Origin: a virus
DNA: 64,000 bases
Virus record (IMG/VR): IMGVR_UViG_3300046787_000408
Location: 235,984 to 299,983 of that record
Strand: one strand, 5' to 3'
Shown here: in pieces, positions 1 through 64,000 of the stretch
Position numbering within the stretch: the stretch's first letter is position 1
How the letters are laid out: each line of letters begins with the position of its first letter
Program-made: the position numbers and the translations under genes
The notes under the pieces: generated by a model
What the model saw: the letters and a program-made list of their open reading frames with translations, nothing else
Database searches by the model: none
What the model was told of the DNA's origin: nothing

Positions 1-1
1 T

Positions 2-640
2 AGCAAACTGGATCGATTGCAAAAATTTGGACTAACTGGTACTGGAAACTCAGCAGAAGTTATGAGCACAGTGGTTGACATTATGCGAGCGTTCCTGGAA
101 AAGTACAAAGACAAGATACAAGTGTTGTCGTTCAGCGCCAAAGAAGATTCACGCCAGGGCCTATATGCTAGAATGGTCAAACGACTGTTACCTGACTGGA
201 CCATGAAACAATCTGGTGAGCACTTTGTTCTTGTGGCTCCCAGACAAGATGTTACAGAAACCTGGGGAATTGAAAAATACGCCATTCCCTTGCCCATTGG
301 TGACTATCTTGATCATGACGAACACGATTTTGCTCCCCCGGGCAATTACAAAGATGTCGGCATCCTGCACGACGAAGTGTTTGACTTGATTGATACTGGG
401 GCAGAGCCAGACGTTGTGCCTGCTGACGCCAAACAGTTGCTGGCCACTCAAGACTGGCTGACCAATGCTGGTGGTGACGGACCGTTGTTTGACGAGTACC
501 CGGACAAGCCTGTGGTATATGAAAAAGCTGGTAAGTACTACATTCTCGACGGGCATCACAGAACCACACGAGCTTGGAAAATGGGCAGACCCATCTCAAT
601 ATACCTGTTTAGGGACGAACAATTAAAGGAATTTACATGA
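2..640 (+). CDS. ParB/sulfiredoxin-like domain protein, 5' truncated by window edge
   Basis: The frame is open from base 2, so the true start lies outside the window; a TTG at 17 is only an internal candidate. The last third reads YYILDGHHRTTRAW, the D-G-H-H-R core of ParB/Srx-fold phage proteins, where the motif binds a nucleotide or acts in catalysis. The first third (FGLTGTGNSAEV...SRQGLY) is an unassigned alpha/beta segment. The stop overlaps the next start by 4 bp, so the two genes are co-transcribed. The fold assignment is inference from one motif and the substrate is unknown. Confidence 0.6.
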   Translation, partial: SKLDRLQKFGLTGTGNSAEVMSTVVDIMRAFLEKYKDKIQVLSFSAKEDSRQGLYARMVKRLLPDWTMKQSGEHFVLVAPRQDVTETWGIEKYAIPLPIGDYLDHDEHDFAPPGNYKDVGILHDEVFDLIDTGAEPDVVPADAKQLLATQDWLTNAGGDGPLFDEYPDKPVVYEKAGKYYILDGHHRTTRAWKMGRPISIYLFRDEQLKEFT

Positions 641-1308
641 ATCCAAATTTTGACAACGAAGAATACGATGACGAAGCCGGCATGGCTGACAACAATCTTG
701 AAACATTAAAACGTGCAGTTGAAGGCATTGATGATGTAATCAATGCAGGCGATAACTTGCCCGAATGGTGCCAAGAAAAGATTGCTGTGGCCAAGTCAAT
801 GCTGGTTGCAGTATGGGACTACATGCGAAGCGAAGAACAGCGTGGTGACGATTCTGATTCAGGACCTGACGAGTTAACTCGTGTGTTAGAACTTAGTGGT
901 ATTGGAATTACAGAAGATCTCAATGCTGATCGACAATTTGATATCATTGAAGAAATGGTTGAGCAACTGGCACTAGAGCACGGAGTTGATGCTGAACAAA
1001 TCTGGGAAGACTTTGAATCAGTAGACGACCATGAACTGTACGAAACTGCTGCATGGAGACGCAAAGAAGGCAAGAGCAAGAGTGGCGGCCTCAATGCCAA
1101 AGGTGTTGCTAGCTATCGTAGAGAGAACCCTGGTTCAAAACTGCAAACTGCTGTGACTACCAAGCCAAGCAAACTCAAGCCAGGATCAAAAGCAGCCAAG
1201 CGCCGCAAATCATTCTGTGCTAGAATGGGCGGAGTCAAAGGTCCAATGAAGAAGCCCAATGGCAAACCTACACGTAAAGCTCTAGCTCTACGTAAATGGA
1301 ACTGCTGA
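637..1308 (+). CDS. phage protein with acidic N-terminus and basic KSFCARM C-terminal domain (DUF6321-like)
   Basis: The 223-residue protein has a very acidic first 150 residues. Its basic tail reads KSGGLNAKGVASYRRENPG, then KRRKSFCARMGGVKGP, and ends RKWNC. That tail matches a small basic domain common in T4-like phages of environmental origin, which I recall as DUF6321. The charge split suggests nucleic-acid contact through the tail. The ATG overlaps the upstream TGA (ATGA). Function is not known. The same kind of basic C-rich peptide follows in the next gene. Confidence 0.6.
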   Translation: MNPNFDNEEYDDEAGMADNNLETLKRAVEGIDDVINAGDNLPEWCQEKIAVAKSMLVAVWDYMRSEEQRGDDSDSGPDELTRVLELSGIGITEDLNADRQFDIIEEMVEQLALEHGVDAEQIWEDFESVDDHELYETAAWRRKEGKSKSGGLNAKGVASYRRENPGSKLQTAVTTKPSKLKPGSKAAKRRKSFCARMGGVKGPMKKPNGKPTRKALALRKWNC

Positions 1309-1309
1309 T

Positions 1310-1516
1310 ATGCGAGCAAGTGAATTTGTAACTGAAAACTTTGCTGATGGCAAAGTAAAGGGCAAAAGTAGGCCTGGACGTGTGAAACGTTCGGGCGCTA
1401 GCTGTTCAGGAAGTGTTACAGATCTACGTGCAAGAGCCAAAAATGCATCAGGCGAAAAAGCCCGGATGTATCATTGGTGTGCAAACATGAAATCAGGTCG
1501 CAACAAAAATAAATAA
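1310..1516 (+). CDS. small basic internal-head-type protein with capsid-targeting-like N-terminus
   Basis: A 68-residue, strongly basic protein. It opens MRASEFVTEN, closely resembling the T4 internal-protein capsid-targeting sequence (MKTYQEFIAE), which directs proteins into the prohead and is cut after the Glu by the prohead protease. The body (KGKSRPGRVKRSGASC...MYHWCANMKSGR) is Lys/Arg rich with three Cys and a His. I infer a DNA-associated internal protein. It starts 2 bp after the previous stop. No separate ribosome-binding site is obvious, so translational coupling is likely. Confidence 0.65.
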   Translation: MRASEFVTENFADGKVKGKSRPGRVKRSGASCSGSVTDLRARAKNASGEKARMYHWCANMKSGRNKNK

Positions 1517-1520
1517 CACT

Positions 1521-1721
1521 ATGCGAGCACAAGAATTTATTGCTGAATCGGTTGCCCCAGGGTTCAATGTGTACTCAGCTCGAGTACGAGTCAAGAATCC
1601 CATGTACAACACCAGCATTGATGTGGCTGTGTTTGCAAAGAGCCCACAGATGGCTCGTGTATTGTTACAAGCTCAGTATGGCAAGGACAGTACAGTATCT
1701 GATGTGACCAAGATTGCTTGA
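1521..1721 (+). CDS. small protein with capsid-targeting-like N-terminus
   Basis: A 66-residue protein beginning MRAQEFIAES. The EFIAE block is identical to the core of the T4 internal-protein targeting peptide, and I-A-E before Ser fits a prohead-protease cut site. The remainder (NVYSARVRVKNPMYNTSIDVAVFAKSP in part) looks like a compact beta-rich domain of about 55 residues. It follows the preceding gene by 4 bp. The stop abuts the convergent lipoprotein gene, leaving no room for a terminator. Internal head location is inference. Confidence 0.6.
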   Translation: MRAQEFIAESVAPGFNVYSARVRVKNPMYNTSIDVAVFAKSPQMARVLLQAQYGKDSTVSDVTKIA

Positions 1722-1961
1722 TTAAAAATTCTTGCAAACTGGTGTTGCTGCGGGTGTACGATGCGCTTGTATAACTTGTAACGCAACTATCTTGGCAGTT
1801 TCATTACCTGATTTAGCAATTTCTTGAAGTGCGTTCCACTTTGCAATTTCTGCCATAGAACTAGAATGTGCAATAGTCTTGGCAGTGTCAGCACATAGTT
1901 GTTGATTGGCACAACCTGACAAAATTGCTGTAAAAATCAATAAAAGTAATGTCTTTTTCAT
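1722..1961 (-). CDS. small phage lipoprotein
   Basis: A 79-residue protein with a classic lipoprotein signal: MKKTLLLLIFTAILSGCAN, giving lipobox L-S-G-C with Cys at residue 17. The mature part is a short Ala-rich helical segment with two further Cys. It should be lipidated and held on the inner or outer membrane; phage lipoproteins of this size are often lysis spanins or superinfection-exclusion factors, but nothing here separates those. The start has no Shine-Dalgarno. A TAAGTA box lies just upstream, as at other apparently leaderless genes here. Confidence 0.7.
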   Translation of the reverse strand: MKKTLLLLIFTAILSGCANQQLCADTAKTIAHSSSMAEIAKWNALQEIAKSGNETAKIVALQVIQAHRTPAATPVCKNF

Positions 1962-1995
1962 GCAAATACTTATTGCAAACTAAAGGCAAAGTTGA

Positions 1996-2037
1996 CCAAA
2001 ATGATCAATTGTGATCATTTTGGATACCCTGTATACT
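1996..2037 (+). promoter_or_regulatory. promoter with palindromic operator
   Basis: A sigma70-type promoter is visible: TTGTGA at 2009-2014, 17 bp spacer, TATACT at 2032-2037. Overlying the -35 is a perfect 12-bp inverted repeat, CCAAAATGATCA (1996-2007) and its complement (2012-2023), separated by 4 bp. It would drive the structured RNA that follows. A repressor site is the obvious reading; the binding protein is unknown. Confidence 0.6.
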
Positions 2038-2043
2038 ACAACA

Positions 2044-2495
2044 AGCGAGACACAAGGTTAGCAGGCCGGGATATAATACTGCTGGTGAATCCGTTCTGAT
2101 GTGTGACGGCAACCAATTCTTTTCCTCCGCAAAAGACTTCTATGCACTACCTCAAGCCACGGCTTGAGATGCCTTGAAATGTTGCCCCGCTGGGTTTTAC
2201 GTTTGCATAGTCGTACAGGTTGAGTGCAGCGCGAGCTGACTTAGATGCAATATGTCCATGAGAACAAATGACACCGAAGTTCTCTTAAAAATCGTAGTAG
2301 GTGGGGTAAGGTACAGAGCCCAGAGACATGCAATCCAAATACCTACGGTCAAGAAGCGAAAGCAACTCAGATGAAAATCTCAATGACGCCTTGAGTGGGT
2401 GTCATTGTCGCTCTGCAATCTAGATGAATTAAAAACCCGTAAGGATTTAAACAGCTCTGAGTGCAACGAAAGAGCAGATGTAGCGCAGCTACATC
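2044..2495 (+). ncRNA. structured non-coding RNA, about 450 nt, unknown class
   Basis: No plausible coding frame runs through this stretch, but base-paired elements are dense. Examples are CTCAAG/CTTGAG near 2150, CAGC-GCGA-GCTG near 2228, AGAT-GAAA-ATCT near 2370 (both GNRA tetraloops), TGACGCC/GGTGTCA near 2383, and a perfect 8-bp hairpin GATGTAGC-GCA-GCTACATC at 2477-2495. A promoter ends just upstream. I do not recognise it as RNase P, tmRNA or 6S RNA. The 3' end is uncertain and touches the end of the convergent desaturase gene. Confidence 0.55.
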
Positions 2496-3198
2496 AAGTC
2501 CTGATGACTACTAGGTTGCAGGATTTAAGCAATTTTACATACATCCAACCAATATCAAATTCCCATGTTTTGATGCTTAGTTTAGGACTTGCTGGGCTTA
2601 GGTGGTGATTGTTGTGCAGTTCTTCTCCGCCTATAATGATTCCCCACGGCGTGATGTTTCGACTGTGATCCTTGCTATCACCATTTCGATATCCCCACCA
2701 GTGTCCTAGACCATTAACTACCCCTGCGGCCCAGAATGGTATCCAGGCCATTTGTATCAGCCAAATAACAATACCTGCCCAGCCAAACGCTGCTAGGTTG
2801 AACAAAAAGAGAATGCCAATGCCAAGTCTACTGTGACGAGTGTATACGTTGTGCTCCATCCAATCAGCAGGAGTACCGCGACCGTATGAATCAACCATGA
2901 CTTTGTCTTTTGATGCTGCATGATATAATGCTGCTCCTTTGAATAACACACGCCAAAAACCATACACATGAGGACTGTGTGGATCACCTGCAACATCCGT
3001 ACTGCGATGATGTTTGCGATGTATTGCTACCCACTGCTTGGTTACCATGCCTGTAGTAAGCCATAGCCAAGCTCGCATAAAGTGTTCTACTACAGGATGA
3101 AATGTCAAGGATTTGTGTGCTTGAGCACGGTGCAAAAACAAAGTCACGCACACTATGGTAATGTGCGTGACTATCAAGGTGTAAATCAAATAAGTCAT
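2494..3198 (-). CDS. fatty acid desaturase (delta-9 type)
   Basis: An integral-membrane di-iron desaturase that would introduce a cis double bond into acyl chains. The three histidine boxes are present in order: HRAQAH near residue 22, HRKHH near 59 and HNNHH near 194, with hydrophobic segments between them. I choose the ATG at 3198, which overlaps the upstream stop as TAATG; a longer frame to 3279 exists but lies inside the upstream gene. At 234 residues it is shorter than bacterial acyl-lipid desaturases (about 300) but has the full catalytic set. It may adjust host membrane fluidity. Confidence 0.85.
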   Translation of the reverse strand: MTYLIYTLIVTHITIVCVTLFLHRAQAHKSLTFHPVVEHFMRAWLWLTTGMVTKQWVAIHRKHHRSTDVAGDPHSPHVYGFWRVLFKGAALYHAASKDKVMVDSYGRGTPADWMEHNVYTRHSRLGIGILFLFNLAAFGWAGIVIWLIQMAWIPFWAAGVVNGLGHWWGYRNGDSKDHSRNITPWGIIIGGEELHNNHHLSPASPKLSIKTWEFDIGWMYVKLLKSCNLVVIRT

Positions 3199-3746
3199 TA
3201 CATACTTAGTGGTGCCCAGAGCCATATGCCCTGAGTCATTAACAGTAATCCCACTGCACCAACACCCAACGACCCCCAATACATGCGCATGTTCACAGCA
3301 AGAATACTAGCTGAAAGCAATACGATAGCAAGTTGAAACAACATGCCAGAGAACGTGAGCCATGGGCTGTGCAATCTAGCTTCGTCTCTTGCAGCTTCTT
3401 GTGCTCGGGCCTTGGCTAGTAGTTCTTTCTTGCCTTCGCCTGTTTCAGGTTCACTCTCGTAACGATCAATCTTGGCTTGTAGTTTTGCAGCACGTTCCCG
3501 GTTGCCGGCTATCTTGGCTTCTTCCAGTTGTCCTTCTGCTAGTGTTTGCTTGATACTCTTGCTTTGATAAAAGCCATAAGTGTTTGAGGCTTTTAGCAGA
3601 TTGGTCTGTGCTGCACTGCTAAAGTTGTTGGCAATATAAGTGTTTGCTGCCAAGAACAAGGCCATTACAACAATAACCAAACCGGCTTTGTCTTTGATCT
3701 GTGCTTCACGTTCAGAACGTGTGAGTGTTTTCTTTTCTTCTGTCAT
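3198..3746 (-). CDS. DUF4337-like membrane protein
   Basis: A 182-residue protein with one N-terminal transmembrane helix (about 23-42) and two C-terminal ones (about 130-180). They flank a charged helical region containing KASNTYGFYQSKSIKQ, a pattern I associate with DUF4337 proteins. The middle is a Lys/Glu coiled coil. An AAGGAA Shine-Dalgarno lies upstream. It is co-oriented and overlapping with the desaturase, so a membrane role is likely. No enzymatic motif is visible. Confidence 0.65.
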   Translation of the reverse strand: MTEEKKTLTRSEREAQIKDKAGLVIVVMALFLAANTYIANNFSSAAQTNLLKASNTYGFYQSKSIKQTLAEGQLEEAKIAGNRERAAKLQAKIDRYESEPETGEGKKELLAKARAQEAARDEARLHSPWLTFSGMLFQLAIVLLSASILAVNMRMYWGSLGVGAVGLLLMTQGIWLWAPLSM

Positions 3747-3761
3747 GTTGGTTCCTTTGAA

Positions 3762-4349
3762 TTATTTATTGGCCAAGGGGTTATCAATAGCCTTCTGGAT
3801 TTTGCCGTCAACTTCGCGTTTGAGCTGTTCTACTTCACGGCTAATTTCCCTACGTGCATCTGCCATTTCCTTGCGGATAGAGTTGACTTCGCCACGTGCT
3901 TTGTCAAGATCTTCACGAACATCTTTACGGGCCTGTCGCATTTCTTGTTCAGTTTCACGTTGTGCTTGTTTAACACTGCGTTCCACTTGCTCAGTTACTG
4001 ACTCGTTACGACGAATATCGTTTTTCAAGTCAGTTTTGATGTCACGAGTGTAGTCTGCACCCTTTTGACTGTTTTCTTCAATCACAGCCAAGCGCTTGTC
4101 AAACTCACTCAAGTCTGGGGCTGAATACTCGGCAATCTTTTTCTTCATGCTTTGATAGTCTTTGTACACTTCAAAAGCACCATACAAGCCGCCTAGTGTT
4201 GAACTCACAATGGTAGCTGCTACCATGAGTTTGGCCGGAGTAAATTCGTAGCCGCCAATACTGATAACAGTATCCTTGCTGGCATACTTTTTCATGGCTG
4301 CTTCTGCTTCGTCAATCTTGGCGTTTACATTTTTGATTGGTTCTGTCAT
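3762..4349 (-). CDS. membrane-anchored coiled-coil protein
   Basis: A 195-residue protein with a single hydrophobic segment near residues 42-63, followed by about 110 residues of heptad-rich charged coiled coil (repeats such as EVEQLKREVDG and KEMADARREIS). The start is preceded by an AAGGAA ribosome site. It sits 15 bp upstream of the DUF4337-like gene in the same operon. Long coiled coils on one transmembrane helix suggest an oligomeric membrane tether. Function is unknown. Confidence 0.6.
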   Translation of the reverse strand: MTEPIKNVNAKIDEAEAAMKKYASKDTVISIGGYEFTPAKLMVAATIVSSTLGGLYGAFEVYKDYQSMKKKIAEYSAPDLSEFDKRLAVIEENSQKGADYTRDIKTDLKNDIRRNESVTEQVERSVKQAQRETEQEMRQARKDVREDLDKARGEVNSIRKEMADARREISREVEQLKREVDGKIQKAIDNPLANK

Positions 4350-4359
4350 TTTAGTTTCC

Positions 4360-6636
4360 TTATTTGTATTGTAGGTTTACCAGATCTTGATGTAATCTAT
4401 CGCTGGCTCCCTGGAGCAATCGCTGTGCTCTTGCATTGTCAACAGTGCGTTGATTCTTGTAAATTTCTCGAGGTGCATAAAATGCCACATCTGGCATGGT
4501 AGCAGAGTATGTTTGATACCCTTGTGGTTGTGTAGCCATACTGGCAATATTAACTCCAGCTGCTAATTCATTAGATTGCACATTGCGATTTACAGTGTCT
4601 GTGCGTGACTCTTGTGTGCTAGATTGCACTATAGGACGTTGTTCCATTGCGTCATTTAGGGCGGAACGACTGCCAATTTTGATGCCTTCCATCTGTGGTA
4701 CTTCAGGCTCAGATTGTGTAGCATTGCGTCCTTGCGGTGCTTGCAAGCTGTACATATCAATTTGTCCCTGTGTCATACCTGACGGCAAAGCTGATCCTGG
4801 GTCTGCAATTACACTAGCACCAGGTGCTCGTAATCCACCAATATTGACCACGGAAGTTTGAGTAACGTTGGTTACGTTTACTGCTGCAATCTGTGATTGA
4901 CTGGTATTTGCCAGCGACACTGTAGAAGTAGCTGATGTTTGTGTCATGCTGGATGTGATACTTTGTGCAGTTAATGCACCAGCAACTGTTTCTGCTTGTT
5001 GTTGAGCCGATGTTGCTGCTTGCGTGGCCGATGATTCTGCGGCTTGTACCACTGACTTGGCTTCGTTGCCTATTCTAGCCTGGTTAGAGCTGATCATGCT
5101 CATAACTGATCCCAAGCTAGGTCCAGACGATGAACTGGATTTGCTGGTATCGCTTGCAGTTTTGACTTCACCAGCTCGGGGCTGCTGAGTGCTGCCACCT
5201 TGTGGGGGAGGTTGATTGGCAGGTGTTGTGCCGCCAGCTGCTGGTTGTCCAGGTGGCGGAGGTGGAGGTGGCGCACCTGGGGGAGGTTCTGTTCCAGGTG
5301 GAGGTGGTGGAGGAGATCCTGGCGGTGGTGGTGGGGGCTGTGTTGGATCAAGTACCGGTGTGCCTGTGGTAGAGTCCAGCGTTGTTGATTGTGATCCGTC
5401 GTTGTAAGTAACAGTCGAAGCTGTGGTTGCAGAAGCTTGCAATTGTCTAGCCATTGCTTCGCCATACTTTTTGCAATCTGGACTGTATAAAGGATTAGCC
5501 ACACAAGGATCAGCAGTGTAAATCAGTGTTGCCCAGGCACCTTCAATGGAAGAACCTGTGCCTCCAGCTGATCCTGTTATTCTACCAGTACCTAACATTG
5601 ATTGATTCAAGCTGGTTGGTAACAAAAACTTGTCACTGACTGATCCACTAGTACCGTCGCTCGAGAAACTGTAATTTTTTGAGTACAACAAACTTGGCTT
5701 ACCACTGTTGTTAGTAAGTGATACAGTAGCATTAGCATACGCAGGTATGTTCATGGTCCACGAACATGAACCGTCTTGATTCCAAGCAGTGCAACCAGAA
5801 AAACTTTGTCCAACTCTCCAGTTAAACCCGTAGTTGAATCCATGCACCATAGCACCTACTCCTGCATTCTGCAATGCGGTGTTAACAGCAAAGGCCTGAT
5901 TTAGGCTAGTTCCGCCCTGAGTTGAATCCAACAAGTTGTTTGTATTAAGTATACCGCTAAATCCAGCACATGTAGCACTATACGCAGGATTGGTTGCACA
6001 CGGATCTACTTTGTATTTTAGATCAAAGCTAACATTAATAATTTCTGGTCCATAGTTGCCAGCCCAGAAGTTATTGTCCCTACCTACAAACCCCACTTGT
6101 GCTGTGCTTAGTGATGATGCTACATAAGGTGTTGCAAAAGTCTCACTAAATTTAAAGTTAGTCCAGTTGTATAGTTGATTAGTTGATGATGAGTAATCGT
6201 AATTTGCAATTTCATTACCACCTGAACCGTACAACTTCACATACGCTGCCAAGTAGTCTTGTTGGCCACCATCCCAACCGTTGCCGTTCTTGGCGGTAAA
6301 TCCAAAGTTGAATCCACTTAATTGTACCCCAGTCCCACCAGCTGCTAGTGCTCGGTTGATGTTGACCACTTGATTAAGATCTGTTAGTCCATAACTGAAG
6401 TTGATACTACCACCGTTACCGATACTAGGGTTAGGGCCGCAGTTACCTGGTTCGCCGGCATAAAAGCACAGTTGGTTAACATAAACACCGTTGTTCCAAG
6501 TACTAGTTGTATCCGTAGGTGTAGTACCGGTATTGATTAAATTACCGGTAGTGGGATCTACTGTTTGACTATTAGAATAACTTGTGGACAAGCACGCCAA
6601 GAATAGCGCCAATGCCAATTTTCTTATAATTGTCAT
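4360..6636 (-). CDS. large exported protein with duplicated beta domain and proline-rich linker
   Basis: A 758-residue protein with a clear Sec signal peptide (MTIIRKLALALFLACLSTSYSNS). Two related domains follow, at about 50-210 and 230-390, each beginning near a LNQ..N.AL...G pattern and ending VDPC or ADPC. Then come a polyproline-glycine tract at about 430-470 and a Ser/Thr/Ala-rich tail with a coiled-coil look. It has the character of a secreted adhesin-like or envelope protein rather than a virion enzyme. Its start lies 65 bp inside the end of the upstream gene in another frame; the signal peptide supports this start. Confidence 0.55.
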   Translation of the reverse strand: MTIIRKLALALFLACLSTSYSNSQTVDPTTGNLINTGTTPTDTTSTWNNGVYVNQLCFYAGEPGNCGPNPSIGNGGSINFSYGLTDLNQVVNINRALAAGGTGVQLSGFNFGFTAKNGNGWDGGQQDYLAAYVKLYGSGGNEIANYDYSSSTNQLYNWTNFKFSETFATPYVASSLSTAQVGFVGRDNNFWAGNYGPEIINVSFDLKYKVDPCATNPAYSATCAGFSGILNTNNLLDSTQGGTSLNQAFAVNTALQNAGVGAMVHGFNYGFNWRVGQSFSGCTAWNQDGSCSWTMNIPAYANATVSLTNNSGKPSLLYSKNYSFSSDGTSGSVSDKFLLPTSLNQSMLGTGRITGSAGGTGSSIEGAWATLIYTADPCVANPLYSPDCKKYGEAMARQLQASATTASTVTYNDGSQSTTLDSTTGTPVLDPTQPPPPPPGSPPPPPPGTEPPPGAPPPPPPPGQPAAGGTTPANQPPPQGGSTQQPRAGEVKTASDTSKSSSSSGPSLGSVMSMISSNQARIGNEAKSVVQAAESSATQAATSAQQQAETVAGALTAQSITSSMTQTSATSTVSLANTSQSQIAAVNVTNVTQTSVVNIGGLRAPGASVIADPGSALPSGMTQGQIDMYSLQAPQGRNATQSEPEVPQMEGIKIGSRSALNDAMEQRPIVQSSTQESRTDTVNRNVQSNELAAGVNIASMATQPQGYQTYSATMPDVAFYAPREIYKNQRTVDNARAQRLLQGASDRLHQDLVNLQYK

Positions 6637-7708
6637 CTAGTTTTGCCTCATCTGGTTTTGGTAGCTTCTCTGGATTAGCTTCCCATGATGCTTTAGCCTG
6701 CTCGCCAATCTTGCCTTCGTATGGGCAAGGTGTACCTGCTGCTAGCATAGCATCAAACACTCTACGGTCCTGACACATAGTTGCCACAGCAGCTACTTTC
6801 ATTCCCATGTCGTACAAAGTCTTGCTTAACTTCAAGCGTTCACAATTCATATCACGTACTGTTCCGCCTGAACTTACGCCAAACACTTGTGTTTGTACGC
6901 TACCGGAACTGCCTGTTGAACATAGATCAGCATTACCACCACTTAACATAGCAGGTGCTACAGCAGTTGGTGGAGGTTGAATTACTCGCTGAGTAATAGT
7001 GCTTTCGTTAATGTTACGGTTGGTCATGTCACCAGTCTGCACGTTTTGATTCACTGCGGTACTGGTGTTAACGTTGTTGTTAACGTTGTTACTGGTTGAC
7101 GTAGACGTGTTGATATTACGGTTGGTCATGTCACCTGTGTTGACGTTGTTGTTGGTAGCCGTACTGGTGCTTACGTTGTTATTGTTGTTAGTAGCAGTGC
7201 TGACATTGTTGTTGTTGTAGGTCATTGTGCCACTATTGATATTGTGGTTGGTATTGGTGTTGTTGCTGGTACTAGAACTAACGTTGTTGTTGTTGTAGGT
7301 CATTGTGCCAGAGTTGACATTGTTGTTGTTGTAGGTCATTGTGCCAGAGTTGACATTGTTGTTGTTGACCGTGCTGGTACCCGAGTTGATATTGTTGTTG
7401 GTGTTAACACTGGTACTGGTATTAGTATTGGTGTTAGCACTGGTGCTATTGACCTGGGCAGTACTGTTGCTGTTTGACGTGCTGTTGGTGTTGCTGTTTG
7501 ACGTCACAGTGCTGGTACTGTTGCTGGTACTGTTGGTATCAACCAAGGTTGATGAATCGTAGGTCCCTTGATTGATCAACTGAGTGTTGTTGGTAGTAGT
7601 GCCGCCTGTGCTAGTGGCAGTACTGGTGTTGGTGGTTTGTGCGCCGACGGCTGCTACAAACACCAGGCTGGCTAGGCCCATGGCAATTTTTCTTTTCATT
7701 TTGCTCAC
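6572..7708 (-). CDS. exported Asn/Thr/Ser-rich repeat protein
   Basis: A 378-residue protein with an N-terminal signal peptide (KRKIAMGLASLVFVAAVGAQ). About 200 residues of low-complexity Asn-Thr-Ser repeats follow, with recurring NINSGTMTYNNNNV-like units of roughly 12-14 residues. A folded C-terminal domain of about 130 residues contains three Cys, and the end is hydrophobic. Repeated DNA in the middle makes length variation likely. It is the first gene of a minus-strand exported pair. An AATAAATA late-type box and an AAGGTGAG ribosome site precede it. Confidence 0.55.
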   Translation of the reverse strand: MSKMKRKIAMGLASLVFVAAVGAQTTNTSTATSTGGTTTNNTQLINQGTYDSSTLVDTNSTSNSTSTVTSNSNTNSTSNSNSTAQVNSTSANTNTNTSTSVNTNNNINSGTSTVNNNNVNSGTMTYNNNNVNSGTMTYNNNNVSSSTSNNTNTNHNINSGTMTYNNNNVSTATNNNNNVSTSTATNNNVNTGDMTNRNINTSTSTSNNVNNNVNTSTAVNQNVQTGDMTNRNINESTITQRVIQPPPTAVAPAMLSGGNADLCSTGSSGSVQTQVFGVSSGGTVRDMNCERLKLSKTLYDMGMKVAAVATMCQDRRVFDAMLAAGTPCPYEGKIGEQAKASWEANPEKLPKPDEAKLDDNYKKIGIGAILGVLVHKLF

Positions 7709-7730
7709 CTTATGGTTATTATTATGTTGA

Positions 7731-7738
7731 TATTTATT
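7731..7738 (-). promoter_or_regulatory. T4-type late promoter box (AATAAATA)
   Basis: Read on the minus strand, AATAAATA lies about 23-30 bp upstream of the start of the repeat protein, leaving a short leader with AAGGTGAG. It matches the T4 late -10 consensus (T/A)ATAAATA recognised by gp55-type sigma. Supported by similar boxes at other genes in this window. Confidence 0.45.
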
Positions 7739-7827
7739 GCCCTAGAGCAAACAAATAGTGAGTACTGAATGTACAAAAGTACAGATTCAATAGCAGCGGT
7801 TAATCAAAATATCCCGCTAAATACCAC

Positions 7828-8118
7828 ATGAAGTTGCACAATATTCAAATACAATACGATGTTCACTGTGATTGGACAGACACTGCTCCAGTGTATCGTT
7901 TGTATGTCAACAATGAGTTGTTTACAGAACGCACTTATATTTGGCATGACCAGTATCTTGAAGAAGTTGTGGCTATTGATGCCGAACCTGGTGACTATAC
8001 CATACGTTACGAACTTGTAGGGGCAGGTTCCTTGACTGCTAGTAACCCCCGAGTCAATCATGGTGCTGCACACTTTGTAGACAACTACACTCTAAGGATA
8101 ATCAATGAAAATGCGTGA
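7828..8118 (+). CDS. small beta-rich hypothetical protein
   Basis: A 96-residue protein (MKLHNIQIQYDVHCDW start) with alternating hydrophobic residues that suggest an all-beta domain. I see no catalytic motif. There is no Shine-Dalgarno; CTAAATA sits only 4 bp before the ATG, consistent with a leaderless late transcript. The stop overlaps the next gene by 14 bp. Possibly a virion or capsid-decoration protein from context, but this is a guess. Confidence 0.5.
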   Translation: MKLHNIQIQYDVHCDWTDTAPVYRLYVNNELFTERTYIWHDQYLEEVVAIDAEPGDYTIRYELVGAGSLTASNPRVNHGAAHFVDNYTLRIINENA

Positions 8119-8311
8119 TATAATGGAAACCACAACTGCTGGTTCAGTAGCCACTGTGAGCATGCCTTTAGGCGGAGTGAAAACAAGAAATGGTGGATCA
8201 ATGTTAACAGGTAAATATGTAACGGATTCGGACCCAACTCCAAATACGCCTAAAGAATACAAGAGGAATAAAAATGTTAGCGGACGCTTTAAAAACACTC
8301 CTGGCAACTGA
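8105..8311 (+). CDS. small Gly-rich protein, possible internal head protein
   Basis: A 68-residue protein beginning MKMRDIMETTTAGSVATVSM. The I-M-E before Thr fits a T4-type prohead protease site, and the N-terminus resembles the capsid-targeting-like starts seen near 1.3 and 1.5 kb. The remainder is Gly/Lys/Asn rich and probably disordered. It overlaps genes on both sides (14 bp and 38 bp), giving a tightly coupled cluster with the Dps-like gene. Confidence 0.55.
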   Translation: MKMRDIMETTTAGSVATVSMPLGGVKTRNGGSMLTGKYVTDSDPTPNTPKEYKRNKNVSGRFKNTPGN

Positions 8312-8714
8312 GTACGCTTTTGTCACAAAAGCACAACAGTTCCACTGGAATGTGGAAGGACCAGACTTTGGCCAACTGCACAAGTTCTTTAACATGATCT
8401 ACGATGATGTGTATGGTGCAATTGATCCCACAGCTGAATACATTCGTGCGCTGAACGAATATGCTCCTGGTAGTTTTGAGCGTTTTGCAGAGTTATCTCG
8501 TATTTCTGGACAAACAAAAATTCCACGTGCTCGACTCATGCTTGAAGAATTGCTGGCCAACAATGGTCAAATGATAGAACTATTAAATGAATGCTTTGGG
8601 GAAGCTGAACAAGAAAACCAACAAGGCATCATGGACTTTTTGGCCTCGCGTATTGACGCTCATCAAAAGCATGGCTGGATGTTGAGAAGTTATTTGAAAG
8701 ACCAACGAGCATGA
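8274..8714 (+). CDS. dps: Dps-family ferritin-like protein
   Basis: A 146-residue four-helix ferritin-like protein. It carries the Dps ferroxidase signature QFHWNVEGPDFGQLHKF (His near residue 24) and YDDVYGAIDPTAE (Asp and Glu near 47-54), which bind iron at the subunit interface. Dps dodecamers oxidise Fe2+ with peroxide and protect DNA. It begins inside the preceding small gene with an AAGAGGA-like ribosome site. It may be packaged with DNA or act in the infected cell alongside the AhpC/AhpD pair further on. Confidence 0.8.
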   Translation: MLADALKTLLATEYAFVTKAQQFHWNVEGPDFGQLHKFFNMIYDDVYGAIDPTAEYIRALNEYAPGSFERFAELSRISGQTKIPRARLMLEELLANNGQMIELLNECFGEAEQENQQGIMDFLASRIDAHQKHGWMLRSYLKDQRA

Positions 8715-9442
8715 ATCACGACATACGATCAATTCTAGATCGACTAGCCACAGTGGAGAGTCGTACTACTCCAGTTAATGTCAAGTCTGGGCTGAATGCA
8801 CAACAAAAAAGTGTACCACAATTACCAGCTTTGTTTCAGCCACGCAACATCAGCACAGTGCTCAAAAGTAAAAAAGACCCTGCTCATCCCATGAAGGGCG
8901 AATTTGTGGGAGACTCAGTTGAGCCACAAGCACCAAGTTTGGCAGAAACCATGCAGGCTGTGGAAGAAGACATGCTGGGCAAAGTCAAACGTGACTTTGT
9001 AGACTACCTAGAACGTCTAGAAGACAAAAACAAAATTGACAAGGCCTTGGTACACAAAGCCAAGCAAGAACTTGACATAGAAGATCCCATTGAAGAAGAT
9101 CCCACACAAGCTGAACCAGCTGGCATAGCCCCACCTGCTCCAGCACAAGATCCTGTGTTGCCCGAAAGCGACTTTGAGGATTCAGAACTAGCACATGACA
9201 TTGACCAAACTGCTGCAAGTCAAGCAGTAGCAGCGGAACAACCAGTCAAAACAGTGGCCATGGAAGATGGCGCTGTGTTAGAAATCTACGGCGACCAAGG
9301 TCGCGGGTTTGAAGTACGACACGGTGGCCGTAGTTTGCCCACACGCTTTCCCAATATTGATCACGCTGACATGGCAGTGAAGATTTTCCAAAAACGCAGA
9401 AAAAACGCTGACTTGGACCAAGATTACCTGGAAGAAAAATAA
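8711..9442 (+). CDS. hypothetical acidic protein, probably structural
   Basis: A 243-residue protein with a basic, Pro-containing first third, a central acidic helix-rich region with many Glu, and a C-terminal module (about 185-240) with AVLEIYGDQGRGFEVRHG. I recognise no family. It overlaps the Dps gene by ATGA and is followed 1 bp later by a large internal-type protein, so it is probably part of the same late cluster. The acidic middle would suit a scaffold-like or prohead-core role. Confidence 0.5.
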   Translation: MNHDIRSILDRLATVESRTTPVNVKSGLNAQQKSVPQLPALFQPRNISTVLKSKKDPAHPMKGEFVGDSVEPQAPSLAETMQAVEEDMLGKVKRDFVDYLERLEDKNKIDKALVHKAKQELDIEDPIEEDPTQAEPAGIAPPAPAQDPVLPESDFEDSELAHDIDQTAASQAVAAEQPVKTVAMEDGAVLEIYGDQGRGFEVRHGGRSLPTRFPNIDHADMAVKIFQKRRKNADLDQDYLEEK

Positions 9443-9443
9443 A

Positions 9444-11471
9444 ATGTTTGTAGATGACCTCTTTGACCAAAAAACACTAACTGAAGCCCAAGGCGGCGGC
9501 AGTCCTTGGCACTCAGAACCTGAGCAACAGACCATTGACGCTACTCGTCAGGCACGGTTGAATCGCGAGCGTGAACCTGCTGGCAGTGATGCTATTGATG
9601 CTAGACTACGAGCACAAAATGATCAGTTGGCACAGTATGCACAAACAGGCAACTTTTGGATCAAGCGCAAAGACACACAAGAACACATTAGTGATGCCAT
9701 GGTAGGCAAGGCTGCTGCTGTGGCTGCTGCACAGGACATGTTGAAACAACAACCTGACTTGCGTGGCAACATTGTGATCACAGCATATGGTCCGGGTGAA
9801 ACTCAAGGTGTGGCGGAAGGCGCCGGGATACCAACCGATTGGATGGGAGTCCCTACTAGATTGTCCAAGAACGACAAGAAGCCAATCAAGAGACCATCCG
9901 GGTATGATGAATATATCAAGCGCGGCGCCAAACAAGGATTCCAAGATGATCCTACTAATCCTTTGCGTAAAAAAGTCAAAGAGCAAGGTGTGGCGGAAGG
10001 CATGATGGATAATCCTGGTGAACAAGACTCGCCAGTAGCACAAGCTATCATTCGCAGAATTCTAATGCAGCGTACAGACCTGTTGGCCAAACACGGCCCA
10101 GAAAAAGTTGGACAGGCAGTAGACGAAGTTGCTGACTTTGTGGGCGATGTAGATGAAATTGGATCTAGCGATGTGTCAGGTTGGGTTCGTCATGTTGAGC
10201 AAATGCTGGGCAACATGGGCGAAGGTCTAGCAGAAGGCCAATTAGACGAACTTAGTTTCAAAGACATTCAAAAAAGCGCCAATAAGTTTGCCAAGGGCGC
10301 AAACAAGTTTACAAAAAACGTAGCAGACACCGGTGCTGCCGTAGGCAATGCAGCTGGAGCATTAGGTGGTGCAATCAAACAAGTAGGCAAAACAGCTATT
10401 GCTGATCCAGTAGCTGCAACATACAATGCTACCAAGTCAGGCCTAGGTAAAGCATCCAATGTTGCTGCCAACACATACGGTGACCTAAAAAAAGGTGTAC
10501 AAGCTGTTGGCAAAGCTGGGCAAACCGTTGGCACAGATATTGGAGCAGCAGGCACAGCCGTTGGTAAAGGCATACAAAGTGTAGGTCGTGGAGTTGCCAA
10601 TGTTGCAGGCGGTACTGCTGGAGCATTAGGATCAGTTGCTGGTGGTGCTACTACTGGACTTGGTCGTGCAGCAGCTCGCGGATTCAATACCGGAGTACAA
10701 AATGTAGGCGGCGATGCCATTGACAAAATGCAAACCAACATAATGACTCCCAAAGCTGCTGACATACAGAAACAAATTGCTACCAAGCAAGATGAAATCA
10801 AAGCTTTGCAAGCAACACTGGCTGGTGAACAATCTGCTGCTGCAACGGAACCCAAAGCTGGTATACAAACTGGTGCCACTGCATTAATTGATCCTGACAC
10901 TAAGCGGCCTTACGAAAAAGACAAGCTGGCATCCATGTACGGATACAAAGAACCTGAAGCAGCCGATGCTGATAAAACTCCAGCAGCACCTGCTGCTCAG
11001 CCGCAAGGATTTAGTGCAGCCAATGTGATGAATTTGCCAGGCATGGCAAAGACTGCTGCTAAACCAGCAGCGCCTGCTAAAACAGCCAACTTTGCTGGCC
11101 CTGGCGGATACGGAGCAACTACAACTGGCATCAAGGCTCCGGCTGCACCTAGCTCACCAGCGCTGGCAGCTCCTAAACTACCTGGTGCGCCTCGAGTTAC
11201 TGCTGGTGGACCAACGCCAGCTGAAAAAGCCAATCTTGACAAGCGTATAGCAGCGGCAGCTCCGGCTGTGGCTGAAGCTTTGGCACAAGTTGAACGCATG
11301 TTGGAAAGTGTCAACAGCAAGAAAAGTGCGGAAATGGTCAAGGCTTATGTGGATCAGAGGTTTACAGAACTAGGCCTACGCAACACTACTGAATGCCGTA
11401 GCATCATGGCACGTGTGGTACAAGAATCAGCTATTCGTCGCAGACAATATGCGAAGAGTCTAGCAAAATAA
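9444..11471 (+). CDS. large Ala/Gly-rich internal or core protein with prohead-protease-type sites
   Basis: A 675-residue protein. Its start (MFVDDLFDQKTLTEAQ) contains L-T-E before Ala, a T4 gp21-type cleavage site. Two identical QGVAEG motifs at residues 121-126 and 181-186, plus GLAEG near 260, give further V-A-E or L-A-E sites. Residues about 270-420 are a long Gly/Ala/Lys amphipathic repeat (KGVQAVGKAGQTVG and similar) like a membrane-active or glycine-zipper region. The rest is Ala/Pro-rich. It would suit a protein processed and ejected with DNA. Function is inferred only. Confidence 0.55.
   Translation: MFVDDLFDQKTLTEAQGGGSPWHSEPEQQTIDATRQARLNREREPAGSDAIDARLRAQNDQLAQYAQTGNFWIKRKDTQEHISDAMVGKAAAVAAAQDMLKQQPDLRGNIVITAYGPGETQGVAEGAGIPTDWMGVPTRLSKNDKKPIKRPSGYDEYIKRGAKQGFQDDPTNPLRKKVKEQGVAEGMMDNPGEQDSPVAQAIIRRILMQRTDLLAKHGPEKVGQAVDEVADFVGDVDEIGSSDVSGWVRHVEQMLGNMGEGLAEGQLDELSFKDIQKSANKFAKGANKFTKNVADTGAAVGNAAGALGGAIKQVGKTAIADPVAATYNATKSGLGKASNVAANTYGDLKKGVQAVGKAGQTVGTDIGAAGTAVGKGIQSVGRGVANVAGGTAGALGSVAGGATTGLGRAAARGFNTGVQNVGGDAIDKMQTNIMTPKAADIQKQIATKQDEIKALQATLAGEQSAAATEPKAGIQTGATALIDPDTKRPYEKDKLASMYGYKEPEAADADKTPAAPAAQPQGFSAANVMNLPGMAKTAAKPAAPAKTANFAGPGGYGATTTGIKAPAAPSSPALAAPKLPGAPRVTAGGPTPAEKANLDKRIAAAAPAVAEALAQVERMLESVNSKKSAEMVKAYVDQRFTELGLRNTTECRSIMARVVQESAIRRRQYAKSLAK
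9804..9821 (+). repeat. 18-bp coding repeat encoding QGVAEG, copy 1
   Basis: CAAGGTGTGGCGGAAGGC occurs here and again exactly 180 bp downstream, in the same reading frame of the large Ala/Gly-rich gene. Identity at synonymous positions suggests recent duplication or a conserved DNA element as well as a conserved peptide. Confidence 0.7.
9984..10001 (+). repeat. 18-bp coding repeat encoding QGVAEG, copy 2
   Basis: Perfect copy of the 18-mer at 9804-9821, 60 codons later in the same gene. See copy 1. Confidence 0.7.
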
Positions 11472-11584
11472 TCACCTTAGGACCGGTACTTGTTACCGCG
11501 GTGAGCCCGGCTGCTGGGCAGAGTAATCCGATTCGCTACCGGAACCTTTAAAGTGAGCACTATCAACTCTTAGATAAATTCATT
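11472..11584 (+). promoter_or_regulatory. intergenic structured segment and late-type promoter
   Basis: This 113-bp gap contains nested pairing: ACCGGTA near 11481 with TACCGG near 11537, and an inner CCC-GGCTGCT-GGG hairpin near 11508. It could be a terminator or RNA-processing element after the long upstream gene. GATAAATT near 11573 is a weak late-promoter-like box just before the next ATG. No tRNA or known riboswitch is recognised. Confidence 0.35.
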
Positions 11585-12451
11585 ATGATATTGGAATTTG
11601 TCTTTCCCACAAACCGTATTGAAGTGCAAGTTGACTTGTTGGAAAACCCAGGAGTGCAAGTCTGGACCAACAAGTTTCTAAATAACAATTACACCACCTC
11701 CGTGCTAGCACATGACCACTTGTGGGTTCCCGAAATGGATACTACAAAGTTCAATCATGCTGTAGCTGAGTGTAGCCGCTTGATTGGTCAACTAGTGCAG
11801 TACGGCATAATATATTCAGGACCTGATATCAGCACTGTTGACCACAACACACTTAATCGTGTGCATAGATTTTTTACCCACAACCAGCAACGATGCAATG
11901 TTAGAGATTTTGGCAGCAACTTTGACTATGACTCAGTAATGAGCATGTTGGATAGAGTAAACACTCATGTGCATGAACTAGAAAGTTTTTTGCCACGTGG
12001 ACCAGCTGATATTCCAGTTACACAAATTGAAGAAATAAAACTATATCATCCTACTCAGTATGGTACTTCTGATTGGATTGATTTGACTGGCTATCGTCAG
12101 TATCATAGTAGCCAACACCATGACATAATACTCAGTTCAGAAGTACTGGGCAAGACTCTATTACAAAGCTACCTGGACCAAGACGATCCAACTGACTGGG
12201 ATACCTCGGGACACTATGTGTCTGCTGGTGGATTACAAATTGCTTACTTGCCAACCCGACAGCAAATCTATCAAAGCAACAGTTTCAAGCAATGGCTTGC
12301 CCAATACAATGCTGACCCAGTTGATCTAATGTATGATTTTCCTATTGGTAACATACAGGATCGGGACACGGGTCCATTCCAGCAAGTACTAGCTGAACTG
12401 GATCATTGCAAATTTAGCGATGTGACAGTGAATTACAGAAAGAAAACATGA
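11585..12451 (+). CDS. hypothetical protein upstream of radical SAM enzyme
   Basis: A 288-residue soluble protein (MILEFVFPTNRIEVQVDLL start), rich in His, Asp and aromatic residues, with no motif I recognise. Its stop overlaps the radical SAM gene by ATGA. Pairing of an uncharacterised protein with a CxxxCxxC enzyme raises the possibility that it is a substrate or partner. There is no Shine-Dalgarno; a late-like AT box lies 6-12 bp upstream. Confidence 0.5.
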   Translation: MILEFVFPTNRIEVQVDLLENPGVQVWTNKFLNNNYTTSVLAHDHLWVPEMDTTKFNHAVAECSRLIGQLVQYGIIYSGPDISTVDHNTLNRVHRFFTHNQQRCNVRDFGSNFDYDSVMSMLDRVNTHVHELESFLPRGPADIPVTQIEEIKLYHPTQYGTSDWIDLTGYRQYHSSQHHDIILSSEVLGKTLLQSYLDQDDPTDWDTSGHYVSAGGLQIAYLPTRQQIYQSNSFKQWLAQYNADPVDLMYDFPIGNIQDRDTGPFQQVLAELDHCKFSDVTVNYRKKT

Positions 12452-13536
12452 AATACTACTGCTCAGACCAGTTCAAGACCATGCATATACGCAGCACCAA
12501 CTCAGGGCAAGTGCTTGTGAGTCCGTGTTGTGCAGCACAAACTGACCCAGTGGTGGCTGACAAATTTGATTTTGCTACCAACGAGTTTTTGCAGCAGACA
12601 AGACAACATGCTGTTGATGATACTCCTGCGCCTGCTTGCAGCAACTGCTGGCGCCAAGAAGCACAAAATCCGCCTAGCCGTAGATTTTTCAGCAATCAAA
12701 ACAAAAGCCAAGACATTCGTGTTGAACTCAATCGCATTGATGTGACCACGCAAAATGTATGCAATTTGGCTTGCATTATGTGCAGTAGCTACAGCAGCAG
12801 CACGTGGGCACGTGAAGAAGGCTTAACTGATCAAGACTACAGCTTTGAAGACAAGCTACAACTGTTTCGTAGACTGGACTTTTCTCATGTGTACCAAATG
12901 CATTTCACTGGTGGCGAACCGCTAATGAGCACTGAGCATTTGAAAATGCTAGGCATCTATGCAGAATCTTCGCCACTAAGTCAACTGCACATCAGCTACA
13001 ACACCAATGGTACATTCTTTCCTGATCAACGTGTGTTGGATACATGGAGTCAGGTTAAAGCCATAGATCTTGTGATCAGTTTAGACGCAACTGGTGCCGC
13101 ATGCGAACTTATACGCTGGCCAGCTAAGTGGGAACAAATTGCTGCCAACATTGCTCAATTCTTTGAATTACGAACCCAAATGCCACACTTGAAAATTGGG
13201 TTCATTAGTTGTGCCAGTAACTACAATCTATTTGAGTTAGCAAATGTAATAGACTTTGTACACAGTCATGATCCTGATCTCACTGTGCATTTTCAAGTCA
13301 ACCACAAGCCGTACTTTGCGCCAGCCTTGATTCCGCCCGAAATGGTGGAGCCAGTAATAGCTCGATTGGCGGCATATCCAGAATTAGCAAACTTGCTGCC
13401 CACAGCTCAGACTCAGTTGGATCATGCTCGTTATCAAAGAGAAATTACAACCTACCATCGATTAATGGCCGAAATGGAAACCAGACGTGGCACAGATTGG
13501 AGATCAGTGTTGCAAATTGGCAAGTACATGAGTTGA
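12448..13536 (+). CDS. radical SAM enzyme, twitch-domain type
   Basis: A 362-residue protein with CNLACIMC (C-x3-C-x2-C) at about 108-115, which binds the 4Fe-4S cluster that cleaves S-adenosylmethionine. FTGGEPL near 150 is the SAM-contacting GGE motif. An N-terminal Cys cluster (SPCCAAQ, then CSNCW near residue 70) precedes the barrel and may bind a second cluster or zinc. This layout resembles twitch-domain radical SAM proteins found in marine and freshwater phages. Substrate is unknown; the overlapping upstream gene is a candidate partner. Confidence 0.75.
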   Translation: MKYYCSDQFKTMHIRSTNSGQVLVSPCCAAQTDPVVADKFDFATNEFLQQTRQHAVDDTPAPACSNCWRQEAQNPPSRRFFSNQNKSQDIRVELNRIDVTTQNVCNLACIMCSSYSSSTWAREEGLTDQDYSFEDKLQLFRRLDFSHVYQMHFTGGEPLMSTEHLKMLGIYAESSPLSQLHISYNTNGTFFPDQRVLDTWSQVKAIDLVISLDATGAACELIRWPAKWEQIAANIAQFFELRTQMPHLKIGFISCASNYNLFELANVIDFVHSHDPDLTVHFQVNHKPYFAPALIPPEMVEPVIARLAAYPELANLLPTAQTQLDHARYQREITTYHRLMAEMETRRGTDWRSVLQIGKYMS

Positions 13537-13561
13537 TTTTGTTTAGCAATGATGCTACAAT
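13533..13561 (+). promoter_or_regulatory. sigma70-type promoter for the DsbA-like gene
   Basis: TTGATT at 13533-13538, 17-bp spacer, TACAAT at 13556-13561, ending 22 bp before an ATG that has an AAGGAG ribosome site at 13572. The -35 overlaps the stop codon of the upstream gene. Confidence 0.6.
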
Positions 13562-13583
13562 AGCAACTCACAAGGAGTATTCT

Positions 13584-13844
13584 ATGGAAGCAAAAACATT
13601 CAACGGTGATCAAAAGATCAAACTGATTCAAATCATCAACGAGGGTATGCAAGTGACTCAAGAAATTGAAACACTCACAGGCGGACTCAATGATACAATC
13701 AAAGCAGTAGCAGAAGAACTGGAAATCAAACCAGGTGTTTTGAAAAAGGCTATCAAGCTGGCACACAAGGCTGAATTTGGTAAAGCCAAGCAAGACCATG
13801 AGCTGCTGGAAACAATTTTGGAAACCGTTGGCAAAACACTATAA
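13584..13844 (+). CDS. dsbA: DsbA-like double-strand DNA-binding / late transcription accessory protein
   Basis: An 86-residue protein whose pattern KIKLIQIINEG...ETLTGGLNDTIKAVAEELEIKPGVLKKAIKLAHKAEF (quoted in part) matches the small T4 DsbA family, which binds DNA at late promoters. I start it at the ATG at 13584 because of the AAGGAG site 12 bp upstream and a promoter before it; the frame is open further upstream but inside the radical SAM gene. It sits just ahead of DNA polymerase. Confidence 0.7.
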   Translation: MEAKTFNGDQKIKLIQIINEGMQVTQEIETLTGGLNDTIKAVAEELEIKPGVLKKAIKLAHKAEFGKAKQDHELLETILETVGKTL

Positions 13845-13916
13845 GTACTGTTTTACACAGCGAGTCGCTCACGTTACGAGCATGAATCACGGCTTACCGG
13901 CCATAAACGGAGAACA

Positions 13917-16580
13917 ATGAGTTATATTGACGCACTATATGATCGTGAGCACGATCGCATCCACACAGTAGAACGCCGAGAAGGCAAGCGAGTGTATCGC
14001 GAATTCCCGGCCAACTATATCTTTTATTACGACGACCCGCGTGGCAAGTTCCGCAGTATCTATGACACTCCGGTGTCACGATTTAGCACACGCAACAACA
14101 AGGAATTTCGCAAAGAAGTTCGCATGCACTCGGGCAAGCAGTTGTATGAGTCGGATATCAATCCCATCTTTAGATGCTTGGAAGAAAATTACAAAGACCA
14201 AGATGCTCCTGAACTGCATACAGCGTTTTTCGACATTGAAGTAGATTTTCACAAGGACAAGGGTTTCTCACCAGTGGAGGATCCGTTCAACCCAATCACT
14301 GCTATATCAGTTTACTTGAACTGGATGGACCAATTGGTTACCTTGGCTGTTCCTCCTCGACACATGAGTATGGAGACTGCCCAAGAACTAGTAGCTGAGT
14401 TTGAAAACACATTCTTGTTTGAGAAAGAAGAGGACATGCTTAAAATGTTCTTGGACTTGATTGATGATGCAGATGTGCTCAGTGGCTGGAACTCAGAAGG
14501 CTATGATATTCCTTACACAGTGAATCGTATCACTAGGGTGCTCAGCAAGGATGATACTCGCAAGTTTTGTTTGTGGGGGCAGATACCTAAAAAGCGTATG
14601 TTTGAACGTTTTGGTGCAGAACAAGAAACATATGACCTGGTAGGCCGTGTGCATATGGACTATATGCAACTGTACCGCAAATACACTTACGAAGAACGTC
14701 ATAGCTATAGCTTGGATGCTATTGCTGAATACGAACTAGGCGATCGAAAAACACAGTTTGAAGGTACCTTGGATCAGTTGTACAACCAACACTTTAAAAA
14801 GTTTATTGAGTACAACCGTCAAGATACTGCACTGTTGGACAAGCTGGACAAGAAGTTACGCTTTCTTGAACTTGCAAGTGAACTGGCACACGCTAACACT
14901 GTGCTGTTGCAAACCACTATGGGTGCTGTGGCTGTGACCGAGCAGGCCATTATCAATGAAGCACATGAACGTGGTATGGTGGTGCCAAACCGTCAGCAAC
15001 GAAATGACAGTGCAGACAATCAGGCCGCTGGTGCTTATGTGGCTTATCCACGCAAGGGTCTACATGAGTGGGTAGGATCGGTAGACATTAACTCACTATA
15101 CCCATCAGCAATTCGCGCCATGAACATGGGCCCAGAAACAGTGGTTGGACAGTTGCGTCCTGTAATGACTGATCAGTATATCAAGACTCAGTTGTCCAAG
15201 AACGGTGGCAAGTTTGCTGAAGCCTGGGAAGGCTTGTTTGGTAGCCTTGAGTACACCGCTGTGATGAACACAGAAATTGGTACAGAGATTATTATTGACT
15301 GGCAGGATGGTACAGAAAGCACTCACTCAGCCGCTGAAATCTGGAAGATCATATTTGATAGTCACCAGCCTTGGATTCTCACTGCCAACGGAACTATTCT
15401 TACCTATGAGAAGAAAGGTATCATCCCGGGCTTGCTGGAACGTTGGTACTCAGAGCGTAAGGAAATGCAAGCCAAGAAGAAGCAAGCAACAGACCCCAAG
15501 GACATTGCGTTCTGGGACAAGCGGCAGCTGGTCAAGAAGATTAACTTGAACAGTTTGTACGGTGCTATTCTAAACCCTGGTTGTAGATTCTTCGACAAAC
15601 GTATTGGACAGTCAACTACGCTGACTGGTCGTGCAATTGCAAAACATATGGATGCACACATCAATGAGTGTATTACTGGAAAGTATGACCATGTGGGCGA
15701 AGCAGTGATCTATGGTGATACTGACTCTTGCTATTTTTCAGCGTGGCCTGTGTTAAAAGCTGAAGTGGAACAAGGTCGTATGGAGTGGAGTAAGGAAACT
15801 TGCATCGCACTGTATGATTCAATTGCCGATCAAGTCAACGACAGCTTTCCGGGCTTTATGGAACAAGCGTTTCATTGCCCCAGAGAAATGGGCGAGCTGA
15901 TCAAGTGTGGTCGAGAAACTGTGGCTGATCGTGGATTGTTTATTACCAAGAAACGATACGCTGTCAACGCTATTGATATTGAGAACAAGCGATTGGACGT
16001 GGATGGCAAAATTGGCAAGACCAAAGCCACTGGACTTGATCTCAAGAGGTCTGACACTCCCAAGGTTATTCAGGAATTCTTGCTAGAAGTTTTGAACAAG
16101 CTGTTGGCCGGAGCTCAACGTGACGAACTGATTGAACACATTCGTGCTTTCAAATACGAGTTTGCAGAGCGCCCAGGTTGGGAGAAAGGTTCGCCCAAGC
16201 GTGTTAATAACTTGACCAAGTATGCTGCTGAAGAAACTAGACTGGGCAAAGCCAACATGCCTGGACATGTGCGAGCTGCTATCAACTGGAACAACATGCG
16301 CAGAATGAACGGTGACAACTACTCAATGCAGATCGTTGACGGTATGAAGACCATTGTGTGCAAGTTGAAGTCTAATGCACTGGGATGGACCAGCATTGGT
16401 TACCCCACAGACGAGCAGAGACTACCAACTTGGTTTACTGAGTTGCCGTTTGACAATGCTCTAATGGAGGCCACTGTTGTGGACCAAAAGGTTGACAACT
16501 TGCTGGGCGTGTTGGCATGGGACTTGGCTTCTGCTACCAATACAGAAAACACCTTTACTAGTTTGTTTGATTTTGAATGA
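13917..16580 (+). CDS. 43: T4-like family B DNA polymerase
   Basis: An 887-residue replicative polymerase with 3'-5' proofreading. Exo I is DIEVDF at 106-111 and a later Exo element is SGWNSEGYDIPY near 195. Polymerase motif A is DINSLYPS at 390-397, motif B is NLNSLYGA near 543-550, and motif C is YGDTDS at 599-604 with both catalytic Asp. Length is close to T4 gp43 (898). A clamp-contacting C-terminus is plausible (ends SLFDFE). The stop overlaps the next start by ATGA. Confidence 0.95.
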   Translation: MSYIDALYDREHDRIHTVERREGKRVYREFPANYIFYYDDPRGKFRSIYDTPVSRFSTRNNKEFRKEVRMHSGKQLYESDINPIFRCLEENYKDQDAPELHTAFFDIEVDFHKDKGFSPVEDPFNPITAISVYLNWMDQLVTLAVPPRHMSMETAQELVAEFENTFLFEKEEDMLKMFLDLIDDADVLSGWNSEGYDIPYTVNRITRVLSKDDTRKFCLWGQIPKKRMFERFGAEQETYDLVGRVHMDYMQLYRKYTYEERHSYSLDAIAEYELGDRKTQFEGTLDQLYNQHFKKFIEYNRQDTALLDKLDKKLRFLELASELAHANTVLLQTTMGAVAVTEQAIINEAHERGMVVPNRQQRNDSADNQAAGAYVAYPRKGLHEWVGSVDINSLYPSAIRAMNMGPETVVGQLRPVMTDQYIKTQLSKNGGKFAEAWEGLFGSLEYTAVMNTEIGTEIIIDWQDGTESTHSAAEIWKIIFDSHQPWILTANGTILTYEKKGIIPGLLERWYSERKEMQAKKKQATDPKDIAFWDKRQLVKKINLNSLYGAILNPGCRFFDKRIGQSTTLTGRAIAKHMDAHINECITGKYDHVGEAVIYGDTDSCYFSAWPVLKAEVEQGRMEWSKETCIALYDSIADQVNDSFPGFMEQAFHCPREMGELIKCGRETVADRGLFITKKRYAVNAIDIENKRLDVDGKIGKTKATGLDLKRSDTPKVIQEFLLEVLNKLLAGAQRDELIEHIRAFKYEFAERPGWEKGSPKRVNNLTKYAAEETRLGKANMPGHVRAAINWNNMRRMNGDNYSMQIVDGMKTIVCKLKSNALGWTSIGYPTDEQRLPTWFTELPFDNALMEATVVDQKVDNLLGVLAWDLASATNTENTFTSLFDFE

Positions 16581-17518
16581 AACTCAGTAGCATTGTACAT
16601 TATCGCAATCAACTGGACACTATGAGCGTAAAGCTCATATGTGCCCAAGCTGAGCATGAGCTGTCGGCTGTTGATCACTTGGTGTCCAGTCAAGAACACG
16701 ACATTGGATTTTACAAAGCTCGTATTGCCAAACGGTTAAGTGTGGTAAACGAATCCTTTGAACAGTTTGCCAAAGTGTATGACGGATTGAAAGCAGAGCT
16801 AGAAGCAGCAATACAAAAACAACAAGCGGCATACTTTCAAGAAAGCACAAAGCTGTATCATCACAGCATACGCCATGAACCCACAGACAATACTCTAAAT
16901 CGTCGCTTGTCCATTGACGATGACAGTAATTTGTTGTTGCGTACTAGACTTCGTAACTACACTGATTGGCGCATTCCAGGCATGATTATTCGTCCAGGCC
17001 TTGAAACATTCATTGAAGATCTGGTGCCCTTGGATCCGCTGTATGTGGTAGACCATGCTCAGGACCTGATTGATCCTGCCGTTATGGGATTCAACGAAAC
17101 ATATCGTGCTCGGCTGAGACAGTATGTGATCAACGAAGACAACGATAAAATTCTAGGCGATATGCCTGACAACCAGTTTGGATTGATATTTGCTTACAAC
17201 TATTTCAATTACAAACCCATGGAACTGATTGAAAGGTACCTTGCTGAATCGTATGAAAAATTACGAACTGGTGGCACCTTGGTCATGACCTACAACAACT
17301 GCGATCGAGCACACGGAGTTAAACTAGCAGAACGAAAATTCATGTGTTACACTCCGGAATCGCAAATTATAAAAATTGCCGAAACTATTGGATTTGATGT
17401 GATTTTTCAGCACACTGGATCTGGAGATTTGGCTTGGTTAGAACTGCGAAGGCCTGGCGAGATTGTTTCATTGCGCGGTGGACAAACTTTAGCCAAAGTT
17501 GTTGCACGATCTAAATAA
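16577..17518 (+). CDS. hypothetical protein with degenerate methyltransferase-like C-terminus
   Basis: A 313-residue protein. The first 130 residues are helical and coiled. The rest resembles the tail of a Rossmann methyltransferase (LYVVDHAQDL near 155, LRTGGTLVMTYNNCD near 237) without the classical GxGxG SAM loop, so activity is doubtful. It is translationally coupled to DNA polymerase and precedes the clamp, a position that hints at a replication or DNA-modification role. Confidence 0.5.
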   Translation: MKLSSIVHYRNQLDTMSVKLICAQAEHELSAVDHLVSSQEHDIGFYKARIAKRLSVVNESFEQFAKVYDGLKAELEAAIQKQQAAYFQESTKLYHHSIRHEPTDNTLNRRLSIDDDSNLLLRTRLRNYTDWRIPGMIIRPGLETFIEDLVPLDPLYVVDHAQDLIDPAVMGFNETYRARLRQYVINEDNDKILGDMPDNQFGLIFAYNYFNYKPMELIERYLAESYEKLRTGGTLVMTYNNCDRAHGVKLAERKFMCYTPESQIIKIAETIGFDVIFQHTGSGDLAWLELRRPGEIVSLRGGQTLAKVVARSK

Positions 17519-17530
17519 ACCCTGTATACT
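17502..17530 (+). promoter_or_regulatory. promoter for sliding clamp
   Basis: TTGCAC at 17502-17507, 17-bp spacer, TATACT at 17525-17530. It is followed by TTAGGAG and the ATG at 17550. A CTAAATA late-type box lies inside the spacer, so both early and late transcription are possible. Confidence 0.55.
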
Positions 17531-17549
17531 TAAACATTAGGAGAAACTT

Positions 17550-18272
17550 ATGAGAGACTGTCTTTTAGACTTGGTAGAGCACACTTTTGACCTTGGTTGT
17601 ATTGACCTTGTGAAGATTGTTGGCGACGACAAAACTACTCAAATCAGCGGCTTGGCCGAAGACTTGAGCGTGGTAGTGCAAGGCAACTACCACAACCCTG
17701 TAGCCGACTTTGTGGGCACATTTGGTATGCCCAACCTCAACAAGCTCAAGACCTTGTTGAACTTGCAGGAATATCGTGAGGACGCTAAATTGGCAATTAC
17801 TCATCGTAATCCCGGAGAGCCGGACGGTATCAACTTTGAAAACAAGCACGGCGATTTCAAGAACAACTATCGTTTTATGACGTCTAGTGTGGTAAGTGAA
17901 AAACTTAAAACTGCCAAGATGAAACCAGTGAACTGGCATATTGAGTTTGAACCCACAAACGCCAGCATTCAGCGACTGAAGTGGCAAATGAGTGCCAACG
18001 TTGAAGAACCAACTTTTCAAGTCAAGACTGAAGGCACTGACCTTAAGTTTTACTTTGGTGATCACTCAACGCATGCTGGTAACTTTGTGTTCCAAGCTGG
18101 GGTCACAGGTCAACTCAAACGTGCTTGGAGCTACCCAGCCAAGCAGTTTGCTAGCATCATGGATCTCAACGGTGACAAAGTGGTACGTATCAGTGACGAC
18201 GGTGCTGCTCAGATCACAGTAGATTCTGGTATTGCAGTGTACAACTACATCCTCCCAGCACAAAGCAAGTAA
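17550..18272 (+). CDS. 45: sliding clamp, T4 gp45-like
   Basis: A 240-residue protein of the T4 clamp family, which forms a trimeric ring tethering polymerase to DNA and, in T4, activates late transcription. The beta-rich alternation, the NFENKHGDFKNNYRFMTSS region near 100-117, and a C-terminal ISDDGAAQITVDSGIAVYNY block are gp45-like. A TTAGGAG ribosome site precedes the ATG. The stop overlaps the transglycosylase start by 1 bp. Confidence 0.85.
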   Translation: MRDCLLDLVEHTFDLGCIDLVKIVGDDKTTQISGLAEDLSVVVQGNYHNPVADFVGTFGMPNLNKLKTLLNLQEYREDAKLAITHRNPGEPDGINFENKHGDFKNNYRFMTSSVVSEKLKTAKMKPVNWHIEFEPTNASIQRLKWQMSANVEEPTFQVKTEGTDLKFYFGDHSTHAGNFVFQAGVTGQLKRAWSYPAKQFASIMDLNGDKVVRISDDGAAQITVDSGIAVYNYILPAQSK

Positions 18273-19912
18273 TGGCACAAGACAACCTAACGGCTAAACA
18301 AACAGGTACTGATGGCAGAAGTCAGTACGCTGTATTCTTGCCAGCTATTAGTGGTTTTTATGCTACATTTGTGGGCCGTCAAAGAAACGAACAGTATGTA
18401 GATCCTGCTCGTTTCCCCAAGGGTCTTACAGACATGGAACAGATGAATTGGCTTGATAGTCAAAAAGCTTTGTTTCCGTATCGTTGGAGTTTGTACTCAG
18501 GTGGTCATGCCAACTTGGATTTGGCCAAGCAAGACTGGAGTGAGGACATGGTTCGTAATCGCGAACCTGGCACCTTTATCTTGGGCGACTCTGGAGGATT
18601 CCAGATTGCCAAGGGCTTGTGGGAAGGCGACTGGAAAGCCAACTCAGGATGCCCCAAAGCACAAAAAAAGCGTGATGGTGTACTCAAGTGGTTGGATAAC
18701 ATTGCTGACTACGGCATGATCCTTGATATTCCTACCTGGGTTATTCACAGCAAAGAAGCCAGCAAAGCCTGCGGTATTACTACGCTACAAGAAGCAGTTG
18801 ATGCTACCAAGTTCAACAACGAGTACTTTATGAAACACCGTCGTGGTGTCAAGAATGGTGGTGCAAGATTCTTGAACGTGCTACAAGGCGACAATCATAC
18901 CAGTGCAGAAGATTGGTACCAGCTCATGAAGGACTACTGCGACCCTGTCAAGTATCCTGACACGCACTTTGACGGTTGGAGTATGGGTGGCCAGAACATG
19001 TGTGATGTTCACTTGGTACTAAAGCGCTTGGTAGCATTGCGTTACGACAACTTGTTACAAGAAGGCAAGCATGATTGGATGCACTTCTTGGGCACAAGTA
19101 AACTGGAGTGGGCAGTTCTACTCACAGTTATTCAGCGAGCTGTGAGAAAATATGTTAACCCTGCTTTTACTATCTCTTTTGATTGTGCTAGTCCATTCCT
19201 TGCAACGGCGAACGGGCAAGTCTATTTTGAAAACGTCTTTGAGAACGATTCTAAGTGGAGCTACAGAATGGCGCCGTCGGCAGACGACAAAAAGTACTCA
19301 ACAGACACCCGCAAGTGGTCGGACGGAGTAGTTCAAGACGGAATTTATCCACGCTGGGAAGACAGCCCTATTAGCGATATGCTAACAATGAAGGACATCT
19401 GTATCTACAAAGCTGGTACTCCCAAGCCAGGCGTTGTTATTACAGAAGAAAACTTCCGCGATCCCGAACTGTATGATGTGCTGCCAGATCAAAACAAAAA
19501 CGGTAAGTGGGGCAAAACATCATGGGACAGTTTCAGTTATGCATTGCTCATGGGCCACAACGTTTGGATGCATTTGACTGCGGTACAAGAAGCCAATCGT
19601 CGATTTGACGCAGGAGAGCGTCCGGCCATGATGCAGCGTGACGGTGGCGACTATGACAAGTTTGAAGACATTGTAGAAGCTATTTTTGCAGCACCAGATC
19701 GCGAAAGTGCAGAAGCCATAATTGAGCATTACGATTCATACTGGATGGAAATTGTGGGCACTCGTGGGTTCAAAGGTAAAAAAGCCAAGAATGCACGTAC
19801 TCAGTTTAATGCGTTATTTGATTTTGAAGAACCTGAGGTTGAACAATTAGTTGATGATAGTGTACAATTAGACAACAACAAACTTGATCAACTTGAGCAG
19901 GATCAGCAATGA
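18272..19912 (+). CDS. dpdA: DpdA-like DNA 7-deazaguanine transglycosylase
   Basis: A 546-residue member of the tRNA-guanine transglycosylase superfamily. DSGGFQ at 106-111 holds the general acid/base Asp. NVLQGD near 203 corresponds to the QGG substrate loop. FDC at 303-305 (FDCASPFLATANGQ) matches the TGT nucleophile region FDCVxPTRxARNG. The TGT zinc-cysteine cluster is absent, and the protein is longer than tRNA TGTs, as in phage DpdA enzymes that swap guanine for preQ0-type bases in DNA. FolE, QueD and QueE genes lie downstream, supporting DNA modification rather than tRNA queuosine. Confidence 0.8.
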   Translation: MAQDNLTAKQTGTDGRSQYAVFLPAISGFYATFVGRQRNEQYVDPARFPKGLTDMEQMNWLDSQKALFPYRWSLYSGGHANLDLAKQDWSEDMVRNREPGTFILGDSGGFQIAKGLWEGDWKANSGCPKAQKKRDGVLKWLDNIADYGMILDIPTWVIHSKEASKACGITTLQEAVDATKFNNEYFMKHRRGVKNGGARFLNVLQGDNHTSAEDWYQLMKDYCDPVKYPDTHFDGWSMGGQNMCDVHLVLKRLVALRYDNLLQEGKHDWMHFLGTSKLEWAVLLTVIQRAVRKYVNPAFTISFDCASPFLATANGQVYFENVFENDSKWSYRMAPSADDKKYSTDTRKWSDGVVQDGIYPRWEDSPISDMLTMKDICIYKAGTPKPGVVITEENFRDPELYDVLPDQNKNGKWGKTSWDSFSYALLMGHNVWMHLTAVQEANRRFDAGERPAMMQRDGGDYDKFEDIVEAIFAAPDRESAEAIIEHYDSYWMEIVGTRGFKGKKAKNARTQFNALFDFEEPEVEQLVDDSVQLDNNKLDQLEQDQQ

Positions 19913-20424
19913 ACAGAGAAGGCCACAGCAATGTTCAGTTCTTTACTGGAACTGAAGTAGAACGTACTCCAGCATTTGGAAAACAAACACTATTTGTGGT
20001 TGGCGTTCAACCAGTTGATGAAATTGCACATCACTTTGACATGAACCCTCGCGGGATTGAGCACATCTTTTTTGGTGCCAATCACAGCTTCTGTCCTGAT
20101 CCTGATGATCATACGGAGTGGCAGCGTTGGGAAAGAATGATCACGCACTTTCTTGAAAAAGGTTACATGTGCAGTCTGGACATTCCGGTCAAGTGCGTGG
20201 AAACATTCAATGAGACTGGCCTGTGCGAGTATCGCAACTTCATCCCACAAATTCGTGTAAGTATTCCTTACATACAACTGTGGAACTACAACACCATGAT
20301 CAAGCTGGACGACAGTGATTTTGACGCTACCAATCCTGGCGTTTGGACTCACAGTCTGCACAGCTTGATGTCAAGACGAACATTCACTGACTGGGATCAG
20401 TACAACGAGGACTCAACATTATGA
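19909..20424 (+). CDS. conserved protein linked to DpdA
   Basis: A 171-residue protein (VQFFTGTEVERTPAFGKQT near residue 8) overlapping the DpdA stop by ATGA and the next gene by 4 bp. It has two short beta-alpha units and motifs IEHIFFGANHSF and YIQLWNYNTMIKLDD. I recall relatives beside 7-deazaguanine genes in other T4-like phages but cannot name a domain. A helper in base synthesis or insertion is a reasonable guess. Confidence 0.55.
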   Translation: MNREGHSNVQFFTGTEVERTPAFGKQTLFVVGVQPVDEIAHHFDMNPRGIEHIFFGANHSFCPDPDDHTEWQRWERMITHFLEKGYMCSLDIPVKCVETFNETGLCEYRNFIPQIRVSIPYIQLWNYNTMIKLDDSDFDATNPGVWTHSLHSLMSRRTFTDWDQYNEDSTL

Positions 20425-20870
20425 GCATGACTATAGTACAACGAGAAGACATGGAACGAATTATGGCCGCAGCAGAACGCAAAATCTGGGTCACGTTTCG
20501 CAAAGAAGGCATCCACTGCTACCCTGCAGCAGCTACTGATCCGGCACTGGCCACAGGTGACGAATACGATGTAAGCTTTCTTGGCACACCACATCGTCAT
20601 ATCTTTCACTTTCGTGTATGGATTGATGTGATCCACAACGATCGAGACATTGAGTTTATCCAGTTCAAGCGTTGGCTGGAGAATCTCTACAGAGACAGCA
20701 TTTTACAACTGGACTACAAAAGTTGCGAAATGATGGCAGATGATCTGTATCTACAGATTGCTGCAAAGTATCCAGACCGTGCGGTTTGGATTGAGGTAGC
20801 CGAAGATGGTGAAAACGGCGCTCTTATCAAATATGAAACTCACCGCCCCCAACTTAGTGTTAATATTTAA
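20421..20870 (+). CDS. QueD-like T-fold protein
   Basis: A 149-residue protein with the outline of a 6-pyruvoyl-tetrahydropterin synthase/QueD fold: PHRHIFHFRVWIDV near 55-68 (zinc-type His pair), DIEFIQFKRWLENLY near 75-90 in the position of the D-F-x-x-L-K motif, and IEVAEDGENGA near 130. The zinc set is not complete by eye. A fuller QueD lies at 26463, so this may be a paralogue with a changed role. It sits two genes after DpdA. Confidence 0.55.
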   Translation: MSMTIVQREDMERIMAAAERKIWVTFRKEGIHCYPAAATDPALATGDEYDVSFLGTPHRHIFHFRVWIDVIHNDRDIEFIQFKRWLENLYRDSILQLDYKSCEMMADDLYLQIAAKYPDRAVWIEVAEDGENGALIKYETHRPQLSVNI

Positions 20871-20879
20871 GGAAGTACC

Positions 20880-21107
20880 ATGGCAAAGCCAACATTCAAA
20901 TCCAATGCCCGTGTAAACGAGATCTTTGAAGACCTGGAAAAACTCTATGAGTTTTGCCAAGACTATGGATATCGCTACAACGAAAGCGATCTCTACAACT
21001 TCAAGAGCTATGCGTGGCAGCAGTTCAACAAGTACTCACAAGGCAAAAACGCCAAGAACATGTGGGACGAAGACACTCGACGCTTTGCAGGATATCGTCC
21101 ACAATGA
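20880..21107 (+). CDS. small helical hypothetical protein
   Basis: A 75-residue protein (MAKPTFKSNARVNEIFEDLE start), helical and rich in Tyr, Asn and Lys, with no motif recognised. An AAGGAAG ribosome site lies 6 bp upstream. The stop overlaps the next start by ATGA. It is part of the DpdA-to-glycosyltransferase operon. Confidence 0.6.
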   Translation: MAKPTFKSNARVNEIFEDLEKLYEFCQDYGYRYNESDLYNFKSYAWQQFNKYSQGKNAKNMWDEDTRRFAGYRPQ

Positions 21108-21520
21108 GTGCCGCTCGAGAAAAAGACCAAGCAGATTTTGATCTCGAGCGATTTGTGGACATGTTCGACGAAGCGCTGACCAGTAAAGATCCGCGTGTGG
21201 TAAATGCACTACGCAGTCTCATGATGATGGTCACGCTAACTAGACCCGAGTCGCGTGATTCAGGATTGCATGATCGCAACGCAGGTCCGTTGCGTAGACT
21301 GCATGAAGACATGAACCACTTGCACAGAAGGATTGAGCGCATGGAAGAACAGCTTAGTCGAGCAGAACGTAGTCAACGTCCAGAACAGATTGATCCTTAC
21401 AACTATCCCTACGAAAAATACACAATGGCAGCAGCACAAAAAATGTCTCAAGCTATTGATCAAGATGTGCTGAATAAACTCAAGGCCACGTACCGCGGCA
21501 AAATACAAGGACTTAAATGA
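21104..21520 (+). CDS. hypothetical helical protein
   Basis: A 138-residue protein starting MSAAREKDQADFDLERFVDM. I choose the ATG at 21104 because it overlaps the previous stop as ATGA; a longer frame begins inside the upstream gene. Residues about 65-95 (RRLHEDMNHLHRRIERMEE) form a short coiled coil. No enzymatic motif is seen. It overlaps the glycosyltransferase start by 4 bp. Confidence 0.6.
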   Translation: MSAAREKDQADFDLERFVDMFDEALTSKDPRVVNALRSLMMMVTLTRPESRDSGLHDRNAGPLRRLHEDMNHLHRRIERMEEQLSRAERSQRPEQIDPYNYPYEKYTMAAAQKMSQAIDQDVLNKLKATYRGKIQGLK

Positions 21521-22731
21521 GAAAACTATTTTACATGGGCTTGGAAAGTTACGAAGCCCGATACACACTACAGCTTACTGAGTGGAATCGTCGTGTGTTT
21601 GATCGTCGTGGCTTGGATGTGGTTTATGTGCCTGGTACCACCATTGACAACACACAGGCTATCTCAGTGGGTCAAGTTCTGGACGCACATGGTCGCAGTT
21701 TCTTTGCCATGAGCCAAATGATGAACTTGGTTCAAATGATGAAGAACGGCGAAGTTACTGAGTCTGACGTTATCTACTTTGAAGACATGTTCCAGCCAGG
21801 CTTTGAAAGTCTTGGTTACATTTTGAACCAGATCCCGCCAGGCCATTGTCCTCGCATCTTTGTACGTTGTTTGGCACAGGCCATTGATCCTGATGACTTT
21901 GTACATGTTTGGGGACTGAACAAGTGGATGGATTTGTATGAAAAGATGGTTAACGAAATTGTCACGTTCAGTGGCGGCGGCGTCTTGGCTACCAACGAAG
22001 AAATGGTCGCGCACATGCGCATTGCTGGATGGACTGCTCCGATCTACAACATTTCAGGGTTGGCATTTGGAAAAGAGGAAGTTCTTGAGCGCATCGGAGG
22101 TAGTTCCCAAATCACACCGTTTGGTGACCGTCCAAGACGGGTGGGTTTCGCGGCTCGTTTTGATCAAGAAAAGCAGCCCGGCTTCTTTATGGACCTTATT
22201 GAAATGTATGGCGAGCTTACGACCGAACCCTGTGAGTTTGCGATATACTCGGGAGGCCCATTGCGCAGCAACAATCCGGCTTATATCGAGCGGGCTCGAC
22301 GCATGGAGAAAGAGGGCAAGCTCAAGATCTACGAAAATCTAAAGAAAGATGACTACTACGCCTTACTTAATGATACTCGTGTTTTGTTTAATTGCGCTCT
22401 TCAAGACTGGGTATCTAACACTGTATCCGAAGCCGACACTGTGGGGTGTAATGTTCTTTATCCTGCATATCGTAGTTTCCCTGAAACTTTTGCAAATGAC
22501 CCTAACCGCCTATATGTCCCTTGGAGCATAGATGACGCTTATCACAAGATGCAAAACTTATTGCGTGAACCACATCACAACATGGGACTTATTTCTGACT
22601 GGAACAATGGCACTGTTGACCGTGTTGTTGATATTGTTACCGGACAAGGTGAGCAGTGGAATCGTGCGGGCAACCGATATCGTGACCATGTTGCTCACGA
22701 AAAGTATCAAGTTGTAAAGATCGAAGAATAA
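21517..22731 (+). CDS. GT-B family glycosyltransferase
   Basis: A 404-residue protein with two Rossmann-like halves. The C-terminal half contains GFAARFDQEKQPGFFMDLIE near 208 and a later ALQDWVSNTVSEADTVGCNV region, matching the donor-binding E-containing motif of GT4-type enzymes. It should transfer a sugar from a nucleotide donor. Downstream genes (radical SAM, GalE-like epimerase, aminotransferase) suggest a sugar-modification cluster acting on DNA, virion or host glycans. Codon choice changes slightly after about 22,080 toward GC-rich codons. Confidence 0.75.
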   Translation: MRKLFYMGLESYEARYTLQLTEWNRRVFDRRGLDVVYVPGTTIDNTQAISVGQVLDAHGRSFFAMSQMMNLVQMMKNGEVTESDVIYFEDMFQPGFESLGYILNQIPPGHCPRIFVRCLAQAIDPDDFVHVWGLNKWMDLYEKMVNEIVTFSGGGVLATNEEMVAHMRIAGWTAPIYNISGLAFGKEEVLERIGGSSQITPFGDRPRRVGFAARFDQEKQPGFFMDLIEMYGELTTEPCEFAIYSGGPLRSNNPAYIERARRMEKEGKLKIYENLKKDDYYALLNDTRVLFNCALQDWVSNTVSEADTVGCNVLYPAYRSFPETFANDPNRLYVPWSIDDAYHKMQNLLREPHHNMGLISDWNNGTVDRVVDIVTGQGEQWNRAGNRYRDHVAHEKYQVVKIEE

Positions 22732-23579
22732 TGCAAGTCGAAGGCATCAAGTGGGCGCACATAGAAGCAAGTTCTAGATGCAACGCATGGTGCCCTGCAT
22801 GTCCAAGGAACAACAACGGATATGGCTTGGCCGACGGTGTAGTCGAACAAGACTTGTCTCCGGACAAGTTTGAAGAAATCATCAGTGGCCTGCCCAACTT
22901 GTACGGTGTTCAATTCTGCGGCAACTTTGGAGATCCTCTTGCTTCTGTTCACATTGACCAGTTGATAGATATCGCAAAAAAGTACGCTAAAAAAATACAA
23001 ATACATACCAACGGTAGCCTACGAAACGTTGACTGGTGGACTGGTCTAGCTCAGACTCTAGTAGATGTTGATCATGATGTTTGGTTTGGGATTGATGGGT
23101 TAGCAGGCGTACATGAGATATATCGTCAAGGTACTAGCTTTGAAAAGATTATTAAAAATGCGCAGGCATTTATTTCTGCTGGCGGATATGCAACTTGGCA
23201 GTTTATACCGTACAAGCACAACGAACACCAAGTGTCCCAGTGCTTAAAACTAAGCCAACAGATGAAGTTTAAAAAATTTCATCTAGCAAAATTGTACCGA
23301 CGCAAAACACTAGCAAGGCACTACAAAACAGGTCAAGAATTTGACTTGTTGCCCACTGACTCGATGAGATTGCTAATCAACATTGATCGTGTTAAACTAG
23401 CAGTTGAAGATAAAAATTGTATGCATTTGTCTATGCCAAGTGTGTATGTGTCGGCGGCAGGGAACATCAGCAGATGTTGCTACTTGTCCGATCAAGAACA
23501 GTTTGGTAGTGTAAGCCAGTTATTAGAAAATGTTAGCACTGATCTAACGGATAAAATATGTATTAGGAGTTGTGGATAA
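22731..23579 (+). CDS. radical SAM enzyme
   Basis: A 282-residue protein with CNAWCPAC (C-x3-C-x2-C) at residues 18-25 and a conserved FCGNFGDPL stretch near 63 in the place of the GGE motif. Near the C-terminus a Cys cluster (NISRCCYLSDQE, then ICIRSCG at the end) suggests a SPASM-type auxiliary cluster. The substrate may be a peptide or sugar. It overlaps the glycosyltransferase stop by 1 bp. Confidence 0.7.
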   Translation: MQVEGIKWAHIEASSRCNAWCPACPRNNNGYGLADGVVEQDLSPDKFEEIISGLPNLYGVQFCGNFGDPLASVHIDQLIDIAKKYAKKIQIHTNGSLRNVDWWTGLAQTLVDVDHDVWFGIDGLAGVHEIYRQGTSFEKIIKNAQAFISAGGYATWQFIPYKHNEHQVSQCLKLSQQMKFKKFHLAKLYRRKTLARHYKTGQEFDLLPTDSMRLLINIDRVKLAVEDKNCMHLSMPSVYVSAAGNISRCCYLSDQEQFGSVSQLLENVSTDLTDKICIRSCG

Positions 23580-23580
23580 A

Positions 23581-24519
23581 ATGAATATAGTAGTTACAGG
23601 AGCCGCTGGATACATTGGCGGCCAAATTGCATTACAGTTACGAGACGCCGGATATTCAGTAACCGGCATTGATAGTAGACCTTTGCCTGCTCATCTTGAA
23701 GGTGTTATGAATTTCTTGCAAGCAGACTTTGCTAGTGATGAATCATTTCGTCGTCTTCTTGATTTGCGCCCTGAAGCTATTGTGCATTGTGCCGGCACTA
23801 GCTTGGTTGGGCCCAGCATCAAAAACCCCAGCGATTACTACAACAACAATGTGGTCAAGACCATACAACTGTTGGACATTGTGATTTCTGCTATGCCTCG
23901 AACTAGAATAATTTTTAGTTCCAGTGCCGCAGTGTACGGCGTTCCCTTTATGAATCCATGTCATGAAGTTGACCCAAAAGAGCCCATTAGTCCATACGGC
24001 GAAAGCAAGCTTATGGTAGAACAAGTGCTGGAAAGCTATCATCGTGCATACGGCCTGGATTATGTGGCCTTTCGTTACTTCAACGCCTGCGGTGCTGACT
24101 CACAAGGACGACACGGTCAAGAGCCCGGAGCCACACATATTATTGCTAGAGTTCTTGAAAGCATTCGGGACAATCAAGAGTTTGTGCTCAACGGCATTGA
24201 CTACCCTACTCCTGATGGTACCTGTATACGCGACTATGTGCATGTGGAAGATATTGCTCGAGCACATGTTATGGCTCTGAGCTCTGCTGTGGAAACAGGA
24301 GTTTACAATCTTGCATCCAGCACAGGAACCAGCAACCGAGAAGTTATTGACATTGCACAACAAGTTACTGGTAGTGCAGTAATTATTCGTGCAGGTGAAA
24401 AGCGAGCAGGTGATCCGCCAATGCTTACTGCCAGCGCAGACAAGTTTAACAAGCTGGGAGAGTGGCAACGCTACAAGTTGTCTGACATGATTCAACACGC
24501 ATGGAACTGGTATGTTTGA
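23581..24519 (+). CDS. galE: UDP-glucose 4-epimerase-like NAD-dependent epimerase
   Basis: A 312-residue short-chain dehydrogenase with the NAD motif GAAGYIGG near the N-terminus, Ser in SSSAAVYG near 120, and YGESK near 144 carrying the catalytic Tyr and Lys. FRYFNACGAD and the YRDYVHVED-like block (IRDYVHVED) are typical of GalE. I prefer the ATG at 23581 (TTAGGAGT upstream) over a GTG at 23572. It would supply UDP-galactose-type sugars to neighbouring transferases. Confidence 0.85.
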   Translation: MNIVVTGAAGYIGGQIALQLRDAGYSVTGIDSRPLPAHLEGVMNFLQADFASDESFRRLLDLRPEAIVHCAGTSLVGPSIKNPSDYYNNNVVKTIQLLDIVISAMPRTRIIFSSSAAVYGVPFMNPCHEVDPKEPISPYGESKLMVEQVLESYHRAYGLDYVAFRYFNACGADSQGRHGQEPGATHIIARVLESIRDNQEFVLNGIDYPTPDGTCIRDYVHVEDIARAHVMALSSAVETGVYNLASSTGTSNREVIDIAQQVTGSAVIIRAGEKRAGDPPMLTASADKFNKLGEWQRYKLSDMIQHAWNWYV

Positions 24520-25099
24520 TAAAATTCTAAAGTTTGAACAGGCCCTAGCAGAGTTTACAGGTGCGCCATATGCAATCATGACTGATTGCTGTACCCACGC
24601 TATTGAACTGTGCTTGAGGCACGACCGTGTGCGCGAAGTTGTGATGACTCCTTACACCTACTTGAGTATTCCTATGACCATGCACAAGTTAGGCATCAAG
24701 TACTACTATCGTGAAGAAGACTGGACCGGCGAATACCAGTTCCATGGTACTAGAATCTGGGACAGTGCCCGACGTCTTGAAAAGAACATGTATCGTTCTG
24801 GACAGATGCAGTGCCTGAGTTTTGGGCACACCAAACCCTTGCATATTGGGCGCGGTGGCGCTATCTTGTTGGATGACTCACGAGCATACGACACCATGAT
24901 TCGTCAACGATATGATGGTCGCGACCTAAATATATCACCATGGCAAGAACAGCACACATTCCAAATTGGGTATCACTACAAGCCCACACTGGAAGAAGCC
25001 GTGCAAGGGCTTGCCTTGCTAGAAGGTATCAAGGAAACCAATCCTGTACCCATACATGTACAGTATCCAGATTTACGCAAGATAACCATTACTGCTTGA
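24512..25099 (+). CDS. truncated DegT/DnrJ/EryC1-type aminotransferase
   Basis: A 195-residue protein resembling the large domain of sugar aminotransferases: TDCCTHAIELCL near 25, WDSARRLE near 88, and SFGHTKPLHIGRGGAI near 108, in which the Lys aligns with the PLP-binding Lys. Normal family length is about 370, so the C-terminal domain is missing. It may act as a minimal enzyme or be a remnant. The start overlaps the epimerase stop by 8 bp. Confidence 0.6.
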   Translation: MFDKILKFEQALAEFTGAPYAIMTDCCTHAIELCLRHDRVREVVMTPYTYLSIPMTMHKLGIKYYYREEDWTGEYQFHGTRIWDSARRLEKNMYRSGQMQCLSFGHTKPLHIGRGGAILLDDSRAYDTMIRQRYDGRDLNISPWQEQHTFQIGYHYKPTLEEAVQGLALLEGIKETNPVPIHVQYPDLRKITITA

Positions 25100-25166
25100 C
25101 TTTGCGATCTAAATACATTACAATTAACAAAAAAGCAATCCACTGCTTCAACATCGGAGAACCATA

Positions 25167-25985
25167 TTGACAAAAGAATTCGTACCAGATAAAATTTTGC
25201 ACGCCAGCGCAGAATTTGTCCCAGATCCAGTTATAACCCAAGCACAACCAGCCCCAGGAAAAAAATTGACACAGTTACATTATAGAGAAGAAGACGGTAG
25301 ACCACTTAGCCAAGTTATCCGTGATAGACTCAAACAAGACAACAAACGTTTTTGGGCTGGCGACAACATTAGCGAATACATTAGCGATGTTGAAAAAGAT
25401 ACCTTGATTGGCGAAGCTACAGCAGCATTTGAAAAAGTCTTGGACACCCTACTGATTGACAGAGAAAATGATCCCAATAGCAAGGGCACGGCGCGGCGAC
25501 TGGCCAAGATGTACTACAATGAAATCATGTCTGGTCGATATGAGGCGAGCCCTAATGCTACGGCTTTCCCGAACGACACAGATGGAGCGTACGACGGCAT
25601 GTTGGTTGTACGCTCTGAGCTTAAGAGCATGTGCTCGCATCATCACCAGCCTGTTACGGGTGTTGCTTATATTGGAATCATTGCTGGGCCTAAACTCATT
25701 GGTCTTAGCAAGTACACTCGCATCGCGCAGTGGTGTGCCCGTCGGGGTACTCTCCAGGAAGAGCTATGTATGGATATTGCTAGGGAAATCGAATTTGCTA
25801 CCGGCTCAAGGGATGTGGCTGTTTATATCCAAGCTACCCACGGATGCTGTGAGAATCGCGGTATTATGGCACACTCTAGTCTCACGCAAACTACAGTGCT
25901 AAGAGGCGCTTTCAAAGAAGATCAAAGTGTCAAGAAAGAATTCTTTGACAACATCAAACTGCAACAGGACTTTGCACCACGATGA
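25167..25985 (+). CDS. folE: GTP cyclohydrolase I (first step of 7-deazaguanine synthesis)
   Basis: A 272-residue protein converting GTP to dihydroneopterin triphosphate. The family core is clear: CSHHH at 156-160 with zinc Cys and catalytic His, GLSKYTRI near 178, and THGCCENRG with the second zinc Cys near 227. The start is a TTG at 25167 behind GGAGAACC; the roughly 80-residue N-terminal extension is longer than usual. A CTAAATAC late-type box lies about 55 bp upstream. It feeds QueD and QueE. Confidence 0.9.
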   Translation: MTKEFVPDKILHASAEFVPDPVITQAQPAPGKKLTQLHYREEDGRPLSQVIRDRLKQDNKRFWAGDNISEYISDVEKDTLIGEATAAFEKVLDTLLIDRENDPNSKGTARRLAKMYYNEIMSGRYEASPNATAFPNDTDGAYDGMLVVRSELKSMCSHHHQPVTGVAYIGIIAGPKLIGLSKYTRIAQWCARRGTLQEELCMDIAREIEFATGSRDVAVYIQATHGCCENRGIMAHSSLTQTTVLRGAFKEDQSVKKEFFDNIKLQQDFAPR

Positions 25986-26377
25986 ACGATCTAGAACAAG
26001 CATATCATGACAAAGTTGCTCCTTGGGATTTAAAGGTTGATGACCTTAGTGATTTTCATGTGACTGTGTTCCAAGATCGATTTCCTGTTGCAGTAGGGCA
26101 CTTGTTGTTTGTGCCTAATTTTAATACCCGCACAGTGATAGTTGATGCTTTTGAATCTGCACTAGCACATGGTAATCGCCTAGTAGCCGCAGGAGAATGT
26201 GATGCCTTCAACGTTGGTATCAACATGGGTGCTGCTGCTGGTCAAACTGTGATGTACCCACATGTGCATTTGATCCCAAGAAAACACGGCGACTGTGCGG
26301 ATCCCGTAGGTGGAGTGCGTGGAGTAATTTTTGGGCAAGCCAACTACAAGAAATCTGGCTATCAACAGCCAGTATAA
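25982..26377 (+). CDS. HIT-family nucleotide hydrolase
   Basis: A 131-residue protein with the histidine triad region YPHVHLIPR near 98 (H-x-H-x), preceded by NVGINMGAAAGQTVM. HIT proteins cleave nucleotidyl-phosphate bonds. The motif is followed by DPVGGVRGV, as in many phage HIT proteins. It overlaps FolE by ATGA. A role in nucleotide clean-up is plausible. Confidence 0.75.
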   Translation: MNDLEQAYHDKVAPWDLKVDDLSDFHVTVFQDRFPVAVGHLLFVPNFNTRTVIVDAFESALAHGNRLVAAGECDAFNVGINMGAAAGQTVMYPHVHLIPRKHGDCADPVGGVRGVIFGQANYKKSGYQQPV

Positions 26378-26462
26378 GTAATATTCTCAGCGGCCTTTAC
26401 GGCATTCATCCCGCTATACAAATTCTGCAAGCCTATGCTATAATCTAACATAGGAGAACACC

Positions 26463-26987
26463 ATGGCAAAATATCTATCAACAAAAACATACGGTAACGA
26501 TCGAGGTCTAAGCTGTTGCTTTAGACAGTGGCGCAGTAAGCACAGCCACTGCTCGTTGCTACACGGATACAGTATCGGTATCAAACTTGTATTTGAATCA
26601 GAAACACTAGACGACCGTAACTGGGTCATGGACTTTGGTGGCCTCAAGGCATTCAAAGAGTGGAGCGAATGGCAGTTTGATCATACCACTGTGATTGGAT
26701 CTGATGATCCACATCTGGCAAAGTTTAAAGAACTAGCCAAGTTGGGCAAACAAGCAGAGGGTGGTGTTCTGGATCTGCGTATTGTAGAAGCTGTGGGCTG
26801 TGAGAAGTTTGCCGAACTGGCATATCGCACCATGCAAGAAATTCTAGAAGCCTATCAACAAGGTCGAGGTTGGACACACCCTGATGGACGTGTGTTTGAA
26901 GCTCGTTATCCTGTGGGCGCTGGCGTTAGATTGCGTAGTGTGGAAGTATTTGAACACGCTGGAAACTCAGCTACTTACGAAGGATAA
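26463..26987 (+). CDS. queD: 6-carboxytetrahydropterin synthase
   Basis: A 174-residue T-fold enzyme making the second intermediate of preQ0. It shows C near 18 and SKHSHCSLLHGYS near 24-36 (zinc His plus catalytic Cys), WVMDFGGLKAF near 54, FDHTTV near 70, and SVEVFEHAGNSA near the end carrying the conserved Glu and His. A TATAAT at 26439-26444 and TAGGAGA at 26451 precede the ATG, so it may have its own promoter. Confidence 0.85.
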   Translation: MAKYLSTKTYGNDRGLSCCFRQWRSKHSHCSLLHGYSIGIKLVFESETLDDRNWVMDFGGLKAFKEWSEWQFDHTTVIGSDDPHLAKFKELAKLGKQAEGGVLDLRIVEAVGCEKFAELAYRTMQEILEAYQQGRGWTHPDGRVFEARYPVGAGVRLRSVEVFEHAGNSATYEG

Positions 26988-26990
26988 TGA

Positions 26991-27845
26991 ATGAGCGAAA
27001 CTACTACACCTGAATTTGACATTGCTATCTTGTTGCCCACTCGCGGGCGATCAGATTCACTTGAACGCAGTATCAAAAGCGTTATTGAACTAGCATCTGA
27101 TGCTAGTCGTGTGCAGTTGATGTTTGGGTTTGACAACGATGACCCAGTGGGTATTACTCACTTTGTACAAGAACTGCAACCCTGGCTGGATCAGCAAAAT
27201 GTTAACTACACTGCTATCAAGTTTCCGCCTTTGGGTTACATTCGACTCAACGAATATGTTAACGAACTAGCTCGCAAGAGCGATGCACGTTGGTTGGTAT
27301 TCTGGAACGACGATGCTGTAATGGAGACTCAAGGCTGGGACTCCAAGATCATGGAGTGGGAAGGCAAGTTCAAGTTGCTGGCCTTTCATACTCACAACGA
27401 TCATCCGTATAGTATTTTCCCTATTGTGCCTCGCAAGTGGTTGGATCTGTTGGGGTACTTGAGTCCGCATCAAATCTCTGACGCTTGGCTGAGTCAGCAG
27501 GCGTATATGCTAAACATTTGGCAGCGTATTGAAGTTGATGTATTGCACGATCGGCATGACCTTACTGGCAACAACAATGACGAAACATTCCAAAATCGTC
27601 CCATGTTGGAAGGAAATCCTGCCAACCCCAAGGACTTTCACAGCATGACACAGATGGACATTCGTCACCGAGACTGTCATAAAATTGCCGAGTATTTGAG
27701 AACACAAGGTATTGACTTGACATTTTTTGATCAAGTGTTCCGCGGTGAACAAGATCCCTGGGAACACCTTGCCAAGAATGATGTAAACCGTCAAATGATG
27801 CAGTTTAAAAATCCGCATACACATTTCCAAACAGGTGCCAAATGA
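26991..27845 (+). CDS. GT-A type glycosyltransferase-like protein
   Basis: A 284-residue protein beginning with a GT2-like fold: IAILLPTRGRSDSLERSI near 11 (donor-binding), FGFDNDDP near 43, and WLVFWNDDAVME near 98, the D-x-D-type metal site. C-terminal residues are His/Asp rich. It would add a sugar using a nucleotide donor. It follows QueD by 3 bp and overlaps the methyltransferase, so it belongs to the same modification operon. Confidence 0.7.
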   Translation: MSETTTPEFDIAILLPTRGRSDSLERSIKSVIELASDASRVQLMFGFDNDDPVGITHFVQELQPWLDQQNVNYTAIKFPPLGYIRLNEYVNELARKSDARWLVFWNDDAVMETQGWDSKIMEWEGKFKLLAFHTHNDHPYSIFPIVPRKWLDLLGYLSPHQISDAWLSQQAYMLNIWQRIEVDVLHDRHDLTGNNNDETFQNRPMLEGNPANPKDFHSMTQMDIRHRDCHKIAEYLRTQGIDLTFFDQVFRGEQDPWEHLAKNDVNRQMMQFKNPHTHFQTGAK

Positions 27846-28630
27846 CACACATGACTCTTGAAGAACGTATCAAAAAATACTGGAATACACAACCATGTAA
27901 CATCAAGCACGGTCAAAGTGATATTGGCACAACAGAGTTCTTTCGCGAAGTAAGTGAACGCAGATATCGTGTTGAGCCGCACATTGCTGAGTTTGCTGGT
28001 TTCCATTTGTGGGCTGGTAAACGTGTGCTGGAAATTGGTTGCGGCATTGGTAGTGATGCTGAAGAGTTTGCCAAACACGGTGCTGAATATGTGGGTATTG
28101 ATCTGTCAGATCAGAGTATCGCACTAAGTCAGCAAAGGTTTGAAACACTAGGGCTTGAAGGTGAGTTTCATAATGTTGATGCAACAGATGCTGCCGCTCT
28201 AGCCAAACTAGGCGAGTTTGACCTTGTGTACAGTTATGGTGTTATCCATCACTTTCCTGGCATTGACAAAATCATCAGCAATGTGCAAGCAGTTATCAAA
28301 CCAGGTGGCGAGTTCCGTTATATGGTGTATGCCAAGAACTCTTGGAAGTATGCTATGATCCAAAAGGGTCTGGACCAATTTGAAGCACAAGCTGGTTGTC
28401 CGTATGCACAAGCGTTCTCCAAAGATGAAATACATCAACTGATGAACGAGCAAAACGGTTGGCACATTGAGAGGTTGCGTCAGGACCACTGTTTCATGTA
28501 TAATGTAGACTCGTACAAGGCAGGACGCTATGAGTTAGAACCGTGGTTTGAGGCCATGAGTGAATCACATCGTCAAGCTGTTAGAGAATATCTAGGTTGG
28601 CATCTTTTAGTTAAAGCAAAGAAATTATGA
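27842..28630 (+). CDS. class I SAM-dependent methyltransferase
   Basis: A 262-residue protein with motif I VLEIGCGIGSDAEEF at about 60-74, a D in GIDLSDQSI near 88, and LVYSYGVIHHFPG near 129, the classic small-molecule methyltransferase fold. The last 80 residues form a variable substrate cap. It overlaps both neighbours by ATGA and sits directly before QueE. It could methylate a sugar, a deazaguanine derivative or another product of the cluster. Confidence 0.8.
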   Translation: MTHMTLEERIKKYWNTQPCNIKHGQSDIGTTEFFREVSERRYRVEPHIAEFAGFHLWAGKRVLEIGCGIGSDAEEFAKHGAEYVGIDLSDQSIALSQQRFETLGLEGEFHNVDATDAAALAKLGEFDLVYSYGVIHHFPGIDKIISNVQAVIKPGGEFRYMVYAKNSWKYAMIQKGLDQFEAQAGCPYAQAFSKDEIHQLMNEQNGWHIERLRQDHCFMYNVDSYKAGRYELEPWFEAMSESHRQAVREYLGWHLLVKAKKL

Positions 28631-29472
28631 AATTCAAAGTATCAGAACTGTTCTACTCAGCACAAGGCGAAGGCCGTTATGTAGGCGTTCCTAGTGTGTT
28701 CCTTCGCATGTTTGGCTGTAACTTTACCTGCTCTGGGTTTGGCTGCAAGCCTGGTGAAAAAAGCACAGGAGCAGATGAAGTAGCCAAGACTGTGGAACTG
28801 TACAAAACGTTTGAAGAATTGCCATTGGTGAGCACAGGATGTGACAGCTATGCAAGTTGGCATCCAGCCTTCAAACACTTGAGCCCAAGCTATACTGCTG
28901 AACAACTAGTGGACAAAATGGCTGCATTACTGCCACACGGTAACTGGTTGCAACCTAATGGGAACCCAGTACACTTGGTTATCACAGGCGGCGAACCACT
29001 ACTGGGCTGGCAACGAGCATATCCTGAACTGCTGGACTTGTTGCATGCACGTGGCTTACGACACATCACATTTGAGACCAACGGTACTCAGGAACTGTCA
29101 AGAGAGTTTAGAACATATCTAGACGACTGGCATGGTGAAATTACATTTAGTGTCAGTCCCAAGTTAAGTGTCAGTGGCGAAAAACGTGAAGACGCTATTC
29201 GTCCAGAAATTGTGTTTGACTATGAAACACATGGTATCACATATCTAAAGTTTGTGGTAGACAAGATTGCAGACTTTGACGAATTGGATCAAGCAGTAGA
29301 TGAATATCGACTGGCTGGATTTGCTGGTCCTGTGTTTGTGATGCCAGTAGGCGGTGTGGTTAGTGTGTATGATGGTAACAGAATTCATGTTGCAGACGAA
29401 GCACTCAAGCGCGGTTACTGGTATACTCCAAGATTGCATGTGGATCTTTGGGGTAATGGCTGGGGGAAATAA
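28627..29472 (+). CDS. queE: 7-carboxy-7-deazaguanine synthase, phage-type
   Basis: A 281-residue radical SAM enzyme forming the 7-deazaguanine skeleton. SELFYSAQGEGRYVGVPS near the start and TGGEPLL near 124 are QueE hallmarks. The cluster Cys are CNFTC (31-35), with later GCKP and TGCDSY Cys, not the simple CxxxCxxC; a large insertion sits inside the loop, as in cyanophage QueE. No QueC is visible in this window, so preQ0 formation needs a host or distant gene. Confidence 0.85.
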   Translation: MKFKVSELFYSAQGEGRYVGVPSVFLRMFGCNFTCSGFGCKPGEKSTGADEVAKTVELYKTFEELPLVSTGCDSYASWHPAFKHLSPSYTAEQLVDKMAALLPHGNWLQPNGNPVHLVITGGEPLLGWQRAYPELLDLLHARGLRHITFETNGTQELSREFRTYLDDWHGEITFSVSPKLSVSGEKREDAIRPEIVFDYETHGITYLKFVVDKIADFDELDQAVDEYRLAGFAGPVFVMPVGGVVSVYDGNRIHVADEALKRGYWYTPRLHVDLWGNGWGK

Positions 29473-29895
29473 ATGTTTGATCGAATCAAAAGTTTGTTTG
29501 GCAAAAATGCCAATGTGAATCCACCTCCCACACAATCAAGGCCTGTACCACCGCCTCCACCACCACCAAAGCCAAGGCCCAAGGCTCCTGAAAAGTCAGC
29601 CAAAGAACTAGCTACCGAACGTGGCGAGCCTTATGTAGCAGTACTCAGCATGGACGTGGATCCGGATAATCTGCACCAAGGGGCATTTGAGCTGGACTGG
29701 AACGAAAAGTTCGTGGCCAACTTGATTAGAGCTGGATACCAAGGTAAAACAGACAATGACGTGGTGGACCAGTGGTTCCAGAACGTGTGCAGGCACGTGG
29801 TAATGGAAACATGGGAGCAGGAGCAAGCTATCAAGAATTCCGGCATTTATGTACAGAGTCGCAACATTGGCGACGGAAGAAGCGAAGTATCATGA
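29473..29895 (+). CDS. hypothetical protein with proline-rich N-terminus
   Basis: A 140-residue protein with a poly-Pro/Lys stretch at residues about 17-40 (PVPPPPPPPKPRPK), then a compact acidic domain (VAVLSMDVDPDNLHQGAFELDWN). No motif is recognised. It starts immediately after the QueE stop and overlaps the cytidylyltransferase by ATGA. Confidence 0.6.
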   Translation: MFDRIKSLFGKNANVNPPPTQSRPVPPPPPPPKPRPKAPEKSAKELATERGEPYVAVLSMDVDPDNLHQGAFELDWNEKFVANLIRAGYQGKTDNDVVDQWFQNVCRHVVMETWEQEQAIKNSGIYVQSRNIGDGRSEVS

Positions 29896-30383
29896 TTTTC
29901 AATCACATCAAAGAACTCAAAGCCCAAGGCAAACGTATTGGCATCACATTCAGTCAATTTGACATGCTGCATGCTGGGCACATTGCCATGTTGGCCGAAG
30001 CCAAGAACCACTGCGATTATCTTATTGCAGGTTTACAAACTGACGCCAGCATTGACCGTCCAGGTGTTAAAAATGCTCCTGTGCAAAGCATTGTGGAGCG
30101 ACAGATACAACTCAGTGCCTGCAGATTTGTAGACGAGATTGTGGTGTACACCACAGAGCGAGACTTGGTTGACTTGATTTTAACCTTGCCCATTGATGTA
30201 CGCATCCTGGGCCAAGAGTACGAAGACACCAACTTTACCGGACGCAACGAAGGCTCTGGACTGGGTATAGAGCATGTGTTCAACAGCAGAGATCATTCGT
30301 TCTCCAGCAGTAGTTTGCGTAAACGTGCGGCGGCTGCTGAAGCTGAAAAGGAACAGTTGAATGGAATCACTAAAGCCTCCTAA
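29892..30383 (+). CDS. cytidylyltransferase-like nucleotidyltransferase
   Basis: A 163-residue protein with FDMLHAGHIAML near 23-34 (the H-x-G-H motif) and later SSSSLRK near 138, matching the glycerol-3-phosphate cytidylyltransferase/HldE-type family that makes CDP- or ADP-activated sugars. I choose the ATG at 29892, overlapping the upstream stop. It would activate a polyol or sugar for the glycan cluster. Confidence 0.75.
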   Translation: MIFNHIKELKAQGKRIGITFSQFDMLHAGHIAMLAEAKNHCDYLIAGLQTDASIDRPGVKNAPVQSIVERQIQLSACRFVDEIVVYTTERDLVDLILTLPIDVRILGQEYEDTNFTGRNEGSGLGIEHVFNSRDHSFSSSSLRKRAAAAEAEKEQLNGITKAS

Positions 30384-30603
30384 GACTTTCAAAGTCTATT
30401 CACTAATCAGACAGACTGGTCTGTTGCTGAACTATGTGTACGTGGCTGGTACCGGAGCGGTTCAATTTGGTCCAGGTTTTTATGCCACCCGGGACGAGGC
30501 CGAACACAGTAGAACACTGGAACTGCTCAAAGAAACTTCAGAAACTAGATCACACTTTCATGTGTTTGAGTTAGAAATTCCCAATCCTGCATATCGAGAA
30601 TAA
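30361..30603 (+). CDS. small hypothetical protein
   Basis: An 80-residue protein (MESLKPPKTFKVYSLIRQTG start) with a beta-rich pattern and HFHVFELEIPNPAY at its end. It resembles small phage proteins that report argument or trait values in databases only as hypothetical. The start lies 20 bp inside the end of the nucleotidyltransferase gene, and the next gene follows without a gap. Confidence 0.55.
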   Translation: MESLKPPKTFKVYSLIRQTGLLLNYVYVAGTGAVQFGPGFYATRDEAEHSRTLELLKETSETRSHFHVFELEIPNPAYRE

Positions 30604-31275
30604 ATGAACATACTTTTCAACGGCGACTCCAACATGAGTGGAGAAGAATTAGACAATCGTGATCAATGCATGGCTGGTGTTATAGCCAGCCACTTTGGTG
30701 CTACTGCTACAAACATTGCAGTGAGTGGAGCCAGCAATGACTTGATATACAACAGCACCTTGGATTACATACACAATAATCCTGCGCCGGATCTTGTGGT
30801 AATTGGGTGGACTGAACATGGTCGTGAGCAATGGTACTTTGACGGTGAGTTTCACGAGATCAATCAACTGGACGTAGGACAACGTATTCCTGAGCAGTTT
30901 CGTCGCAGATATCAGTTCTGGAAAAATCACATTCAGAAAGAAGGCGAGTGGCACCGTGTGATGGGTTACTACTGGCACAACAAGATCTACAACTTGCACT
31001 TGATGCTGCAAGAGAAACAGATACCACACTTGTTTTTCAATGCGTTCAATGCATTTCAAGTCGAGAACCCAGCTGAATGGTTGCCTTGGCAGGATTGTTT
31101 TTTCCGTCCTTACCATCAAAACCTTTGTTATGTGAACTGGTGTAGCGAACGTGGCTTCAACGAAATCACTCCCGGGTGGCAACACTATGATGAAGCAGCC
31201 CATGCCGCATGGGGCAATACCATGATTGATTACATGAACAACCATCCTGCTTATGATACTATATGTAAACGGTGA
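30604..31275 (+). CDS. SGNH-hydrolase-like protein (DUF6071-type), copy 1
   Basis: A 223-residue protein beginning ILFNGDSNMSGEEL (GDS block), with SGASND near 40 and a C-terminal WGN.M region, the layout of SGNH-type esterases of T4-like phages. Trp/His/Tyr-rich surfaces suggest carbohydrate contact. The next gene is a paralogue in another frame, overlapping by 23 bp. Likely function is acyl-ester hydrolysis on a glycan; the catalytic His is not certain by eye. Confidence 0.6.
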   Translation: MNILFNGDSNMSGEELDNRDQCMAGVIASHFGATATNIAVSGASNDLIYNSTLDYIHNNPAPDLVVIGWTEHGREQWYFDGEFHEINQLDVGQRIPEQFRRRYQFWKNHIQKEGEWHRVMGYYWHNKIYNLHLMLQEKQIPHLFFNAFNAFQVENPAEWLPWQDCFFRPYHQNLCYVNWCSERGFNEITPGWQHYDEAAHAAWGNTMIDYMNNHPAYDTICKR

Positions 31276-31981
31276 TAGTCACGCGGCTGCGGCTGAAGCA
31301 GTAAACCCTCATGGTTGGGCACAAGATGATGGTATGTTTTGGGGGCTAGGTAAACTACCACATCCTGACAACGAACGTGCAAGCTTTGGATGCGAGTTGG
31401 CCAACTGGTTACGAGCGATCCTGTACCTGGATGCACAAGCTGGCGGAAGCAATCGTCGTATTATACGTACCACTCGTGAGTGGTTGCTGACCCAAGAAGA
31501 TGTTAAAGATCTGTTTGTGGTATTGCAATGGTCAACTTGGGAACGAGAAGAGTGGTTTGATGGCAGCGATGATTGGGTGCAAGTAAACGCCAGCGGAGCT
31601 GATGAAGTTCCGGACCACTTCAAACAACGTTACAAAGAATACATTGCAGACATTGATTGGAAAAAATGTACCGAAAAAGCACATGAAACAATTTGGCAAT
31701 TCCATCAAGAGCTCAAGGCACAGGGAATTCGGCATGTGATGTTTAACGGAAACAATCATTTTGGTGATGCCCAAAACCGCTATGATTGGGAAAACTGCTA
31801 TATCAACCCGTACGATCCTGCTTACACATACAATAGTATACTTCGAGCAAAAGGGTTTAATACGGTCAATCCAAATAGTTGGCATTTTGGGCCAGATGCC
31901 CATTGCTTTTGGGGCGAATATCTGTTACAATACATCAAGACTAATCAACTACTTGAGCCACATGAAATACCTACTTATTGA
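31253..31981 (+). CDS. SGNH-hydrolase-like protein (DUF6071-type), copy 2
   Basis: A 242-residue paralogue of the preceding gene: ILYVNGDSHAAAAEA start, AGGSNRRI near 62, WHFGPDAHCFWGEYL near 218 with a D-x-x-H pair. Shared order of motifs implies tandem duplication. Its end overlaps the nuclease start by 20 bp. Same uncertainty about substrate. Confidence 0.6.
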   Translation: MILYVNGDSHAAAAEAVNPHGWAQDDGMFWGLGKLPHPDNERASFGCELANWLRAILYLDAQAGGSNRRIIRTTREWLLTQEDVKDLFVVLQWSTWEREEWFDGSDDWVQVNASGADEVPDHFKQRYKEYIADIDWKKCTEKAHETIWQFHQELKAQGIRHVMFNGNNHFGDAQNRYDWENCYINPYDPAYTYNSILRAKGFNTVNPNSWHFGPDAHCFWGEYLLQYIKTNQLLEPHEIPTY

Positions 31982-33005
31982 CACTAGCAACATGTTTTTT
32001 CGTGCTCGACACCAGGCACACCGAGCAGCAGACACATGGACCAAGCTAGGGTTTGCGTTACACTTGACTATCATGAGTGCTAACAAAGTGGCACGTGATT
32101 TGGGTGCAGATCACGTGGTGTTCGCACTGGAAGGACGCAGCTGGCGCAAGGACTTTTACAAGCCCTACAAAGCCAACCGTGCTGTGGCACGTGGTGCAAT
32201 GACAGAAACTGAAGCAGAAGAAGACACGCTGTTCTGGGAAACCTACGATGCGCTGACTAAATACTTGTCTACGAAAACCAATTGCAGTGTGATCCGTTGC
32301 GCAACAGCCGAAGCGGATGACGTCATTGCACGTTGGATTGCATTACACCCCCAAGACGACCACACAATTGTAAGCACAGACTCAGATTTTGTGCAACTCG
32401 TGGCACCCAACGTGCGATTGTACAACGGTGTTAACGATCACTTGTTTAGTGTTGATGGTGTCAAAGACGGCAAGGGCAAGAATCTAAGTTTTACAATTGA
32501 AAGCAATTCAAAGATCAAAGTGGGCAAATCAGATCCTTACTTTATTGCACCTGTGGATTACCAAAAGTGGGTGTTGTTTTTGAAATGTGTACGTGGCGAT
32601 CCCGGTGACAATGTGTTCTCAGCATATCCAGGTGCCCCGGTAAAAGGTACAAAGAATCGTGTGGGCATTACAGAAGCATTTGAAGATCGTGGCAAAAAAG
32701 GCTATGCGTGGAACAACATGATGTTGCAACGTTGGACTGACCATGAGCAAGTAGAACACAAGGTGTTAGAAGATTACGAGCGTAACGTGGCTCTGATTGA
32801 CCTTACTGCACAACCGCAGGACATCAAAGATGTTGTAGACACAGCCATTCGCGAACAGGTAAGTCACAGAGACGTGGGCATGGTGGGTGCGCACTTTCTA
32901 AAGTTCTGTGGCAAGTACGAGTTAAACAAGCTCAGCGACCATGCAGATGCAGTGGGACGCTGGATGAACAATACATACAAAGGAGTATTAGATGATACAC
33001 GCTAA
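31962..33005 (+). CDS. rnh: T4 RNase H-type 5'-3' nuclease (FEN/PIN-like)
   Basis: A 347-residue nuclease that would remove RNA primers or flaps. The acidic motifs appear in order: LLIDTSNMFFR near 4, YKANR near 68, AEADDVIA near 112, STDSDFVQL near 134, and RGDPGDNVF near 208. I start at ATG 31962, inside the SGNH gene end; the longer frame is unlikely. It works with polymerase and clamp encoded upstream. Confidence 0.8.
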   Translation: MKYLLIDTSNMFFRARHQAHRAADTWTKLGFALHLTIMSANKVARDLGADHVVFALEGRSWRKDFYKPYKANRAVARGAMTETEAEEDTLFWETYDALTKYLSTKTNCSVIRCATAEADDVIARWIALHPQDDHTIVSTDSDFVQLVAPNVRLYNGVNDHLFSVDGVKDGKGKNLSFTIESNSKIKVGKSDPYFIAPVDYQKWVLFLKCVRGDPGDNVFSAYPGAPVKGTKNRVGITEAFEDRGKKGYAWNNMMLQRWTDHEQVEHKVLEDYERNVALIDLTAQPQDIKDVVDTAIREQVSHRDVGMVGAHFLKFCGKYELNKLSDHADAVGRWMNNTYKGVLDDTR

Positions 33006-33447
33006 ACCAGTGGTAGCCAATCAGTATTGGATCCTGAAGCAGGACGATCAAAAAGTAGGCAATATCCAGGCTGTAGATGATGGTTATCAAATTACTATTC
33101 GTAATAAAACTGCCAGCTACAAAACCATTCCCATGTTGAGAAATCGTGAGAATGTTGAATTTGAACCTGTTACAAAGAAACCCAAAGAACTTGGACATCA
33201 AGTTCACGGCTATGACACTGGATGTCGTGTGTACAATCCCATCTGGGATGTCAAACACAAATTACCATTGTTTACTACCAGCAACAAAAGCAAATCATGG
33301 TTTGCCGCAGGTTGGTACATGATCAAACAGCATCGTAACTGGCGTGCTGTGCAAAACCCCAAACTCATTGTACTTGAACGCTACAAGTATCAAGGTCCTT
33401 TTCACTCTAAAGAAGAAGCAAATGCAAATCAAAGTCAAGTCTCTTGA
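32992..33447 (+). CDS. hypothetical protein
   Basis: A 151-residue basic protein (MIHAKPVVANQYWILKQDD start) that looks beta-rich, with a region GYDTGCRVYNPIWDVKHKLP. AAGGAGT lies 8 bp before the ATG, inside the nuclease gene. No family is recognised. Its 3' end overlaps the dUTPase start by 26 bp. Confidence 0.55.
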   Translation: MIHAKPVVANQYWILKQDDQKVGNIQAVDDGYQITIRNKTASYKTIPMLRNRENVEFEPVTKKPKELGHQVHGYDTGCRVYNPIWDVKHKLPLFTTSNKSKSWFAAGWYMIKQHRNWRAVQNPKLIVLERYKYQGPFHSKEEANANQSQVS

Positions 33448-33856
33448 TCCCCGGGCACAACTGCCCGTTTACGCCACCACAGGTGCTGCCTGTTTTGATA
33501 TCTGTACTATTTCAGACAACACTGATATCCTAACCGGAGACAGTGCAGTGTTCAAAACTGGCCTGAGCTTTGAGATTCCTGAAGGCCATGTCATGATGGT
33601 GTACAGCCGCAGTGGACACGGTTTCAAACAAGGCCTTCGTCTCAGCAACACCACTGGCATTATCGACTCAGACTATCGTGGCGAACTCATGGTCAAGTTG
33701 CACAACGACGGCGTCAAGACAGCGCACATTGCCGCAGGCGAGCGTATTGCACAAGGCATGATTGTTCCAGTACAGCAGGTGCAGTTTGCCTTGGTTGACG
33801 AATTGTCTGACACTGATCGCGGCACAGGCGGCCTGGGTAGTACAGGACGAGTATGA
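33422..33856 (+). CDS. dut: dUTPase
   Basis: A 144-residue trimeric dUTPase, hydrolysing dUTP to dUMP. The family motifs are present: GAACFDIC near 22, SRSGHG near 63, NTTGIIDSDYRGEL near 76, GERIAQGMI near 104, and the C-terminal GTGGLGSTG. I use ATG 33422; upstream frame belongs to the previous gene. It keeps uracil out of phage DNA and supplies dUMP. Confidence 0.92.
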   Translation: MQIKVKSLDPRAQLPVYATTGAACFDICTISDNTDILTGDSAVFKTGLSFEIPEGHVMMVYSRSGHGFKQGLRLSNTTGIIDSDYRGELMVKLHNDGVKTAHIAAGERIAQGMIVPVQQVQFALVDELSDTDRGTGGLGSTGRV

Positions 33857-34149
33857 CCAACGCTGAACAGTTAAAACAGATCAAGGCATACTCAGACGAG
33901 TTGCTCAATGATCCAGTGAGACTCAAAGCGTTCATGCGCAAAGTAATGGGACCGCCTAGGCGTACACTAGAGGGTGCAGAACGTGAGCAAGTGCTGACCA
34001 TGTTGGCCTTGATTGGTCCTTCTGTGACTACCAACAACCAGCACTCGTGGTCAGAAGATTATGTACAAGGTGGTCAGCACTGGTGTGTAACTTACTTTCC
34101 CAATGAAGAACCTGTAGTAGAGGAGATTGAGCGTGACCTTGATCAATGA
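33853..34149 (+). CDS. small hypothetical protein
   Basis: A 98-residue protein, helical in the first half (KQIKAYSDELLNDPVRLKAF), ending acidic. VTTNNQHSWSEDYVQGG near 58 resembles other short phage proteins. It overlaps dUTPase by ATGA. Function is unknown. Confidence 0.6.
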   Translation: MTNAEQLKQIKAYSDELLNDPVRLKAFMRKVMGPPRRTLEGAEREQVLTMLALIGPSVTTNNQHSWSEDYVQGGQHWCVTYFPNEEPVVEEIERDLDQ

Positions 34150-34273
34150 CGAATACAACGACTGTTGGGTCTGGGTTGAAGACAACAATCATGACCTAGA
34201 GCTTAGTCCGCACTTTGACTACGAAGAAGACGCTATTCAATGGCGTGATCGTTTGAAAGACATGTTGAAATGA
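34133..34273 (+). CDS. very small hypothetical protein
   Basis: A 46-residue acidic ORF (MTLINDEYNDCWVWVED start, GTG initiator) that overlaps its upstream neighbour by 17 bp and its downstream neighbour by ATGA. The gap it fills and the overlap pattern support it; there is no motif. Confidence 0.45.
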   Translation: MTLINDEYNDCWVWVEDNNHDLELSPHFDYEEDAIQWRDRLKDMLK

Positions 34274-34614
34274 GTACACAAGTCAATATTGAGTTTGACG
34301 CTGATCCTGATTACAACAAAGTGATCACGGTGCATAGAGGTGAGTTTACCATGGAAGACTGGGTGGCCACTCTTGATCAACAAGAACAACAAGAGTGGCG
34401 TCGGCAGCACGACATCCATGAAGCTGCTGTACATGCCGCAGTAGCCGCAGGTGACGCAGAAGTACACACGCCTGATCCAAAAAATGCCACCATCAAGTGG
34501 CGAAATCAAGAGATTCACTTGAAGTGGATGAACACCATCAGCGCTGAAGACAATGCCAGTTACCATAGCTTTTGGGCTAGATACCACGCCGCAATGGCTG
34601 AAAGAAACACATGA
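34270..34614 (+). CDS. small hypothetical protein
   Basis: A 114-residue protein (STQVNIEFDADPDYNKVITV near the start) with a central His/Ala-rich helix (HDIHEAAVHAAVAAGDAEVH). ATGA overlaps on both sides. No motif is recognised. Confidence 0.6.
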   Translation: MSTQVNIEFDADPDYNKVITVHRGEFTMEDWVATLDQQEQQEWRRQHDIHEAAVHAAVAAGDAEVHTPDPKNATIKWRNQEIHLKWMNTISAEDNASYHSFWARYHAAMAERNT

Positions 34615-34817
34615 GTCTACATATCAACCGATTTATTGATCTAATCAAAGCGCAGGAAAGTCGCGGCGGTCGCGACATCAATATGAGTCTCAAAGATGCT
34701 AAAGATCTACATGCTGATATTACCAAACTGCTACTAGTACTAGAATCCTTGAGAAGTCAGCACAATACTCCACGCGACGAAGTTATCAAAGTAGAACTTA
34801 CTGGTGGTACATTTTAA
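34611..34817 (+). CDS. small helical hypothetical protein
   Basis: A 68-residue protein with helices (DIKAQESRGGRDINMSLKDA-like sequence) in the style of small T4-like early proteins. It overlaps the upstream gene by ATGA. A 38-bp gap with CTAAATA and AGGAG follows before the next gene. Confidence 0.55.
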   Translation: MSLHINRFIDLIKAQESRGGRDINMSLKDAKDLHADITKLLLVLESLRSQHNTPRDEVIKVELTGGTF

Positions 34818-34855
34818 AACGGCGTAGTTTTTGGCTAAATAAAACTAGGAGTTTA

Positions 34856-35155
34856 ATGATGTCAAGACCAAAACCCAGTGTGCTAATTGAGCATACACAC
34901 AAACAAACCTACAAGACTGAGCAAGTGCTGGCGTCTGAAGGAGTATGGGCGGTGTTCTACGATACCAAGCCTATCAACCTAAAGACCAGCAATTTGCTGA
35001 CTCAGTACCCTGGCCCCAAGTACAAAAAAGTATCGTTTAGCAATCCAGGGCATGCTATTAATCTAGCTCGCAAACTCAACACACAGTTCAAGACTGACAA
35101 ATTTAGTGTGGTGTTATTGACTCACGGGGCTCAGGTATTCCCCAATGTTCAGTAA
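34856..35155 (+). CDS. small hypothetical protein
   Basis: A 99-residue basic protein (MMSRPKPSVLIEHTHKQTY start; ATG at 34856 or 34859). CTAAATA near 34834 and TAGGAG at 34847 give a late-type promoter and ribosome site. Residues 50-95 (KYKKVSFSNPGHAINLARKLN) look like a small alpha/beta domain. Unknown function. Confidence 0.55.
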   Translation: MMSRPKPSVLIEHTHKQTYKTEQVLASEGVWAVFYDTKPINLKTSNLLTQYPGPKYKKVSFSNPGHAINLARKLNTQFKTDKFSVVLLTHGAQVFPNVQ

Positions 35156-35507
35156 ACAGCAAATTACTCAAGCTGTGCTGGGGTTGGTCACTGGAGACTT
35201 TAGGCCAACCCTAGATCAAGCACTACAACAATGGTGGAAGGATCCACGGGACGATACGGGTCTTAGGCTCAGTGCTGAAGGACTGTTTGTTTTTGGGCTA
35301 ACTGAAATTGTTTACCACAAATTTCCAGTACCACCTGGCATTCATGCCAAAGCTGCTACCTTGTTGACGCTGGATCGCAAAATGACCTGTCCTTACTATC
35401 TCACACAAGGCAAATCACCAGAGATCTATATCTATGGTGGTAAAGAAGCCACCATGTTTGCTCTGTACGGAGATGTAGAAAAGTTCTTACGGGGTATAGC
35501 TGGGTAA
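35145..35507 (+). CDS. hypothetical protein
   Basis: A 120-residue protein (MFSKQQITQAVLGLVTGDF start) overlapping the upstream stop by 11 bp. It has a mixed alpha/beta pattern without a recognisable motif. Its last 21 bp overlap the end of the convergent minus-strand gene. Confidence 0.55.
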   Translation: MFSKQQITQAVLGLVTGDFRPTLDQALQQWWKDPRDDTGLRLSAEGLFVFGLTEIVYHKFPVPPGIHAKAATLLTLDRKMTCPYYLTQGKSPEIYIYGGKEATMFALYGDVEKFLRGIAG

Positions 35508-36473
35508 CAGCTGATCAGCTAGTGCATGAGCTTGCACTACAAATTCTCTTTCCATTCGATCAGGCAGACCCCATAATGCCCATTCTCGGTTGCGTTCCAG
35601 TCTGCGTCGATAAGGCGTTAAATCAATTCGCCCTTGAATAAGATCGCGATTCAAGATCAGCGCTTGTTCAGCTCGTTCTAGTCCTAGATCATTGCTAATG
35701 GTGTCATAGCTGGTGTCAACTAGATCATCAAACATGTCAAACCCCATGCGGCGGCAATGCTCCACAATACCGGGATGGCCAATCACTATAGGTATCTGTT
35801 CCGCAGCAAATGCCATTAAAGTTTTTTCTGTCACAATACCAGTAGGATCAAAGTACTGAGTCTCGGTTACTATGTTAACAGCTGAACTACTGTACACATA
35901 GGACAGGGCCAAAAAGTTTGGATAATTTTCGCAGCCAAAGTAATTGCTGTAGTCAAATTCAGGCAAGGGTATTTCTGTGCCAAGACTCAGCCAGTTATTA
36001 TCGCCGCCCCAACTTTTTAATGTATATGCAACCCTGCTGCGATTCACACAGATTCTGCCATTTAGACACTGCCATGCATGGGTACGTGGTTGTGTCAACA
36101 TGTGGCGCCACTCGTCAAAGCCTGCAGCCAGGGCGTTGCAAAGGTCATAGTTGTGGTTGCTGAACTTGATAAGATTGATAGGACCAGAATAAAATTTGTC
36201 CAGATCAGCAGTCCAGTACGTGACTAGAACTTGCTTGGAATGTTCGCCGTAAAAACGTTCTATGGTTTCTAGCTCTAGCCATTTTCCGTCCCTAAAAGTA
36301 ATAAAATCAGTAAAGTGCAATACTACTAGAGTATTGGGAGTAAACTCAGCAACTGGCAAATTCAACGGCCATCCTGTGTTGTAATCGTAATCACCGCAGG
36401 TGACCTGATACCGAGTCACTAGGTCAAAGCCCATTGGTCCCAGTGTTTGATTGATAAAGTGTGCAAAATTCAT
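35487..36473 (-). CDS. glycosyltransferase-like protein (fucosyltransferase GT10-like end)
   Basis: A 328-residue protein. The C-terminal half contains GIVTEKTLMAFAAEQIPIVIG near 213-233, closely resembling the donor-binding segment of alpha-1,3-fucosyltransferases (ITEKTxxAxxAxxxPI). The N-terminal half is Tyr/Trp/Asn rich. It is likely to transfer a sugar. A TAAATA box lies 7 bp before its ATG on this strand, suggesting leaderless late expression. A related gene lies at 37134. Confidence 0.6.
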   Translation of the reverse strand: MNFAHFINQTLGPMGFDLVTRYQVTCGDYDYNTGWPLNLPVAEFTPNTLVVLHFTDFITFRDGKWLELETIERFYGEHSKQVLVTYWTADLDKFYSGPINLIKFSNHNYDLCNALAAGFDEWRHMLTQPRTHAWQCLNGRICVNRSRVAYTLKSWGGDNNWLSLGTEIPLPEFDYSNYFGCENYPNFLALSYVYSSSAVNIVTETQYFDPTGIVTEKTLMAFAAEQIPIVIGHPGIVEHCRRMGFDMFDDLVDTSYDTISNDLGLERAEQALILNRDLIQGRIDLTPYRRRLERNREWALWGLPDRMEREFVVQAHALADQLLPSYTP

Positions 36474-36475
36474 GT

Positions 36476-36498
36476 TGTGGTATTTACTCTGTAAATAC
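36476..36498. promoter_or_regulatory. divergent late-type promoter pair
   Basis: The 28-bp gap between divergent genes contains TATTTAC and GTAAATA as a near palindrome, giving a T4 late-like TAAATA box in each direction only 4-7 bp from the ATGs. Neither gene has a Shine-Dalgarno, so both transcripts may be leaderless. Confidence 0.45.
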
Positions 36499-36501
36499 TA
36501 C

Positions 36502-37146
36502 ATGCAACTCACAATTGAACAAGCTCTGGGCGCAGAATATCTTATGTTTTATCATGCAGCATGGCCAGTGGATCTATTGCAGCCAGTATGTACATTGCCC
36601 CAATGTGTTGCTGCTGTGAACCATGACATGGCCACAAAAGGCAAAGATCTACAGCAATGGAACAGTGTTCAGCAAGATGCAGTAGCAAGACTAATGTGGG
36701 TGAACTGGATCTATCAACGACTGGGCGCGGAGCCCATACGCAAGCCTGTACTCACACACTGGCACCTTGGGCAACACATAGTGGACTGTGGGGACACACG
36801 ATTGATGGCCTTGAATCTATTGTTGGACCCAGGAACTGTAGGAGTTGCAGTCACAGTGCCCGTGGAACATGCTGATCAATTTGGTGACTGGGATCCAATA
36901 CGCACCAATCAAGACTTGATTCAAGTTACTGGGTTTGGTAATACTGCTCAAGTCTTGCTTCGTTCTGGAACTGAGCAGGCCATTGAGTGGTTGGAGATTG
37001 GTGATCACACCACTGCTCATCACTTGCATTCTGTTGATCAGCGTGTGGGCATGATGCAGAATTACTTGAACCAGCAGTCTGCAGATTTTGAATTCTCAGT
37101 AGACTGGGCCCGCAGCTATATCAACTGGACAAATTATGCCAGTTGA
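36502..37146 (+). CDS. hypothetical protein
   Basis: A 214-residue protein, His/Trp rich (WHLGQHIVDCGDTRLMAL near 90), starting at ATG 36502 just after a TAAATA box. I see no known domain. It lies between two minus-strand glycosyltransferase-like genes and overlaps the second by 13 bp at the 3' ends. Confidence 0.55.
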   Translation: MQLTIEQALGAEYLMFYHAAWPVDLLQPVCTLPQCVAAVNHDMATKGKDLQQWNSVQQDAVARLMWVNWIYQRLGAEPIRKPVLTHWHLGQHIVDCGDTRLMALNLLLDPGTVGVAVTVPVEHADQFGDWDPIRTNQDLIQVTGFGNTAQVLLRSGTEQAIEWLEIGDHTTAHHLHSVDQRVGMMQNYLNQQSADFEFSVDWARSYINWTNYAS

Positions 37147-38219
37147 TTCATGTGTTGCTGCTGCCATGTGTCAAAGTCTCGTGGCCATTGTTGTTTAAAC
37201 GAAGCCAGTAATGCCTGATTGTGTGCAGCCGCCTGACTGCATCTCTGAGCAATTGTTGCAGGATCAGCAGTACGCATGTCGTTGACCACTCGCATGCTTT
37301 TCCAAACAAAAATGTTGTTTTTGTTTTCTACTTCCTTGAGACGGTCATAATGATTGTGATCAATAATGTCTCGCATGCAATCAAACCCCAGGCTTTCAAG
37401 ATAAGCCACACCGTATCGTCCCATGTATGCAGTCCATGGACTAGGCGAAACCAGCAAGCGAAATATCTTTTCGCTAAGTGCTACTGAGTTGTCACTGCTG
37501 TAGGTTTCACATTCAATGTTGGTGTAACTGCGAGTGTATATTTCGTCGTGTTCTAGTTCATGATTGCGCAGGGGAATTTGTGGCGCAACCAGTTTGAAAC
37601 TGGCTGACCAAAATTCTCGATCTTCCACAGACAAGTTTTCCCAAAAATCTGCAAAGTTCACTGCTAGTTGTTCAGGCGCTTCTAGTTCTCGACGCCCAAT
37701 GGTTCGTTGTGCATTGAAGTTTACATGGCCCTTGTGCAAGTGAGCTCGCTTGGCTATTTCCAGCATGAGTTTGAATCTACGTGTGTCTATACGATTCACA
37801 CTGAAAGTAAAATGTCGTTCAGGTTGCCATACTCGTGGTTGCGGAGCATAACTGTAGATTCCGTAGAAGCTGGCCGGCAAACGCCACACACGATATTGAG
37901 TAGGGCAAGTGATATAGTTGTCAGTGATCACTGTGGTGTTCTTGTCCCACAAGTAAGGCAGGTCCACATGATAGTCACTACTGCAACTGCGAATGTCGTC
38001 TACCAAACATACCACAACTTGTTGATCTCCACGACGCCAAACTCTGCGATCCACACCTTGACTCTGAGCTGAATTGTCAATGGGTTCGTAACCCAGGTTG
38101 GAGAGAGCATTGGTAAAATAAGTGGCTGTGGCTTCTTCTTGCTGAAGGCACTGACTGTGTTGCCATATCTCATCGTCGTATATGAATTTTTTGGTGTGCG
38201 GATCAAGGTTTGTGGTCAT
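37134..38219 (-). CDS. glycosyltransferase-like protein, relative of the 35487 gene
   Basis: A 361-residue protein whose C-terminal segment (VALSEKIFRLLVSPSPWTAYMGRYGVAYLESLGFDCM in part, near 240-276) follows the same plan as the TEKT..A....PIVIG segment of the 35487 gene, with divergent residues. It ends in helical, Gln/His-rich sequence. TAAGTA lies 5 bp before the ATG. Sugar transfer is inferred by analogy only. Confidence 0.5.
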   Translation of the reverse strand: MTTNLDPHTKKFIYDDEIWQHSQCLQQEEATATYFTNALSNLGYEPIDNSAQSQGVDRRVWRRGDQQVVVCLVDDIRSCSSDYHVDLPYLWDKNTTVITDNYITCPTQYRVWRLPASFYGIYSYAPQPRVWQPERHFTFSVNRIDTRRFKLMLEIAKRAHLHKGHVNFNAQRTIGRRELEAPEQLAVNFADFWENLSVEDREFWSASFKLVAPQIPLRNHELEHDEIYTRSYTNIECETYSSDNSVALSEKIFRLLVSPSPWTAYMGRYGVAYLESLGFDCMRDIIDHNHYDRLKEVENKNNIFVWKSMRVVNDMRTADPATIAQRCSQAAAHNQALLASFKQQWPRDFDTWQQQHMNQLA

Positions 38220-38246
38220 TCAAATACTTACCGGTTGATGTTTTGG

Positions 38247-38275
38247 TTGACCAAATAATCCAGATCGCTTATACT
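38247..38275 (+). promoter_or_regulatory. sigma70-type promoter
   Basis: TTGACC at 38247-38252, 17-bp spacer, TATACT at 38270-38275; GAAAGGAG at 38303 then serves the ATG at 38317. It starts the small-gene operon leading to the NAD genes. Confidence 0.7.
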
Positions 38276-38316
38276 GTAATTGTAGTAGTTGATAACCCAG
38301 GCGAAAGGAGCTCAAA

Positions 38317-38511
38317 ATGGCAGAAGTCAAACTTTCCGGACTGTATAAAGTCACAGTAACTGAATATGAGCGGGGTTGGGGACAACGTGTTGACCCCAAT
38401 GATACCCGGTTCTTTACTACACTGCCCGAAGCTGAAGCTTACAAAGCTCGTTGGGAAACAGGCGGTAACCCTGATTATTACTGGCGTGCTGAAATCCAAA
38501 AAGTAAGCTAA
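38317..38511 (+). CDS. small hypothetical protein
   Basis: A 64-residue protein (MAEVKLSGLYKVTVTEYERG start) with its own promoter, AAGGAG ribosome site and terminator, so it is a single-gene unit. Beta-rich first half, then PEAEAYKARWETGG. Function unknown, but the dedicated control suggests strong early expression. Confidence 0.65.
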   Translation: MAEVKLSGLYKVTVTEYERGWGQRVDPNDTRFFTTLPEAEAYKARWETGGNPDYYWRAEIQKVS

Positions 38512-38522
38512 AGTATACACCA

Positions 38523-38550
38523 GGTAGTACTACAAAAGTACTACCTTTTT
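38523..38550 (+). terminator. intrinsic terminator
   Basis: A 9-bp stem GGTAGTACT / AGTACTACC with a 5-nt loop, followed by TTTTT. It ends the single-gene unit upstream. Confidence 0.8.
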
Positions 38551-38565
38551 CATGTGCAAAAACGG

Positions 38566-38594
38566 TTGACCAAAAATGCCCAATTTGCTATAAT
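38566..38594 (+). promoter_or_regulatory. sigma70-type promoter with conserved spacer
   Basis: TTGACC at 38566-38571, 17-bp spacer, TATAAT at 38589-38594. The spacer reads AAAAATGCCCAATTTGC, nearly the same as the promoter at 42123, and followed by the same ATACACAT. Conservation of the spacer suggests a regulator site. Confidence 0.8.
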
Positions 38595-38600
38595 ATACAC

Positions 38601-38939
38601 ATGAACACAAAAACAGTAACCCGTAAAAAGCGCTCAGATCGTACTCACATCATTTACATGATTGAGTCGGGCTCTGACTTCTATATTGGTGTTACTGCTA
38701 AAACTGCATCAACTGTGAAACTGAGTGTTATGACTCGTTGCCGCAAGCACCTGTATCGTTCACGTAGCGAAGACAAGAGCTGGATGCTGTACGAAACCAT
38801 GCGTGAGCGTGGTGTTGGTGAGTTCACTGTGCGTGTTTTGGATGTGGTGCGCGGCAAGACTCAAGCCCACAACCTGGAGCGTGGCTTGATCCGTGAGATG
38901 AAGCCAAATTTGAACACAGACGTGCGTGGTGTTGCATAA
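38601..38939 (+). CDS. GIY-YIG endonuclease-like protein
   Basis: A 112-residue protein with IIYMIESGSDFYIGVT near 17-32, which fits the GIY-YIG core, then RCRKHLYRSRSED and ERGLIREMKPNLNTD near 93-107, where the catalytic Glu and Asn would lie. Standalone GIY-YIG proteins cut DNA as homing or restriction enzymes. It starts only 6 bp after the -10, so the message is close to leaderless. Confidence 0.7.
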   Translation: MNTKTVTRKKRSDRTHIIYMIESGSDFYIGVTAKTASTVKLSVMTRCRKHLYRSRSEDKSWMLYETMRERGVGEFTVRVLDVVRGKTQAHNLERGLIREMKPNLNTDVRGVA

Positions 38940-38951
38940 GGAACAATCAAA

Positions 38952-39179
38952 ATGAGAACACAATTACAAGCCGAAATGAAACGCATTCGTGACCTGTTGC
39001 CCACAGAGTTGTTTGAAGGCAGCAAGGACTGGCGCGAAGGCAATACAGTTGAACGCATTGAATGGCTGCTTTCCATGTACGAAAGTTCAAAGCAAGAAGT
39101 TGAGCGTTTGGAAAAGTTGGTCGACGATATTGAAGATGATCTTGCTACCGAAAGGCAGTTTAACTTTGATCGGACTTGA
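38952..39179 (+). CDS. small coiled-coil protein
   Basis: A 75-residue acidic protein. The second half (QEVERLEKLVDDIEDDLATE) is a heptad coiled coil. AAGGAAC precedes the ATG. Its 3' end overlaps the -35 of the next promoter. Unknown function. Confidence 0.6.
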   Translation: MRTQLQAEMKRIRDLLPTELFEGSKDWREGNTVERIEWLLSMYESSKQEVERLEKLVDDIEDDLATERQFNFDRT

Positions 39180-39204
39180 CAAATAATACTAAAGGTGTTA
39201 TACT
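39176..39204 (+). promoter_or_regulatory. sigma70-type promoter
   Basis: TTGACA at 39176-39181, 17-bp spacer, TATACT at 39199-39204. It drives the operon containing the 118-residue protein, the NadM-Nudix gene and the Nampt gene. Confidence 0.75.
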
Positions 39205-39263
39205 AAGACTAAATACAAAGCAACGAGATAGACTCCGAGCACATTTATACAAAGGATTTTTGT

Positions 39264-39620
39264 ATGCCAAAAGCAACTACATTCACCATCAAAAAAGCCT
39301 ATGCACTGAGTGCAATAGACAAAGCAGGCAAGCGTGTCTATTACGACACTGACTCACACAGCGGCGGCTATCCATACTGGAGCCCGTACTTCAACCAACA
39401 CAAGACTTGGGAATCGCTGGGCAAGATTCCAACATTCTCCAGCACAGACTACATGCGTCGAGATGTTACAGTCATCGAAGCACTTGAAGTTAAAATTCAA
39501 GCCAAGGTAGTTTCTACTACTGAAATCGTTTCAGAAGCACGAGCAAAGGCCATGGCAGAGATTGCCAAAATTGAACAAGAACTGCGCCGCAAAGTCGCCA
39601 TGTTGGAAGGTACAAAATGA
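39264..39620 (+). CDS. hypothetical protein heading the NAD operon
   Basis: A 118-residue protein (MPKATTFTIKKAYALSAIDK start) with a YYDTDSHSGGYPYWSPY segment near 28 and a C-terminal helix (AEIAKIEQELRRKVAML). AAAGGAT lies upstream. ATGA overlap with the NadM-Nudix gene means coupled translation. I see no catalytic motif. Confidence 0.6.
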   Translation: MPKATTFTIKKAYALSAIDKAGKRVYYDTDSHSGGYPYWSPYFNQHKTWESLGKIPTFSSTDYMRRDVTVIEALEVKIQAKVVSTTEIVSEARAKAMAEIAKIEQELRRKVAMLEGTK

Positions 39621-40633
39621 AAAAATACGATACCTTGGTCCTTATTGGACGCTTTCAACCTTTTCATAACGCTCACTTGGAGATTGTCAAGCGTGCCACC
39701 GCACTTTGCGATCGGCTGATTATTGTTGTTGGTAGTTCGCGCCAACCACGCACTTACAAGAATCCATTTACGTTCGAAGAACGTGCGCGAATGATTCGCG
39801 AAGCTACCATGGGCCTTAGCTTGCAGATTGCCATTGAACCCAACACTGATACTATCTATAACGATCAAGCCTGGGCAGTTCGTGTACAGCAAATTGTGGC
39901 ACAACACACCAAGTCCGGCGAACGTGTGGGTATCATTGGTCACAAAAAAGACGACAGCAGTTTCTACCTTGACATGTTCCCACAGTGGGGTTACGAAGAT
40001 GTCGAGCTGGTAGAATTCCTTAGTGCCGTTGATGTACGTGACTTGTATTTCAAATGGACTTTTAACAGCAACTTTATCAAGAACGTTGTTCCTGAATCAG
40101 CTTATGATTTCTTAATGGCCTTTCGCCAAACTGAAGAGTTTGCACAGACCATTCGTGAACGCGAGTTCATTGCAGAACACAATAAACAGTATGCAGGCCT
40201 CAAGTATCCTCCAATTTTTTCGACTGCTGATGCAGTTGTGATTTGTTCAGGTCATGTGTTGATGATCAAACGCCGTGCCGAGCCAGGTCGAGGTTTATGG
40301 GCACTGCCCGGTGGCTATGTCAATGCTCGAACTGACAAGTCGGTAGAAGATGCGGCTATCCGTGAACTACGCGAAGAAACTATGATCAAAGTACCAGCTC
40401 CAGTTTTGCGTGGTAGCATTCAACGCAGTAAGGTGTTCGATGCTATCGACCGTAGCCCAAGAGGACGTATTATTACTCATGCGTTTCACATTCAATTACC
40501 CGACGGCGAACTGCCTAAGGTAAAAGGAAGCGATGACGCTGAAAAGGCACGGTGGGTGCCTATTGCAGAAGTCCGGTCGGAGGACTGCTTTGAAGACCAC
40601 TACGAAATCCTGCAACATTTTGTAGGTGCCTAA
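39617..40633 (+). CDS. nadM: bifunctional NMN adenylyltransferase / Nudix hydrolase
   Basis: A 338-residue two-domain enzyme. Residues 10-20 (IGRFQPFHNAH) carry the H-x-x-H nucleotidyltransferase motif that joins NMN and ATP to NAD+. The C-terminal domain has a Nudix box near 230-255 (GGYVNARTDKSVEDAA, then RELREET), which hydrolyses nucleotide diphosphates such as ADP-ribose. This fusion is known from cyanobacteria and phages. With the next gene it forms a two-step nicotinamide-to-NAD+ route. Confidence 0.9.
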   Translation: MKKYDTLVLIGRFQPFHNAHLEIVKRATALCDRLIIVVGSSRQPRTYKNPFTFEERARMIREATMGLSLQIAIEPNTDTIYNDQAWAVRVQQIVAQHTKSGERVGIIGHKKDDSSFYLDMFPQWGYEDVELVEFLSAVDVRDLYFKWTFNSNFIKNVVPESAYDFLMAFRQTEEFAQTIREREFIAEHNKQYAGLKYPPIFSTADAVVICSGHVLMIKRRAEPGRGLWALPGGYVNARTDKSVEDAAIRELREETMIKVPAPVLRGSIQRSKVFDAIDRSPRGRIITHAFHIQLPDGELPKVKGSDDAEKARWVPIAEVRSEDCFEDHYEILQHFVGA

Positions 40634-40674
40634 GCGATAGACGCAAAGGCTTTTAACTTTAAAGGAACTTTAAA

Positions 40675-42072
40675 ATGAAACTCGCAAAAAATCTTATCCT
40701 CAACACTGACAGCTACAAAGTCAGTATGTTCAAACAATATCCAGCAGGAACCACAGGTGTATACTCGTATATTGAGTCGCGGGGCGGACGTTACAATCGA
40801 ACAGTTATGTTCGGACTCCAGGCCTTTATCAAAGAGTACTTGCTCGAACCAATCACTCAAGCAGATATCGATATCGCTGATGAAATCCTTACCGCACACG
40901 GTGAGCCTTTCAACCGAGCAGGATGGCAGTACATTCTTGACAAGCGCGACGGATACCTCCCAGTTGTTATTCGATCCGTCCCTGAAGGAACAGTGGTACC
41001 TGTGTCCAACGTCTTGGCAACAATTGAAAACACTGATCCAGAGTGCTTCTGGTTGACCACTTGGTTGGAAACAGCCCTGCTTCGTGCAGTGTGGTATGGT
41101 ACTACTGTGGCAACACAAAGTTATACAATTAAACAAGTGATTCTTGACTACTTGGAGAAGACAGGTGAACCTAGTACTATTGATTTTAAGTTACACGATT
41201 TTGGTGCTCGTGGTGTTAGTAGCATGGAGAGCGCAGGAATTGGTGGGGCGGCACACTTGGTTAATTTTATGGGTACGGATACTATTACTGGCGTGCTTTT
41301 TGCTAGGGAGTATTACAATGCTGGCGTCGCTGGGTTCTCCATCCCAGCCGCTGAACACAGCACAATCACCAGTTGGGGTCGTGACGGAGAAGTTGACGCC
41401 TACCGAAACATGCTCAACCAGTTTGCCCGTGCAGGCAGTGTCCTCGCCGTTGTTTCTGACAGCTATGATATCTACAATGCTGCCAGCAAGCTCTGGGGAG
41501 AAGAACTGCGTCAACAAGTAATTGACAGCGGCGCTACTGTTGTTATTCGTCCTGACAGCGGTGATCCTGTTGAAGTTAACCGTAAGCTGGTTGAGATCCT
41601 GGGAGAGAAGTTTGGGTACACAGTAAACGCTAAAGGCTTCAAAGTGTTGAACAATGTACGTCTTATTCAAGGTGATGGCATCAACGAGCTTACAGTTCGT
41701 AGTATTCTTGGTGCGTTCATGGCCATGGGCTGGAGTGCCGACAACATTGCTTTTGGTATGGGTGGCGCTCTACTTCAAATTGTAGATCGTGACACACAGC
41801 GTTTTGCAATGAAATGCAGTGCTATGCAAATGAACGGTGAGTGGGTTGATGTTGTCAAAGACCCTGTCACTGATCCTGGCAAGAAGAGCAAGGCAGGTCG
41901 TGTAACACTTTGGAAGTCAGGCGTTGAATTTGCATCAACTGTTGGACAGCCACTGAATTGGACAGACCAAGGCATTGGTCCTTGGACAGAGGCTTTGGAA
42001 GAAGTCTATCGCGATGGAAAGTTGATCAAAGAAATTGACTTTGCTACTGTGCGAGCCAACGCTAAAAAGTAA
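40675..42072 (+). CDS. nadV: nicotinamide phosphoribosyltransferase
   Basis: A 465-residue Nampt/NadV. It converts nicotinamide and PRPP to NMN. Family features include LNTDSYKVSMFKQYP near 10, LHDFGARGVSSMESAGIGG near 178, and RPDSGDPVE near 292 binding the phosphate. AAAGGAAC precedes the ATG. Paired with NadM, this matches the NARP2 NAD+ reconstitution route by which phages restore NAD+ destroyed by host defences. Confidence 0.93.
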   Translation: MKLAKNLILNTDSYKVSMFKQYPAGTTGVYSYIESRGGRYNRTVMFGLQAFIKEYLLEPITQADIDIADEILTAHGEPFNRAGWQYILDKRDGYLPVVIRSVPEGTVVPVSNVLATIENTDPECFWLTTWLETALLRAVWYGTTVATQSYTIKQVILDYLEKTGEPSTIDFKLHDFGARGVSSMESAGIGGAAHLVNFMGTDTITGVLFAREYYNAGVAGFSIPAAEHSTITSWGRDGEVDAYRNMLNQFARAGSVLAVVSDSYDIYNAASKLWGEELRQQVIDSGATVVIRPDSGDPVEVNRKLVEILGEKFGYTVNAKGFKVLNNVRLIQGDGINELTVRSILGAFMAMGWSADNIAFGMGGALLQIVDRDTQRFAMKCSAMQMNGEWVDVVKDPVTDPGKKSKAGRVTLWKSGVEFASTVGQPLNWTDQGIGPWTEALEEVYRDGKLIKEIDFATVRANAKK

Positions 42073-42087
42073 TACTTTAGCGCACCT

Positions 42088-42120
42088 AAAAAGTAGTACT
42101 TGTGTACTACTTTTTTTTTT
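42088..42120 (+). terminator. intrinsic terminator
   Basis: AAAAAGTAGTAC, 4-nt loop, GTACTAC and a run of ten T. It closes the NAD operon and has A and T tracts on both sides, so it could act in both directions. Confidence 0.85.
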
Positions 42121-42122
42121 GG

Positions 42123-42151
42123 TTGACTCAAAATGCTCAATTTGTTATAAT
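42123..42151 (+). promoter_or_regulatory. sigma70-type promoter with conserved spacer
   Basis: TTGACT at 42123-42128, 17-bp spacer CAAAATGCTCAATTTGT, TATAAT at 42146-42151, then ATACACAT as at 38566. It drives the small-gene operon to 46.0 kb. Confidence 0.8.
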
Positions 42152-42182
42152 ATACACATAGCAAAGCAAAAAAGAGCACACA

Positions 42183-42347
42183 ATGGCAATTCTAACCCGT
42201 GAACAAAAGTCCCAGAAGATTATGGAACTTGAGATTGAAGCCAGCAAGATCGTCCAGCAAGCAAGTGGTAGCATTTATAGTTCTAATCTGTTTCCAAAGT
42301 ATCTGAAACTGGTTCGTAAAATTCAAAAACTGAGGGATTCGCTATGA
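42183..42347 (+). CDS. small helical protein
   Basis: A 54-residue protein (MAILTREQKSQKIMELEIEA start), mostly one long helix, basic at the end. First gene of the operon, overlapping the next by ATGA. Unknown. Confidence 0.55.
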   Translation: MAILTREQKSQKIMELEIEASKIVQQASGSIYSSNLFPKYLKLVRKIQKLRDSL

Positions 42348-42553
42348 CAAAATTCGTACACATCGTTCAAGTCCATCCCGTAGAGAATGGTGAGCCTAAC
42401 CTGTACAAGGTCAAGGCAGAGCGTGAGTTTGCGACTAAAGAACAAGCCGATGCGTGGATCATAGATCACAACAGACTGCATGATCCATACGAATGGAATT
42501 ATGAAGCAGTCTACTACGGCTGTGTCAACGATGAAACCGGAGAACTGGTATGA
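42344..42553 (+). CDS. small hypothetical protein
   Basis: A 69-residue acidic protein (MTKFVHIVQVHPVENGEPNL start) with an alternating beta-helix pattern. ATGA overlaps at both ends. No motif recognised. Confidence 0.6.
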   Translation: MTKFVHIVQVHPVENGEPNLYKVKAEREFATKEQADAWIIDHNRLHDPYEWNYEAVYYGCVNDETGELV

Positions 42554-42804
42554 ACATCCAAACCGTAGCAGTCAATCTGCGTAACACAATTGCCGGCAAG
42601 GAAAATATGTTGCTGGCTGTTCAACAAGAGCGAACCTTTGTTGGTTTGCGTGATGGCGAAGATATCGCACTTAAAACAACTGCCCAGTTCCTTACTATCA
42701 ACATCGGCGAACTCAAGCGTATCTTGCAGGATGTGGAACAGTGTATTCCTAAGAGTGAATATTCCCTCGATGGCCCAATGATTAAAATGTTCCGAGAGGA
42801 CTAA
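42550..42804 (+). CDS. small hypothetical protein
   Basis: An 84-residue protein (MNIQTVAVNLRNTIAGKENM start). FVGLRDGEDIALKTTAQFL suggests a small beta sheet. ATGA overlap upstream, 1-bp gap downstream. Unknown. Confidence 0.6.
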   Translation: MNIQTVAVNLRNTIAGKENMLLAVQQERTFVGLRDGEDIALKTTAQFLTINIGELKRILQDVEQCIPKSEYSLDGPMIKMFRED

Positions 42805-42805
42805 A

Positions 42806-43534
42806 ATGAGCATTATCACAGCATACAAATCAGACGCAGACGGCAAGATCTTTGAAGACAAGTCAAAGTATCAAGCCCACCTGCGAACACTGGCCCGACA
42901 TCGCAATGCTCAACGCAAACTGCAAATTGCCGAAGCAGCCAAAGATGCTGCCTGGGCTGAACTGTACGAGCGTGAGCAAAGCATTGACGACTGGATGCAA
43001 ATGGTTATTGACAACCAGCACCTGTTCTGGGCCGAAGCTGCCGAGGGCGATCCTTACGACTGGGAATGTGTTGGCAAAAAAGTTAGTCGACGCAAAGATG
43101 CTCAAGTTGTGCCGGTGCCGCGGCTGTTGCAGATCACTCACAGCCTGCGCTGGAACGACATGGTTAGTAATAGCCACTCATGTCCTGTAGGTGGTGTTCA
43201 ATGCTGGAGCAGCCACGAAGCCAAGGACGGTCGCCCACGTGGCTACCCAGGTTGGCAAGGACGTATTGACTGGCTGGTTGAATGGCCTAAAGAGTTTGAC
43301 GGTATCTATCTTGGCAGCGACTTGTTCTCTAAAGGTACTTTCCGCAGTGGTCGTCAACGTGCTCACACTGGTACAGGCGGTGGTGGTGGCGGGTACTTTG
43401 ACAAAGAGTTCAATACCTGGTGCCAGCGTCCTGGCTACAGTTTCAGCATCTTTGCCAGTGACTGGCCGGGCATGGCTCGTTACCATGAGAAGCGTAAAAT
43501 GTGGAAAACACTCAGCACCAAGGAGTTTGCATGA
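42806..43534 (+). CDS. hypothetical protein with Gly-rich loop
   Basis: A 242-residue protein, the largest of this operon. The N-terminal third is helical (AQRKLQIAEAAKDAAWAELY). The middle is Trp-rich (WNDMVSNSHSCPVGGVQCW). A Gly run (GTGGGGGGYFDKEFN) near 190 precedes FASDWPGMARYHEKRKMW. It looks like a small conserved T4-like early protein, but I cannot assign a function. Confidence 0.55.
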   Translation: MSIITAYKSDADGKIFEDKSKYQAHLRTLARHRNAQRKLQIAEAAKDAAWAELYEREQSIDDWMQMVIDNQHLFWAEAAEGDPYDWECVGKKVSRRKDAQVVPVPRLLQITHSLRWNDMVSNSHSCPVGGVQCWSSHEAKDGRPRGYPGWQGRIDWLVEWPKEFDGIYLGSDLFSKGTFRSGRQRAHTGTGGGGGGYFDKEFNTWCQRPGYSFSIFASDWPGMARYHEKRKMWKTLSTKEFA

Positions 43535-43806
43535 ACGAACGAATTAAAGAACTTGCCCGCAAAGCTGGCATCAGCATCCTGTACGAATACGATGGGTACG
43601 ATGGTCATGCTGGTGTTTTAAACTTTGACGACATTGAAAAGTTTACCCAACTGCTGGTAAGCGATGTGCTTCGCGAAGTCGACACCCGTGCATACGTTTC
43701 GGGTGACCGTGCCTGGAGCGATGACCTGGATCGTCCCTGGATCGAACTGGAGTACGGCTTTGGCAAATTAGCTGATGCACAACGTCAAGCAGGAAAGAGA
43801 AAATAA
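43531..43806 (+). CDS. small hypothetical protein
   Basis: A 91-residue protein starting MNERIKELARKAGI, a pattern frequent in small phage and plasmid proteins, followed by FDDIEKFTQLLVSDVLREV. I choose the ATG at 43531 overlapping the upstream TGA. The next gene starts on its last base. Confidence 0.65.
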   Translation: MNERIKELARKAGISILYEYDGYDGHAGVLNFDDIEKFTQLLVSDVLREVDTRAYVSGDRAWSDDLDRPWIELEYGFGKLADAQRQAGKRK

Positions 43807-44021
43807 TGGGATACATTTACATCTTGATGATCTGGACTGTAGTTGGTGTAGGTGACGCCAAGGGTTCTCGCACAGTGGTCAAATACGATTGGCGACCTCT
43901 AGGTGAGTTTCATATGGAAGAAGGCCGGACGAACATGAAGTCTGCCCTGCAAATGTGCGAAGATGCTGCAAAGCAACTTGGATTGAAGTATGAAAACTAC
44001 CGTTGCGTGAGGAGCAAATGA
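43806..44021 (+). CDS. small hypothetical protein
   Basis: A 71-residue protein with a hydrophobic start (MGYIYILMIWTVVGVGD) that may be a short membrane helix or a beta strand, ending LGLKYENYRCVRSK. 1-bp overlap upstream, ATGA downstream. Unknown. Confidence 0.55.
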   Translation: MGYIYILMIWTVVGVGDAKGSRTVVKYDWRPLGEFHMEEGRTNMKSALQMCEDAAKQLGLKYENYRCVRSK

Positions 44022-44131
44022 CCTATATTACCAACTACAACAACACCATTCAGTTGCCTTGGGAGCCAGGGCTGTTGGAATGGTTGCAAGCAAAATATCC
44101 ACATTCTCGTTATAGGATTGTAACACGATGA
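44018..44131 (+). CDS. very small hypothetical protein
   Basis: A 37-residue ORF (MTYITNYNNTIQLPWEPG start) filling the gap between neighbours with ATGA overlaps on both sides and GAGGAG upstream. Short length keeps confidence moderate. Confidence 0.45.
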   Translation: MTYITNYNNTIQLPWEPGLLEWLQAKYPHSRYRIVTR

Positions 44132-44295
44132 TTCCGCACACTGAATGGGAACGCCTTGACCTGCTCAAAGAAATTGAGTGTGGCGATAAAATTGTTATTC
44201 CTGTGAGTTATGAACATGCAGTGAACATGTTGAACGTTGCTAGCAGGTACATCCAAGAACAACATCAACAAATGTGGAAAGCACTGCAACAATGA
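44128..44295 (+). CDS. small hypothetical protein
   Basis: A 55-residue ORF (MIPHTEWERLDLLKEIECGD start) with a helical C-terminus (RYIQEQHQQMWKALQQ). ATGA overlaps on both sides. Unknown. Confidence 0.5.
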   Translation: MIPHTEWERLDLLKEIECGDKIVIPVSYEHAVNMLNVASRYIQEQHQQMWKALQQ

Positions 44296-44564
44296 TCTAC
44301 TACAAAATTCGCAAGCTGTCAGATCCTACCGAGTTTGTAAAGGGTACACCTGTGTACTTGAGTTACGACAAGACTGGTCGCATCTTTCAGTCACTGGGCA
44401 GCTTGAGGACATTCTTGACCGGCGTGATGAATGCTGACAAACGAAGCGGCTGGAACCGTATAGCAGACTGGGAAATAGTTGAACTTGAAATGGTGATCAA
44501 AGAAGTCAAACAACCGTTTGACGTTATTGACCCTAAAAAAGTATGGAACATGTTGAAGAAATGA
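44292..44564 (+). CDS. small hypothetical protein
   Basis: A 90-residue protein (MIYYKIRKLSDPTEFVKGTP start) with mixed alpha/beta outline and FQSLGSLRTFLTG near 38. Start chosen at 44292 to overlap the upstream TGA. Unknown. Confidence 0.6.
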   Translation: MIYYKIRKLSDPTEFVKGTPVYLSYDKTGRIFQSLGSLRTFLTGVMNADKRSGWNRIADWEIVELEMVIKEVKQPFDVIDPKKVWNMLKK

Positions 44565-44872
44565 AATACAAATACATTGGATGGTGCAAAGACGAGAAGA
44601 CCAACGCCGACAAGGTCTGGGGCGCAATTTGTTTGCGAGAACCTACTGCATCTTACCGTAGTGATGGCAAGTACGTAACCTTTTGGGGGCGCCGTGGCAA
44701 AAAGCTACAAACCAAATTGGTCGAAGGTAGTCTCTGGGATGTGCATCATCCTTTCCTTAAAAAGCTAGACAAAGGCTACAAGGAAATTCAAGAAAATCAA
44801 TTGGATGAAGTGTACCCTGAGTTTCAACAAGACTTGGAAAAGACTGCCTTCTGGGCTGCACTGCAATCATGA
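44561..44872 (+). CDS. WGR-like small protein
   Basis: A 103-residue protein (MKYKYIGWCKDEKTNADKVW start) containing YVTFWGRRGKKLQTKLVEG near 42-60, which resembles the WGR nucleic-acid-binding motif of PARP-type and regulatory proteins. Short and standalone. The domain call is from that one motif. Confidence 0.55.
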   Translation: MKYKYIGWCKDEKTNADKVWGAICLREPTASYRSDGKYVTFWGRRGKKLQTKLVEGSLWDVHHPFLKKLDKGYKEIQENQLDEVYPEFQQDLEKTAFWAALQS

Positions 44873-45105
44873 GTGTATATGCAGACGGAGTACGGTATCA
44901 AACAATGCACTTGCCCTGTGGCGGTGTTGCAAAGTTTGATCACTCAAGCGGTATTAGTTATCGTTGCCTAGATTGCATGGCTGTGGTAGGATCTGTAGGT
45001 ATGCCCAGAGCCTGCCAGAGTGAAATTGCCAAGTACGATGTGCTCAAACAACTTGGCGGCAACGTCAAGTGGGACTATAATAAGGGCTGTGAGGTAACTG
45101 AATGA
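44869..45105 (+). CDS. small Cys-containing protein
   Basis: A 78-residue protein (MSVYADGVRYQTMHLPCGGV start). C17, and CLDC near 36-39 form a possible zinc site. ATGA overlaps on both sides. Unknown. Confidence 0.55.
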   Translation: MSVYADGVRYQTMHLPCGGVAKFDHSSGISYRCLDCMAVVGSVGMPRACQSEIAKYDVLKQLGGNVKWDYNKGCEVTE

Positions 45106-45293
45106 CTCAAGATCAAATTTTAGGCTACGCCGAACAGCCTGATGGTAGCTGGGAACCAATCCTGCCTGCTCAACGTGGCTACATTTATACCCAGGCTTTT
45201 ATACTTTGTCGGGAGTGCCAAACTGCCATTCGCCCACAAGGTGGTCCCAACCGTAACGCACTTTGCCCCACTTGCTATGAACAAAACACCTAA
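45102..45293 (+). CDS. zinc-ribbon-like protein
   Basis: A 63-residue protein with CREC near 37-40 and CPTC near 56-59, spaced like a C4 zinc ribbon, and the charged motif RPQGGPNRNA between. Likely a small DNA- or protein-binding module. It overlaps the next gene by 17 bp in another frame. Confidence 0.6.
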   Translation: MTQDQILGYAEQPDGSWEPILPAQRGYIYTQAFILCRECQTAIRPQGGPNRNALCPTCYEQNT

Positions 45294-45597
45294 TCGATTC
45301 CGCCCTAGCTCTAGCATGGACACTAAGAGTATCATGCGTGAACGCCGAAAGTATGGCGCTTTGCACGGTAGCTACAATTGGCAAAGCCGAATTAAGTGGT
45401 ATCCTGCAGGTTACAAACTCAACAAGAAAACTATCTTTCGACAGTTTGGTAATCTTCATTATCTTGCTTGTCACAGTCCCGAGCCAATCTCAAAGAAGTG
45501 GCAGAAAGCCTACAACAACTATTACAAAAAGCACTTTGGGTCGTTCGGTGCAAGTGTACGTTATCTCAACAAGTGGTCATGCCACTCTTGGTTATGA
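45277..45597 (+). CDS. small basic hypothetical protein
   Basis: A 106-residue, Lys/Arg/Tyr-rich protein (MNKTPNRFRPSSSMDTKSIM start). The start at 45277 lies inside the zinc-ribbon gene. Basic charge (pI clearly high) suggests nucleic-acid contact. Unknown. Confidence 0.55.
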   Translation: MNKTPNRFRPSSSMDTKSIMRERRKYGALHGSYNWQSRIKWYPAGYKLNKKTIFRQFGNLHYLACHSPEPISKKWQKAYNNYYKKHFGSFGASVRYLNKWSCHSWL

Positions 45598-45791
45598 ACG
45601 AAAAACTCAACACATTTAGAACACTGCAAGACTTGCCGCCGGCTGTGACTAGTTTTTGGTGCCGATTCAACTGGCATACTTGGACCAAGTGGAGTGCGGT
45701 AGAACACAATGGTCATTCAATCTGGGCACGGCAAAATCGCTATTGTGTACACTGTCATGCCTTGGATCAAAAGAAATGGCAAGTGGCATGA
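45594..45791 (+). CDS. small Trp/Cys-rich protein
   Basis: A 65-residue protein (MNEKLNTFRTLQDLPPAVTS start) with WCRFNWHTWTKW near 22 and CVHCHALDQKKW near 50; the CxxC-H could bind metal. ATGA overlaps both sides. Unknown. Confidence 0.55.
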   Translation: MNEKLNTFRTLQDLPPAVTSFWCRFNWHTWTKWSAVEHNGHSIWARQNRYCVHCHALDQKKWQVA

Positions 45792-46039
45792 AAACAACAA
45801 AACCACCTATTGAACATCAAGACCTGTTTGGACAGGCCCTGGAGGTTGGCGACTGTGTGGTGTATCCACGTAGCAACAGCATGACAGTGGGCACAGTGGC
45901 CAAGCTCAATCCCAAGATGGTCGGCGTTAAAAGTGTCGGCCATAGCTGGGGCAACTGCAACAAGTATCCACAGGAGCTGGTGAAAGTTTCGGGTTCAGAA
46001 GTCACAATGTATTTGCTGAAAAAGATGTCCAAGGCTTGA
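45788..46039 (+). CDS. small SH3-like hypothetical protein
   Basis: An 83-residue protein whose pattern ALEVGDCVVYPRSNSMTVGTVAKLNPKMVGVK (in part) suggests a KOW/SH3-like barrel. Last gene of the small-gene operon. Its stop overlaps the -35 of the next promoter. Confidence 0.55.
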   Translation: MKTTKPPIEHQDLFGQALEVGDCVVYPRSNSMTVGTVAKLNPKMVGVKSVGHSWGNCNKYPQELVKVSGSEVTMYLLKKMSKA

Positions 46040-46064
46040 CACTAAATAAAAACCCTGTTACAAT
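46036..46064 (+). promoter_or_regulatory. promoter for the first tRNA pair
   Basis: TTGACA at 46036-46041, 17-bp spacer, TACAAT at 46059-46064, ending 9 bp before the first tRNA. Confidence 0.7.
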
Positions 46065-46073
46065 AGTTTTTTA

Positions 46074-46148
46074 GGGCCAATAGCTTAATGGTAAAGCAGT
46101 CGACTCATAATCGATTGAGTCTAAGTTCAATTCTTAGTTGGCCCACCA
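46074..46148 (+). tRNA. tRNA-Met or Ile2 (CAT)
   Basis: Acceptor GGGCCAA/TTGGCCC, loop CTCATAA with anticodon CAT, T arm CTAAG-TTCAATT-CTTAG, encoded CCA. Whether it is elongator Met or lysidine-modified Ile cannot be told from sequence. Confidence 0.88.
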
Positions 46149-46153
46149 AACAT

Positions 46154-46228
46154 CTGGCGTTCGTATAATGGATAATACACGGGTCTTCTAAGCCCTTTAT
46201 ATAGGTTCGATTCCTGTACGCCGGACCA
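46154..46228 (+). tRNA. tRNA-Arg (TCT)
   Basis: Acceptor CTGGCGT/ACGCCGG, loop CTTCTAA with anticodon TCT for AGA, encoded CCA. Confidence 0.85.
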
Positions 46229-46292
46229 CTATAGTATAAATTATTTCAATTACAGCAATAGAAATAATTTCAGACAAAAACAATGAATCTGC

Positions 46293-46321
46293 TTGATTTC
46301 ATTGCTATATACTATTACAAT
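46293..46321 (+). promoter_or_regulatory. promoter for the AhpC gene
   Basis: TTGATT at 46293-46298, 17-bp spacer, TACAAT at 46316-46321. The leader that follows has a CTCAGT/ACTGAG hairpin and AAGGAAA before the ATG at 46374. Confidence 0.65.
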
Positions 46322-46373
46322 AAACACTCAGTATAAACACTGAGACTCAACATTTTAACACAAGGAAATCAAA

Positions 46374-46943
46374 ATGAAAACAGTTGGCGATAAATTGGCC
46401 CCATTCGCAGTCACCGGCGTTCGTCCCGGTCAACCTGAAGATGCGTTTTATACCATCACAGACACCAGCTTTGAAGGCAAGTGGAAAGTAATCGTTTACT
46501 ACCCCAAGGACTTTACATTCGTATGCCCCACAGAAATTGTAGCTTACGACAAGTTGGCACAGGACTTTGCTGATCGTGACGCAGTGTTGCTCACAGGTTC
46601 AACAGACAATGAGTTCTGCAAAGTGGCTTGGCAAAATGCACACGCTGATTTGAAGAAGATCACACACCACCAGTTTGCTGACACACAACGTGCCACCTAC
46701 GATGCTGCAACCAACACAGTAAAGAACCTGAGCTTGATTGAACAATTGGGTGTGTTCTATGCTCCAGCTGGTGCCGCACTTCGTGCCACATTCATTGTTG
46801 ATCCCAACAATGAGATCCAACACGTTACAGTCAACAACTTGAACGTGGGTCGCAGTCCAGAAGAAACACTTCGTGTGTTGGATGCATTGCAAACAGGTGA
46901 ACTGTGTGCTTGCAACCGTACAGTTGGCGGCGAGACACTGTAA
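46374..46943 (+). CDS. ahpC: AhpC-type 2-Cys peroxiredoxin
   Basis: A 189-residue thiol peroxidase that reduces H2O2, organic peroxides or peroxynitrite. The peroxidatic Cys is C51 in FTFVCPTE. The resolving region is GELCACNR with Cys at 178 and 180. GSTDNEFCK near 75 is also AhpC-like. Length matches bacterial AhpC (about 187). It has its own promoter, and an AhpD-like reductase lies three genes downstream, an arrangement that can recharge AhpC without AhpF. Confidence 0.93.
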   Translation: MKTVGDKLAPFAVTGVRPGQPEDAFYTITDTSFEGKWKVIVYYPKDFTFVCPTEIVAYDKLAQDFADRDAVLLTGSTDNEFCKVAWQNAHADLKKITHHQFADTQRATYDAATNTVKNLSLIEQLGVFYAPAGAALRATFIVDPNNEIQHVTVNNLNVGRSPEETLRVLDALQTGELCACNRTVGGETL

Positions 46944-47566
46944 TGTTAGAAACTATATGCGACACATTAGTCGAAGCATATAGCCGCAACTGGATTACCA
47001 GTCGTGATGGCAATGTAAGTATTCGTCATCACGACCGTGATCACTTTTATATCACGCCTAGTGGTGTGCGTAAGCAAACGCTACAGCCTGATCAATTTAA
47101 AAAGATTAGAATTGTAAGTAGTCTTATGTGGACAGAAGAATTCTACACAGACATTAGTGCTAATTTAAAGCCCAGCGGAGAGATTCCCTTGCACTTTGGG
47201 TTACAAAAGAATATGGGTCAGCATAGCAATGATGTTAGGGTAGTAGTTCACTTGCATCCTACATATTGTGTAGCGGCTATGCATCGTGGTATTGAGTTAA
47301 GCAGCCTTGCTGATAGCTTTCCAGAACTCAGTCGTTATACAAGTGTGGCGCCTAACGTAGGAGATGTAGCACCTATCAGTCAAGAACTTGCTGATCGTTG
47401 CCATGAGAACTTGCAGTTAGATAACTACGGAAATATTGCTTATGACATTGTTGGGATCAAAGGTCATGGAGTAGTGGCTATTGACACTAGTCCGTGGCGT
47501 GCGTTTGAGCACATTGAACGATTAGAACATATTTGCCAAATTGTGTTGGCATCAGGAAAATATTAA
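46943..47566 (+). CDS. class II aldolase/adducin family protein
   Basis: A 207-residue zinc aldolase-like protein: GNVSIR near 25, KPSGEIPLHF near 75 with the catalytic Glu, VVVHLHPTYC near 98 with two zinc His, and a distal GHGVVA near 177. Relatives cleave L-fuculose- or ribulose-phosphates. The start overlaps the ahpC stop as TAATG. Its link to peroxide defence is unclear; it may recycle sugar phosphates. Confidence 0.8.
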   Translation: MLETICDTLVEAYSRNWITSRDGNVSIRHHDRDHFYITPSGVRKQTLQPDQFKKIRIVSSLMWTEEFYTDISANLKPSGEIPLHFGLQKNMGQHSNDVRVVVHLHPTYCVAAMHRGIELSSLADSFPELSRYTSVAPNVGDVAPISQELADRCHENLQLDNYGNIAYDIVGIKGHGVVAIDTSPWRAFEHIERLEHICQIVLASGKY

Positions 47567-47567
47567 C

Positions 47568-47966
47568 ATGTTGGATTGTTTGATCATTGGGGATAGTATT
47601 GCAGTGGGCACACACCAAGCAAGACCCGAGTGTGTGGCCTATGCCAAAGGCGGCTGGAATACCTGGCAATGGAATCGCGAATACTTGAACAAAGATTTGT
47701 CTGCCCGGACAGTTATTATCAGCTTGGGCAGTAACGACCACAAGGGCGTACGAACCCGAGCAGAGTTACAACGTATTCGTGAGAAAGTTGGAACAACTGC
47801 TAGAGTATTTTGGATCTTGCCTGCAATCAATCCAGACATTCAAGCAACAATCAAAAGCATGGCGGCAGAGTACGGAGATTCTGTACTGCCAATGACTCGT
47901 TTACAAAAGGATGGCGTACATCCTAGCTGGGCGGGTTATAAAGAATTAGCGGAGAAAACAAAATGA
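47568..47966 (+). CDS. SGNH hydrolase
   Basis: A 132-residue minimal SGNH/GDSL hydrolase: GDSIAVG near 8 (nucleophile Ser), the GGW block near 28, GSND near 54 and DGVHPSWAGY near 114 with catalytic Asp and His. All four blocks are present despite the short length. It would cut acyl esters. The stop overlaps the AhpD-like start. Confidence 0.8.
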   Translation: MLDCLIIGDSIAVGTHQARPECVAYAKGGWNTWQWNREYLNKDLSARTVIISLGSNDHKGVRTRAELQRIREKVGTTARVFWILPAINPDIQATIKSMAAEYGDSVLPMTRLQKDGVHPSWAGYKELAEKTK

Positions 47967-48478
47967 CAACATGGGTAGATCAACTCAAAGAAACCATCCC
48001 TGACTATGCCAAGGATACTCGACTCAACATTGACGCTGTGATCAAACGTTCGAGCTTGGCTCCTGAATTAGCTGAAGCTATTGCTCTAGCGGCAGCATTT
48101 GCCACAGGCAACACCAAGCTGTGGACCTGGATTCACAGTGTGTTGGCAGACCGCAAAGAAGCTGATGCAGCACTGACCGCTGCCTCAATCATGGCTCAAA
48201 ACAACGTTTGGTATCCATTCGTTGAAATGGCAGATGATCCTGCTTTAGCCGGGTTGCCTGCACAGTTGCGCATGAATGCTATTGCAAGTCATGGTGGAAC
48301 AACCAAGGCCAACTTTGAAGCTTACAGCTTGGCCGCAAGTATTGTGGGCAAGTGCCATTTCTGTGTAAAAGCTCACTATGAGACTTTGAAAGCAGAAGGT
48401 TACACTGTGGAACAACTTCGCGACATTGGACGTATTGCCGCAGTAGTTACCAGCACTGCCCGAGTGTTAGCCAACTAA
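47963..48478 (+). CDS. ahpD: AhpD-like alkylhydroperoxidase (carboxymuconolactone decarboxylase family)
   Basis: A 171-residue all-helical protein with the CHFC redox pair at 131-134 followed by AH at 137-138, the C-x-x-C-x3-H active site of AhpD. The family regenerates AhpC and has weak peroxidase activity; the length is close to mycobacterial AhpD (177). Overlaps the SGNH gene by ATGA. With AhpC it forms a self-contained peroxide-reduction pair in a phage. Confidence 0.85.
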   Translation: MTTWVDQLKETIPDYAKDTRLNIDAVIKRSSLAPELAEAIALAAAFATGNTKLWTWIHSVLADRKEADAALTAASIMAQNNVWYPFVEMADDPALAGLPAQLRMNAIASHGGTTKANFEAYSLAASIVGKCHFCVKAHYETLKAEGYTVEQLRDIGRIAAVVTSTARVLAN

Positions 48479-48492
48479 AATTAGTAGCTGTC

Positions 48493-49047
48493 ATGATTAG
48501 TTCTAGTCCAGACCGTGGCTGTTTCCAAATTGAGTGCGAACTCAAGCGAGTTGCTGAAGGCGACAAAACTGCTGAAGAAGCAAACGACATGATTGAGTTT
48601 TACCAGTCACATCGAGCACAAATTCGCGAAAAAGAAGCTGACCCTGAATGGCAGAAAAACAACATGGAGTTTGATCTCCGTGCCACAGACTGGATTGTGG
48701 CCAAAGTACGTGCATCTGAAGCTTACGCACAGAATCTGTATGCTGCCATGTGCAATCAGAACTTTCAGAAAAACGAAGTATGGTCTGTGTTGAAAAATCA
48801 AACCTGGGGTGCCAGCTGGCGCTATGCTGGAGGTATTGTTGCTGACATGCGTGGCGAAGGTGACTACATGGACTGGTACTGCTCGGGCATCCAAGGTGAC
48901 GCAGACATCGAAACCATGACTCCTGAGCAGCTGGAACGGCATCAATGGTACAAGGCCAACTTTGTGGGCGAAAGTGTAGTCACCAACGAGATCCGAGAAG
49001 ATCTAAAAAAATTAGGATGGTGGGTGGTAGAAGATGCTGTTGAATAA
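48493..49047 (+). CDS. hypothetical protein
   Basis: A 184-residue acidic protein (MISSSPDRGCFQIECELKRV start), helical in the first 90 residues, then Trp-rich (GASWRYAGGIVADMRGEGDYMDWY in part). No family recognised. ATG follows the AhpD stop by 14 bp; the end overlaps the PP-loop gene by 14 bp. Confidence 0.55.
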   Translation: MISSSPDRGCFQIECELKRVAEGDKTAEEANDMIEFYQSHRAQIREKEADPEWQKNNMEFDLRATDWIVAKVRASEAYAQNLYAAMCNQNFQKNEVWSVLKNQTWGASWRYAGGIVADMRGEGDYMDWYCSGIQGDADIETMTPEQLERHQWYKANFVGESVVTNEIREDLKKLGWWVVEDAVE

Positions 49048-50179
49048 TCGTTGTACCTACAACGCTGACAAGTTTGGATTCTACCAGTCTGGTGATATCA
49101 AAACCTACAGCAAAATAGAAGCTATTGAAGCCCAGAAACGAACTGGGCATTTTCCTGAATGGAATTTCAATAGGCCAGTGTTTGACAACATGAATTGGAA
49201 AGTTGAACCTCCTGGACAGTTGTGGGACTATTACAAGGCTCGTGCTAGACAAATACGCGAAAGTTATGACTATTGTGTGTTGTTTTATTCTGGCGGCAGT
49301 GATAGTCATAATATCCTTAACGCATGGCTAGAAGAAGGGTGTCAAATTGACGAAGTAGCAAGTTTTTGTTATTTTGATGCGGCTGGCACCCAATCTTTTA
49401 TGAACAGCGAAGTTGATCAAGTGGCAATTCCCATCATGAAAGAATTGGCCAAGTTTCAAAATATCAAATTCAGACTGATTGATTTTAGCAAGGATATAGT
49501 TGATGCAGTTGATCAGTTCTCCGATGAGTGGAAATATCTAAGCAACTTTCATTGGACGCCAAATTCCAAAACCATCTTGATGTGGCGCAAGCGCATTGAA
49601 GAGTATCGACGCATGATTGACGCTGGTAAAAAAGTTTGTTTTGTTTGGGGATCAGACAAGCCTAAGGTTTTTTACGATGGGAAGTTGTACTTTCAATTTG
49701 TTGATATTATTGACAATTGCATTAGTCCAAAAATGCAACAAGAATACAACAACGGGTTCTTTGATGAATTGTTTTACTGGACTCCTGACATGCCCGAAAT
49801 TGTGGTAAAGCAGGCACACGTGGTAAAACGTTTTGTTGAAACAGTGCATGATCCAGTGTTTTACGAACCAGCTGGTTCTAAAGATGCACACGGTTCCGGG
49901 TATAACAAGGTGTTAAAAACTCATTTGTCGCAGTGGGGACTCAAACAAGTAATATATCCTCGATGGGATCCTACCACGTTTGTTGATGGCAAAAGCCCTA
50001 GTCGTGTGTATAGCATACGCGATACTTGGTTTATCAACGGAAACTTGGACCAGAGCCAGAAGTTCCGAGACTTATCACAAGGATTTTTCTCATCTGTAGA
50101 TCAATACTGGCTGAGTGATACTAGCAATTTTTTAAAAGGAATCAAGGGCAGTGTTTCACCCAAGTACTACCTAGAGTAA
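49034..50179 (+). CDS. PP-loop ATP pyrophosphatase-type enzyme
   Basis: A 381-residue protein with CVLFYSGGSDSHNIL at about 82-96, the SGGxDS loop of N-type ATP pyrophosphatases, which adenylate a carbonyl or tRNA base. The N-terminal 70 residues and the long C-terminal half are unlike QueC or TilS. Because QueC is a PP-loop enzyme and none is otherwise visible here, a role in making preQ0 is possible. tRNA modification is the other possibility, given the adjacent tRNA array. Confidence 0.7.
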   Translation: MLLNNRCTYNADKFGFYQSGDIKTYSKIEAIEAQKRTGHFPEWNFNRPVFDNMNWKVEPPGQLWDYYKARARQIRESYDYCVLFYSGGSDSHNILNAWLEEGCQIDEVASFCYFDAAGTQSFMNSEVDQVAIPIMKELAKFQNIKFRLIDFSKDIVDAVDQFSDEWKYLSNFHWTPNSKTILMWRKRIEEYRRMIDAGKKVCFVWGSDKPKVFYDGKLYFQFVDIIDNCISPKMQQEYNNGFFDELFYWTPDMPEIVVKQAHVVKRFVETVHDPVFYEPAGSKDAHGSGYNKVLKTHLSQWGLKQVIYPRWDPTTFVDGKSPSRVYSIRDTWFINGNLDQSQKFRDLSQGFFSSVDQYWLSDTSNFLKGIKGSVSPKYYLE

Positions 50180-50184
50180 GAATA

Positions 50185-50191
50185 ATAAATA
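50185..50191 (+). promoter_or_regulatory. late-type box ATAAATA
   Basis: ATAAATA ends 5 bp before the ATG at 50197, with no Shine-Dalgarno, as at other apparently leaderless genes here. Confidence 0.4.
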
Positions 50192-50196
50192 CCAAC

Positions 50197-50376
50197 ATGA
50201 TTATCAACATCCATTTACAAAATACATTGTGGCAAACTCAAACCATACCAGGCCCTGGCTACAACGTCACAGAAATTCTGGACAGCATTGAAAGTGCTCG
50301 TGAGGCTGGTGAGCTGAATTGGTTGTTGTGGGATCAACCCTTACGGCTTGACATACAAGTCGTAGAGCCGCTATAA
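50197..50376 (+). CDS. small hypothetical protein
   Basis: A 59-residue ORF (MIINIHLQNTLWQTQTIPGP start) with alternating hydrophobic residues. The tmRNA promoter lies within its 3' end. No motif. Confidence 0.5.
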   Translation: MIINIHLQNTLWQTQTIPGPGYNVTEILDSIESAREAGELNWLLWDQPLRLDIQVVEPL

Positions 50377-50377
50377 T
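50348..50377 (+). promoter_or_regulatory. promoter of the permuted tmRNA gene
   Basis: TTGACA at 50348-50353, 18-bp spacer, TATAAT at 50372-50377. Transcription would begin near 50384, just before the acceptor piece. Confidence 0.7.
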
Positions 50378-50383
50378 ACAAGT

Positions 50384-50448
50384 TATTGCTGTATGAAGCA
50401 AAGAGAAAAGGATTCAAGACGCGGGGGCAGTGCCCGCCAGGTCCACCA
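50384..50448 (+). ncRNA. ssrA: permuted tmRNA, acceptor (3') piece
   Basis: Ends GACGCGG then CCCGCCAGGTCC and ACCA, the standard tmRNA 3' tail. The T arm is GCGGG (50421-50425), loop GGCAGTG, CCCGC (50433-50437). CAGGTCC (50438-50444) pairs through all seven positions, with one G-U, with GGGCCTG at 50669-50675 downstream. The 3' half therefore precedes the 5' half, as in two-piece tmRNAs of alphaproteobacteria, some betaproteobacteria and cyanobacteria. The exact 5' end is not defined. The T loop lacks the usual TTCGA. Confidence 0.85.
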
Positions 50449-50460
50449 TAAGGAAGTTTG

Positions 50461-50667
50461 ATGAGTCGTAGTAGTCCATGGTTAAGTAAAGATAGTCCAA
50501 AAACTCTCAAGGAGTTTTATATTGAACTACACCCAGATTGGGTAGAGATTGATGGTCAGTACTTAACTGAGGATAGATGGAACGACATCGAACCAGAGAT
50601 ACTGGTTGCCATGAAGCGAGAATATGTTAAGTGTTCTGAACTTCTTGGTTGGCAAGTTTCTTTATGA
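50461..50667 (+). CDS. ORF inside the intervening segment of the permuted tmRNA gene
   Basis: A 68-residue ORF (MSRSSPWLSKDSPKTLKEFY start; in-frame TTG at 50458) with TAAGGAAG 5-6 bp upstream. It begins 13 bp after the CCA of the acceptor piece and stops 1 bp before the 5' end of the coding piece, filling the intervening segment exactly. The acidic C-terminal half includes WNDIEPEILVAMKREY. No family recognised. Translation of the precursor before RNA processing, or from the excised segment, is implied. Confidence 0.6.
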   Translation: MSRSSPWLSKDSPKTLKEFYIELHPDWVEIDGQYLTEDRWNDIEPEILVAMKREYVKCSELLGWQVSL

Positions 50668-50668
50668 T

Positions 50669-50880
50669 GGGCCTGACACAGGATCGATTGGGTCAAGAGT
50701 AACAGAGTGGACAGCACGGCATGCAATCACCGACACAAGATTCTGAATCAAGGCTAGTCTTTGGTAGTAGGAACGACTTGGAAAACGAAGTAAACAAATT
50801 AAACGCAAACGACTCACAGTTCGCATTGGCCGCCTAAACGTAGCCTAGGGTAAGACATACCTCGTAACAGAAACTCAAGG
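50669..50880 (+). ncRNA. ssrA: permuted tmRNA, coding (5') piece with tag ANDSQFALAA
   Basis: Begins GGGCCTG, pairing with the acceptor piece, followed by the GGATCGATTGGG stretch typical of the tmRNA D-like region. A tag reading frame starts at GCA 50805: codons for A-N-D-S-Q-F-A-L-A-A and TAA at 50835-50837. The ALAA end is the canonical proteolysis signal. A terminator follows at 50882. Tagging would rescue stalled ribosomes and mark products for ClpXP. Confidence 0.9.
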
Positions 50881-50881
50881 G

Positions 50882-50898
50882 CCCACTTCGGTGGGTTT
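50882..50898 (+). terminator. intrinsic terminator after tmRNA
   Basis: CCCAC-TTCG-GTGGG stem with a UUCG tetraloop followed by TTT; only a short T run, so efficiency is uncertain. Confidence 0.6.
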
Positions 50899-50916
50899 CC
50901 TACTGAAAGGACTACT

Positions 50917-51537
50917 ATGAAAAAACTACTATTCATTACCGCGTTGTTGGCATCTGCAGTCAACGCACAAACTATCGATAACTGGACTGCATCTGGCGCT
51001 CCAGTAAAAAACAGCACCAACTTGTGCTGGCGCGATGCTAACTGGACTCCGGCTACTGCCCATCCTGATTGCGACGGAGCACTCAAGCCTGCACCGGTCA
51101 AGGCAGTTGCACCTGTTGCAGTACCAGTAACTGTAACTCCAGCAACACCAGCACCTAGGGCGGCTGAAGCTCCCAGGCCCTTGGTAATCAAACACTCGTA
51201 TGCCGCTGACGCATTCTTTGACTTTGATCGTGCTGTGATCCGACCAGAAGGCAAGGCCAAGTTGGACGCCTTGGTTGCACAGATCAGCAAGATCACTTTG
51301 GAAGTCGTGATTGCTGTGGGACACACTGACAGCGTTGGTACAGATGCTTACAATCAAAAGCTAGGCGATCGTAGAGCACAAGCAGTCAAGGCCTACTTGA
51401 TCAGCCGAGGTGTTGAGCGCAATCGTGTGTACACTGAAAGCCGTGGCGAGAAGCAACCTGTAGCAGACAACAAGACTTCTGTGGGCAGGGCCAAGAATCG
51501 CAGGGTGGAAATTGAAGTAATTGGTACTACCAAATAA
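50917..51537 (+). CDS. OmpA-like outer membrane/peptidoglycan-binding protein
   Basis: A 206-residue exported protein. Signal peptide about 1-18 (KKLLFITALLASAVNAQ). LCWRDANWTP near 36 is typical of betaproteobacterial OmpA-type proteins. A Pro/Ala/Val linker follows, then an OmpA C-terminal domain from about 95 with FFDFDRAVIRPEGKAKLD and GHTDSVGTDAYNQKLGDRRA, which binds meso-diaminopimelate in peptidoglycan. There is no beta-barrel, so it is periplasmic. It looks acquired from the host lineage. GAAAGGA ribosome site; own terminator. Confidence 0.85.
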   Translation: MKKLLFITALLASAVNAQTIDNWTASGAPVKNSTNLCWRDANWTPATAHPDCDGALKPAPVKAVAPVAVPVTVTPATPAPRAAEAPRPLVIKHSYAADAFFDFDRAVIRPEGKAKLDALVAQISKITLEVVIAVGHTDSVGTDAYNQKLGDRRAQAVKAYLISRGVERNRVYTESRGEKQPVADNKTSVGRAKNRRVEIEVIGTTK

Positions 51538-51548
51538 CACTAACAAAA

Positions 51549-51570
51549 GCGCCCAAGGGCGCTTTTGTTT
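51549..51570 (+). terminator. intrinsic terminator
   Basis: GCGCCC-AA-GGGCGC stem, extended by AAAA/TTTT, then TTTTGTTT. Ends the OmpA-like gene. Confidence 0.85.
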
Positions 51571-51596
51571 TGGGCAAAGTCTCAAACTTTCGTGTC

Positions 51597-51622
51597 AAAC
51601 ATGTGCGCACACGCACATGTTT
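51597..51622. promoter_or_regulatory. 11-bp inverted repeat, operator-like
   Basis: AAACATGTGCG (51597-51607), CACA, CGCACATGTTT (51612-51622). It covers the expected -35 position of a TATAAT at 51639-51644 ahead of the next gene, so a repressor or activator site is likely. Confidence 0.55.
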
Positions 51623-51692
51623 TGTTAGATAACCACTGTATAATAGCAACATAAACAATCAGTTTATAAATCATTTTTAAAAGGAAAAAATA

Positions 51693-52592
51693 ATGACTAC
51701 AACAATCACCATCAAAGACAAAGCAGTAAACACCACATACCAAAACGTTACTGGATTAACAGGCGGCGCAGGCGTTGATGCAGTATTTGATGTAACCAAA
51801 ACCAACGGAACATATTCTGTTGTGCTCGACAGCTTGGCAGCAAGTGCTGGTACAGGCTATGTGGCTGGCGACACAATCACTCTTGCTGGCACAGCCCTGG
51901 GTGGTACAGTTGCCAACAACTTGATCGTTACAGTTGCCACAGTTGGTGCCGCAGGTAAAATTGCCACATTTGGTGTGGTAGGTACAGGTCGTGTTGGCGA
52001 CGGTACAGTTGACGTTGCGGTTGATGTTACTGGTACCGAAGGCGTTGACACCTACACATTTGGGGGCTCCAGCACAGAATTCACTGTGACCAAGGCCGCA
52101 GACAAGATCACAGCAGCCAGCACCCTGGCTACCAATGTTTCATACACTCTTGAAGATCACGAGCGTGTGGTGTTCACAGACAAGGCCATTGCTTATGATG
52201 CTGACGGTCGTGCAGGTGATGTATATGCATTGTTAGCTGCCGCTTTGGGCACAGCAGATGTTACTGATGCGTATACTGGAATTGGTATCCATCTTGCTGA
52301 CGCTGGTTGGACCAACAAGCAATTGGCAGAAGCCTTGTTGGCCACAGACACTTACAAAACTGATGCTGGCGGCGTAAGCACAGAAACTTTCATCAAGCAC
52401 GTTTACAAAAACGTCACAGGTACTGACGCTACATTAGCTGATGTTACCGAACTTACCAATTGGATGAACGGTAACCAGTACAGCCAAGCTGATGTGTTGG
52501 TGATTGCTAGCGAGTTGGCCAGCTTTGAAACTGCTATTGGCTTGACTGGTCTTGCCACTACAGGCATTGACTACACGCCATTTGTTGCCTAA
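51693..52592 (+). CDS. S-layer/adhesin-like protein with DUF4214-like C-terminus
   Basis: A 299-residue acidic, Thr/Gly/Val-rich protein without Lys-rich signal peptide. Residues about 40-100 (AGDTITLAGTALGG) resemble repeat modules of phage and S-layer surface proteins. The C-terminal 130 residues (VYALLAAALGTADVTDAYTG, then FIKHVYKNVTGTDAT) resemble DUF4214 domains of type I-secreted proteins. AAAGGAA precedes the ATG. It could be a virion decoration or a secreted surface protein. Confidence 0.6.
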   Translation: MTTTITIKDKAVNTTYQNVTGLTGGAGVDAVFDVTKTNGTYSVVLDSLAASAGTGYVAGDTITLAGTALGGTVANNLIVTVATVGAAGKIATFGVVGTGRVGDGTVDVAVDVTGTEGVDTYTFGGSSTEFTVTKAADKITAASTLATNVSYTLEDHERVVFTDKAIAYDADGRAGDVYALLAAALGTADVTDAYTGIGIHLADAGWTNKQLAEALLATDTYKTDAGGVSTETFIKHVYKNVTGTDATLADVTELTNWMNGNQYSQADVLVIASELASFETAIGLTGLATTGIDYTPFVA

Positions 52593-52602
52593 ATTGACAA
52601 AA

Positions 52603-52646
52603 AGAGCAACAAAATATTTGACTTTTGTTGCTCTGTCATATATACT
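52603..52646 (+). promoter_or_regulatory. terminator hairpin with a promoter embedded
   Basis: AGAGCAACAAAA (52603-52614) pairs with TTTTGTTGCTCT (52623-52634), a strong stem after the preceding gene. The same bases supply a promoter: TTGACT at 52618-52623, 17-bp spacer, TATACT at 52641-52646. The predicted start is about 52652, at an ATG. Confidence 0.6.
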
Positions 52647-52651
52647 ACACT

Positions 52652-52750
52652 ATGATGACAGCAATCGCAATCACGTTTAAAAACATACCTGCCAATTATG
52701 AGCAGGCCTATGAGCGCGATTGTATCTCGGGGCTTTGTCGTTGTAGTTAA
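52652..52750 (+). CDS. 32-residue leaderless ORF
   Basis: MMTAIAITFKNIPANYEQAY start, ending GLCRCS. The ATG falls where transcription from the TATACT at 52641 should begin, and a strong terminator follows, so this is a self-contained micro-gene. Three Cys at the C-terminus. Function unknown; it may instead be a regulatory RNA. Confidence 0.4.
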   Translation: MMTAIAITFKNIPANYEQAYERDCISGLCRCS

Positions 52751-52774
52751 CAAAAGTACTACATTCTACAAAGA

Positions 52775-52796
52775 CCCGCACATGATGCGGGTTTTT
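52775..52796 (+). terminator. intrinsic terminator
   Basis: CCCGCA-CATGA-TGCGGG stem followed by TTTTT. Ends the micro-gene at 52652. Confidence 0.85.
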
Positions 52797-52904
52797 CTTT
52801 ATGTACTAGACCAATAATTGAAAGAGTGTTACAATAGAAACAAGTTAGAGATACAGCGAAGTTTGCAAAGACCCTACAGTGATGCGGGGCTTTTGCAAAA
52901 CAAG

Positions 52905-52933
52905 TTGACCAGTATTGCACATCGTGTTATACT
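52905..52933 (+). promoter_or_regulatory. sigma70-type promoter in RNA island
   Basis: TTGACC at 52905-52910, 17-bp spacer, TATACT at 52928-52933. Confidence 0.65.
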
Positions 52934-53000
52934 AGAGGCTAGTTAGGAAGAACAACAACTGCTCCGGAAACGGTAGCACTGCTAGAAGACACAGAAGCAG

Positions 53001-53029
53001 TTGACAAATATTCCCAACAGTGTTATAAT
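53001..53029 (+). promoter_or_regulatory. sigma70-type promoter in RNA island
   Basis: TTGACA at 53001-53006, 17-bp spacer, TATAAT at 53024-53029. Followed by GCAAC/GTTGC hairpin near 53039-53061. Confidence 0.75.
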
Positions 53030-53174
53030 AAACACTTAGCAACAAACGATCGAGTAGTTGCGTAGAATTCCTTAAAAATTTACATGTATGATTACCCGGC
53101 AAGACAACACTTGACACGATTTTGATGTTCGGTGATAACAGTCCGTAATGCTGTGAAGCAAAACGTAGCCGGGG

Positions 53175-53292
53175 ATCATATAAAAATGCACATTAGTTAG
53201 AAAGTCCAGCTAAGTTGAGCGTCCCCTGTAAAACGGGGAAAGAGCTAGAATTGCAGGTTAGTATTGCTTTTGTGTGTTTTTATATGATTTTT
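53175..53292 (+). ncRNA. structured RNA closed by long inverted repeat
   Basis: ATCATATAAAAATGCACA (53175-53192) pairs with the segment 53271-53288 with two mismatches, followed by TTTT. Inside is CCCC-TGTAAAAC-GGGG. This looks like a small structured RNA with its own terminator; class unknown. Confidence 0.5.
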
Positions 53293-53295
53293 GAT

Positions 53296-53371
53296 GCACT
53301 ACTTGCCTGAGCGAAAAACTCGTGGTAAACTACAAGAGACAGAGGGTTCGAATCCCTGGGACTGGTAGTGT
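53296..53371 (+). other. tRNA-like element without CCA
   Basis: GCACTAC (53296-53302) pairs with GTAGTGT (53365-53371), and an AGGG-TTCGAAT-CCCT T arm is present. Extra bases lie between T arm and acceptor strand, no normal anticodon arm is visible and CCA is absent. Degenerate tRNA or a tRNA mimic. Confidence 0.35.
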
Positions 53372-53380
53372 GTCTTTTAT

Positions 53381-53455
53381 ACTGGGTTCGTCTATCGGTT
53401 AGGACATCAGGTTTTCAACCTGAGAAGACGGGTTCGACTCCCGTACCCAGTACCA
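53381..53455 (+). tRNA. tRNA-Glu (TTC)
   Basis: Acceptor ACTGGGT/ACCCAGT, stem TCAGG/CCTGA, loop TTTTCAA, anticodon TTC, encoded CCA. Confidence 0.9.
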
Positions 53456-53519
53456 AGTTTATGAGTTCGTCTAGAAACCGGTAAATTGTAGTTTAGTCTA
53501 CAAGCTCGTAATTGATCAT

Positions 53520-53594
53520 GGTGCGTTCATATAATGGTCATTATCCTGGATTGTCTATCCAGAGACGGGAGTTCGATTCTCCCACGCATCGCCA
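53520..53594 (+). tRNA. tRNA-Asp (GTC)
   Basis: Acceptor GGTGCGT/ACGCATC, stem CTGGA/TCCAG, loop TTGTCTA, anticodon GTC, G discriminator and CCA. Confidence 0.9.
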
Positions 53595-53601
53595 AGTTAC
53601 T

Positions 53602-53690
53602 GGATCTTGTTCCCCATTGCCGGCTGTAACCCGGTAGGCATTGTCAAGTGGGGTGGTTGCCAAGTAGTTCGATTCTATCAAGATCCACCA
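53602..53690 (+). other. D-armless tRNA-Tyr-like element (GTA)
   Basis: Acceptor GGATCTT/AAGATCC with A and CCA, T arm AGTAG-TTCGATT-CTATC (one mismatch), anticodon arm GCCGG-CTGTAAC-CCGGT giving GTA, and a type II variable arm closed by GGCA/TGCC. Only 10 nt separate acceptor and anticodon stems, so no D arm can form. Unusual for bacteria or phages. Confidence 0.5.
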
Positions 53691-53766
53691 GTTTTATAGG
53701 AGAGTCGCTGCGAAGCGAATTCTTAAACGACCCGTAGAACTCCCGGGCGTCCTGTAGTTAGTATAT

Positions 53767-53851
53767 GGAGAATCCGCCGCAATGGTGTGGCAGGGGACTG
53801 TAAATCCTCCGACTTAGGTCATGACTGGTTCGATCCCAGTATTCTCCACCA
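53767..53851 (+). tRNA. tRNA-Tyr (GTA)
   Basis: Acceptor GGAGAAT/ATTCTCC, loop CTGTAAA, anticodon GTA, long variable arm, CCA. Canonical type II tRNA. Confidence 0.9.
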
Positions 53852-53857
53852 ATTTTT

Positions 53858-53997
53858 GTGGTAAGTTTGGTTGACAGGCTATTTGACTGTATGCGTAGCA
53901 GGATTGCAAACCCGAGGGGCATATGGCGATGGGAAGTGATATCACCCGTTTGTAAAAACAGATAGCTAGGCAGGTTCGAATCCTGTTTACTACACCA
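53858..53997 (+). other. oversized tRNA-like element, 140 nt
   Basis: GTGGTAA (53858-53864) pairs with TTACTAC (53987-53993), T arm GCAGG-TTCGAAT-CCTGT, then A-CCA. The 105-nt middle is about twice the normal length and contains a GTGATATCAC palindrome and GATTGCAAACC, a Cys-like anticodon stretch with poor pairing. Possible intervening sequence or pseudogene. Confidence 0.4.
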
Positions 53998-54004
53998 AGT
54001 TTAT

Positions 54005-54081
54005 GTCTGGGTCTGACATGGTGTTTCTGATGCGATTGATCACGCAAAGGAGAATGTGGCTCGATACCACGCCCGGCGCCA
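54005..54081 (+). other. tRNA-like element with 8-nt anticodon loop
   Basis: CCA-ended. T arm TGTGG-CTCGATA-CCACG. The acceptor stem pairs only with a bulged T. The best anticodon stem (TGCG/CGCA) leaves an 8-nt loop ATTGATCA. Either degenerate or a frame-altering tRNA form; Ile GAT is the nearest reading. Confidence 0.35.
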
Positions 54082-54284
54082 AATACTAAGGCAATAACAA
54101 GTACTAGAGTAGATGGAAACCGACCCATGCGAGACTGCGTGGGCTTCACACTTAGAATGTGACGATGCGAAAGTAAGTCGGTCCAGTAGGGTAAGGAAAA
54201 GTGTTGCTGGCGGAAAAAGCTGCTACCAGACAGAAGTTAAGCGGGCCTAGGCTGACAGTTTAACGCCGTGTACTCTGGAACTAA
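54082..54284 (+). ncRNA. structured spacer RNA
   Basis: No coding frame. CCGAC/GTCGG (near 54120 and 54178) encloses CCCATGC/GCGTGGG and TCACA-CTTAGAA-TGTGA hairpins. Consistent with a structured RNA of unknown class within the island. Confidence 0.4.
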
Positions 54285-54286
54285 TT

Positions 54287-54335
54287 TATGCTCTATTAGC
54301 TCAATTGGGAGAGGAAAGTAGAGCACGGACTAAAT
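54287..54335 (+). pseudogene. tRNA 5' half interrupted by the HNH gene
   Basis: GCTCTATTAGCTCAATTGGG and later TAGAGCACGGAC read as acceptor strand, D arm (with about 10 extra bases in the loop) and start of an anticodon stem. No 3' half follows before the HNH ORF. I read it as a tRNA destroyed by insertion. Confidence 0.4.
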
Positions 54336-54354
54336 ATAGTAGAGGTCTACTATG
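54336..54354 (+). promoter_or_regulatory. hairpin over the HNH gene start
   Basis: ATAGTAGA-GG-TCTACTAT (54336-54353) is a perfect 8-bp stem that contains the AGAGG ribosome site and the ATG at 54352. Sequestration of the start is a known way phages limit homing endonuclease expression. Confidence 0.55.
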
Positions 54355-54741
54355 TTAAAAATTTTTAAATGTCTTTACTGTCAAAAAGAAAATCCGTGCA
54401 AAAAGAATCACATGCACAAGTACTGCAATAATATGTGTCAGAGATTGCACAGCATTACCGAAGCGATGAATGGTGATTCTCCCACTAAAGGAGTTGCACA
54501 AAACTATATGCGGAAATTTGTTGAATACAAATGTGTACATTGTGGAATAGGTTCTGAGTACAACGATAAACCTATAACATTGCAAATTGATCATATTAAT
54601 GGAGTTCGGACTGATCACAGAAAAGTAAATCTGCGATGGTTATGCCCGAATTGTCATTCCCAAACTGAGACTTGGGGATATAAGAATGTTTCAGATGAAG
54701 GTAAACGCAAAATACAACTTGCGTTAAACGGTAAGAAATAG
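54352..54741 (+). CDS. HNH homing endonuclease-like protein
   Basis: A 129-residue protein with two Cys pairs (CLYC near 7, CVHC near 62), then LQIDHINGVRTDHRKVNLRW near 78-97 and CPNCHSQT near 99, the HNH core with zinc Cys. Such small HNH proteins are free-standing homing nucleases of phages. It lies between a tRNA 5' fragment and an intact tRNA-Asp, and its TAG stop overlaps the first base of that tRNA. Base composition is more AT-rich than the surrounding genes, in keeping with transfer. Confidence 0.85.
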   Translation: MLKIFKCLYCQKENPCKKNHMHKYCNNMCQRLHSITEAMNGDSPTKGVAQNYMRKFVEYKCVHCGIGSEYNDKPITLQIDHINGVRTDHRKVNLRWLCPNCHSQTETWGYKNVSDEGKRKIQLALNGKK

Positions 54742-54815
54742 GTCTCAAAGTGTTCATGGACGCACACAACACTGTCACTGTTGAAGAAGGGGATCGTTAC
54801 CCCTTGAGACCGCCA
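54741..54815 (+). tRNA. tRNA-Asp (GTC), second copy
   Basis: Acceptor GGTCTCA/TGAGACC, stem CAACA/TGTTG, loop CTGTCAC, anticodon GTC, T arm AGGGG-ATCGTTA-CCCCT, G-CCA. Begins on the last base of the HNH stop codon. Confidence 0.8.
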
Positions 54816-54822
54816 AGTTAAT

Positions 54823-54900
54823 GGGCGATGACTGTTGTAAAGGATAACAGGCGGCAGTAACTCTGCCGTGACAGTGGTTCGATTCCACTATCGTCCACCA
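54823..54900 (+). tRNA. tRNA-Val-like (AAC)
   Basis: Acceptor GGGCGAT/ATCGTCC, D stem CTGTT/AACAG, anticodon stem CGGCA/TGCCG, loop GTAACTC giving AAC, T arm AGTGG-TTCGATT-CCACT, CCA. All arms are good, yet A34 in a Val tRNA is rare in bacteria. Confidence 0.65.
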
Positions 54901-54907
54901 TGAATAT

Positions 54908-55016
54908 GGGTTGTCAAGGAAGGTCACATGCACGGTGAGTAGCCGTAGGAGCATTATCGAGTGTGCGCCACCGCACTCTTGGTCAGACATGGGTTCAAGT
55001 CCCATACAATCCACCA
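54908..55016 (+). other. oversized tRNA-like element, 109 nt
   Basis: Acceptor GGGTTGT/ACAATCC with A-CCA, T arm ATGGG-TTCAAGT-CCCAT. The 74-nt middle has GAGTG...CACTC and CGG...CCG hairpins but no standard D plus anticodon arrangement. Identity cannot be assigned. Confidence 0.4.
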
Positions 55017-55035
55017 AGTTTTGTTGTAGTGTTAG

Positions 55036-55117
55036 CAAGTGAAGTCACGCTAGCGAGGTTTCTTCGAAGGACCGAGTCAGTAGAAGGTTGCGGGTTCGAT
55101 GCCCGACTGGTCGCTTG
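55036..55117 (+). other. tRNA-Arg-like element (TCG) without CCA
   Basis: Acceptor CAAGTGA/TCGCTTG, anticodon stem GGTTT/GGACC, loop CTTCGAA giving TCG, T arm CGGG-TTCGATG-CCCG. The D region is a CGCTAGCG palindrome, extra bases sit between T arm and acceptor, and no CCA is encoded. Confidence 0.4.
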
Positions 55118-55251
55118 AGTGGGACTGGTATACATGATGGCGTATCAACTGGATGAATCTCAAGTAACGTACCGAGTCCTAGCCCGGGCTATATGCAAAT
55201 AGGTGAATGGTGTCAATAACGATGGTGACACTACTGCAACAAATTCAACAT

Positions 55252-55326
55252 GTCGCATTAGACTTCTGGTGAGGTCATCACCCTTTCAAGGTGACCAGAC
55301 GGGATCGTAACCCGTATGCGACTCCA
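55252..55326 (+). tRNA. tRNA-Glu (TTC), second copy
   Basis: Acceptor GTCGCAT/ATGCGAC, stem TCACC/GGTGA, loop CTTTCAA, anticodon TTC, T arm ACGGG-ATCGTAA-CCCGT, T discriminator, CCA. Confidence 0.85.
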
Positions 55327-55331
55327 TTGAT

Positions 55332-55410
55332 AAACACACTTACAGATCCGCCCGAGTAGTAAGGGAGACAGCGACTAACCGTTGAAGGACTGTTTAAAAG
55401 TGTGTTTTTC
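55332..55410 (+). ncRNA. small RNA closed by AAACACACTT/AAGTGTGTTT
   Basis: A 10-bp closing stem (55332-55341 with 55398-55407) ends in TTTTT and encloses about 55 nt without a coding frame. Could be a terminator-tailed small RNA. Confidence 0.4.
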
Positions 55411-55421
55411 AATGGAACAAT

Positions 55422-55513
55422 GCCCCTATAGTTTAATGGTAAAACGGCGGATTTATATCCCGTAAGCAACAGATAATTGGTTCATCTGGGTTCAATTCCC
55501 GGTGGGGGTACCA
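55422..55513 (+). tRNA. type II tRNA with TAT anticodon
   Basis: Acceptor GCCCCTA/TGGGGGT, D stem GTTT/AAAC, loop TTTATAT giving TAT (Ile AUA), long variable arm with CAAC...TTG, T arm CTGGG-TTCAATT-CCCGG, CCA. Long variable arms normally mark Leu, Ser or Tyr, so charging identity is uncertain. Confidence 0.65.
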
Positions 55514-55720
55514 AAAAGTTAAGCTGGCCTGCCTGCGTCTAAAACTCAATGACGATGGGCCCAACTACCAGGGACTCCAGTTGATCCACTGCCTCTGGGG
55601 ATTAAGTTGCCATGACTGCTAGTCACAGTCGAACCATGTTGGTGGAAGGAAGGGAGTGCAGTGATGTATTCCGTACCTTTAAACGCAGGGTAGTAGGCGG
55701 ATCAGTTTATCCAATTTGTG

Positions 55721-55749
55721 TTGACAAGCAATGTTGTTTGTCATACAAT
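55721..55749 (+). promoter_or_regulatory. sigma70-type promoter in RNA island
   Basis: TTGACA at 55721-55726, 17-bp spacer, TACAAT at 55744-55749. Confidence 0.7.
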
Positions 55750-55784
55750 AGATACTTAGACAGTAACAAAAGTCTTTAAACACA

Positions 55785-55876
55785 TGCACATCAAGGCGCC
55801 GTACACGCCGATGATATGTGGTATTCAGCACTGCCACTGGCAGTGTGAGGCAGGTTCGAATCCTGTATAGTGTGCA
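55785..55876 (+). other. tRNA-like element with type II arm, no CCA
   Basis: TGCACAT/GTGTGCA acceptor-like stem, D-like GGCG/CGCC, a perfect CACTGCC-ACT-GGCAGTG arm, and T arm GCAGG-TTCGAAT-CCTGT followed by three extra bases. No clear anticodon arm and no CCA. Confidence 0.35.
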
Positions 55877-55903
55877 GTTGTTTACAGATTTGGTAAAATT
55901 AGT

Positions 55904-55932
55904 TGTTGACAAGTTCAACAATTGATGTTACA
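55904..55932 (+). promoter_or_regulatory. promoter of the large structured RNA
   Basis: TTGACA, 17-bp spacer AGTTCAACAATTGATGT, TACAAT ending near 55932. Directly precedes the ornate RNA. Confidence 0.7.
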
Positions 55933-55939
55933 ATAAGAT

Positions 55940-56850
55940 TCCGGGGCAGTTTAATGTCCTACTAGGTAGCTTGCTATCTAGTGAAGAATAAGCTGAGTGA
56001 TCAGCCCAAAGGAGGTATGCCTACATAACTCCGCCAGCAATGGTTCGTTTAGACAAGCCTGCTCAGACTCGCGAGAGTCCCTTTACTGATAAGACCGGTG
56101 GAGGTAACAATGACGCTGGATGTTGTGGAAAGAACGTTTGCTTACCGGCCCGCAAGGGTAACCGGAGCAGATGGAAAGTAACAGGTGGTGCTGACTTCAC
56201 AACTAAACCAGTCCAGTTAATTGGTATGAGAAAGGGTAGTGTATTTGTCCGAGGTGTTGCAACCAAGGGCTCGTATGCAGTTTGAGTGGTTGGTGGATTG
56301 GCAGCAATGTCAAGACGCAGATCGCAAAAGACGACTGAGTAGTTCGCAAGACGAAAGGTACGTGGTGTGTTGTATTGTGTATTCCAAAAGAGTATGCAGC
56401 AACTGAGTCAGCACATCGCAGTAGGTTGTTATAAGCTAATGGTAAGCTAACTCCCTGTTAAGGAGTCGACTGCGGGTTCAACTCCCGCTAACGATTAAAA
56501 TGCAAAGACTGACTCGGTCGTATGTGAAAAGCATCTAATACTTGAGGCGCAAGCTAATCAAGTCAGACGTAACTCGCAAGGTGAAATCTGTTTATGCTGG
56601 AAGTTTCGTAAGGTGTTAGCGCACTTGAATGGCTCGCAAGGTCAACGGGATAGATGGCGTAGAATAGCATACGGCGACAAGACTACTGCCTGTCTTTAAA
56701 AACGGCGATGCTGATAGCAGACATGGATACCTGGCAACAGGGCTGTGTGGAAGTCGAGAGAAAGCTGGCTCGCAAGGCTGGTAATAATGCTCGAGGTGCT
56801 ATTGGGAGAGATGTATTCTCAGTCCTCCACTATTCTAAAACACATTACAT
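55940..56850 (+). ncRNA. large ornate structured RNA, GOLLD-like candidate
   Basis: About 0.9 kb with its own promoter and no convincing coding frame. It is full of short hairpins: CTAGGTAG-CTTG-CTATCTAG near 55960, ACTC-GCGA-GAGT near 56068, CCC-GCAA-GGG near 56151, and repeated CTCGCAAG GNRA loops near 56575, 56634 and 56770. A tRNA-Asn sits inside at 56425. Size, phage setting, tRNA neighbourhood and embedded tRNA recall GOLLD RNA (lake- and Lactobacillales-derived), but I cannot confirm the family without a covariance search. Ends are approximate. Confidence 0.6.
56425..56495 (+). tRNA. tRNA-Asn (GTT) embedded in large RNA
   Basis: Acceptor GTTGTTA/TAACGAT (two wobble pairs), D stem AGCT/AGCT, stem ACTCC/GGAGT, loop CTGTTAA giving GTT, T arm GCGGG-TTCAACT-CCCGC. 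No CCA encoded. It must be excised from, or function within, the surrounding transcript. Confidence 0.8.
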
Positions 56851-56933
56851 GCACAATGGGTAGACATGGTAGTATTGCTTGTGATACAGCAGTATAACGC
56901 TGTGGTAGTGTATTTCAGAATGGTAAATAATTG

Positions 56934-57007
56934 CGCGGGTAGGGTGGTCACCACACCGGTCTCATAAGCCAGGTGCATCGGCAGTTCAAATCTGTCACCC
57001 GCATCCA
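56934..57007 (+). tRNA. initiator-type tRNA-fMet (CAT)
   Basis: Acceptor CGCGGGT/ACCCGCA leaves a C1-A72 mismatch, the hallmark of bacterial initiator tRNA, with loop CTCATAA and T loop TTCAAAT. The anticodon stem CCGGT/GCCAG has one mismatch and lacks the three G-C pairs of classical initiators. T discriminator, CCA. Confidence 0.65.
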
Positions 57008-57062
57008 AATTCGTAGTTTTTCAGCATGTGGTATAAATACAACACTGAAAAACATTTAGTGG

Positions 57063-57091
57063 TTGACAACAATCACTAAGTAAAGTATAAT
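57063..57091 (+). promoter_or_regulatory. promoter of micro-gene
   Basis: TTGACA at 57063-57068, 17-bp spacer, TATAAT at 57086-57091. Confidence 0.75.
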
Positions 57092-57139
57092 TAACACTTG
57101 AACAGCAACAAAGCTGTTTGAGTAACCCAAGGAAACAAA

Positions 57140-57271
57140 ATGACTTCTATTACTTGTTCACTGTTAACCAAACAAATGCTCCAGGCGACACAAACCTGGT
57201 CGCACGCCTTTGGTCGCGTGAATAGTATTCCGGGAGTCTCAGGGTCTTGTGAAGGTGGTGGTTACGCATAA
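57140..57271 (+). CDS. 43-residue ORF with own promoter and terminator
   Basis: MTSITCSLLTKQMLQATQTW start, ending CEGGGYA. AAGGAAAC lies 5-6 bp before the ATG, a promoter is upstream and a strong terminator downstream, so this is a discrete expressed unit. Small, slightly polar, two Cys. The RNA also contains CAGGCGACACAAACCTGG-type pairing, so it could be a leader or RNA gene instead. Confidence 0.5.
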   Translation: MTSITCSLLTKQMLQATQTWSHAFGRVNSIPGVSGSCEGGGYA

Positions 57272-57297
57272 TAGCAGTAACTAACAAACTCAAAAGA

Positions 57298-57325
57298 CCC
57301 TGGAACTAAAAACTCCAGGGTTTTT
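57298..57325 (+). terminator. intrinsic terminator
   Basis: CCCTGGA ... TCCAGGG followed by TTTTT. Confidence 0.85.
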
Positions 57326-57466
57326 CTTTATGTGTAATGAGTAACGAGGACTCAGCCAGCACACTAAACTAGGCAAACGGGCGGACAGGACACATGAACG
57401 TGTGGTGAGAACACACTAGTAAGACTCCTGGTCGGGGTATCAACCCCGTCATGTGGTGTAGCAATA

Positions 57467-57511
57467 CACTGCATTCTAAAACACACTTGCTGAGTATGTT
57501 TTAGAATGTAT
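57467..57511 (+). repeat. 12-bp inverted repeat before tRNA-Ala
   Basis: CATTCTAAAACA and its complement TGTTTTAGAATG flank about 11 nt. A related TATTCTAAAACACA occurs near 56833. Function may be processing or termination. Confidence 0.5.
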
Positions 57512-57586
57512 GGGCTGTTAGTGATAGTGGTAGCACAGTGGCTTTGCAAGCCTCGGGCAGGAGTTCGATTCTCCTACGGTCCACCA
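57512..57586 (+). tRNA. tRNA-Ala (TGC)
   Basis: Acceptor GGGCTGT/ACGGTCC, loop TTTGCAA, anticodon TGC, CCA. Confidence 0.85.
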
Positions 57587-57595
57587 TATGTTAAT

Positions 57596-57670
57596 GTATC
57601 TCTGGTGTAATGGCAGCATCGCGGATTCCAAATCCGTTAGGTCAGGGTTCGAGTCCTTGGGGGTACGCCA
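57596..57670 (+). tRNA. tRNA-Trp (CCA)
   Basis: Acceptor GTATCTC/GGGGTAC, stem GCGGA/TCCGT, loop TTCCAAA, anticodon CCA, G-CCA. Confidence 0.85.
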
Positions 57671-57678
57671 ATTTTTGT

Positions 57679-57752
57679 TCGGGAATGGTGTAGAGGTAAC
57701 ACAACAGACTTTGACTCTGTCGTCCCTGGTTCGATCCCAGGTTCCCGTGCCA
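57679..57752 (+). tRNA. tRNA-Gln (TTG)
   Basis: TCGGGAA with TTCCCGT leaves a weak 1-72 position, usual for tRNA-Gln. Stem ACAGA/TCTGT, loop CTTTGAC, anticodon TTG, CCA. Confidence 0.85.
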
Positions 57753-57760
57753 GTTTTTGT

Positions 57761-57836
57761 GGGGGTATAGCTCATCTGGTAGAGCAGGTGCTTTGCAAGC
57801 ATCAGGTGGCAGGTTCGAGTCCTGTTGCCTCCACCA
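57761..57836 (+). tRNA. tRNA-Ala (TGC), second copy
   Basis: Acceptor GGGGGTA/TGCCTCC, stem GGTGC/GCATC, loop TTTGCAA, CCA. Confidence 0.9.
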
Positions 57837-57837
57837 T

Positions 57838-57912
57838 AGCCGTGTAGCTCAGAGGAAGAGCGCTGTCTTGATAAGGCATAGGTCGACATTTCGAAATTGT
57901 CCATGGCTACCA
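57838..57912 (+). tRNA. tRNA-Ile (GAT)
   Basis: Acceptor AGCCGTG/CATGGCT, loop TTGATAA, anticodon GAT, CCA; starts 1 nt after the preceding CCA. Confidence 0.85.
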
Positions 57913-57920
57913 ATTTTTAT

Positions 57921-57999
57921 TCCGAGAAACTCGAGCAAGGTGCATGAGCTTGACTGTTAATCAATGGTTAGGTGGGTTCGATTCCCACACTCGGAGCCA
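57921..57999 (+). tRNA. tRNA-Asn (GTT)
   Basis: TCCGAGA/ACTCGGA, loop CTGTTAA, anticodon GTT, T arm GTGGG-TTCGATT-CCCAC, G-CCA. Confidence 0.8.
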
Positions 58000-58041
58000 A
58001 TTTTTTTGTAGTAGGCGAGAGTGCCTACTAAGTAGTTTACT

Positions 58042-58131
58042 GGTGCGGTCCTATAATGGTATTAGAGCAGATTGCTAATCTGTCGCTCGGCGTAATCCGG
58101 GTTCTGAGTTCGAGTCTCAGTCGCACCGCCA
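58042..58131 (+). tRNA. tRNA-Ser (GCT)
   Basis: Acceptor GGTGCGG/TCGCACC, loop TTGCTAA, anticodon GCT, long variable arm, G-CCA. Confidence 0.9.
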
Positions 58132-58139
58132 GACAACAT

Positions 58140-58215
<76 letters not shown>

Positions 58216-58222
58216 TGTTTGT

Positions 58223-58297
58223 TCCTCGATAGCTCAGTGGTAGAGTGCCGGACTGTTAATCCGTTGGTCCCTGGTTCGAGCCCAGGTCGAGGAGCCA
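58223..58297 (+). tRNA. tRNA-Asn (GTT), further copy
   Basis: Acceptor TCCTCGA/TCGAGGA, stem CCGGA/TCCGT, loop CTGTTAA, G-CCA. Confidence 0.92.
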
Positions 58298-58304
58298 TAA
58301 TTTA

Positions 58305-58379
58305 GCCCTTGTATCCTTAGTGGTAGAGGTCCTGTTTTGTAAGCAGGGTGTGGTGGTTCGATTCCATCCTGGGGCACCA
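58305..58379 (+). tRNA. tRNA-Thr (TGT)
   Basis: Acceptor GCCCTTG/CTGGGGC (one mismatch), stem CCTGT/GCAGG, loop TTTGTAA, CCA. Confidence 0.85.
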
Positions 58380-58434
58380 CAAACATAGTCAATACTCTCC
58401 CTTGACGAGCTAGGTCACTAGACTATTTTCTTTC

Positions 58435-58508
58435 GCCCTATTAGTATAATGGTATTACACCTGTTTTGTAATCAGGTTACGGCAGTTCGATTCTGTCATG
58501 GGGCACCA
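58435..58508 (+). tRNA. tRNA-Thr (TGT), second copy
   Basis: Acceptor GCCCTAT/ATGGGGC, loop TTTGTAA, CCA. A 55-nt spacer before it holds no gene that I can see. Confidence 0.88.
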
Positions 58509-58559
58509 CTTTCAAGCCTATACTCAATCCTGCCGTGACGACTGTCCCTGGGCTTTTAT

Positions 58560-58636
58560 CTTTGTATGGCGCAGCCTGGTAGCGCACTAGTCTGGGGGAC
58601 TAGGGGTCGCAGGTTCGAACCCTGCTACAAAGACCA
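58560..58636 (+). tRNA. tRNA-Pro (GGG)
   Basis: Acceptor CTTTGTA/TACAAAG, stem CTAGT/ACTAG, loop CTGGGGG, anticodon GGG, CCA. Confidence 0.9.
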
Positions 58637-58645
58637 ACTTTCAAT

Positions 58646-58723
58646 CTCTGTGTAATGTCAATCTGGTAGACGGCCTGATCTGGAGTCAGGAGGCTGTACG
58701 TTCGAATCGTACCATGGAGACCA
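58646..58723 (+). tRNA. tRNA-Pro-like (TGG) with C33
   Basis: Acceptor CTCTGTG/CATGGAG, stem CCTGA/TCAGG, loop TCTGGAG. The centre reads TGG, but position 33 is C instead of the near-universal U. CCA encoded. Confidence 0.7.
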
Positions 58724-58730
58724 ATTCAAC

Positions 58731-58806
58731 GCCGCGGTAGCTCATCAGGTAGAGCAGCAGACTGAAAATCTGTGTGTGGCTGGTTCGAGTCCAGCTCGTG
58801 GCACCA
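58731..58806 (+). tRNA. tRNA-Phe (GAA)
   Basis: Acceptor GCCGCGG/TCGTGGC, stem GCAGA/TCTGT, loop CTGAAAA, CCA. Confidence 0.92.
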
Positions 58807-58812
58807 TTTTAT

Positions 58813-58890
58813 CCTTGAGTTAAGCGGGGCCGTATACACCCTTGCCAATAGAGTTAGTAATGTGTTCTGCAACAGACACCTCAGGGGCCA
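58813..58890 (+). other. tRNA-like element without T loop
   Basis: CCTTGAG/CTCAGGG acceptor, G discriminator and CCA are intact, but the expected T arm is replaced by a GTGTTCTG-CAA-CAGACAC hairpin with no TTCGA and no clear anticodon arm. A CCA-ended mimic or decayed tRNA. Confidence 0.4.
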
Positions 58891-58899
58891 ATTTACGAT

Positions 58900-58977
58900 G
58901 CGTCTCTAGTTCAACTGGATAGAACACCGGCCTACGAAGCCGTGAGGTTGGGGATTCGAATTCCTCGGGACGCACCA
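58900..58977 (+). tRNA. tRNA-Arg (ACG)
   Basis: Acceptor GCGTCTC/GGGACGC, stem CCGGC/GCCGT, loop CTACGAA, anticodon ACG (inosine-type), CCA. Confidence 0.9.
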
Positions 58978-58985
58978 AAAAACAG

Positions 58986-59014
58986 TTGACAACATTCTGT
59001 AATTGTTGTATAAT
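58986..59014 (+). promoter_or_regulatory. sigma70-type promoter
   Basis: TTGACA at 58986-58991, 17-bp spacer, TATAAT at 59009-59014. Drives the next tRNA block. Confidence 0.75.
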
Positions 59015-59041
59015 TAGAACTTAAACAAAAGAGGTAACACT

Positions 59042-59065
59042 ATGAAACGTTCAGGTAAACGATAG
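59042..59065 (+). CDS. 7-codon ORF (leader peptide candidate)
   Basis: ATG-AAA-CGT-TCA-GGT-AAA-CGA-TAG encodes MKRSGKR, with AGAGGTAAC as a ribosome site, directly after a promoter and ahead of Lys and Arg tRNAs. The basic composition matches those tRNAs, suggesting an attenuation-like leader, but it could be chance. Confidence 0.35.
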   Translation: MKRSGKR

Positions 59066-59127
59066 TGTCATCCTAGACCCCCGTATGGTCCTGGATGGCA
59101 CGTAAAAGACAATTCTTTACGATCCAT

Positions 59128-59204
59128 CCCTTCAAGATGTTACTGGTTAGCATACCGGACTCTTAATCCGAGAAGTCTGAGTTCGAATCTCAGTGGAGGG
59201 ACCA
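59128..59204 (+). tRNA. tRNA-Lys (CTT)
   Basis: Acceptor CCCTTCA/TGGAGGG, stem CCGGA/TCCGA, loop CTCTTAA, CCA. Confidence 0.88.
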
Positions 59205-59207
59205 TAT

Positions 59208-59285
59208 GGGGGTATAGTGTTAACGGTTTAGCACAGCGGACTTTTAATCCGCCAGGTCAGGGTTCGAATCCCTGTGCCCCTACCA
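59208..59285 (+). tRNA. tRNA-Lys (TTT)
   Basis: Acceptor GGGGGTA/TGCCCCT, stem GCGGA/TCCGC, loop CTTTTAA, CCA. Confidence 0.92.
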
Positions 59286-59400
59286 TATGCAAACACATTA
59301 ACCTGCGAAAAAGAATTCCGATGCATAATCGGCCAGTGTATAGTGTGTTTACATATGGTATTAATCTATCGACGGGTAGACACCATGCTGGGGAGTAATT
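59286..59400 (+). ncRNA. structured spacer with CAAACACA/TGTGTTT stem
   Basis: No coding frame. AAACACA near 59289 pairs with TGTGTTT near 59345, enclosing CCGA-TGCATAA-TCGG, which looks like a Met-type anticodon arm lacking U33. Possibly a decayed tRNA or small RNA. Confidence 0.3.
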
Positions 59401-59411
59401 AACCTCAGGAA

Positions 59412-59482
59412 CTCGCGGTCTTCTAAGTGGTAAGAAAGCCCCGTTATGGGGGTGAATGCAGGTTCGAACCCTGCCCGCAATG
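59412..59482 (+). pseudogene. degenerate tRNA (Ile TAT-like)
   Basis: D arm TTCT/AGAA and T arm GCAGG-TTCGAAC-CCTGC are good. The acceptor CTCGCGG/CCGCAAT has two mismatches, the anticodon stem pairs weakly and no CCA is present. Confidence 0.4.
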
Positions 59483-59503
59483 AGTTTGCTAGACTTCTTT
59501 GGT

Positions 59504-59578
59504 GTGGCTATGTTGTAACGGTTAGCAACAGAGATTGTGATTCTCTTAGTCTGGGTTCGATTCCCAGTAGTCACCCCA
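59504..59578 (+). tRNA. tRNA-His (GTG)
   Basis: Acceptor GTGGCTA/TAGTCAC with C73, stem AGAGA/TCTCT, loop TTGTGAT, CCA. Flanking CTTTGG and CCAAAG extend the helix so that the CCA is itself paired with the 5' leader. Confidence 0.9.
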
Positions 59579-59588
59579 AAGAGGTTTT

Positions 59589-59663
59589 GGTTGTATGGCG
59601 TAGACGGATGCGCACGGGCTTCATAAGCCCAGGAGGTTGGATCGATACCAACTACAACCACCA
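59589..59663 (+). tRNA. tRNA-Met or Ile2 (CAT)
   Basis: Acceptor GGTTGTA/TACAACC, loop TTCATAA, T arm GTTGG-ATCGATA-CCAAC, CCA. Together with 46074, one of the two may be Ile2. Confidence 0.85.
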
Positions 59664-59664
59664 C

Positions 59665-59739
59665 GGGTCTTTAGTTCAACGGATAGAATGCCATGCTTCG
59701 AACTTGGCGATGTGGGTTCGATTCCTGCAGGACCCGCCA
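59665..59739 (+). tRNA. tRNA-Arg (TCG)
   Basis: Acceptor GGGTCTT/AGGACCC, loop CTTCGAA, anticodon TCG, G-CCA. Confidence 0.85.
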
Positions 59740-59747
59740 AACAACAG

Positions 59748-59776
59748 TTGACAAATAAACATGCTTGCGTTATAAT
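59748..59776 (+). promoter_or_regulatory. sigma70-type promoter
   Basis: TTGACA at 59748-59753, 17-bp spacer, TATAAT at 59771-59776. Drives the last tRNA block. Confidence 0.75.
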
Positions 59777-59814
59777 ACAAGCTGTTCTTTAAAAACTTAA
59801 TTCAAGATTAAAGT

Positions 59815-59888
59815 GCCTGGGTAGTTAAATGGTATAACAAGCGGCTGATAACCGCTAATCACAAGTTCAATTCTTGTCCTAGGTACCA
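59815..59888 (+). tRNA. tRNA-Ile (GAT), second copy
   Basis: Acceptor GCCTGGG/CCTAGGT, stem AGCGG/CCGCT, loop CTGATAA, CCA. Confidence 0.9.
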
Positions 59889-59889
59889 A

Positions 59890-60060
59890 TTAAAACTTTT
59901 CAATGAAATTCATGGCGTCTTCCATGCTGGTAAAATATCGCATGGTCAGGCGTTCGTTGTAAATATCATTGACAAAGATGTAACACACAGAACCTGTGTC
60001 GTTGACGCTCAAGTGTATTTGTACACTGCCGTTAGCTGCAATAAAGTTTCTTGTTCGCAT
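59890..60060 (-). CDS. small minus-strand hypothetical protein between tRNAs
   Basis: A 56-residue ORF (MRTRNFIAANGSVQIHLSVN start, ending EDAMNFIEKF) exactly filling the gap between two plus-strand tRNAs. The pattern of alternating hydrophobics looks like a real small beta protein. There is no clear ribosome site. A longer frame upstream runs through tRNA sequence and is unlikely. Confidence 0.5.
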   Translation of the reverse strand: MRTRNFIAANGSVQIHLSVNDTGSVCYIFVNDIYNERLTMRYFTSMEDAMNFIEKF

Positions 60061-60072
60061 CGTGTATTTAAC

Positions 60073-60146
60073 GCGGGGTTGGTATAGTGGCTGTGCTCTA
60101 GCCTTCCAAGCTAGTGAGACGAGTTCGATCCTCGTACCCCGCTCCA
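60073..60146 (+). tRNA. tRNA-Gly (TCC)
   Basis: Acceptor GCGGGGT/ACCCCGC, stem CTAGC/GCTAG, loop CTTCCAA, T-CCA. Confidence 0.92.
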
Positions 60147-60153
60147 TATTTTT

Positions 60154-60229
60154 GCCTGGTTGCGCAGAGAGGTTATGCATCTCCTTTACACGGAGAACGA
60201 TGTCAGTTCGAGTCTGACACCAGGTACCA
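60154..60229 (+). tRNA. tRNA-Val (TAC)
   Basis: Acceptor GCCTGGT/ACCAGGT, stem TCTCC/GGAGA, loop TTTACAC, CCA. Confidence 0.92.
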
Positions 60230-60238
60230 GTTAGTTTT

Positions 60239-60312
60239 CTCGGTATGGTGAAATGGTATCACTGAACGTTTGGGACGTTCGAGCGTAGGTTCGATTCCTG
60301 CTACCGAGACCA
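60239..60312 (+). tRNA. tRNA-Pro (TGG)
   Basis: Acceptor CTCGGTA/TACCGAG, stem GAACG/CGTTC, loop TTTGGGA, CCA. Confidence 0.9.
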
Positions 60313-60457
60313 AGAGCAGCGTATGAGTTACATCATTCAGTATGAGTCACAAGGTACCGCGGTAAATCCTTGGGCAAGCAATAGTACGTACATCAATGTA
60401 ACAGGTGGTAGTGATCTACTAACGGGCCAGCCTCAAAAATTGTGTCCACCAATCTAT

Positions 60458-60535
60458 GCACAGGTGGCGGAGAGGCCCAACGCAAGGGATTGCAAATCCC
60501 TAAAACCGTGAGTTCAAATCTCACCCTGTGCTCCA
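60458..60535 (+). tRNA. tRNA-Cys (GCA)
   Basis: Acceptor GCACAGG/CCTGTGC, stem AGGGA/TCCCT, loop TTGCAAA, T-CCA. The 145-nt spacer before it contains a weak 62-codon frame that runs into this tRNA and which I reject. Confidence 0.9.
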
Positions 60536-60541
60536 AACAAC

Positions 60542-60633
60542 GGAAAGTAATGCAGCGGGGATGGTCCTGCGACTGGCCTTGAAAACCAGGTTCTCTTAAC
60601 AGGGATGGGGTTCGACTCCTCTGCTTTCCGCCA
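60542..60633 (+). tRNA. tRNA-Ser (TGA)
   Basis: Acceptor GGAAAGT/GCTTTCC, loop CTTGAAA, anticodon TGA, long variable arm, G-CCA. Confidence 0.88.
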
Positions 60634-60658
60634 ATAAGTAAGTGCAAAGGATTTAGTG

Positions 60659-60832
60659 ATGGAAAACAAAACACAACTATTTGAAAACAAGATCACTCTT
60701 GAGCGCTACATTTGCGACAATGTTCGCATGGTTCGCACACTTGAAGGACAAGAGTTCCTGAGTGTACGTCGAGAAGGCGAAACTCGCAAATTTTTAATTC
60801 GTCGAGACAGTTTGCGTCAAGTAAACAGTTAA
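60659..60832 (+). CDS. small hypothetical protein within tRNA array
   Basis: A 57-residue basic protein (MENKTQLFENKITLERYICD start) with AAAGGA about 12 bp upstream. It reads as a small beta-sheet protein with charged ends (RREGETRKFLIRRDSLRQ). The stop is immediately followed by tRNA-Arg. Fits a co-transcribed gene inside the array; function unknown. Confidence 0.6.
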   Translation: MENKTQLFENKITLERYICDNVRMVRTLEGQEFLSVRREGETRKFLIRRDSLRQVNS

Positions 60833-60907
60833 GTCTCTATAGTTCAATGGATAGAACAAGTTCCTCCTAAGAATTAGATACAGGTTCGATTCCTGTTGGA
60901 GACACCA
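60833..60907 (+). tRNA. tRNA-Arg (CCT)
   Basis: Acceptor GTCTCTA/TGGAGAC, stem AGTTC/GAATT, loop CTCCTAA, CCA. Starts on the base after the upstream stop codon. Confidence 0.9.
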
Positions 60908-60914
60908 AACAAAT

Positions 60915-60999
60915 GCGTTAGTGGTGGAATGGTATACACGTTGGTCTTAGAAGCCAATGCCCTAGTGGATTGAGAGTTCGAGTCTCTCCTGACGCACCA
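60915..60999 (+). tRNA. tRNA-Leu (TAG)
   Basis: Acceptor GCGTTAG/CTGACGC, stem TTGGT/GCCAA, loop CTTAGAA, type II variable arm, CCA. Confidence 0.92.
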
Positions 61000-61050
61000 T
61001 GAACTCGCTTTTGCTGACAGCGTATAATAGGACAAGTAGTCAGCACACTT

Positions 61051-61124
61051 AGGTCATTAGCTCAAAGGTAGAGCGCTTGGTCGACATCCAAGATACAGCG
61101 GATCGATACCGTTATGACCTACCA
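61051..61124 (+). tRNA. tRNA-Val (GAC) with C33
   Basis: Acceptor AGGTCAT/ATGACCT, stem CTTGG/CCAAG, loop TCGACAT, anticodon GAC with C at position 33, T loop ATCGATA, CCA. TATAAT at 61023-61028 may be part of a weak promoter upstream. Confidence 0.8.
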
Positions 61125-61131
61125 AACACAT

Positions 61132-61208
61132 GCCCCGGTGGTGGAATTGGTAGACACGCAACGTTGAGGTCGTTGTATCTGTGGGTTCGAGTCCCATCTG
61201 GGGTACCA
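61132..61208 (+). tRNA. tRNA-Leu (GAG)
   Basis: Acceptor GCCCCGG/CTGGGGT, stem CAACG/CGTTG, loop TTGAGGT, CCA. Confidence 0.9.
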
Positions 61209-61214
61209 AACAAC

Positions 61215-61298
61215 GCGACTGTGGTGGAATGGTATACACAGCAGACTTAAAATCTGCCGCTTAATTGATTGAGGGTTCAAGTCCCTCCAGTCGCACCA
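61215..61298 (+). tRNA. tRNA-Leu (TAA)
   Basis: Acceptor GCGACTG/CAGTCGC, stem GCAGA/TCTGC, loop CTTAAAA, type II variable arm, CCA. Confidence 0.92.
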
Positions 61299-61302
61299 TT
61301 AT

Positions 61303-61373
61303 GGGCCTACTCTGGCTGATCTTGTGAGGTCCAAACTCACAAGTCGAAGGTTCAATTCCTGAAGGGCCTGCCA
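61303..61373 (+). tRNA. tRNA-Trp-like (CCA), reduced D arm
   Basis: GGGCCTA/AGGGCCT (one mismatch), stem GTGAG/CTCAC, loop GTCCAAA giving CCA, G-CCA. The D arm is poor and the T stem weak, so it may be a failing second Trp tRNA. Confidence 0.6.
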
Positions 61374-61378
61374 TTTTT

Positions 61379-61600
61379 GCAAACAATGATTCGTGCGGGG
61401 GTAATACCCCTTGGAGCTCTGTGCAGGGATGTAGCATCTCCTATGGACCAGTTGTACAGGTGAGAGGCCTGTAAACGTTCCCGGTGTCAAGAGTTATCTA
61501 TTGCAGGAGGCCGCGAAAGCCCTAGAGTGCCGACCCTGTGTCGATAGTTCACGTCCACACGCCCCGGCGAAACCGGATTGTTTGCGTTTTTATTTTTAGA
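61379..61600 (+). ncRNA. structured RNA closing the tRNA array
   Basis: GCAAACAAT (61379-61387) pairs with ATTGTTTGC (61577-61585), followed by a T-rich tail, so the whole 200-nt segment folds back on itself. Inside are GGGG-TAATA-CCCC, ACAGG/CCTGT, GGCCGCGAAAGCC and CCGG-CGAAA-CCGG hairpins. No coding frame. Unknown class; terminates array transcription. Confidence 0.5.
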
Positions 61601-61611
61601 ACTCAGCGGTA

Positions 61612-61619
61612 TATAAATA
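61612..61619 (+). promoter_or_regulatory. T4 late promoter TATAAATA
   Basis: A perfect TATAAATA, with the expected start at or next to the ATG at 61625. No Shine-Dalgarno is present, so the message would be leaderless. Confidence 0.6.
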
Positions 61620-61624
61620 TTTGA

Positions 61625-63109
61625 ATGTTAATAAAAAATGTAGATGTGGTACTTCTTTGCCATTCGTTGATATCTTTTAAAAAAGCTGGTCCATATAGAA
61701 TTGCTACCGAGCTTCGATCAAATGGGTACTCATGTCAAATTATTGATGCCGCCTGGTATTTTGATCAAAATGAACTCAAAACAATACTAGATTTTTGCAT
61801 AGGTCCAGATACAAAAATTGTTGCATGGAGCAGTCCATATGCTGACATGCACGAAAAAGAACAATGGGGTGTGGGATTTAGAGAACACCTGACTGTTGAG
61901 TTTCATGAGGAATTCATTATTGACTATGCAAAAACCATCAACAACAAGATCAAATTTGTAGTAGGTGGGCCTACTGCTTACAAAAGGCAATCTGACCCGG
62001 GAATCAACACTGTATTTTATGGCATGAGTGATGCTGCCATTGTTGCTTATCTCAAGTTCCTAGAAGGAAAAAATCCGTTTTTTCAGTACACAGTTCAAGA
62101 TGGTACCATGATAGTAGATGGTAATTCTTACAATCTGTCATGGGAGTTCAACCAAAGCTTGATAGAGTACCAGCCAGAAGACAATATACTACATGGCGAT
62201 GCAACCATGATTGAGATTGCTAGAGGTTGTATTTTCAAATGCGATTTTTGTAGTTACCCATTAAACGGTAAAAAGAGCAATGAATATATCAAGTACAAAG
62301 ATACCTTGTACAACGAATTTTTGCACAACTACACACATTTTGGAATTAAAAAATACATTGTGTCCGATGACACATTTAACGACAATCTGCAAAAGTTACA
62401 AATGATGGCCGAGATTGCACAGTCTCTTCCGTTTAAACTTGAACTAGCTTGCTATATCAGGATTGACCTAATACGGGCACATCCTGAACAGTATCAATTG
62501 CTCAAAGACATTGGTCTTGCTGGAGCATTTTTTGGTATAGAAAGCTTGAATCACCAATCGCTCAAGTCTATAGGTAAAGGATTGCATCCTGACAAAGTGG
62601 TTGCAGAACTGTATCAATTTAGAGATCAACTGCCCAATTGCGGCACTATGGGTAGTTTTATTGCAGGACTTCCTTATGAGACCAAACATAGTCTAGAGAA
62701 CACAGTGTCGCTGACCATGGATCACGATTTCCCTATTGACATATTGCGCATGGAACCATTGACTATAAACTCAATGAGAAAGCACAATTCAAGTGAGTTT
62801 GAGAAAAATTCTTCAAAATATTTTTCTATTGATCCAAGCAAACGCAACTATCTTGGACATGAATTTTGGCACAATGGAGATTTTGATCTAGCATATGCCA
62901 AGGATTTTTGTCAAGATTTCATGAAAAAATTAAGCAGTACTGGTAGAAATCGAATTGGCGGATTCCAAGTAATGGCCTTGCACAACTACTATCCGGATGT
63001 ACCGGCGGCCCATGTGTCCCCAAGTCAACTGCCAGTAACATTGGAAATGCAACAAGCAAAACTTGATAGGTACAAGAGCATGGTATTTGACAACAAAATC
63101 AAAACATAG
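61625..63109 (+). CDS. B12-binding-type radical SAM protein
   Basis: A 494-residue protein. The N-terminal 170 residues have a Rossmann-like cobalamin-domain outline (FVVGGPTAYKRQSDPG near 118). The radical SAM core has CIFKCDFC near 203-210 and GIESLNHQSLKSIGKG near 305. Related proteins are P-methyltransferases or thioether/tRNA-modifying enzymes. Coming straight after the tRNA array, tRNA modification is an attractive but unproven role. More AT-rich than its neighbours. Confidence 0.75.
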   Translation: MLIKNVDVVLLCHSLISFKKAGPYRIATELRSNGYSCQIIDAAWYFDQNELKTILDFCIGPDTKIVAWSSPYADMHEKEQWGVGFREHLTVEFHEEFIIDYAKTINNKIKFVVGGPTAYKRQSDPGINTVFYGMSDAAIVAYLKFLEGKNPFFQYTVQDGTMIVDGNSYNLSWEFNQSLIEYQPEDNILHGDATMIEIARGCIFKCDFCSYPLNGKKSNEYIKYKDTLYNEFLHNYTHFGIKKYIVSDDTFNDNLQKLQMMAEIAQSLPFKLELACYIRIDLIRAHPEQYQLLKDIGLAGAFFGIESLNHQSLKSIGKGLHPDKVVAELYQFRDQLPNCGTMGSFIAGLPYETKHSLENTVSLTMDHDFPIDILRMEPLTINSMRKHNSSEFEKNSSKYFSIDPSKRNYLGHEFWHNGDFDLAYAKDFCQDFMKKLSSTGRNRIGGFQVMALHNYYPDVPAAHVSPSQLPVTLEMQQAKLDRYKSMVFDNKIKT

Positions 63110-63121
63110 TATAATCGAAAC

Positions 63122-63355
63122 ATGTATAAATTAATAAACAAAGCAGGAACAGAGTTAGATGGGTTCAACACCCTAGACTCTGCTATGCAAGCGGCAAAAG
63201 CAGTGGGATTCTTTGTAACAATCAAAGGACCCGACTTTGAAGTTTGTGGTATTTTTGGTGTGGACACAATTGCAAACGGCTTGTGTCCTGATGGTGTTAA
63301 ATACGATTGGAACAAAGCCAGTCGCATAGGTGCGGCCAAACGAGTTCGAGCATAA
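63122..63355 (+). CDS. small hypothetical protein
   Basis: A 77-residue protein ([20 protein letters not shown] start) with a compact alpha/beta pattern and [16 protein letters not shown] end. TATAAT near 63108 precedes it. The stop overlaps the next ATG as TAATG. Unknown. Confidence 0.6.
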
Positions 63356-63756
63356 TGATACACGAATTGTTTGAAGGATTAGACGTAAAGACGAAAACTT
63401 GCGGGATGTGTTTAAAAGACCTCCCTGTGGGCATGTTCGGAACAGACGGTGGTGCAAAGTATCTAAGATACGAGTGTAAACCGTGTGCAAAGAAACAATC
63501 AGCTTTGCTAAAGAAGATCAAACTATCCGCACCAGTTAGGCCCACAGATTATCGATGCCCTATTTGTGATAAAAACGAAGAGGAAGCTAAAGGACACAAT
63601 CCTAATAAAAAAGGAGTATGGTGTGCAGACCATGATCATGCCACTGGAAAATTTAGAGGTTGGTTGTGTCATAAATGCAATTTAGGATTAGGTAATTTTA
63701 ATGATGACATTGACAGATTATCTAGAGCAAAAGCATATTTAAAGGAGCGAGTATGA
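63355..63756 (+). CDS. 49: recombination endonuclease VII
   Basis: A 133-residue endonuclease VII family protein, which resolves Holliday junctions and branched DNA before packaging. [14 protein letters not shown] and CKPCAKK near 16-45 and CPIC near 66-69 give zinc pairs; [20 protein letters not shown] near 87-106 is the catalytic H-x-D-H core. It overlaps its neighbours by TAATG and ATGA. Confidence 0.9.
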
Positions 63757-64000
63757 AACGAGTAATAGAGGTTAGAGCTGCCGAAGGTGGCGAGGATTCA
63801 AAACTGTTTGTGAAAGATCTAGCACAAGCCTATATCAAATTTGCACAAAGCAAGGGCTGAGCTACCCGCTTGATAAATGAGTATCAAGGCGAACTTCACT
63901 TGGAAGTACAGGGTACTGATTTATCTGGCTTACTAAACGAAGCCGGTGGACACCGAATACAGCGTGTTCCGCCAACTGAGCGCAAAGGTCGCGTTCATAC
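63753..64000 (+). CDS. prf: peptide chain release factor (RF1-like) with in-frame UGA, continues past window
   Basis: Starts [19 protein letters not shown] with AAGGAGCG before the ATG. It lacks domain 1 and opens at the RF domain 2 signature. Codon 36 (63858-63860) is TGA, after which the same frame continues with release-factor sequence to [19 protein letters not shown], clearly homologous to RF1 (GGHRVQRVPATESQGRIHT). In RF1 the position after YAEARR is Trp, so the UGA sits where a Trp codon is expected. Either UGA is read through or the gene is broken. The GGQ domain lies beyond the window. Confidence 0.8.

Follow-up and report, generated by a model that had tools for sequence, protein, structure and literature searches.

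Judging by its sequence, the RNA encoded at 55904-56850 genuinely belongs to GOLLD, one of the known classes of giant phage RNA, whose members assemble into hollow cages. It lies in the tRNA island of a jumbo phage, and the tRNA embedded in its linker has very probably been kept as a structural tRNA-body domain and not as a tRNA for translation. The novelty is comparative: in most of the relatives, the embedded tRNA appears at a fixed place, bracketed by a helix, with its body kept and its acceptor end mostly lost. The cage structure of GOLLD has been solved but no function has been assigned to it, so that these acceptor-less linker tRNAs are of value in narrowing the possible functions and in naming partners. 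The window, that is, the whole 64-kb stretch of DNA that was analysed, belongs to a 299,983-base virus record in which this is the only GOLLD copy. The main features are collected in the table.

With regard to the identity of the RNA, the whole window was scanned by cmscan against all 4227 Rfam families. The GOLLD model (RF02032) matches on the plus strand over its full length (model positions 1-416) with 192.6 bits, above the gathering score of 150 bits that serves as its cut-off. In the same scan there was no match to ROOL, nor to any other Rfam family explaining the RNA, and these candidates were ruled out. The first-pass annotation, made without database searches, had likened the locus to GOLLD and proposed a search with the GOLLD and ROOL models; the likeness is borne out, with GOLLD as the answer. 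The other marks of the class found here are a structured 5' domain, a length above 800 nt (∼850-890 nt, in keeping with the roughly 0.9 kb of the locus), and a phage location by a tRNA island. The class is further defined by a 14-mer cage with D7 symmetry and by expression that rises during phage lysis.

Features of the GOLLD locus and its surroundings (window positions)
Feature	Position	Strand	Remarks
Sigma-70-type promoter, TTGACA-17-TACAAT	55906..55934	+	predicted; 11/12 consensus positions
5' domain of GOLLD RNA (cage cap by homology)	55985..56361	+	∼50 relatives, many compensatory pairs; outside Rfam model
CGCAAG (GCAA tetraloop)	56151..56156; more at 56345, 56548, 56575, 56635, 56771	+	6 copies
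3' domain, RF02032 match	56362..56825	+	interrupted by the tRNA
Bracketing 7-bp helix, 5' strand GAGTCAG	56405..56411	+	alignment of 45 homologues
GOLLD linker	56412..56508	+	inside the cage in the env-38 cryo-EM structure (PMC12286853)
Embedded tRNA-body domain, tRNA-Asn-like	56425..56496	+	body 56425-56495; anticodon GTT 56457-56459; N73 = T at 56496; no CCA
Bracketing 7-bp helix, 3' strand CTGACTC	56509..56515	+	alignment of 45 homologues
Downstream part of tRNA array	57512..61298	+	tRNA scan
Ordinary tRNA-Asn(GTT) ending GCCA	58223-58297	+	tRNA scan

The limits first drawn for the RNA are correct within tens of bases, since homology is conserved over ∼55985-56831 and 45 non-redundant homologues, taken from contigs of metagenomic phages, align over 55980-56836. 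The promoter proposed at its 5' end, from which the transcript would be expected to start near 55942, is weak evidence when considered alone, because a scan of the region finds 4 promoter-like sites against 2.6 in shuffles. It gains from the homologues: an upstream site scoring at least 10 occurs in 29% of the 45, as compared to 1% of shuffled sequences. No U-run terminator was found downstream of the GOLLD RNA. The repeated tetraloop hairpins described at the outset are real, with six copies of CGCAAG in 55904-56850 (mean of 0.32 and maximum of 2 in shuffles) and three exact copies of CTCGCAAG. As for the supposed lack of a coding frame, an 81-aa ORF does exist in the 5' half (56040-56285), yet it is not conserved as a frame: among 44 homologues, the length of this stretch differs by a non-multiple of three in 32, and an in-frame stop interrupts it in 36. 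The predicted fold of the stretch 55942-56836 exceeds 20 shuffles in stability (z = -2.46), a value that is weak taken alone.

Stronger than folding energy is the record of compensatory change, which had been named as a check and proves extensive. Scanning IMG/VR with one motif of the 3' domain gave 52 contigs, every one with a match to GOLLD that in 51 cases exceeds the cut-off; other clades were added by looser motif scans and then confirmed with the GOLLD family model. The window can be aligned with some 50 relatives, at 62-87% identity once near copies are removed, and this set is valuable for covariation analysis in being large and in spanning the whole 5' domain, for which there is no Rfam model. 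When 45 sequences were aligned with MAFFT, RNAalifold gave 221 predicted pairs; in 171 of them, pairs of the 5' half among these, at least one sequence has both sides changed with pairing retained. Covariation contributes -53.16 of the total of -221.96 kcal/mol. Plasmids gave no GOLLD match, 16 of 60 genome-contig records found with a broad motif were tested and none matched, and host genomes from two classes (394 and 369 genomes) gave none above the cut-off and one weak match; the second of these searches gave no signal anywhere and so leaves absence unproven.

The surroundings of the gene deserve some attention. The window holds 38 tRNA genes, in an array that surrounds the GOLLD gene. The betaproteobacterial host first proposed is no more than a candidate: the phage DNA polymerase is closest to that of Sinorhizobium phage Phosso (50.7% identity), for the nicotinamide phosphoribosyl transferase the nearest counterpart is in Acidovorax phage ACP17 (58.8%), and a permuted tmRNA at 50387-50837 (RF04321, 97.4 bits), with a tag that by eye ends in ANDSQFALAA, is not decisive. 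A 69-aa ORF (50458-50667) is situated between the two halves of this tmRNA. The array includes an HNH endonuclease gene (54352-54741); mycobacterial GOLLD clusters likewise contain one, according to excerpts of PMC6582537. At 57063-57330, a perfect sigma-70 promoter (12/12) is followed by a 43-codon ORF from 57140 and then by a hairpin and a T-run, possibly a small-protein gene inside the array. A degenerate tRNA-like element, recognised by eye at 55782-55877, has a good T arm and a long variable-arm hairpin, and is called neither by ARAGORN nor by Rfam. Lastly, long inter-tRNA stretches (52593-53380, 53852-54351, 54900-55250, and 55514-55900) have no convincing ORFs or Rfam matches and possibly hold other structured RNAs.

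The linker is the part of the RNA where the tRNA resides, in the variable part of the RF02032 model. The position of the linker tRNA is fixed in most relatives, where it mostly ends 4-6 bases 5' of GCAAAG. The helix that brackets the linker forms without exception in the 45 homologues (315 of 315 cells), covarying with up to four pair types per position, while partners slid out of register pair in 25-35%. Over a wider set of 105 GOLLDs, 93 carry upstream an exact reverse complement of the 6-mer that follows the linker, as against 4.7 for shuffled 6-mers. This helix overlaps and crosses a neighbouring one and is therefore missing from nested predictions; it may answer to a pseudoknot in the published GOLLD structure. 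The same layout recurs at a great distance: on an actinobacterial genome contig (L257), a GOLLD scoring 144.5 bits, just below the cut-off of 150, has a linker tRNA at 1568-1640 with anticodon TCA, no CCA, and a mismatched acceptor, bracketed by GGAAGAG/CTCTTCC.

What, then, is the embedded tRNA? The window copy scores 62.4 bits with the Rfam tRNA model and has the cloverleaf of a tRNA-Asn, with U33 and a purine at 37 in the anticodon loop CTGTTAA; it lacks the G73 and the encoded CCA of a functional tRNA-Asn, AAAATG coming next, just as the initial description of a tRNA-Asn without CCA had it. All seven acceptor pairs can form in this copy, two of them as G-U, and for this reason the loss of the acceptor end is judged from the relatives and not from the window sequence itself.

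A linker tRNA was parsed in 79 of 110 GOLLD loci, yielding 61 unique sequences that are mutually related and not independent. The reference set was 801 unique free tRNAs from the same contigs, collected with ARAGORN, a program biased to paired acceptors. In the embedded tRNAs, the three outer acceptor pairs are formed in about 43-44, 49-56, and 59-60% of cases, i.e., at the level of shuffled columns (48, 52, and 49%), as opposed to 91, 95, and 96% in free tRNAs; even when only the copies detected by ARAGORN are counted, the values are 48, 61, and 68%. The inner four acceptor pairs are instead formed in 86-97% (shuffled, 46-69%; free tRNAs, 90-97%). The D, anticodon, and T stems reach 97-100% pairing, as opposed to 64-75% after shuffling; the high value is partly by construction because the parser scores these stems, but the MAFFT/RNAalifold analysis, independent of the parser, also finds compensatory changes in them. 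The bases that mark the tertiary L shape (U8, A14, GG, U33, and purine 37) are retained, and some lineages are degenerate, with altered T or D loops. A bias of the anticodons to U36 (ANN codons), striking in the first set, was lost when other clades were added and is not claimed; the excess of Asn and Lys among them is probably due to descent.

These data make it very unlikely that the element is an ordinary phage tRNA gene, excised from the GOLLD transcript, completed with CCA by a host enzyme, and used in translation. Its intact cloverleaf, the presence of U33 and of a purine at 37 in 98% of the embedded copies each, the seven acceptor pairs available to the window copy, and the CCA-like ends retained by two relatives (L255 and L256) would all suit such a gene. 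Yet the outer acceptor pairs lie at shuffle level, CCA is encoded in 2 of the 61 embedded sequences as against 767 of the 801 free neighbours, G73 occurs in none of 20 embedded GTT copies but in 23 of 24 free tRNA-Asn, anticodon loops of 8-9 nt are found in 7 of 61, and the window already has a complete, CCA-bearing tRNA-Asn at 58223.

Another possibility, rather unlikely, is that the tRNA body directs processing, with RNase P or RNase Z cleaving GOLLD there into two pieces joined by the bracketing helix, in a manner comparable to the two-piece permuted tmRNA. Seven base pairs would indeed keep the halves joined, and RNase Z prefers tRNAs lacking CCA, so the absent CCA suits it. The idea also finds an echo in one relative (L239, IMGVR_UViG_3300009154_000117), whose GOLLD linker carries at 7600-7720 a circularly permuted tRNA-Leu-like element in the order T arm, 3' acceptor strand with encoded ACCA, short loop, 5' acceptor strand, D arm, and anticodon arm. 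However, the substrate feature read by both enzymes is the acceptor stacked on the T stem; the outer acceptor pairs are not kept, and many GOLLDs do without any linker tRNA. The permuted case stands alone, as the same criteria gave no other in 257 loci (1.77 Mb) and IMG/VR contigs held no relative of its sequence.

The history of the linker tRNA has been eventful. In a tree built from 60 non-redundant 3' domains, 14 GOLLDs have no recognisable linker tRNA, and its presence entails 8-9 changes, 7-8 of which are forced by well-supported branches. By this tree the linker tRNA was acquired or shed seven times or more, and it is thus dispensable for the class. Most of the embedded copies are old, because no close full-length relative of them, the window copy included, exists among the free tRNAs. 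Such turnover, together with the degenerate T or D loops of several lineages and the supply of donors in the surrounding array, could mean that the linker tolerates the insertion of tRNA genes without effect and that the embedded tRNAs decay there as neutral passengers. This is decidedly unlikely, since compensatory changes preserve the three arms and the inner acceptor pairs across GOLLDs with up to 38% of positions different from the window, and neutral decay would not retain the arms while the acceptor tip is lost.

If the embedded tRNA is a structural tRNA-body domain, how might it be used? Because its body and anticodon loop are kept and its accepting end is not, it is better read as bound than as charged, and its most likely use would be that of a bait or docking handle for a tRNA-binding partner. 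Should the window RNA assemble like env-38, whose 14 copies close into a cage around the linkers, there would be 14 tRNA bodies on the luminal side. On the structural reading, selection keeps the L-shaped body and the anticodon loop, and not the end that accepts the amino acid, and a partner (the ribosome, a tRNA-modifying enzyme, or an anticodon nuclease) would be held on or within the cage during the late phase of infection, each particular partner having a probability of less than half. A wider proposal, rather doubtful as a whole, is that the GOLLD cages of many phages bear acceptor-less tRNA bodies on inward linkers, captured several times and once permuted, as an internal bait for a tRNA-binding host factor, e.g., ribosomes or an anti-phage anticodon nuclease. 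A decoy role is plausible because phage tRNAs counter tRNA-targeting defences elsewhere, as excerpts of PMC10264068 and PMC11555353 relate. If true, the internal bait would provide the first testable function for GOLLD.

Among known systems, the ROOL nanocage shares with GOLLD the large size, the location by phage tRNA islands, the cage, and an internal disordered linker, whereas sequence and fold are unrelated. Permuted tmRNA and tRNA genes resemble the element of L239 in that the 3' half precedes the 5' half and the two are joined across the acceptor end; the latter differs from them in that a phage GOLLD linker houses it, which makes it a naturally occurring permuted tRNA of a phage contig. 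The window copy is not permuted. Closer is the mycobacterial GOLLD, which excerpts of PMC6582537 place in a large tRNA cluster with a "pseudo tRNA" within the gene, for which separate expression was not seen. The tRNA-like element and the cluster are thus common to both, whereas the host group and the sequence are others, and in those excerpts the acceptor end is not analysed across relatives. L257, the single actinobacterial locus of this analysis, has a layout in agreement with it. The suggestion of a possible new subclass finds support only in part: a linker tRNA as such is no novelty for GOLLD, being reported in what was consulted of PMC12286853 and PMC6582537; those portions mention neither the degenerate acceptor end nor the permuted variant, and earlier reports on the acceptor end may exist.

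The nearest system is the env-38 GOLLD (Kretsch et al. 2025, PMC12286853), a closed 14-mer by cryo-EM with its linker inside. The same paper states that tRNAs are sometimes present in the linker, and that ribosomes were pulled down with GOLLD. Like the window RNA, env-38 combines a conserved 3' domain with a separate structured 5' domain, exceeds 800 nt, belongs to a phage tRNA island, and has its variable linker in the same place. The difference is in the linker itself: in env-38 it is 42 nt long, disordered, and unresolved (residues 497-538), whereas in the window it consists of a tRNA body with its conserved bracketing helix.
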